Shown: positions 1 to 24,580 of the stretch, one piece after another
Position numbering within the stretch: position 1 is the first letter of the stretch
How the letters are laid out: each line of letters starts with the position of its first letter
IMG/VR virus record: IMGVR_UViG_3300027963_000322
Location: 1-24,580 of that record
DNA from: a virus
Direction: 5' to 3' (one strand)
DNA: 24,580 nt
Position numbers and translations under genes: made by a program
The notes under the pieces: model-generated
What the model was told of the DNA's origin: nothing
The model's database searches: none
Seen by the model: the letters and a program-made list of their open reading frames with translations, nothing else

Positions 1-768
1 CAATGGGTAGATACCATCATCCATTGATTTGGTTTGATTACCAAATAACGCAATTGCCAACGTTGAAAAGTCGTGTTCAACAATTTCAACATCCATTGTA
101 ATAGGATTAAAGAAAGTATTTGTAATAATAATATCTTGATTTGGTTGACCAATAAATGGAGTCGCATTTGGTTTGTTAGTTGGAGCTGAAGACGGTGATA
201 GAGTACAGAAAATTAAATTAGTATTATTATCCGTATATCTATATCTAATGGCTTTAGCCGATGTATTAGTTAAATTTTGAACAACCGGTTCACAGAAGAA
301 TGATGAAGTAATTAATCTAAAAAAGTTAGATATTTTAGTACCGTCCGAGTTTAGATATTCAACTCTAAAACCAACCAATCCTTGATTAACAAACTTATTT
401 CTAAATTTTGACGGGACATCTGTTAAATCAATAACAATCCCCTTAACATTAGGTAATGATGATAATACACCACAATCCAATATCTTAGTTCTAATTTGAG
501 CAGGTCTAATGAATAGGGTGTAAATCCCTAATTTATTAAATGTCTCTGCAGGTAATCTTAAATTATATAAACCACCTAAGATTTCAACGTTAGCGTTCCC
601 ACCTGTCTCATCATTATTGTAATAAGGTTTTAATACCGATAAAGCATCCAATGTTGTTAAAACAAAGTTATCAGTTTCATCACGACTTGGTGTGTAGTTT
701 AAGATAATCTCCACATCTTGAGGAGATACATCTGCCGGTCTAATAGTACCATAGGTTCCTGTTGCCAT
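1..768 (-). CDS. Probable virion structural protein, 3' end cut off by the window edge
   Basis: An open frame runs from an ATG at 766-768 to the left edge without a stop, giving the first 256 residues. The N-terminus begins MATGTYGTIRPADVSP. The visible part is rich in beta-prone, Asn/Thr-rich sequence, with no signal peptide, membrane segment or enzyme motif that I recognise. It is the last gene of a co-directional run of baseplate/tail genes, 33 nt below the stop of the PKD-domain gene. In T4 the genes that follow the wedge cluster encode baseplate, fibre, neck and sheath components, so a tail or neck role is reasonable, but the start does not look like a typical sheath N-terminus and I do not assign it to that family. 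The 33-nt leader carries the TATTTAT motif 20 nt before the ATG. The coding call is firm; the function is inferred from position only. Confidence 0.8.
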   Translation of the reverse strand, partial: MATGTYGTIRPADVSPQDVEIILNYTPSRDETDNFVLTTLDALSVLKPYYNNDETGGNANVEILGGLYNLRLPAETFNKLGIYTLFIRPAQIRTKILDCGVLSSLPNVKGIVIDLTDVPSKFRNKFVNQGLVGFRVEYLNSDGTKISNFFRLITSSFFCEPVVQNLTNTSAKAIRYRYTDNNTNLIFCTLSPSSAPTNKPNATPFIGQPNQDIIITNTFFNPITMDVEIVEHDFSTLAIALFGNQTKSMDDGIYPL

Positions 769-785
769 ATTATATTGTTGTTATA

Positions 786-799
786 TTGATAAATATCAA
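786..799 (-). promoter_or_regulatory. TATTTAT motif inside a small inverted repeat before the left-edge gene
   Basis: The leader of the left-edge gene contains TTGATATTTATCAA on the minus strand, which is a 6-bp inverted repeat (TTGATA / TATCAA) around two bases. The core TATTTAT (789-795) lies 20 nt before the ATG. The same heptamer recurs in front of several other genes here, so I read it as a possible phage promoter or leader element. Its function is inferred. Confidence 0.4.
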
Positions 800-801
800 A
801 T

Positions 802-1992
802 TTATGTTTTTATTACCTTAAAAAATTTATATCCGTACTTAGTTAGGTCACCGACGTTATCTACTTCACCTAATCTTTCTAATCTTTCCAAACTAGATTG
901 TTTACCTCTCTCAATGAATATCTCAGATTGGACCTCAGCCTCATCAATAACATTTAATAAGACTTCGTTTTTAGTGATTGCCGAACAAACAATCATATCA
1001 GAAGTTAATCCCGAAGATTTAACCATAAAAATCGTTGTACCATCTTGTAAATCAACATAGTCAATCCCGTTAACCGAATACATAACCCCCAAACCATCAT
1101 CTGTTAATCCACTATAAACACCTATATTACCTGATGTTCCTGTAACAACAGTATTTAACTTAAATGGTACCTGACCATATTGTTTTAAATCGTTTAAACT
1201 TGATTGTGTATATCCCGATACCACAAAAGGAACTGTTGTAAATTCCCCAATTGTATCAACGGTTGTATCACAATTAGAATCACCACTAAAAATAAAGTCA
1301 TACATCAATGTAAGTCCTGACCAATTACCACCCGCAGGTGTAAACCAAGAGGTACCATTTATAGTACCATTAGGGTTACCTATCACAACATCAGTATAAG
1401 GTACGTGAACCGTCTTTTTAACCACGTTTGAACCCCAAGGACTCATTCCCGACATACTAATATTATATCCTTCTACGGGACTTGGTTCGGAATATGTGTG
1501 GTTTAATGGAAATATTGTTGATGATGATAATGTAATTATACCCGGGTCATTTGGGTCACCCCAATCTAACATATAAGTTGAAAACTCTAAATATTTCTTA
1601 AACTCAGTATCTGATGTATTATAAAAATATACAGTATCCGCACTTAATGATGTCGCCGAAAATATAAAATTAGTCATAACATCTTTTTGAACTACCATAC
1701 CATCAAACACGGAATAATACCCAATATCCACAGTATTCTCTGTTAATAAAATAGGTATGGTTAAACCAGTTAATAGTGATGCTCCATCAGTACCACCGGA
1801 TAATATTTGTGTCATTGATGAATAAACATACGCCTCACCTGTAATATTTTTAGTCACAGGTCTCTGATACGTTTTACAACAAATTTTATAATCAGTGTAT
1901 GTTGTTAATTGTCCCGCAAAATATGGGACTTTAAATACATCCCCAAGAATTACCTCAGGTGAAATTTTAATGTGATAATTTCTATCGTCCAT
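802..1992 (-). CDS. Virion-associated protein with a PKD-like domain
   Basis: The 396-residue product has an Ig-fold, PKD-like module at about residues 120-195: an aromatic/hydrophobic strand followed by DWGD (143-146), then HTY (165-167) and a GYNISMS strand. That spacing is typical of PKD domains, which often mediate protein-protein or glycan contacts on surfaces. The last 45 residues (ERGKQSSLERLERLGEV, then a GDLTKYGYKFF stretch) are charged and look like a compact interaction tail. There is no signal peptide or membrane segment. The ATG lies one base after the stop of the 281-residue gene, which implies translational coupling. Position in the baseplate block suggests a fibre, fibre-connector or wedge accessory protein. 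The exact role is unknown. Confidence 0.85.
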   Translation of the reverse strand: MDDRNYHIKISPEVILGDVFKVPYFAGQLTTYTDYKICCKTYQRPVTKNITGEAYVYSSMTQILSGGTDGASLLTGLTIPILLTENTVDIGYYSVFDGMVVQKDVMTNFIFSATSLSADTVYFYNTSDTEFKKYLEFSTYMLDWGDPNDPGIITLSSSTIFPLNHTYSEPSPVEGYNISMSGMSPWGSNVVKKTVHVPYTDVVIGNPNGTINGTSWFTPAGGNWSGLTLMYDFIFSGDSNCDTTVDTIGEFTTVPFVVSGYTQSSLNDLKQYGQVPFKLNTVVTGTSGNIGVYSGLTDDGLGVMYSVNGIDYVDLQDGTTIFMVKSSGLTSDMIVCSAITKNEVLLNVIDEAEVQSEIFIERGKQSSLERLERLGEVDNVGDLTKYGYKFFKVIKT

Positions 1993-1993
1993 A

Positions 1994-2839
1994 TTAAGGG
2001 TTTATATATTCATACCATTTTATGGGACCACTGTCCCCAACTCTTAAACCCTGCAAATCAAAAATTTTATAAGTGTATGTTACGTAATCTAAAACCACTT
2101 TATAATAAAAATAAATTTCAGGTTTAAACTGAAATGGATTTGCCTGATTTATAGTAATCTGAGGTTTATTTGTCATTTTAACAAACACACCTAATCTCGC
2201 ATCAAAAAACTTAGCGGTCATATAAAACGTCTCTGTAGTATGAGCAGGATTTGGGTTTATATCTAAGAAACTTTTTTTCCTTAACCAATACAAAAAGAAC
2301 CCCTCTTTATCCCCAACATAATCTAACGTGAAATTAGGTGTTCTAATGTCAACATTTGGTTTGTATGGTGATAGACTAACATTTTGTGTTGCCCCTTGTT
2401 GTGTTGGAATAATTACAGTAAAATAATTTGTTTGAGTTATTGCTGTATTTGAATCATAAAAATCCAATTTAAAAAATGACTTTGTGAATGGTTTAACATA
2501 ATAATAAATTTCTTTAACATTAAACCCTTCAGGAATATAACTACTAATCCAATCAGAAGCTATTGAAGAATAAACATTCTGCACCGGGTTTGGTGGAACA
2601 GTTCCATTTACACTAAAGAAATGAAACATATATTTCACATCTGTTTTTGTATCACTACTATACGGTGCGTGAGCAAATCTTAATATTTCAAAATCCTCTT
2701 TATTACCCGTCAATTGGTTAATAACATCATCCTCATAAACACTAATACTATCATCTCTACCATAAAAATCCCACTTCATCTCAATTGGTAAATCAATGAA
2801 TTTGTCGTTTTTAGGTAATATAAATTTAAATCTATTCAC
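1994..2839 (-). CDS. Hypothetical tail/baseplate protein (281 aa), GTG start
   Basis: This 281-residue protein is rich in aromatic residues (many Tyr/Phe) and beta-prone sequence, with no cysteine pair, enzyme motif, signal peptide or membrane helix. I do not recognise the family. The start appears to be GTG at 2837-2839; it overlaps the end of the upstream 607-residue gene by 8 nt (GTGAATAG contains the upstream TAG stop), an arrangement typical of coupled phage genes. The next in-frame ATG would remove 21 residues, including a plausible N-terminal strand, so I prefer GTG. It sits between two other probable structural genes in the baseplate run, so a virion role is likely by context only. 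Confidence 0.8.
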   Translation of the reverse strand: MNRFKFILPKNDKFIDLPIEMKWDFYGRDDSISVYEDDVINQLTGNKEDFEILRFAHAPYSSDTKTDVKYMFHFFSVNGTVPPNPVQNVYSSIASDWISSYIPEGFNVKEIYYYVKPFTKSFFKLDFYDSNTAITQTNYFTVIIPTQQGATQNVSLSPYKPNVDIRTPNFTLDYVGDKEGFFLYWLRKKSFLDINPNPAHTTETFYMTAKFFDARLGVFVKMTNKPQITINQANPFQFKPEIYFYYKVVLDYVTYTYKIFDLQGLRVGDSGPIKWYEYINP

Positions 2840-4655
2840 AATTGTCTACTATTGGTGACGCGGCTCCGTAAAGGTTTGCGTAATAATTTATGTCTCTCTC
2901 TATATAATTAGTACCTTCCGGTATAATTCTAAATGTATAATCACTATATGGATAATGAGTATTATTAAAGAATGGATAATTAACACCATTACCCTTATTA
3001 TCTATAAACCCATAAGTGTATATATCCCTCCAACGAAATAAATTATCCCTTGTTGAAAAAAATGAATAATCAGGAACTCCCACAACATCTTTTGGTGACC
3101 CGGTCTCAATATAATCAGAAAAATCTCTAATTTTTAAACCATAATGTGGTTTATAATAAAAACCAAACGGGTTAAATTGTAATCTAGTGTCTGACGATAA
3201 AACATTAAATACATTTGGGTTATATGTCAATTTATGATAAATTTCAGAAATAACTCTCTCTTTTTGTTCATAATTATTCCATTCACAAAAATCACCATCC
3301 AACGTGTCTCCCGACATAAACGTATCAAGATAAGTAAAAACATAAGTACTTGCCGGTGTTGGTTGAGTTTTAGTATATGTACTGATAGGAAAATTAGTGT
3401 TAGATAAATTGTTACTTAAAGACCACCAAGGTGATGGTATTCCAGGTAATACACTATCATTTAAAGGTAAGTTAAACTCATACCCTTGTTTCATACCAAT
3501 ATACTTATTCGGATTACTAAAACTAGTTTGCCCAAACATCCAACCAAAATAACCTTTATATAATACAGTAAAGAATAATTCAGAAACCGGTCTTTTTTGG
3601 TTATCAATTATTTTATTAATATCTATATCTCTATTAAAAGATAATGTATAAGATTGAGCACCTTCTCTAATTGAAACTCTCGCTTCACGATTTGGTGTAT
3701 ATCCACTACTCTCATATTTCTTCTTAGTCCCAAAAATATTTTGTTCAAACCCGGCTTTAACCAAAACCGCATCTTCAATATTTGTAATTATTTTATGTTT
3801 TCTAACATAATATGATGATAATGTCTCTACCGGATTCTCAATGTTAATAATTCTTCTAAAAGTACCCGATGTATTATTATCAAACGTTGTACCTGTAAAT
3901 CCAATATCAACAATATTAAACGTATACATATCACTTCCTTCAAGTCCTGTACCTAAAGAAAACACTTGATATTTATCCTCACCATTATAAGAAAAACTTA
4001 ATTTAACATACTCACCTACAGTTAAGTTATGTTTAACAGGACATCTAAACGATATCATACCTAAACCACCAATTTTTGACGAATAAAGTACAAAGGGAAT
4101 ACCATCTGACGCAATCCATTGAAGTGTTTGATTAGTATTGGAATCAATCGCTTGTAAAGTTTTTGTATAATCATTTTCAAACGGATAACTAAGGTAATGA
4201 GTCCAATTGTATGTGGACGCACTTTTATTAACAAATAAAATATGTTCATTTGGTGGTTGAGTATACCCCGAAAAATCATAATCTGTTCTAATAAAATCAA
4301 ACTCATTATATTGGGGGAATCCTGACCAAGAAACATTAGAATTTGTTGGACAATTAAGTTTAGCAGCAGCATCCTCATTTATATATGACAAAGTTTTTTC
4401 AAATCTTTCATAGTTAGAACAGCCTGTATACGAATTTTTAAATAAAACTGAAAATTTACAACTAGGTCTAAAATTAGTAGATTGCTGTCTTTCATTATCA
4501 TATAATGTTGCCAAGTTAATATCCAAACTTCTATCAAACTCCACGTTTTCTTTAGTTGTTTGTACAAATGGGATATTAAGACCAATATCCGTATTTGACG
4601 CTCCCTTATACGTTAAAGAACCTAAAACAATTCTAGTGTCGTTACTATTACTCAT
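2832..4655 (-). CDS. Probable baseplate/tail structural protein (607 aa)
   Basis: A 607-residue protein with Asn-, Tyr- and Ser-rich, largely beta-type sequence and scattered cysteines. I see no signal peptide, membrane span, Walker motif or hydrolase motif. The start ATG overlaps the stop of the giant upstream gene as TAATG (4653-4657), so its translation is probably coupled to that gene. It sits two genes below the giant protein's neighbour, the hydrolase, and directly after the giant itself, in the interval where T4 carries gp7, gp8 and gp10. It could therefore be a wedge or fibre-attachment protein, but I cannot align it to any of these by eye. Two shorter frames inside it on the same strand are out-of-frame shadows. 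Confidence 0.85.
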   Translation of the reverse strand: MSNSNDTRIVLGSLTYKGASNTDIGLNIPFVQTTKENVEFDRSLDINLATLYDNERQQSTNFRPSCKFSVLFKNSYTGCSNYERFEKTLSYINEDAAAKLNCPTNSNVSWSGFPQYNEFDFIRTDYDFSGYTQPPNEHILFVNKSASTYNWTHYLSYPFENDYTKTLQAIDSNTNQTLQWIASDGIPFVLYSSKIGGLGMISFRCPVKHNLTVGEYVKLSFSYNGEDKYQVFSLGTGLEGSDMYTFNIVDIGFTGTTFDNNTSGTFRRIINIENPVETLSSYYVRKHKIITNIEDAVLVKAGFEQNIFGTKKKYESSGYTPNREARVSIREGAQSYTLSFNRDIDINKIIDNQKRPVSELFFTVLYKGYFGWMFGQTSFSNPNKYIGMKQGYEFNLPLNDSVLPGIPSPWWSLSNNLSNTNFPISTYTKTQPTPASTYVFTYLDTFMSGDTLDGDFCEWNNYEQKERVISEIYHKLTYNPNVFNVLSSDTRLQFNPFGFYYKPHYGLKIRDFSDYIETGSPKDVVGVPDYSFFSTRDNLFRWRDIYTYGFIDNKGNGVNYPFFNNTHYPYSDYTFRIIPEGTNYIERDINYYANLYGAASPIVDNCE

Positions 4656-7600
4656 TAGTTTACAATATTTTCAGTATTTATCCATTTTTGAGTAAATCTA
4701 TCATAAGATGACTTACCTTTTTTCAAACCAAAGAAGAAATGAAATGGTGCTCCAACGGTAACCGTATTTGGATTAGTCCAATATTGTACTTTTGGATTAA
4801 TAATACCATTCGCATCTACAGCATAGATATAACCTTTAAAATTCTTAACAGGTTGACCCGCTTGAGCCCCCATAAAATAGTCACTATTACCTTGTAATCT
4901 ATCTAATGATTGGTATTGATTTGAGAAAAATGCCGGACCATTAACCGGACCTGTTACCCAATTATCATCTTGGTCTCCAAAAATACTATGTGTATTACTT
5001 CTACCAGGACCATTTTGGTCTATATACCACTTATAAAACGGAACAACTTGACTATAAACACCAAAGTTATTAAATGCACAAACATTAGACATATTTACTG
5101 TATCATCAATAATAGTTCTTTTTGGTGTTATAAAATCTCTAACTTGAGTATTAGAAGAAAAGAAGATACCAATAATTGCTTTACTAGAACTCGCACCATT
5201 AAAATAAATTGGTGGTTGTGAACCCGCCGGTGGGTCAGGATAATTAGCCGTATCAAATTCCGCAACACCTAATTCAGAACTAATACCTATCATTTGAGGA
5301 TAGTCGGCATCCGCCTTAAGATTTGGTCTAACACCGAAATACTTACCAATAATATTCTCCCCAATAACAATACTAATTAAACTGTCTAAGAAACTTTTAT
5401 TAATCATTCTACTAATAATATGTAAATTTAAAATGTCTGAAACATCACTAAATGTTGTTGGTGCTAATTTATCCATAACATACCCATCATAGATATCGGA
5501 CATAACTATTTCTTGTAAGTAATAAGTTCTTGGACCTAAATCCATCATTGTTGTTGGATATTTTAAATTAAGAGTATTTTCAACAAAATAACTACCAAAA
5601 AGAAACCCAACAATTCCACCAGGATTAGGTCTATCGGAACCAATAAATTCATTAGTACTAAATTTGTAAGGACTTGACCTATAATAAAATGTTTTTGTTT
5701 GACTATGGAAAATAATTGGCTCCTTACAATGGTCAGATTGAGCTCTATTATTACTATCGTAGTAAGTTGAAGTTTTAAAAGGAAACGCAAATAAGGTACC
5801 GTTAATCCAATTATTGGCAAAACTATCCGACCAAGTATTTCTACAAGCAGCAAAATTAATATTTAACCTTGACTGCCATTCCGGTTGAACACTAAATAAA
5901 TCACCAACCAATGAAAAGAACGGTACTGTCCCAACTAAATAACAACCACCTCGAAAGATACTTTGACCCCAAAAATTATATGAACATCTACCTCGAGACA
6001 CCGTAATTGTATCTCCGTTAGCAACATAACAATCTAAATTAGCCGATTGAGGACAAGTAAAACTTTGAATAAGTGCACTACCCACTGAACTAGAATATGA
6101 TGCCGTTTCAATTGTTGCATTACCTCCCGCGCCAGTACTCACCGGATTAGAACCCGATGTTAAACCAAAGGCAAATACACCACTTCTACTATCCATAGTA
6201 TCCATATAAAAATTCTCATTAGCAAATAACGGAAAACTAAATGTTGAGTCTGTTAAACCATTACACTTATTCCATTGCACACAAGTGGATGTTGGCAATC
6301 TATCTGACCTCATAATTATTTGTCTACCACTAGTTCCCAATCCAAACAACATCTTAACATTTTCATTATAAGAGGGTGATAAATATAATGAAGTAACATC
6401 AATATAAGGATACGGTACTCCTGGAATATTATTAGTGTGTGGTATGTACGGTGTTAGTGTGTTATTTTTATTTGTTCTCATAATTAAAATACCTCCACCT
6501 TCAATAATCTCATCAGGGAAATAACCTCTAGTAACACCAGTGTATGATGGTGTTAATGGTCTATCATTTGACGTTGTTCCGGTAATATTATTATGGGTAT
6601 AATCAAAATAGTCACAACCAAGTATTGGTGACACAGGTAATAGAATTTCCTTAGCTTGACCCCATTCATTAGTATAATCATTATCGTCACCATCAATTCT
6701 TAACCCTGATGTTGATTGATATGAACCACTATTAACATTTTGATTATATGGACCACACCCACCACCATTAAACGCCATTGATAAATTATCTAATGAAGAA
6801 TATAATCTTGGTAAACTACTTGAGAAAGGTTTAAATAACGTAGAATCCGGTTTATAGGTATAGGAATCGTAATAAAGTTTTTGATTCAACGTTGCATATG
6901 TATCTAATGTTGTATTAGTTGACATATCCTGTCTCGTATTTTTAAACCCTCCTTGGATTGGGATATTCAAATGAAATTTAGGGTCGCCTGAAAGTGCTCC
7001 GCCTATTTGAACCGCATCTTCATTTGTATGACCAAATAACCTACCCAAACCATATTTAACATTTACCTTAGGTGAATATGGGTCAACACCCCTAACTAAA
7101 AATACAACAACTAAATCATTATAATTTTTAATCTTACTTATAGGATTTATATATAACGGAGCCTCAGGATTTGATGAAGGATAATTACACCCATTAGCCT
7201 GAAGATGATTAATACGAATTTTATTAGAGAGATATCTCGCATTAAACGAATTCGGTAATTGTGTCACACATTGATTGGTATATGCACTATAGGTCATACC
7301 TGTTAATACTTGGAAATACTCTATATCAATAGGGAATTTATGATAGTCTGTTGACGCAGTAATGTTTAAACCTGTATAATTTGTTGTAGTATTCCCCGAC
7401 CCACTAATATGTGCGTAATTAAGGGTAATTGAAGTTAATGGTAATGTTGTACCTGTAATTGCAAAATTTTGAAATTGATTTTGAACAGCATTAACATTTG
7501 ACAAATACATATCAACATTTATATCCGCAGATGCTCTTGTATCACCTGTTAATTTAGGGTTTTGGAAAGTAATTAAAGTACCGGGTAAAAGTCTATTTAA

Positions 7601-9940
7601 TGATTGTTTAGAACATAAAACCGCAACAACATTATCAAAGTGATGGTTAGTATTATTTGGATTAAAATTAACTTTTACTCTATTAACACCACCTCCCGGA
7701 TTAGGAAATCCCGGAATTGATTCATCAAAATATTTTGCTTTAGTATTAAACAAATTCATTCTTTCAGAAAAAGTTAAACTTGTTGTAAAATTATTATAAG
7801 GGTTTGACCCGTATTGAAAAAATTGAGGAGCATTTATTCTAACATCATTTTGTACTTGTTTTGGATTGGTCTGAGGTGGAATCACGTCCCCTGTTAATAA
7901 AGCAACTGTTTGAATATAATAATCATCACTACCACCAATTAAAGTTTTATCATATGTCTCACCTTTTGATAATTTAACCAATTGAACATAACCTGTCCCA
8001 ACACAATTACCATTATGTTCTTGACTTTCATCCTCAACACCAACATCTGCTGTAACATCTGCAGTAACCGCACTACCATCAACACCTCCTTGTTGAAGAC
8101 TACAATCACACATAGAACAATCTGGGTATAATATTAAAGGTAATTGCATTGGAGTACATTGGTCAACAACTTTCTTTTTCCACTGATTTGCAACAATAAA
8201 TAATGCTGCGGAAATAGCCGCATATTTGGCAGCACTTCCTAACATCGCTAAATTTGGAGGATAAGTACCAAACGCATTAATTACTTCAAGAACCGCTGAA
8301 ACGGCATAAGATGCCGCCATATATAAAAGATAGAACCATAATATATAAACCGCTGTATATAATACGTGAAGTATAATTATTATAATCCAAACAACTGACC
8401 TAATAACTACCGATAATAAATTAAATAACGTGTAAATAATATCAAATCTAAAATTAGCATCATTTGTTGGGAATTTATTATTTTCCGTATTACAATCGTC
8501 TTGAGATATGGCTTTAATACCAACAAAATTATCAGGGAACAAACCCCCTCTAAATTTATCAATCATTTGGGATACAGTATAAACTTTATTATATTGCATT
8601 AAATAAAATTTATCCTCACAATTAATCGCCTCTTGAATCATATGCTGACCCATAGGGGTTGTATCACCATAATCATCCCAATCTAAACTAAATGCGTACG
8701 ACTTAAATGCGTATTGAGTACCAATACCATTATTTTTAGTTGGGTCATTACCCGTTGAATTCCAACCATATTCTTTAATATTTGGAACCAGATAATATCC
8801 ACGTCTAATTGATTCACCTAATGACGGAGATTGAGCCCATTTAACTTTAAACCTATATTTTCCTTTAGTTGGAATACCTTTATTTGGGTCGTCTGATATA
8901 ACTTGTTCACCAAATTCATTAGTTATTAAATAATCTAAATTCATTGGTACATCCAATAACCAAGCTCCATTATCATCAATAACTACACCACCCATTTCTA
9001 AGTCAAATAACTCTAAAGTAGGTCTACCCATAGGGTCTTCCTTAATAGTCTGTCTAATCGCCAATATTTCACCGGGACTTACCGTTAAATTACATAATCC
9101 CCCGAGTTTCCATTTAGAATTACAAGATGTTCTTACAGTAGCACCATCAATATTAGAAACAAGAGACCCCATAAAAATTGAGGTTGGATTTATATTAATA
9201 TTAGATTCGTTACTTAAATCAAAATCACTTCTACAAATACCTAAATTACAAACCTCAGATTGACCCCATAATGGTTCAACAACAACAGTTCTTACTAAAT
9301 TAATAATTTGTGGTAATTCTCGTAAATTAGTTGATTTCTTAAATTTAGTACCGTTAACTTGAGCTTGAGTCGCAATACCCATTCTTATTAAATCTTGAGG
9401 TGATAAAGAAAATTCACCTATATCAGATAAGTCAATATCAATAGAAATGGTATGAGTACCAACCGGTACCCCAAAAATCATAAAATCCCCACTATCGTTA
9501 GTTACCGCATTATATTTAAAATATTTGTCATAAACTTGAATAAGTGTCGGATTTGTTAAAACATCGGTTCTGTTAAAAAAAGTACCTGTAGGTACGTGAT
9601 TACTATAAGATGGTTCGTAAGGTAATAAATTATATCTATACCCGTCTTCATTAACATCACTAATTGATTGATATGGATATATCTCAGAAATGACAGAATT
9701 AAGACCATCTTCTTCTGTTAATGGAATAAATACTGATACTTTAGCGTTTGGTAACCCAAACCCATTATTAACACTAACACGCCCAATAATAACACCATAA
9801 TCTGAGCACACTCTTGTGTATATCTCACTCTGTAAAACTTTCAGAGATAATATCTCAAGATACTCAAATTCTTGGTCTATACTTACGTTTATTGACTTGT
9901 TAATACCTAAGTCCGTTCTTATTCTATATGAATTTGGCAT
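4655..9940 (-). CDS. Giant tail/baseplate protein (1761 aa) with internal hydrophobic segment
   Basis: The largest gene in the window. Residues about 48-172 resemble a carboxypeptidase-regulatory or transthyretin-like beta-sandwich: GRVSVNNGFGLPNAKVSVFI, then NDSGDFMIFGVPVGTHTI. A second similar stretch lies near 318-345 (VIDDNGAWLLDVPMNLDY). Residues about 499-550 and 566-584 are strongly hydrophobic, like two or three membrane helices, followed by KKK and a cysteine cluster (C595, C608, C611, C613). The remaining 1100 residues are Asn/Ser/Thr/Tyr-rich beta-type sequence with several cysteines. The gene follows gp25, gp6 and the hydrolase, so by position it corresponds to the T4 gp7 wedge region, although T4 gp7 is about 1030 residues and I cannot show homology. 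A TATTTAT motif lies 14 nt before the ATG. A structural role is likely; the exact function is unknown. Confidence 0.85.
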   Translation of the reverse strand: MPNSYRIRTDLGINKSINVSIDQEFEYLEILSLKVLQSEIYTRVCSDYGVIIGRVSVNNGFGLPNAKVSVFIPLTEEDGLNSVISEIYPYQSISDVNEDGYRYNLLPYEPSYSNHVPTGTFFNRTDVLTNPTLIQVYDKYFKYNAVTNDSGDFMIFGVPVGTHTISIDIDLSDIGEFSLSPQDLIRMGIATQAQVNGTKFKKSTNLRELPQIINLVRTVVVEPLWGQSEVCNLGICRSDFDLSNESNININPTSIFMGSLVSNIDGATVRTSCNSKWKLGGLCNLTVSPGEILAIRQTIKEDPMGRPTLELFDLEMGGVVIDDNGAWLLDVPMNLDYLITNEFGEQVISDDPNKGIPTKGKYRFKVKWAQSPSLGESIRRGYYLVPNIKEYGWNSTGNDPTKNNGIGTQYAFKSYAFSLDWDDYGDTTPMGQHMIQEAINCEDKFYLMQYNKVYTVSQMIDKFRGGLFPDNFVGIKAISQDDCNTENNKFPTNDANFRFDIIYTLFNLLSVVIRSVVWIIIIILHVLYTAVYILWFYLLYMAASYAVSAVLEVINAFGTYPPNLAMLGSAAKYAAISAALFIVANQWKKKVVDQCTPMQLPLILYPDCSMCDCSLQQGGVDGSAVTADVTADVGVEDESQEHNGNCVGTGYVQLVKLSKGETYDKTLIGGSDDYYIQTVALLTGDVIPPQTNPKQVQNDVRINAPQFFQYGSNPYNNFTTSLTFSERMNLFNTKAKYFDESIPGFPNPGGGVNRVKVNFNPNNTNHHFDNVVAVLCSKQSLNRLLPGTLITFQNPKLTGDTRASADINVDMYLSNVNAVQNQFQNFAITGTTLPLTSITLNYAHISGSGNTTTNYTGLNITASTDYHKFPIDIEYFQVLTGMTYSAYTNQCVTQLPNSFNARYLSNKIRINHLQANGCNYPSSNPEAPLYINPISKIKNYNDLVVVFLVRGVDPYSPKVNVKYGLGRLFGHTNEDAVQIGGALSGDPKFHLNIPIQGGFKNTRQDMSTNTTLDTYATLNQKLYYDSYTYKPDSTLFKPFSSSLPRLYSSLDNLSMAFNGGGCGPYNQNVNSGSYQSTSGLRIDGDDNDYTNEWGQAKEILLPVSPILGCDYFDYTHNNITGTTSNDRPLTPSYTGVTRGYFPDEIIEGGGILIMRTNKNNTLTPYIPHTNNIPGVPYPYIDVTSLYLSPSYNENVKMLFGLGTSGRQIIMRSDRLPTSTCVQWNKCNGLTDSTFSFPLFANENFYMDTMDSRSGVFAFGLTSGSNPVSTGAGGNATIETASYSSSVGSALIQSFTCPQSANLDCYVANGDTITVSRGRCSYNFWGQSIFRGGCYLVGTVPFFSLVGDLFSVQPEWQSRLNINFAACRNTWSDSFANNWINGTLFAFPFKTSTYYDSNNRAQSDHCKEPIIFHSQTKTFYYRSSPYKFSTNEFIGSDRPNPGGIVGFLFGSYFVENTLNLKYPTTMMDLGPRTYYLQEIVMSDIYDGYVMDKLAPTTFSDVSDILNLHIISRMINKSFLDSLISIVIGENIIGKYFGVRPNLKADADYPQMIGISSELGVAEFDTANYPDPPAGSQPPIYFNGASSSKAIIGIFFSSNTQVRDFITPKRTIIDDTVNMSNVCAFNNFGVYSQVVPFYKWYIDQNGPGRSNTHSIFGDQDDNWVTGPVNGPAFFSNQYQSLDRLQGNSDYFMGAQAGQPVKNFKGYIYAVDANGIINPKVQYWTNPNTVTVGAPFHFFFGLKKGKSSYDRFTQKWINTENIVN

Positions 9941-9954
9941 AATATTCTTTTTTG

Positions 9955-9961
9955 ATAAATA
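9955..9961 (-). promoter_or_regulatory. TATTTAT motif before the giant tail gene
   Basis: The minus strand reads AAACTATTTATCAAAAAAG, with the heptamer ending 14 nt before the ATG at 9940. It matches the TATTTATCAA found before the left-edge gene over ten bases. The 81-nt gap also contains a 14-nt A/T-only palindrome (9994-10007) that lacks a U-tract and is not a convincing terminator. A role as a late-type promoter is inferred. Confidence 0.4.
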
Positions 9962-10021
9962 GTTTATATACTATTTTCAAAAGATAATTGAAGTTATTTT
10001 AAAATAAATTCTATTAAAAAG

Positions 10022-10963
10022 TTATTTCTTTAATAGTTTGACCGGGTTTTGGTCGTTAGATAGATAATTTGAAATTATACTAAACACTTTATTTGCCATT
10101 ACGTTATCTATTGAGGTATGAGTCACATTAGGGATATGAATATTTACATACTCTGTTTTTTTATTTTTTACCTCAGTAGATATTTTACCACCTGAATTTG
10201 TGAAAAAATAATAGTTATCAGACCATTTGTCTGATGTAAAATTTATTGCATATTTTACATTATCTTTAACAACATAGTCATAATTATTGTATTTTTTATT
10301 AGCTGAGTCTAAAAATATTACTAAATCAACAGTTTTCTTTTCTAAATATAATTTATCTAAAACTTGAGTAACATTATAACCTCCAAGACTATGTCCAACT
10401 AAAATAACCTTTCCATTTGGTCTGAACATTCTAAAATATTTTACCGTCGTATAAACTTCTTGAGGTGATAAATTAAAACTATGAGAACCAACATAGGTTA
10501 AAACTGTTGTATTTTTAGTTGTTAACTTTTTTTCCACACCACCTAAAGCATCTATATCTCGACTTCTTGTTACGTCAATTTGAGTTTTATTATTTGGAAT
10601 ATAATCAGTTACTGGCCAATTAGCCCCTTCCATAATAATAACCAAATTATCAGTATTTTCAGTGTAATAACTTAATTCATATTTAGATGCTTCAAATTGT
10701 CTTCGTTTTATAATTACACCAATTTCGGACATTGTAAAAATAAAAAATAAACCGGTAAAAAAATATATAATTTTTCGTTTATCAGTTATTAACAGATTTC
10801 TAAAATAGATTAAAGTAATTAAACTAAATATTAATCTAATGTTTAAGACAAACCCAAAAAAAAGTGATTGAGCCCAAGTACCGTGTTCACCTTTCAAAGT
10901 ATCTAAAGATAATATTGAAAAACCATCTTCTATAAATTCCAAAAATTGTGTAATATATTCCAT
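10022..10963 (-). CDS. Membrane-anchored alpha/beta hydrolase (lipase/esterase-like)
   Basis: A 313-residue protein. Two hydrophobic segments at about residues 34-54 and 65-85 look like membrane helices, with a short basic stretch (TDKRK) between them and KRR after the second. The remaining two thirds is an alpha/beta-hydrolase domain: a strand then GHSLGG at 190-195 (nucleophile S192), a following helix, a FLDSA turn with candidate acid D219, and a late candidate histidine in VTHTS (H282). That order is the classical Ser-Asp-His arrangement of lipases and esterases. The substrate cannot be read from the sequence. The gene sits between gp6 and the giant tail gene in the same direction, 38 nt after gp6, with a TATTTAT motif in its leader. 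T4 has no such gene here. It could modify host envelope lipids or surface esters, or act as an exclusion factor; both are guesses. Confidence 0.85.
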   Translation of the reverse strand: MEYITQFLEFIEDGFSILSLDTLKGEHGTWAQSLFFGFVLNIRLIFSLITLIYFRNLLITDKRKIIYFFTGLFFIFTMSEIGVIIKRRQFEASKYELSYYTENTDNLVIIMEGANWPVTDYIPNNKTQIDVTRSRDIDALGGVEKKLTTKNTTVLTYVGSHSFNLSPQEVYTTVKYFRMFRPNGKVILVGHSLGGYNVTQVLDKLYLEKKTVDLVIFLDSANKKYNNYDYVVKDNVKYAINFTSDKWSDNYYFFTNSGGKISTEVKNKKTEYVNIHIPNVTHTSIDNVMANKVFSIISNYLSNDQNPVKLLKK

Positions 10964-10993
10964 AAAAATAATCGTAACACATTTTTACTTAAA

Positions 10994-11000
10994 ATAAATA
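10994..11000 (-). promoter_or_regulatory. TATTTAT motif before the hydrolase gene
   Basis: The heptamer starts immediately after the TAA stop of the gp6-like gene and ends 30 nt before the hydrolase ATG. It is one of seven intergenic copies on the sense strand. Function is inferred. Confidence 0.35.
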
Positions 11001-11001
11001 A

Positions 11002-12840
11002 TTACGAGAAATTTACAGTTTTTAAATTTTTAACTCTAATATTAATATCTTTACTAGCGTATCTAATTTGGTAGACTTGGCTTGGTTCCGCAAAGATAGT
11101 ATCATCAACTAACCCAATTTGTTTAGTTGCACTATCAGAATATCTTTGTGATGTTTGAGATGATGAATACTCACCACCAACTTTATTAAAGAACAATATG
11201 TCAGATAATGATATTACACCATTCTCACTTTGAATTAATCTTCTTAAATCTGATACGTTAACATTCTCACCCATTTGTCTATTAGTTGGAGCAAAAAAGT
11301 CATTAATAAGGTTTATTATTTGAGATATAACAACCCCTTGATTTTGACTATTATCTAACACAACATCAACATTAACCCCTAAATCAATAACACTCGCAGT
11401 TTCAATAGAAACATAATCATTAATCATTCTATAATTCGATAGATAATTTGCTACGTTATTTTTTAAAGTATTAGAAACAACATTAGTTAATTTACCATTT
11501 TCATCATAAGATAACATCTGAACTTTTATCTTATTGTTTTCTTCTGTTATTGCCACTTTAGCGGGTGCACCAAATTGTGATGGCATTGTTCTAATAATTG
11601 AATCATAATCATTAATAGTTACCGCTCTTTGTTGTGCCGAAAAGTTAAACGCCACTAAATTTCTTACTTCCTCTGTTGTTGGGTAGTTAGCCCCACCAAT
11701 AGCCGCAGTTACGTTAGTACACGATAAAGAGTTAATTGTACTTGTGTTTTGAGATTGACTTGGTCCATTAACAAAGAATGAAACGGTACCAATTTGAGTA
11801 ATTGCATTAACACCTAAATTACTTCCGGTACCACCACCAATTCTATATTGTATAAATAATGTTGAATTACCCTTTAATGTACTTCCTAACGCTAAGTTAT
11901 TAGAATACTTATACAAATTCAAATTATAACCATCTCGGGCAAACTCTCTTAACTGTTCATCAGAGGATTGATTTCCACCACCAAAAGTCATTTTTAAGAA
12001 ACCTTCCGGTGTAAATTCTGTTATAAATTTATCACTTGTCTCAATATATTTACCCACTTTAATTCCGGGTTGGTCAGAAACTTTAGTTGGGTCCTCAATA
12101 AAAACTCTATTATCAGCCAAAGCATTCACCTCATACCATCTATTATCAACACCTAAAAATTCTTGGACGGGCGGCACATTTGAATATTGAGTACTATCTT
12201 TAAGTAAAACACTAGTTACCCCTAAAACATTTTTTTCAGGTAAGAAAACCTCTAAAAATGGTCTAACATCATTAGCCGTAATAACTTTCTTAAAAACTTT
12301 AGTAATACCATTAACAACAGTTTCTCTTTTAATTATGGTATAATTAATTAATGTATTATTACCATCAAAATTTGGTATTTTTAATCTATTAGGGTACCCT
12401 TCAGCTCCAATTGGAGATGAAAAGTCAATATCATAAACTGTTTCAAATACCTGACCGGCACCACTCACTTGTGAACCTCTACGTAAAATCCCACAATATC
12501 TTAAATCTTCTTTATCCCCATACGCCGGAACTGTAATAGCAAAATCAACTAAAGCAACAGACGGTCTTTGTCCCGGAACTTTTAATCCATATGTTCTTGC
12601 AATATTAAAGATTGATGACCTTTGTTGAGCATATTGTAATACCGTTTCTTGAATACTTCTATCAATATTAAATTGTATGTTATCCGTAACAGCCGCGTTT
12701 AGGTCTAATAATACTGAAAATACTCCAGCATCATTAAAGTTATCAATTAACTCAGGGTAATAAGTTCTAGTGAAGTTTATTAACTCAGTTCTGATTGATT
12801 GGAAGTCTCTCGTAGTATACGATATTTTCTTGTTTGCCAT
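11002..12840 (-). CDS. 6: Baseplate wedge protein, gp6-like (baseplate J family)
   Basis: A 612-residue protein with the features of the T4 gp6 / baseplate J family. The N-terminus reads YTTRDFQSIRTELINFTRTYYPEL followed by FNDAGVFSVLLDLNAAVTDNI, the usual opening of these wedge proteins. The middle contains an AINDYD-like signature here seen as AVTINDYDSIIRTMPSQFG (about residue 400), typical of the J-type core, and the C-terminal third has the expected alpha/beta repeat ending in a beta strand. T4 gp6 is 660 residues, so length fits. In T4, gp6 dimers form the inner baseplate ring and contact gp25 and gp53. The gene starts 4 nt after the gp25 stop, so the two are translationally coupled, matching their physical contact in the wedge. 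No signal peptide or membrane segment is present. Confidence 0.9.
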   Translation of the reverse strand: MANKKISYTTRDFQSIRTELINFTRTYYPELIDNFNDAGVFSVLLDLNAAVTDNIQFNIDRSIQETVLQYAQQRSSIFNIARTYGLKVPGQRPSVALVDFAITVPAYGDKEDLRYCGILRRGSQVSGAGQVFETVYDIDFSSPIGAEGYPNRLKIPNFDGNNTLINYTIIKRETVVNGITKVFKKVITANDVRPFLEVFLPEKNVLGVTSVLLKDSTQYSNVPPVQEFLGVDNRWYEVNALADNRVFIEDPTKVSDQPGIKVGKYIETSDKFITEFTPEGFLKMTFGGGNQSSDEQLREFARDGYNLNLYKYSNNLALGSTLKGNSTLFIQYRIGGGTGSNLGVNAITQIGTVSFFVNGPSQSQNTSTINSLSCTNVTAAIGGANYPTTEEVRNLVAFNFSAQQRAVTINDYDSIIRTMPSQFGAPAKVAITEENNKIKVQMLSYDENGKLTNVVSNTLKNNVANYLSNYRMINDYVSIETASVIDLGVNVDVVLDNSQNQGVVISQIINLINDFFAPTNRQMGENVNVSDLRRLIQSENGVISLSDILFFNKVGGEYSSSQTSQRYSDSATKQIGLVDDTIFAEPSQVYQIRYASKDINIRVKNLKTVNFS

Positions 12841-12844
12841 ATTA

Positions 12845-13300
12845 TTAAATATTAATTATTACAAAATCACTAGCGTTGAATACGTCGTCAGTAATCGTAT
12901 ATTCTATTTTAACCTTTGCGGTATGTTCTTTAAGTCCGATTCCGGGTACTCTATAAATTCGTTCATCACCATCAATATAGGTACCTTTATCTTCTTCACC
13001 ATCAGAAGCATCCGTTACATTTATATTTGTTATTGTAATGTTTGGTATATATTCTTCAACCGAAGCCCTTATTTCCGCCTCAATCTCAGAAAATGTTGGA
13101 CCATCCATTGGTTCAAAAATAAACTCATATAATCTTGTCCCAAAATTTGGCATATAATATCTTGTACCTTTTCTAGTTAATAAAAGGTGTATTAAATCAG
13201 TTCTAATCTCTTGAGTAGCCGTACTTGAAAGACTCAAATATTTTCCCTCACGAGAATCATTAAAAGGAAAATTAATCCCATATGTTCTACCATCTGCCAT
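12845..13300 (-). CDS. 25: Baseplate wedge protein, gp25/GPW family
   Basis: A 151-residue protein of the gp25/GPW family. The diagnostic stretch is present: an N-terminal YGINFPF motif, then EIRTDLIHLLLTRKGTRYYMPNFGTRLYEFIFEP and a helix ending in VEEYIPNITI. In T4, gp25 (132 residues) sits at the sheath-baseplate junction and primes sheath assembly. I chose the ATG at 13298-13300 (MADGRTYG). The open frame could extend upstream to 13357, but that would add a hydrophobic 19-residue leader encoded across the terminator hairpin of the preceding gene, which is unlikely. Two TATTTAT motifs lie 4 and 31 nt before the chosen start. It is followed after 4 nt by the gp6 gene. Confidence 0.9.
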   Translation of the reverse strand: MADGRTYGINFPFNDSREGKYLSLSSTATQEIRTDLIHLLLTRKGTRYYMPNFGTRLYEFIFEPMDGPTFSEIEAEIRASVEEYIPNITITNINVTDASDGEEDKGTYIDGDERIYRVPGIGLKEHTAKVKIEYTITDDVFNASDFVIINI

Positions 13301-13304
13301 AACT

Positions 13305-13311
13305 ATAAATA
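13305..13311 (-). promoter_or_regulatory. TATTTAT motif immediately before the gp25 gene
   Basis: The minus strand reads CTATATTTATAGTT then ATG, so the heptamer ends only 4 nt before the start. At that distance it could not be a promoter for a leadered transcript of this gene unless the message is nearly leaderless; it may instead act at the RNA level. A second copy lies 31 nt upstream. Confidence 0.35.
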
Positions 13312-13331
13312 TAGTGTCGTAATTATTTCTT

Positions 13332-13338
13332 ATAAATA
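13332..13338 (-). promoter_or_regulatory. TATTTAT motif just downstream of the nrdA terminator
   Basis: The minus strand reads ACTCTATTTATAAGAAAT, between the nrdA terminator and the gp25 gene, ending 31 nt before the gp25 ATG. Because the terminator should stop read-through from nrdA, the baseplate block needs its own promoter here, and this is the best candidate. No clear -35-type element precedes it, as in T4 late promoters. Function is inferred. Confidence 0.45.
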
Positions 13339-13344
13339 GAGTAA

Positions 13345-13374
13345 AATAAAAAATCACGACCGAAGTCGTGATTT
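13345..13374 (-). terminator. Intrinsic terminator with UUCG loop after nrdA
   Basis: On the minus strand a perfect 10-bp stem, AAATCACGAC / GTCGTGATTT, closes a TTCG tetraloop (C(UUCG)G, a very stable loop), followed by TTTTTTATTTT. It starts about 10 nt after the nrdA stop codon. Stem, loop and U-tract are all seen directly. It should end the replication/nucleotide transcript and insulate it from the baseplate block. Confidence 0.92.
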
Positions 13375-13383
13375 ATATTTTGA

Positions 13384-15798
13384 TTAAGAACCACATCCGA
13401 AACATTCAAATTCCGTATCTGTTGGTTTTGAAGTTAGTTCAACAGTTGGTTTCTCAATTTGTTTTGGTTGACCCACTTTTGAAATGTCCACCGCCAAGTG
13501 TTTAGCTCCGGTTGATATTGCCTTTGTTCTAACATAATAACAAAGAGTTTTCAATCCTTTACCCCAAGAATGGAAGTGTGATGAAGATATCTTTGATAAT
13601 GTTGGATTAGACATATAAATATTCATTGATTGTGATTGGTCAATAAAAGGTGCTCTGTCTGCAGCCATATCAATAAGTTCTCTTTGAGATATTTCCCAAA
13701 TTGTTTTATATTTTAGAATTAAATGTTCAATTCTTTTAACTTTTTTATTGTAATTTTTGTCTTCGGTATCTAAATAATTATTAAAATTAATGTTCAAAAT
13801 AGAACCTTCATTCATTATAATTTCATTTTTCAAATCCTCACCCCAAAGGCCTAACTTTTCAAAATCGTTAATTAAGTATTTGTTAACAATTAAAATTTCA
13901 CCACCAACTACACGACGATTAAATAATGCCGAATGAGCCGGTTCTGTCATTTCAAATGACCCTGTAATCTTAGCTGAAGACGCAACTGGCATCTGAGCCG
14001 TGAATAATGAGTTGCAAACCCCGTGATTGGACACTTCTAACTTAAGTGAGTCCCAATCCCACATTCTACCTAATCCTTCGTAATCTAATCCCCACATATC
14101 AAATTGGAATATACCTTTTGACATAGGTGACCCTTCAAAAAAATCATATGGTTTGTACTCACCTGATTTACATAATTCCATACTCTCGGTGATTGCCGCA
14201 AAGTAGATAGTTTCAAAAATATCTTTATTAAGTTTTTTCGCCTCTTCAGATGTGAAGATATAATCCATTAAGAAGAATACGTCAGCAAGACCTTGAGTTC
14301 CAATAGCGATTGTTCTTTGTTCTAACCCACCTTTTCTACCTTGTTCCGTTGAATAACTATTAATATCAACAACTTTGTTAAGTGCTCTAACGACCTTTCT
14401 AACTTCACTATATAGTAATTTGAAGTCAAACTCTCCTTTAATAATAAAGTTTTTCAACACCATAGACGATAACGTACAGATTGCTGTGGTGTTCTCATCA
14501 GTATATTGGTAAATCTCATTACATAGGTTAGATTGTTTAATCACCCCAATGTTTTGATGATTAGTCTTTCTGTTAGCACTATCTTTAGAACATAAATAAG
14601 GAACCCCTGTCTCAACTTGAGATTCAATAATTTTATTCCAAATTGTTTGAGCAGAAACTTTTTTACCTAAACCAAGTTCAACCGCTTTGTTGTAGTTTGA
14701 TTCATACTCATCACCGTAAGCTTCTTGTAATGGTTTGATACCCGCCTTAATAATATCGTTGGGACAAAATAAATACCAATCATCATTGTTCTTAACCGCA
14801 TTCATAAAGTTGTCCGGTAACCAAATTGAGGTGAATAAATCTTTAGCTCTCAATTCCTCAGCACCTGTATTCTTTTTAATTTCAAGTAAGTCAATAATGT
14901 CTTTATGCCAAGGTTCAATGTAGATAGCCGCACTACCCGGTCTTCTTCCTTGTTGATTAAAGAATCTTAATCCTTCATTAACAATCTTTAGGTATTTCAA
15001 TAAACCACCCGCAAATCCTCCTGATGAGTTAATACGACTTTCTTTACTACGAATGTTAGACATACATAATCCAATACCTGCAGCGTCAGATGAATAAGTT
15101 GAGATGTCGTTGAATGTCTGTAATAGACCTTCTCTTGAATCCCCATTATTGTATTTCAATACACAAGAAGCTAATTGAGGTGTTCTTGTCCCGGCATTAA
15201 TCATAATTGGTGTCGCCGGAGAGATAAGTTGATTTGATAATGAATTATAGTATTCAACCGCCTCTTCAAATGACTTAGTCACCCATAAAGCCACTCTCAT
15301 ATACATATGTTGAGGTCTTTCAATTACTTTACCTTCCGGAGTTTTTAACAAATACATTTCTGATAACGATTTCCACGCAAAATAATCAAAATTATAATCA
15401 TTCTCGTGATTAATTACAGAATCAATATTTTCAGGACCATATAGTTCAATAGTCTCCATTAACTTATCGTTAATAATACCATCAACGTGTAATGTGTGCA
15501 TTGTGTTACAGAAACTATCATCAGTCTCTTTATGATATGCCGAAATAGCCACAGATGAGGCTAATCTTGAGTAATCGTGATGACTTCCGGTATATGCCGC
15601 TGCAATCTCATAAACTAATTTATCCAACTCTTTAGTTGTAATAACTCCCTCAGTTGGTACCGAAGTAATTACCTTGATGAATACCTCATCAGCGTTAACG
15701 TTCAACCCTTTAGCCGCTCTCTTTACTCTACTGTATATTTTTTGGGGGTTAAACGATACTTCGTCTCCCCCTCTTTTTTTTATCTTTAATGACATCAT
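13384..15798 (-). CDS. nrdA: Ribonucleoside-diphosphate reductase, large subunit (class Ia)
   Basis: The 804-residue catalytic subunit of an aerobic ribonucleotide reductase, reducing NDPs to dNDPs for phage DNA synthesis. An N-terminal ATP-cone is present (about residues 3-90, KKRGGDEVSFNPQKI), implying dATP/ATP control of activity. Active-site residues are all visible: C212 in the TRTPQLASC motif, N424-C426-E428 in NLCNE, C441 in TAICTLSS, and the YY pair near the C-terminus (CYYVRTKA) that relays the radical. The C-terminus ends CFGCGS, giving the CxxC-type redox pair that regenerates the active-site disulfide. No intron or intein interrupts it. The ATG-ATG start lies one base after the nrdB stop, so the two subunits are coupled. 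The order nrdB then nrdA is the reverse of the usual one. An intrinsic terminator follows. Confidence 0.97.
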   Translation of the reverse strand: MMSLKIKKRGGDEVSFNPQKIYSRVKRAAKGLNVNADEVFIKVITSVPTEGVITTKELDKLVYEIAAAYTGSHHDYSRLASSVAISAYHKETDDSFCNTMHTLHVDGIINDKLMETIELYGPENIDSVINHENDYNFDYFAWKSLSEMYLLKTPEGKVIERPQHMYMRVALWVTKSFEEAVEYYNSLSNQLISPATPIMINAGTRTPQLASCVLKYNNGDSREGLLQTFNDISTYSSDAAGIGLCMSNIRSKESRINSSGGFAGGLLKYLKIVNEGLRFFNQQGRRPGSAAIYIEPWHKDIIDLLEIKKNTGAEELRAKDLFTSIWLPDNFMNAVKNNDDWYLFCPNDIIKAGIKPLQEAYGDEYESNYNKAVELGLGKKVSAQTIWNKIIESQVETGVPYLCSKDSANRKTNHQNIGVIKQSNLCNEIYQYTDENTTAICTLSSMVLKNFIIKGEFDFKLLYSEVRKVVRALNKVVDINSYSTEQGRKGGLEQRTIAIGTQGLADVFFLMDYIFTSEEAKKLNKDIFETIYFAAITESMELCKSGEYKPYDFFEGSPMSKGIFQFDMWGLDYEGLGRMWDWDSLKLEVSNHGVCNSLFTAQMPVASSAKITGSFEMTEPAHSALFNRRVVGGEILIVNKYLINDFEKLGLWGEDLKNEIIMNEGSILNINFNNYLDTEDKNYNKKVKRIEHLILKYKTIWEISQRELIDMAADRAPFIDQSQSMNIYMSNPTLSKISSSHFHSWGKGLKTLCYYVRTKAISTGAKHLAVDISKVGQPKQIEKPTVELTSKPTDTEFECFGCGS

Positions 15799-15799
15799 A

Positions 15800-16750
15800 T
15801 TAAAAATCCTCTGTAAATGTTAATGACTCACCTAATTTTGCTTTCTGATACTCCATAGTTCTTGATTCAAAGAAGTTACCTTTTGTTTCAACAGCAATTT
15901 GTTCCATAAATTTGAATGGTTGTTCCACATTAAAGTGTTTCTTACAACCAAACTTAATTAGTAATCCGTCAGTTACAAATTCAAGATATTGTTTCATCAA
16001 GTTTGAGTTCATACCAATTAAAGACACTGGTAATGATTCTGTGATAAATTCTTTTTCAATTTCTAATGCAGATAGTAAGATTTCTTTAATTCTTTTTTCT
16101 GTTGGTTTGTTCTCAACGTGATTGTTAATCAAATGGATTGCAAAATCACAGTGTAAATTCTCATCTTTGAAGATAAGACTGTTAGCATTACATAATCCTT
16201 GCATAATTCCTCTTGATTTCATCCAAAATATTGAACAGAATGAACCTGAGAAGAAGATACCTTCAACCGCCGCAAATGCCACTAATCTTTCTTGAAAAGA
16301 AGCGTTCTCAATCCAATCAAGAGCCCATTTAGCTTTCTTTTGAACTGCCGGTAATCTATCAATTGCGTGAAAACATTCGTCTTTCTCTGTTTCATCAGAT
16401 ACGTAAGTATCAATCAACAATGAATACATTAACGAGTGAATGTTCTCCATCATAATTTGGAATCCGTAGAAAAATTTTGCTTCAGCATATTGAACCTCTT
16501 TTAAGAAATTCTCAGCTAAGTTTTCATTTACAATACCATCAGATGCTGCAAAGAATGCTAATATATTTTTAAGGAAATATCTCTCATTATCAGATAGGTT
16601 TTCCCAATCTCTAATATCGTTAGATAAATCAACTTCTTCTGCCGTCCAAAAAGCCGCTTGATGTTGTTTGTAATATTCCCATATATCATTATGTTCAATT
16701 GGGAAGATAACAAATCTATCATTATTTGGTTCTAATATTTTTTCTTTCAT
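15800..16750 (-). CDS. nrdB: Ribonucleoside-diphosphate reductase, small subunit (class Ia)
   Basis: A 316-residue radical-generating subunit. The di-iron ligands can be read in order: D71 (FAASDGIV), E102 and H105 (MENIHSLMY), E163 (AAVEGIFF), E197 and H200 (KDENLHCDF). The radical tyrosine is Y109, four residues after H105, as in E. coli Y122. The C-terminus ends TFTEDF, the flexible tail that docks on the large subunit. The protein is somewhat shorter than E. coli NrdB (about 375). It starts 7 nt after the gp41 stop and is followed one base later by nrdA. All metal and radical residues are intact, so it should be active. Confidence 0.97.
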
Positions 16751-16757
16751 TTTTAAA

Positions 16758-18140
16758 TTAATTTTGTGTTTGTTCTTTTTGTTTTCTTTTGTCTAACAAA
16801 TCTTTTATTCTTTGTCTGTTTCTTTCTTCAGTTTGTTCTTCTAACCCTAAGAATGTTACTGAACTCTCTGTATCAATCTCCAACATACCGTTATCAAATT
16901 TACAATTCTCAAATACAACTCCATCATCACCAATACGTGATTTAGTAATTGCAATAGTTGCTAGTTTCATTTCTTTTTGTTGTAGAGATTTAGCTACGGA
17001 AATAATTACGTGTCCAACCTGAGCTTTTTTGATAGACCCACCCATTTGGTCAGTTGTCACAACATCCGAAGATATTGAACTTCTATTACCCTGAGTTGCT
17101 GTCCATCCTACTAAATCAAGTTCGTGACACATAGATTCAAAACCTCTCATCACAGACCCTTCAGACTTCCATTCATCCCCCAAGTTTTTATCCGGAACCA
17201 CACAATCAATGTAGTCCAATAATACCATATCAACTTTGATTCCTTCCGAAATCATTTTTCTGATTTGGTTCTTAATCTGCATCATTGTTACAGTATCAGA
17301 TGGAAGTTTTTTAAGTATCAATTCATTAGGCATTTTCTCCTTAATTTCTTGAACTTTAACCATTACCTCATCTTTTCTTAAAGACAAATCATCCGGGTGG
17401 ATTTTTGTCCATAATGTAATGTGTTTACGTTGAATAATCTTTGGGTTATCCTCAAAGAATATTTGTAAAACATTATATCCCAAATTAAATGCGTGATTTG
17501 AGATTTTTGTAAGTAAAGTAGATTTACCTACACCTGTTGGTGCTAAAATAACACCGATTTCACCTTTTGCCAACCCTCCTTTTAAGAGTCTATCTATACC
17601 CGGAATACCCATAGGTATTGGATGACGATAATCTTCGTTTAGAACATCATCTAAGTTACTGAAAACACTTTCCGTTCCCTTATCGTGTTCTCCAACTTGT
17701 AATGCCTTACTAACCATTTCCTCTAATGTATCATAACTCTCAAATTCACCGGTATCAATGATTTTTTGAGCTTTAACCATTACTTTCTGTAACTCCTGTT
17801 GTTTACAGAACTTCATTGATTTTTCTTGTACAAATTCAGCCCCTTCAAGTGTTGATTCCTTAACTTTTGTAAGGGTATCAATAATGATTTTTGCCGCTAG
17901 AGGTTGTTGTATCTCAGATTTTGTAATTTGTTCTAATGTGTCAAAGGTTGGTGTGTGTTCGTATTTTGTATAATACTCTTTAATCATTTGAATAATTAAT
18001 TTGAAGTATTTATTCTCAAAATAACTTGTTTCAATCACATCTATAATAGACCTTGAAAAGTCTTTATCAATTATGATTTGGTTTAATAATTGTATTTGGA
18101 AGGTACTCCCCAAATACTCGAAATTTTTGTTTGACGCCAT
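16758..18140 (-). CDS. 41: Replicative DNA helicase, gp41/DnaB-like
   Basis: A 460-residue RecA-fold hexameric helicase that unwinds DNA ahead of the phage fork. The N-terminal domain (about residues 1-160) is helical, as in DnaB-family helicases. The C-terminal motor has Walker [10 protein letters not shown] (200-208), Walker B VLLDYID (D309), an ATQGNR sensor-type motif, and an [12 protein letters not shown] stretch that matches the DnaB-family arginine-finger region. The C-terminus is basic and glutamine-rich (RKQKEQTQN). T4 gp41 is 475 residues. In T4 it pairs with the gp61 primase and the gp59 loader; neither is recognisable in this window. The gene starts 30 nt after a 150-residue unknown gene, with a TATTTAT motif in the gap. 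Confidence 0.95.
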
Positions 18141-18163
18141 ATATTTTTTCTTTTAGTGTAATA

Positions 18164-18170
18164 ATAAATA
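18164..18170 (-). promoter_or_regulatory. TATTTAT motif before the gp41 gene
   Basis: The minus strand reads GTAGTATTTATTATTACAC; the heptamer abuts the stop of the upstream gene and ends 23 nt before the gp41 ATG. It is the only copy inside the replication cassette, so if the motif is a late promoter it would give late expression of gp41 and ribonucleotide reductase. Function is inferred. Confidence 0.35.
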
Positions 18171-18623
18171 CTACACACTTAAGGTAACATCCAGATATTT
18201 TTTTGTTAAATTTTTAGATGAAAAGATGTCAGTCAAGTTCATCAACAAGTTTTTTAGGTGTGGGCGTACATCCACGGTATATCTTATCTTTGGAGGGTAT
18301 ACTTTAGCGTCCACCTGTCTATGACAAATTGTCACATCATTTTGTTTGATAAAGATGTTAAAGTACTCCGGACCGTCAGTATAAGACGTTTCCAAAATAG
18401 CTGGATTGTTAACGATTTCATACATATTATCCGTCATATATGTTACGGTTTTCAACGACAATTGTGTTTGAATGTCGTCTTTAAATTCACGAAGTAAGTC
18501 ATAAAGTTCTACTGAGTTTTTACCCTCATTGTTGAACTCTCTTACGTTAAAAAATCTCTGTACAATGATGTTATCGTTTACCATCATTAAGAATTCTAAT
18601 TTTACCGAATCTTGGTCTTTCAT
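18171..18623 (-). CDS. Unknown 150-aa protein in the helicase cassette
   Basis: A small protein that I do not recognise. It opens with a charged MKDQDSVKLEF, continues with a strand-rich first half (LMMVNDNIIVQRFFNVREF), a helical centre (SVELYDLLREFKDDIQTQL), and a C-terminal half with YPPKIRYTVDVRPHLKNLL. It has no membrane span or nucleotide-binding motif. It lies 8 nt after the RNase H stop and 30 nt before gp41. In T4 the helicase loader gp59 and the head-vertex chaperone gp40 are small proteins close to rnh or gp41, so a helicase accessory role is possible, but gp59 is 217 residues and no sequence match is visible. The coding call is firm because of the tight spacing and consistent codon use. 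Confidence 0.85.
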   Translation of the reverse strand: MKDQDSVKLEFLMMVNDNIIVQRFFNVREFNNEGKNSVELYDLLREFKDDIQTQLSLKTVTYMTDNMYEIVNNPAILETSYTDGPEYFNIFIKQNDVTICHRQVDAKVYPPKIRYTVDVRPHLKNLLMNLTDIFSSKNLTKKYLDVTLSV

Positions 18624-18631
18624 AGTTTTAA

Positions 18632-19636
18632 TTAATTGTTTTTGTAATTTCTTTTTTCTTTTCTTGTTAGTTTCATAAAGGGTCTAACAAAATTAACCCA
18701 CGCGTCATCTCCTTTTGGTAGATACTTAAAAAAACCATCTTCCATCATCATCTTAATAAGACCTCTATGACCCCTTCCATCAGGGTCCAAAGTTTCTCTA
18801 TAATATAACTCAACAAGTTCCTTAGCCTCGTCGCTAATTAGAGGATTTGACAAATTTATGATTTTTTCGTTAATAACAAAATATTCATCACCATAAACAC
18901 CACTCTTAGTCTTACCGGATAACAAATTTTGTAGTGTTTTATTATCTTTATTTTCCTTCAGTAGAATTTCAGCCTTTTCTAAAATATCGGTAATTGAAAC
19001 CGGTTTTTCAAGTAACTCAGGAAAAAACTTAATAAGTGTCTTTTCACCCAACCCATATATCCCATCAATATTGTCCGATTTATCTCCCGATAATATCTTA
19101 TAAGTTTTAATGTTTTGATGTGGGAATTCGTAAAAATCACATTTGATTTTACTTCCAAGACTATAAGTTTCTTTGGTTCTTGGATAATAGACCGATACCT
19201 TATCCGATATAAGTTGGGTAAGGTCTTTATCCCCCGAATAGATGGTCTTTTGTTCGTTCTCCGAGATTTGGCAGTAGTAAGCAATCAAATCATCCGCTTC
19301 GTTATTATCTACGTTGATTTGTCTTATATAACAGTCCTCTAAGTATTGTTTGATTCTCTCTTTCTGCTCAGTGAAAGAATCTAACTTATACTCGTTGTCT
19401 CTGTCTCTACGTTGTTCTTTGTATTGGGGGTAAATAAGTTTACGGGCAGAAGAGTTATCATCACCGTCCCACATAACAACAACCTTATCAAAGTTTTGTT
19501 CGTCTATGAATCGTCTAATGGTATTCACAAAGTGCCATAAGGCACCTATGTGTTTTCCATTGTGATAATAATCTTTAACCCCGTGGAATCCAATTTTTAC
19601 TAAATTGTTTCCGTCAACCAAAAGTGTTTTAGTCAC
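18632..19636 (-). CDS. rnh: RNase H / 5'-3' flap exonuclease, T4 Rnh-like
   Basis: A 334-residue FEN-superfamily nuclease that removes RNA primers and flaps from lagging-strand fragments. The acidic active-site residues are in the expected order: D8 (LLVDGNN), D57/D59/D60 (MWDGDD), E113/D115/D116 (NNEADDLIAYY), D136/D138 (YSGDKDL), and D185/D188 (LSGDKSDNI). A helix-3-turn-helix DNA-binding segment follows (IDGIYGLGEKTLIKFF). T4 Rnh is 305 residues. The C-terminal tail is basic (KLTRKEKRNYKNN). The start is GTG at 19634-19636; no in-frame ATG exists between it and the upstream uvsX stop, and the leader (ACAAAAACAA) resembles that of its neighbours. It follows uvsX by 22 nt. Confidence 0.93.
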   Translation of the reverse strand: MTKTLLVDGNNLVKIGFHGVKDYYHNGKHIGALWHFVNTIRRFIDEQNFDKVVVMWDGDDNSSARKLIYPQYKEQRRDRDNEYKLDSFTEQKERIKQYLEDCYIRQINVDNNEADDLIAYYCQISENEQKTIYSGDKDLTQLISDKVSVYYPRTKETYSLGSKIKCDFYEFPHQNIKTYKILSGDKSDNIDGIYGLGEKTLIKFFPELLEKPVSITDILEKAEILLKENKDNKTLQNLLSGKTKSGVYGDEYFVINEKIINLSNPLISDEAKELVELYYRETLDPDGRGHRGLIKMMMEDGFFKYLPKGDDAWVNFVRPFMKLTRKEKRNYKNN

Positions 19637-19658
19637 TTGTTTTTGTTTGTATTCGTTA

Positions 19659-20666
19659 CTACTCTTTTTCTTCTTTTTCTTCTTTTAAATCAAAATCACC
19701 ATCAGTACCAATAATTGTTTTCCAATAATCCGCATACTCTTTTTTATATTTTTCAATATTTGATTTTTCTTCTGTTGAGTCTTTACCGGCTAAAAATCCG
19801 TGAGGAGTTACTATAATTTTACCATCTTCATAACCAAGCCCATTTATGTGATTTTTTAAAACCGAAACTTTACTCCTAACAGCAAATTTAATACTTCTCT
19901 TATCTTTGGTCGCAGTTATTTTATTTGTTCCAGCACCTTTTTGATTCCCAAATAAAAACACTAAAGATGAGTTTAACCAAATAGCATTTCCACCCTTCGC
20001 CATAATTTTAGGTTGTCCAAATGGATTATCAGGTAACTCAACCCAAGGTTGGTTTACAATAATCAAAGTATTTTCATATTTTGAATCTGCTTTACGAGAC
20101 CCCGATATTCTTTGATTAATACCCATACCTATTTTATCCGATAATGCCGACGCGTTGTGCATCTTACCACCTTTACCTTCAAAGGTCATTTTACAAGGAA
20201 CTGAACCAACAGAATCCCACATAATACATAAACTATAATCTAACTCACCTTTTTCTTGAGCATCTAATAATGAATTAATATAATCCGTAATTTCCTCAAT
20301 ATAATTAAAATTATTATTGAATATGTAAAATCCATCCCAATCTAATTCTCCGGTTTCTTCATCAACAACTTCCTCACATTGAAAACCCATTAATTTAGCG
20401 TGTTCAAACGACCATTTCTGTTCAGTAATTATGAATACCGGTAAAATACCTTTTTTCTGAGCATCAATAGCAGTTTTTACCAAAGCTGTTGTTTTTCCTG
20501 TGTCTGAATGACCCAAGAACATATTTAAGTGTCCTATAGCCGGACCAGGTAATCCAACAGCATCCAAAAAGTCAGGACCTAAGTCAAAAAAACTTTGTGG
20601 CTTATATTTTGCCGATGTTGAGAATTTGTCCTTAATGGACTTAAAATCGTGTTTTTTAATTGCCAT
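19659..20666 (-). CDS. uvsX: RecA-like recombinase, UvsX-like
   Basis: A 335-residue strand-exchange protein for recombination-dependent replication and repair. Walker A reads GHSDTGKTT (52-60), with a canonical glycine before the lysine. Walker B is CIMWDS (D151). An L2/sensor region reads LIIVNQPW (Q206), as in RecA-family proteins. The DNA-binding region between (about 155-195) is glycine-rich (EGKGGKMHNASALSDKIGMG). The C-terminus is a short charged tail (DLKEEKEEKE). T4 UvsX is 391 residues, so this version is shorter. It lies 96 nt after the gene 32 stop, separated by a strong RNA hairpin. The cooperating UvsY mediator is not recognisable in this window. Confidence 0.95.
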   Translation of the reverse strand: MAIKKHDFKSIKDKFSTSAKYKPQSFFDLGPDFLDAVGLPGPAIGHLNMFLGHSDTGKTTALVKTAIDAQKKGILPVFIITEQKWSFEHAKLMGFQCEEVVDEETGELDWDGFYIFNNNFNYIEEITDYINSLLDAQEKGELDYSLCIMWDSVGSVPCKMTFEGKGGKMHNASALSDKIGMGINQRISGSRKADSKYENTLIIVNQPWVELPDNPFGQPKIMAKGGNAIWLNSSLVFLFGNQKGAGTNKITATKDKRSIKFAVRSKVSVLKNHINGLGYEDGKIIVTPHGFLAGKDSTEEKSNIEKYKKEYADYWKTIIGTDGDFDLKEEKEEKE

Positions 20667-20704
20667 ATATATATGTTAATTTAATTTTTAGTGGTTTTAT
20701 TAGA

Positions 20705-20741
20705 TAACATAGACACGATGTCTATGTTCGTGTCTATGTTA
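20705..20741 (-). repeat. Perfect 14-bp hairpin with a competing alternative fold between gene 32 and uvsX
   Basis: On the minus strand the sequence is TAACATAGACACGA, a 9-nt loop ACATAGACA, then TCGTGTCTATGTTA. The two arms pair perfectly over 14 bp. The loop repeats the nonamer ACATAGACA of the 5' arm, so the 3' arm (TGTCTATGT) can pair with either copy: the long stem, or a shorter 9-bp stem with a TCG loop. There is no U-tract after it (ATCTAATAAAACC), so it is not a standard terminator. It could be an mRNA processing or stability element for the gene 32 message, or a binding site. Confidence 0.9.
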
Positions 20742-20762
20742 AGTAATATAAGTTTTGTTTGA

Positions 20763-21617
20763 TTAGAACGGCATATCATCATCCTCTTCATCTCCCGCTT
20801 GTGGGTCAATCGGAGCCGATGGTTTAGAACCACCAAATGATACTTCAGACTCATCAGAGTTACCATAATCATAACCACCTTTATCAGAGTTCCATTTTGG
20901 AGTTTCACCTCTTGCAATAGCTTCTAAGTATTCAACCGGTTTTTTAGAGTAAACATCTTCCCAAGTCAACTCATCGTTAATCCAACTTTCAGATGTTGTT
21001 TTATTCTCGTGAATAGGACCAGCATCGTCATACATAACTGTTTGAATTACTGTGTAGTAAGCCCCTTTTGGAGTTTTAGCTTTAGTTAATTCAAGGATAA
21101 GGTCTCTACCTTTTTCAGGGTCAGCAATATCTCCTTTGTTTCTGTAGATAGGAATGATTTTGTCATAGATACCTTCATTTTTGTAGTTAGATTTGAATCT
21201 CCAAAATTTAACACCATCTTCTTCGTTATCTCTATCAATAACTTTAACAATGTAAAATTTACGTGCCAAGTAATTTGAAGCTAATTTTTTATCTTCTTCT
21301 TTACCTGTTGAACGTAATTCTTCGTAAACCTCAGTTAAAGGTGAACGTTCATTGTCATTTTTTCCCGGGTCATAAAATTTTTGGAATTTTCCATCAACTT
21401 GAATCTCGTGGTACCAAACTTCTTTAAATGGTGAAGAACCATCTGTAGTTGGTAAGATTCTTAATCTTCTTTGGCCTTGAGTTTCCTTATCTTGAAGGAT
21501 TGCCGCGAAGTATTTTTTCATTCTTTCTTCTTGTGTGAATTTTGAGGTAGAAGAAGAGCTACCTTGTTTTGCTTTCTCGTATTGAGCCAAAACTGCGTCT
21601 AATGAATTTGTCGCCAT
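20763..21617 (-). CDS. 32: Single-stranded DNA-binding protein, gp32-like
   Basis: A 284-residue gp32-family protein that coats ssDNA at the phage fork. The N-terminus (DAVLAQYEKAKQGSSSSTSK) has the helix and Lys/Ser-rich stretch that in T4 drives cooperative binding. The OB-fold core follows: RRLRILPTTDGSSPFKEVWYHEI (50-72), then NYLARKFYIVKVIDRD and VKFWRFKSNY. The protein contains no cysteine; where T4 gp32 has the zinc ligands, this protein has FYDPGKNDNERSPL (81-94). The C-terminus is acidic and ends DEEDDDMPF, much like the tip of bacterial SSB. A good promoter lies directly upstream and a complex hairpin downstream, so the gene is probably highly expressed. T4 gp32 is 301 residues. Confidence 0.92.
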   Translation of the reverse strand: MATNSLDAVLAQYEKAKQGSSSSTSKFTQEERMKKYFAAILQDKETQGQRRLRILPTTDGSSPFKEVWYHEIQVDGKFQKFYDPGKNDNERSPLTEVYEELRSTGKEEDKKLASNYLARKFYIVKVIDRDNEEDGVKFWRFKSNYKNEGIYDKIIPIYRNKGDIADPEKGRDLILELTKAKTPKGAYYTVIQTVMYDDAGPIHENKTTSESWINDELTWEDVYSKKPVEYLEAIARGETPKWNSDKGGYDYGNSDESEVSFGGSKPSAPIDPQAGDEEDDDMPF

Positions 21618-21646
21618 AGTGTTTAAAATATTTAAAGGTTTATAAA

Positions 21647-21675
21647 AGTATAAGTGTCAGCCGTGTGTTTGTCAA
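21647..21675 (-). promoter_or_regulatory. Sigma-70-like promoter for the gene 32 / replication cassette
   Basis: The minus strand has TTGACA (21675-21670), a 17-nt spacer, then TATACT (21652-21647). This is a perfect -35 hexamer, ideal spacing and a 5/6 match at -10. The predicted start lies about 20-25 nt before the gene 32 ATG and directly after the terminator that closes the previous block. The overlapping TTTG and TACTTTTA could also be read as a Bacteroidota-type -33/-7 pair with 22-nt spacing. Confidence 0.7.
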
Positions 21676-21685
21676 ATTGTTTTGT

Positions 21686-21711
21686 AAAAAAAAGGGCCCG
21701 AAGACCCTTTT
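21686..21711 (-). terminator. Intrinsic terminator with UUCG loop before gene 32
   Basis: On the minus strand AAAGGGTC, loop TTCG, GGCCCTTT (8 bp with one U-G wobble) is followed by eight consecutive T. It lies about 4 nt after the stop of the proline-rich protein gene. It should end the hub-block transcript just before the gene 32 promoter. Confidence 0.92.
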
Positions 21712-21714
21712 AAT

Positions 21715-22404
21715 TTACGATATTTTTTGGAATCCTCCTTTTGACGGGATTGAGTCTTCAAAATTTCTAAATGTTTTTTTAATCTCGTTTGGTGAAAAAT
21801 CTTCCACTTCGTCTTGAGTTAAAATATACTCATTTTTTCCGGACTTTTCCATATCTTCTTCTTTGTCTTCAAAGAAATCTGATAATTTTTGATTAAATGG
21901 TCCTGAATCTAAACTTCTTAGTTCTAATTTTTCTTGAGGTGTTTTATCTCTATATCTCTCGACTTTAGCTTCAATATCATTTAATTTAGTCATAAGACCG
22001 TCCATCTCACCTAATTTAGATTCTAAATCAGTTAAGTGTTGAAATAAGTTATTAAAATATTCTTCTTGTTTTTCTTCAACTTTTTTCTGAGACGTTACTA
22101 AATCAGTAACATCAATTTCTTCTGTTCCACCTTTTTGTTCAGGAACTTTACCGTTATTATCTACTTTCTCTACATCAGGGTCGTTATCAACGTCAACAGG
22201 TTGAGGCCCTTCAGGAGCTGCCGGTGCTGGTGGCACCACATTAGGGTCAGCAGGAGGAAGAGCTGCGTTTGGGTCTGCCGGTGGCAAAGCGTTAGGGTCT
22301 TCCGCCGGTGGTGGTGGTAATGTTGCATCTTGTTCAACAATATATTGATTGATAGAATTATATCTAGCAATTTCTTCAACGATTCTATTATCTATTTTTC
22401 TCAT
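21715..22404 (-). CDS. Proline-rich, acidic coiled-coil protein (229 aa), unknown
   Basis: A three-part protein. Residues 1-28 are a short amphipathic helix (KIDNRIVEEIARYNSINQYI). Residues 29-70 are Pro/Ala-rich with a repeated LPPADPN unit (encoded at about 22200-22317). Residues about 95-165 are charged and heptad-like (KKVEEKQEEYFNNLFQHL, then LESKLGEMDGLMTKLND), predicting a coiled coil. The C-terminus is acidic, with FFEDKEEDMEKSGKNEYILT, and ends basic and aromatic (GGFQKIS). It has no cysteine, membrane span or signal peptide. Acidic helical proteins of this kind are common among phage scaffold, core and tail-chaperone proteins, but I cannot assign a family. The ATG lies one base after the 74-residue gene's stop, and a terminator follows at once. 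Confidence 0.85.
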   Translation of the reverse strand: MRKIDNRIVEEIARYNSINQYIVEQDATLPPPPAEDPNALPPADPNAALPPADPNVVPPAPAAPEGPQPVDVDNDPDVEKVDNNGKVPEQKGGTEEIDVTDLVTSQKKVEEKQEEYFNNLFQHLTDLESKLGEMDGLMTKLNDIEAKVERYRDKTPQEKLELRSLDSGPFNQKLSDFFEDKEEDMEKSGKNEYILTQDEVEDFSPNEIKKTFRNFEDSIPSKGGFQKIS

Positions 22405-22405
22405 T

Positions 22406-22630
22406 TTATCCGTTTAATAATTGTTTTACACCTGTTAATGTTTCAACTTGGATTTTTTTATTTGTATTCATTGTGTTATCCACGCGTTCTATTAAACCAT
22501 CTTTCATTCTGATAGTATAACAATCTCCCGTATCTAAATCACATACTTGTTTAGAACCATTACCCAAATCTTTCTCTGAGCTTCTTGTGGTTTTACCTAA
22601 ATAATTGTCTAATATTAATTTTGTGTTCAT
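22406..22630 (-). CDS. Hypothetical 74-aa protein
   Basis: A small basic protein with no recognised family. It has two cysteines seven residues apart (C30 and C37, in KQVCDLDTGDCYTI) around a possible beta hairpin, then IRMKDGLIERV, and a C-terminal helix. The gene is 37 nt below the hub gene and one base before the proline-rich gene, so it is probably translated from the same message. A TATTTAT motif ends 12 nt before its ATG. It is too short for a functional guess. Confidence 0.75.
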   Translation of the reverse strand: MNTKLILDNYLGKTTRSSEKDLGNGSKQVCDLDTGDCYTIRMKDGLIERVDNTMNTNKKIQVETLTGVKQLLNG

Positions 22631-22642
22631 AATCTTTTATAT

Positions 22643-22649
22643 ATAAATA
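22643..22649 (-). promoter_or_regulatory. TATTTAT motif before the 74-aa gene
   Basis: The minus strand reads ACAGATATTTATATATAAAAG, and the heptamer ends 12 nt before the ATG. It lies in the only spacer (37 nt) of the right-hand structural block. Function is inferred. Confidence 0.4.
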
Positions 22650-22667
22650 TCTGTTTATTTGTAAATG

Positions 22668-24580
22668 TTACTGAGTAAATGGTGGACTAACTAATTCAAA
22701 CATTTGATAACTATTAGGTTTAAATGGATAATACTCCAGTTTCATAACATATGTTCCCGGTAATTTACCATTTACTGTACAAGTTAAAGGTCCTGAACCT
22801 CCATCACAACCATATGGTACGGATTCATTATTAGAATTATAAAAACCTTTAAGACCTAATTTAGTAAACTCAAAATTAGGGTCCACAATTCTTAAAACAA
22901 GATATTGACCATTAGATTGAAGGATATTACTATAACTATAGTCATTACCTACAAGAGTTGCCGATAACCCTAAATTAACTATTTTAATATCCGGTGGTAA
23001 CGTAGGTGTTGGTGGTTGTGGTTGTGGTGTAGGTGTTGGTGAAGGGTTAGGTGTATGTGTAGGTGTTGGCGTAACATTTACTGCCGGTCTTGAACTTGTA
23101 ACCTGAGGTTGCGTATTTGTAACATTTCGTTTTGTTGGATTAAATATTTTAAACGATTCCTCAATTTTATCTTTTAAATTTTGTAATTCCGTCGCATCAT
23201 ATGATGTATAGACATTATCCTCTCGTTTTTCATTTGTATTATTATATAATATCCAAAATTTAGCAATATCATCAGGTGTATCAAGATTTTTAATTAAACC
23301 TATTTTAGGTAACCATCTGTCAGCCAACATAGCAACACATTCCGCCATACTGTTATAACCCACATAAGGTCTATCTGATTTATCACTATTTGATGAGGCA
23401 CAGAAATATTGTTTTTCACTAAACCATCTACGAGAGAATGTTTCACCCCAATATTGGTCTATAGTTGTATTTGAGTAATTGTTATCATATGATATTAATT
23501 CATTTCCATTTGCCGATGCAATATATAATGTCGCAAAAATAGTATACTCTAATGCAGCATTCTTAGATGCTGAATACCTTATTGATGTGGCAACATCTGA
23601 AAAACTAACACGAGTTTTCTTAGGATTCTCAATTGGTTGGAAAGTACTATACTTACTTTCAGGTGTACATTTAGGTTGATTATTTACCTTAAGTTTTGCA
23701 TTTCCTTTTTGAGAATCGTAGTTTTGAGCCTTTTCAGATAATACATTCTTTTTTGCAGCGTCTTTAGCATCCTTTTCTTGTTTTACTTTTTGTATAATAG
23801 ATTTTAACAAAGTTTGTTTAAGAACTTGAATATAATTCTCAATTTTAGGTAACTCAGCCGTTGGTTGTCTTATCCCCTCAATAATTGTTTCAAATTGTCC
23901 CGGACTAATGGTATGATTAACCTTTTGAATCATATAAGGCCCACTAAACATCGGTACGTGTCGTAAGTTAAAATACATTGTTGGTTGTATCATAGCGTTA
24001 CCCATCATAAATATAGTACAACTATAACTTCTATTTTTATATAAGTTATACAATGAAATATTTTGAGTTGCACCTCCGGTACCATTATATAAGTTAGACA
24101 TTTGAGTCTCAACCGCCAATGATTCCATTGTCGCTAAACCAGGGTTTTGAGCCACCTGAAATGAATGGAACATAGACTGATTTTGAGGACCAATATCTAC
24201 ATTAAACCCAACTACCTTATTTGATTTATCCCAATCTTTTTTACCCATTTGATTTTCAAACAATGGGTTATCACCTTGTCTTGTTAAATCAAACGCGTCA
24301 TCTCTAAACCTATAATCTACATTATTTTTAATGGCCAATTGTTCACTAGTTTTACCCGCATAAAAACAAACCAACTTTGGTGAAGATTCTCTATAATCAA
24401 CATTCATAAAATTACCAAATAATGTGTTTGCAAATTCTAAAGTACCCTCCGCTCTTGGTGTTGGATTTTTAGACACGTCTTGAACATTGTAAAAGTTAAC
24501 ATATGAAGGTAAGTTCATAATCTGAAAATTGTTCTCCGTTAAAATGGTTGCGATAAAAGTATACATAGATGTTTTATCGT
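22668..24580 (-). CDS. Baseplate hub-like protein with possible muralytic domain, 5' end outside window
   Basis: The frame is open to the right edge; the first in-window ATG (24564-24566) is probably internal, since four sense codons precede it and the following sequence looks like mid-domain. Numbering from that Met: residues about 60-235 resemble a phage tail-hub fold, with MMGNAMIQPTMYFNL and HVPMFSGPYMIQKVNHTISPG as the clearest stretch. Residues 240-285 are a charged helix. Residues about 320-475 form a helical domain (ALEYTIFATLYIASANGNEL, DNNY, YNSMAECVAMLADRW) that loosely recalls glucosaminidase-type lysozymes; this is weak. Residues 498-525 are a Thr/Pro linker, followed by a beta-rich C-terminal domain with one disulfide-like pair (YGCDGG, LTCTV). 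T4 uses a hub protein with a fused lysozyme (gp5), so the layout is plausible. Confidence is high for the gene and moderate for the role. Confidence 0.8.
   Translation of the reverse strand, partial: DKTSMYTFIATILTENNFQIMNLPSYVNFYNVQDVSKNPTPRAEGTLEFANTLFGNFMNVDYRESSPKLVCFYAGKTSEQLAIKNNVDYRFRDDAFDLTRQGDNPLFENQMGKKDWDKSNKVVGFNVDIGPQNQSMFHSFQVAQNPGLATMESLAVETQMSNLYNGTGGATQNISLYNLYKNRSYSCTIFMMGNAMIQPTMYFNLRHVPMFSGPYMIQKVNHTISPGQFETIIEGIRQPTAELPKIENYIQVLKQTLLKSIIQKVKQEKDAKDAAKKNVLSEKAQNYDSQKGNAKLKVNNQPKCTPESKYSTFQPIENPKKTRVSFSDVATSIRYSASKNAALEYTIFATLYIASANGNELISYDNNYSNTTIDQYWGETFSRRWFSEKQYFCASSNSDKSDRPYVGYNSMAECVAMLADRWLPKIGLIKNLDTPDDIAKFWILYNNTNEKREDNVYTSYDATELQNLKDKIEESFKIFNPTKRNVTNTQPQVTSSRPAVNVTPTPTHTPNPSPTPTPQPQPPTPTLPPDIKIVNLGLSATLVGNDYSYSNILQSNGQYLVLRIVDPNFEFTKLGLKGFYNSNNESVPYGCDGGSGPLTCTVNGKLPGTYVMKLEYYPFKPNSYQMFELVSPPFTQ

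Follow-up and report, generated by a model that had tools for sequence, protein, structure and literature searches.

A conserved hairpin between gene 32 and uvsX in T4-like viruses as a possible intercistronic regulator of uvsX

Behind gene 32 of the viral record IMGVR_UViG_3300027963_000322 (positions 1 to 24,580, the stretch that was analysed and is called the window here) lies a 37-nt RNA hairpin that, judging from the substitutions in its relatives, is a real, selected structure. Its stem carries compensatory changes, its loop holds a conserved word that in many relatives recurs just before uvsX, it is specific to this interval within phage contigs, and it stands between the two cistrons. 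A balanced supply is required of the gene 32 product (gp32) and its RecA-like partner, UvsX. We favor, at a probability of roughly 0.4, a reading in which the hairpin works between the cistrons as an operator or attenuator, keeping expression of uvsX below that of gene 32 and under control relative to it, through a putative factor that would repress uvsX and affect the gp32:UvsX ratio.

The element reads TAACATAGACACGATGTCTATGTTCGTGTCTATGTTA in the window and, on the transcribed minus strand, TAACATAGACACGA, loop ACATAGACA, TCGTGTCTATGTTA (Table 1). The sequence-only reading had described a perfect 14-bp stem enclosing a 9-nt loop that duplicates the nonamer of its own 5' arm, situated between gene 32 and uvsX on the 3' side of the former; the minus strand bears out the fold, and Pfam and PHROGs bear out the location. 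The open reading frames that adjoin the two genes match a 5'-3' exonuclease and a DnaB-like helicase. From the gene 32 stop codon it is 21 nt to the 37-nt hairpin and 14 nt to its weak outer extension, which sits where close relatives have an outer stem, TTAGACA/TGTCTAA. The nonamer occurs three times in the window, all within the hairpin, against an expectation of 0.30 and in none of 100 shuffles as often as three times. Among perfect stems with loops of 3–14 nt, this is the longest in the window, and in 20 Markov-shuffled windows the longest such stems reach at most 8–12 bp. The interval has a folding energy of -24.3 kcal/mol versus -6.2 for shuffled sequence (z -7.9; equaled by 0 of 200 shuffles). 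Because the identical hairpin recurs in independent assemblies with near-identical gp32 (L531, L533 and L538), it is not an assembly error. Rfam 15 has no family at or above its gathering threshold for the hairpin, with matches only far below threshold, and a BLAST search against isolated phages returned chance-level matches only. In Flavobacterium phage immuto the element is absent, and the genes for the single-strand DNA-binding protein and the recombinase are 2 bp apart.

Table 1. Features of the gene 32–uvsX region, in window coordinates
Feature	Position	Strand	Basis
Intercistronic RNA hairpin, 14-bp stem and 9-nt loop, conserved	20705..20741	-	Fold; match to covariance model R1
M1, first copy of ACATAGACA, inside the 5' arm (5' arm, 20741..20728)	20731..20739	-	
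M2, loop copy of ACATAGACA, columns 15-23 of alignment A1	20719..20727	-	
3' arm (A), TCGTGTCTATGTTA, complementary to M1, and to M2 over 9 nt	20705..20718	-	
Hairpin with weak outer extension, TATTA (20748..20744) with TAATA (20702..20698)	20698..20748	-	
uvsX leader AACATATATAT, immediately 5' of ATG, decayed version of relatives' AACATAGACAT	20667..20677	-	
Gene 32 (gp32, single-strand DNA-binding protein), upstream cistron	20763..21617	-	PF08804, E=1.4e-11
uvsX (RecA-like recombinase), downstream cistron	19659..20666	-	phrog_97, E=9e-13
Gene 32 promoter-like site, TTGACA-17-TATACT	21647..21675	-	
Ordinary intrinsic terminator, AAAAGGGTCTTCGGGCCCTTTT and U-tract, upstream of gene 32 promoter	21686..21711	-	

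The transcriptional setting can be read from the flanks. Since an ordinary terminator lies upstream of the promoter-like site, the transcription unit begins with gene 32, and nearly all of the relatives' 109 distinct gene 32 leaders preserve the ATTTGAC...TATAMTT arrangement of that site. A scan of the gp32–uvsX interval found no good promoter-like site, so uvsX is most simply transcribed by read-through. In the same 109 leaders the promoter spacer often retains ACGGCTGACACTTATA, beyond what the -35 and -10 elements need, and this is possibly an operator. The TAGACA word that is discussed below appears in none of the 109 gene 32 leaders, and we rejected on that ground the idea that it marks an autogenous gp32 leader. 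As to the host, genes for the ribosomal protein bS21 were found in five of six large close relatives tested (contigs of 272–326 kb; G001, G002, G003, G019 and G020). bS21 is known from jumbo phages predicted to infect freshwater Bacteroidetes (PMC9723584), and by this likeness the window and its relatives are probably Bacteroidetes viruses.

Viral contigs scanned with gp32 and uvsX queries yielded 158 distinct intervals behind gp32, in 120 of which uvsX was detected at most 300 nt away. All 85 distinct short intervals examined directly between the two genes fold into a hairpin, whose stem is 7 bp or longer (median, 18 bp). The intervals are of three kinds. First, those of the window's clade have either the window's type of hairpin or a nested pair of stems, ACTTAGACA-TATA-ACTTGGACAC...GTGTCCAA-CT-TGTCTAA. 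Second, there are loop-type hairpins, most of them 37 nt long and mostly followed by a U-tract. Third, distant lineages have unrelated terminator hairpins with a U-tract. Among relatives the hairpin ends a median of 30 nt before uvsX, and its distance from the gene 32 stop codon varies widely. Some relatives have been remodeled here: in many (for example L299, L170, L148, L124 and L201) hairpin and uvsX are separated by an inserted small gene, whose protein product has a conserved GIGEHPQH segment, and in L024 and L037 (and L154) the hairpin behind gp32 is replaced by an insertion, AACATTTTCCT...AGGAAAATGTT around ATTATGGAGGAAAATG, which is a different long-range inverted repeat ahead of a new reading frame.

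Pairing is maintained across this diversity. Alignment A1 comprises 22 loop-type hairpins, the window's included, hand-picked from the lineages found; 99.6% of its stem cells are paired, and 9 of 12 pairs have changed on both sides. It scores 0.486 for covariation, whereas shuffles give 0.203 and slid partners no more than 0.10; relatedness inflates such scores, yet the slid controls retain the relatedness and score far lower. In alignment A2, which covers the U-less hairpins of the window's clade, 97.6% of cells are paired and 9 of 19 pairs show compensatory change. The sequence-only reading had proposed looking for just such changes and would have given its idea up had relatives shown neither conserved pairing nor a transcript end, processing site or structure signal in the interval; since they keep the pairing through compensatory changes, that ground for doubt falls away. 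The element is also tied to its place. Covariance model R1, built from A1, scores the window hairpin at 54 bits (E=6.7e-12, the window being part of its training set) and finds E<1 at this locus only in 645 kb of phage sequence. The pattern RGACA-N4-CWTAGACA-N2-RTGTCY has at least 120 matches in IMG/VR; no fewer than 94 come directly after gp32, with uvsX following in 83 of these, and a control pattern with the spacing off by 1 nt (N5) has eight.

What is conserved in the hairpin, besides the pairing, is the single-stranded loop word (C/T)(A/T)UAGA(C/U)A. The core positions T18, A19, G20, A21 and A23 of A1 are at least 90% conserved among the 22 hairpins, and the unpaired TAGACA columns carry 1.73 (T18), 1.47 (A19), 1.47 (G20), 2.0 (A21), 1.43 (C22) and 1.56 (A23) bits, with just 0.25–0.64 bits in the adjacent unpaired columns 13, 24 and 25. 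In L327 the arms are unrelated (GGGTAGGTAC), the loop still reads TATAGACA, and CATAGACA stands ahead of uvsX. Together with the column conservation, this suggests that the loop sequence is recognized as such. Slow decay of an ancestral sequence is not impossible as an alternative; the depth of the gp32 tree makes pure inertia unlikely. The word is present also where gp32 precedes a gene other than uvsX. A recent duplication within the hairpin, which had been offered as one origin of the repeated nonamer, is unlikely, as the loop word is old and present where the arms differ from it; the window's perfect identity of arm and loop arises where the arm happens also to read CATAGACA.

A further copy of the word, CAUAGACA, lies directly ahead of the uvsX start codon in most lineages with a word-bearing hairpin. 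It takes the form CATAGACA (or CTTAGACA) 0–3 nt before the ATG in L067, L071, L073, L077, L122–L128, L178, L187, L327 and many close relatives, its sequence constant while the gap varies. Of 51 distinct uvsX leaders that follow a gp32 hairpin with CWWRGACA, 31 have it, as against 4 of 34 after a hairpin lacking CWWRGACA; with no gp32 detected adjacent to uvsX, at most 2 of 72 have it, and one of those two, L130, does look gp32-adjacent. These sequences are not independent, and the co-occurrence is due in part to the ancient shared ancestry of the interval. On the gp32 tree the leader word requires at least four changes on well-supported branches. Some lineages that retain the loop word have no leader word (L141, L170 and L305), and in L299 CATAGACA precedes the inserted GIGEHPQH-protein gene rather than uvsX. 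In the window itself the leader copy, which in relatives overlaps the ribosome-binding region, has decayed to AACATATATAT. A general phage translation-initiation motif was considered and rejected, because the word is not enriched before other reading frames: in seven contigs of 15–69 kb, uvsX is the only one whose leader has WWRGACA in its last 14 nt, and in a 322-kb contig (320 kb examined) it is among 5 of 405. Other matches to the word in large contigs are mostly coding.

In the reading we favor, gene 32 would be read from its own promoter and the transcript would continue through the hairpin, whose selected stem would present CAUAGACA as a single-stranded loop. In many relatives, hairpin and U-tract should terminate part of the transcripts, as an attenuator; in the window's clade the hairpin would act in the read-through mRNA, because the U-tract is absent there. 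The CAUAGACA repeat 0–3 nt before the uvsX AUG would lie where the initiating ribosome must bind, and a single factor acting in trans, probably an RNA-binding protein of phage or host, would bind both loop and leader copy and block uvsX translation, in the way that gp43 acts at its T4 operator. UvsX, gp32 and host proteins are candidates for the factor, which need not be specific to uvsX since the loop word also stands before other genes and the compound hairpin described below occurs in unrelated phage loci. Bacteroidia hosts do not use Shine-Dalgarno pairing (PMC9976891), which would make the sequence just before the AUG a plausible site of control. With its leader copy decayed, regulation in the window would rest on the hairpin, and as the U-tract is missing as well, the role of the element is less certain in this phage than in the family. 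In the literature library searched, no paper connects uvsX with a translational operator, and a search with the word itself gave matches that look like primer sequences.

Several other explanations deserve consideration. The first, which we judge rather unlikely, is a plain intrinsic terminator or attenuator behind a strongly expressed gene 32, with the loop and leader words as inherited by-products and with termination weakened in the window's clade for more uvsX message. Gene 32 has its own promoter, of the 48 distinct intervals from beyond the window's clade, 32 show a U-tract behind the stem, and relatives with other genes downstream of gp32 often keep both hairpin and U-tract. Against this, the U-tract is missing in all 37 distinct intervals of the window's clade, where the stem is nevertheless kept by compensatory change, and termination requires neither a conserved loop word nor the same word before the next start codon. 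The window element, moreover, has a G+C content of 35%, low for the G+C-rich stem of an intrinsic terminator; there is no U-tract beside it on either strand; its tail, UCUAAUAAAACC, has at most one U in each 8-nt stretch tested; and a terminator scan gives no site here. The earlier statement that simple termination is unlikely for want of a U-tract is thus supported throughout the clade, in which the hairpin is, on this sequence evidence, not a simple terminator.

Second, the 3' arm could alternate among the 5'-arm, loop and uvsX leader copies of the word as an RNA switch, driven, for example, by the ribosome finishing gene 32. This extends the central proposal of the sequence-only reading, and we find it improbable. 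Formally, either copy within the hairpin is open to pairing with the 3' arm, and in principle each of the three is complementary to it; several gp32 lineages and unrelated loci share the perfect M-N3-M-N3-A form, and in A1 the pairing of loop with 3' arm slightly exceeds that of shuffles (78.3% versus 74.0% of cells; score, 0.197 versus 0.150). The two folds are, however, far apart in stability (-18.1 versus -10.0 kcal/mol), not comparable as in a switch, and they are not both conserved, with 99.6% of cells paired in the main fold versus 78.3% in the alternative. One pair of the alternative helix is an A.C mismatch in 17 of the 22 A1 sequences, the arm being mostly GGACA and the loop AGACA, the opposite of what a switch requires, and the stop codon-to-hairpin distance varies widely, which also counts against switching. 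Nor does bistability fare better when extended to the leader: in a non-redundant set with leaders swapped between genomes, uvsX leaders were no more complementary to their own 3' arm (-6.67) than to permuted ones (-6.61; p 0.44), and we rejected the idea that the 3' arm pairs with the leader.

Third, and similarly improbable, the hairpin could serve in mRNA processing or 3'-end protection, blocking 3' exonucleases or being cut, so that gene 32 would end up on a stable message and uvsX on a message of its own. In favor of this role, the hairpin is strong, borders on its 3' side a gene in very high demand, is conserved in position and can dispense with the U-tract; in T4, no mRNAs are more stable than the gene 32 transcripts, which RNase E processes (PMC3014915). 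But the explanation predicts neither the conserved loop word nor the copy before uvsX. Finally, a function at the DNA level, with CWWRGACA as inverted or direct half-sites for a DNA-binding protein or as a recombination or priming palindrome, is very improbable: there are two to four half-sites within ~100 bp, but at gp32 the hairpin and loop word read in the sense of the neighboring genes, opposite-orientation matches turn out to be gp32 intervals with four nested arms or gp32 ends in reverse, the spacing of the arms is not constant, and ahead of uvsX the copy lies across a ribosome-binding region and not a promoter.

The perfect form of the hairpin, ACATAGACA-N3-ACATAGACA-N3-TGTCTATGT, occurs on 27 IMG/VR contigs. 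About half of these are gp32/uvsX sites, including some whose gp32 is only 57–62% identical to the best query, and the remainder include sense-oriented sites ahead of unrelated genes. At the jumbo-phage loci L434, L522, L527 (of which L537 is a copy) and L534, the hairpin lies behind a 9-codon reading frame that ends in RAPP or RAPT; L488 (L528 is a copy) has two hairpins in a row, and L536 is a further sense-oriented site. Matches inside open reading frames (L435, probably L532/L539 and several bacterial ones) were left out of the count. The seven pattern matches in bacterial genomes are not clear cases, several being apparently in or near coding sequence. In L540, L545 and L546 (Bacteroidetes metagenome-assembled genomes), L435 and L532/L539, the CATAGACA repeats may encode protein, such as HRQxHRQxVYV or NIDxxIDTMSML, and may be chance look-alikes or a repeat protein. 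It is conceivable that word, 3 nt, word, 3 nt and reverse complement define an undescribed family of sense-oriented phage RNA elements at unrelated intercistronic sites, served by one common host or phage RNA-binding factor. We regard this as doubtful, because the search fixed the sequence, that of the loop included, at the loci other than gp32; if it holds, it would point to a shared regulatory factor.

A separate observation concerns pth2, the peptidyl-tRNA hydrolase gene, in large phages. In L434, L522, L527, L534, L528/L488, L566 (LR756500.1, 462 kb), L567 (LR756501.1, 735 kb), L568 (Tenacibaculum phage pT24) and L569 (LR745206.1), the PTH2 frame (PF01981, E=1.9e-9 for L527) has an in-frame amber as its third or fourth codon, with Ile or Val next (ATG-x-TAG-ATT...). 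L434, L522, L527, L534 and L528/L488 have no alternative start codon in the next 25 codons, the annotated pth2 coding sequence of pT24 begins further in, and a tRNA with anticodon CUA is often nearby (in L434, Pth2 starts at ~5958, the uORF at ~5254 and the tRNA-CUA is at 6018-6091, all minus; positions at the pth2 locus are 7393+ and 7755+ in L527, and 11364+ and 12289+ in L534). From its sequence this looks like an amber-gated gene, perhaps autoregulated. Behind pth2 in L434, L522, L527/L537, L534, L488/L528 and L566 is a tiny reading frame with an early amber and an end resembling the RAPP arrest motif: MK(TAG)IIRAPP, MM(TAG)ILRAPP, MM(TAG)IYRAPP, MR(TAG)IIRAPT, MKAHW(TAG)INPRPP and, in L566, MK(TAG)IKITIRGPTYLF. 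The frame varies synonymously at third codon positions. It comes right after pth2 in L566, and directly before the hairpin in L434, L522, L527/L537 and L534; it is followed by the M-M-A hairpin and by repeats that close just before the ATG of the next gene. This geometry could be that of a translation attenuator gated by amber read-through. RAPP arrest peptides are already known (PMC10951233, PMC10987492).

An operator or attenuator between gene 32 and uvsX would bear on the gp32/UvsX balance in T4-like phages of hosts without Shine-Dalgarno pairing, and a conserved element whose loop word matches a word at the uvsX start offers a concrete target for mutation and a bait for the regulator. The closest worked-out case is the operator of T4/RB69 gene 43, which encodes DNA polymerase, where a hairpin with a conserved loop lies ~40 nt upstream of the start codon and a second site overlaps the ribosome-binding region (PMC3014915). 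In both systems a replication gene is preceded by a hairpin with a conserved loop and by a sequence at the ribosome-binding region that is recognized at gene 43 and putatively so in the relatives here, where the word abuts the AUG, though in the window it has decayed; the median of 30 nt between hairpin and uvsX compares with ~40 nt at gene 43. In contrast to the monocistronic leader of gene 43, however, the element here stands between two cistrons, its loop and leader share one word, its sequence is unrelated, its regulator is putative, and in relatives it often doubles as a terminator. T4 gene 32 is itself under autogenous post-transcriptional control through a leader pseudoknot and unstructured leader (PMC3014915, PMC535899), and our element is likewise a candidate for post-transcriptional control at gene 32 of a T4-like phage, but the T4 operator lies 5' of the gene and the hairpin here lies 3'. 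With intrinsic terminators the element shares a position directly after a stop codon and, in most lineages outside the window's clade, a U-tract; it departs from them in the conserved loop word, the low G+C content and the U-less state of the window and its whole clade. T4 RegA, finally, acts at protein sites next to the AUG in competition with the ribosome (PMC3014915), and the putative site before uvsX adjoins the AUG in the same way; RegA sites, though, are unstructured, A+U-rich, variable and spread over many genes, whereas here one fixed word at one gene is joined to a hairpin.
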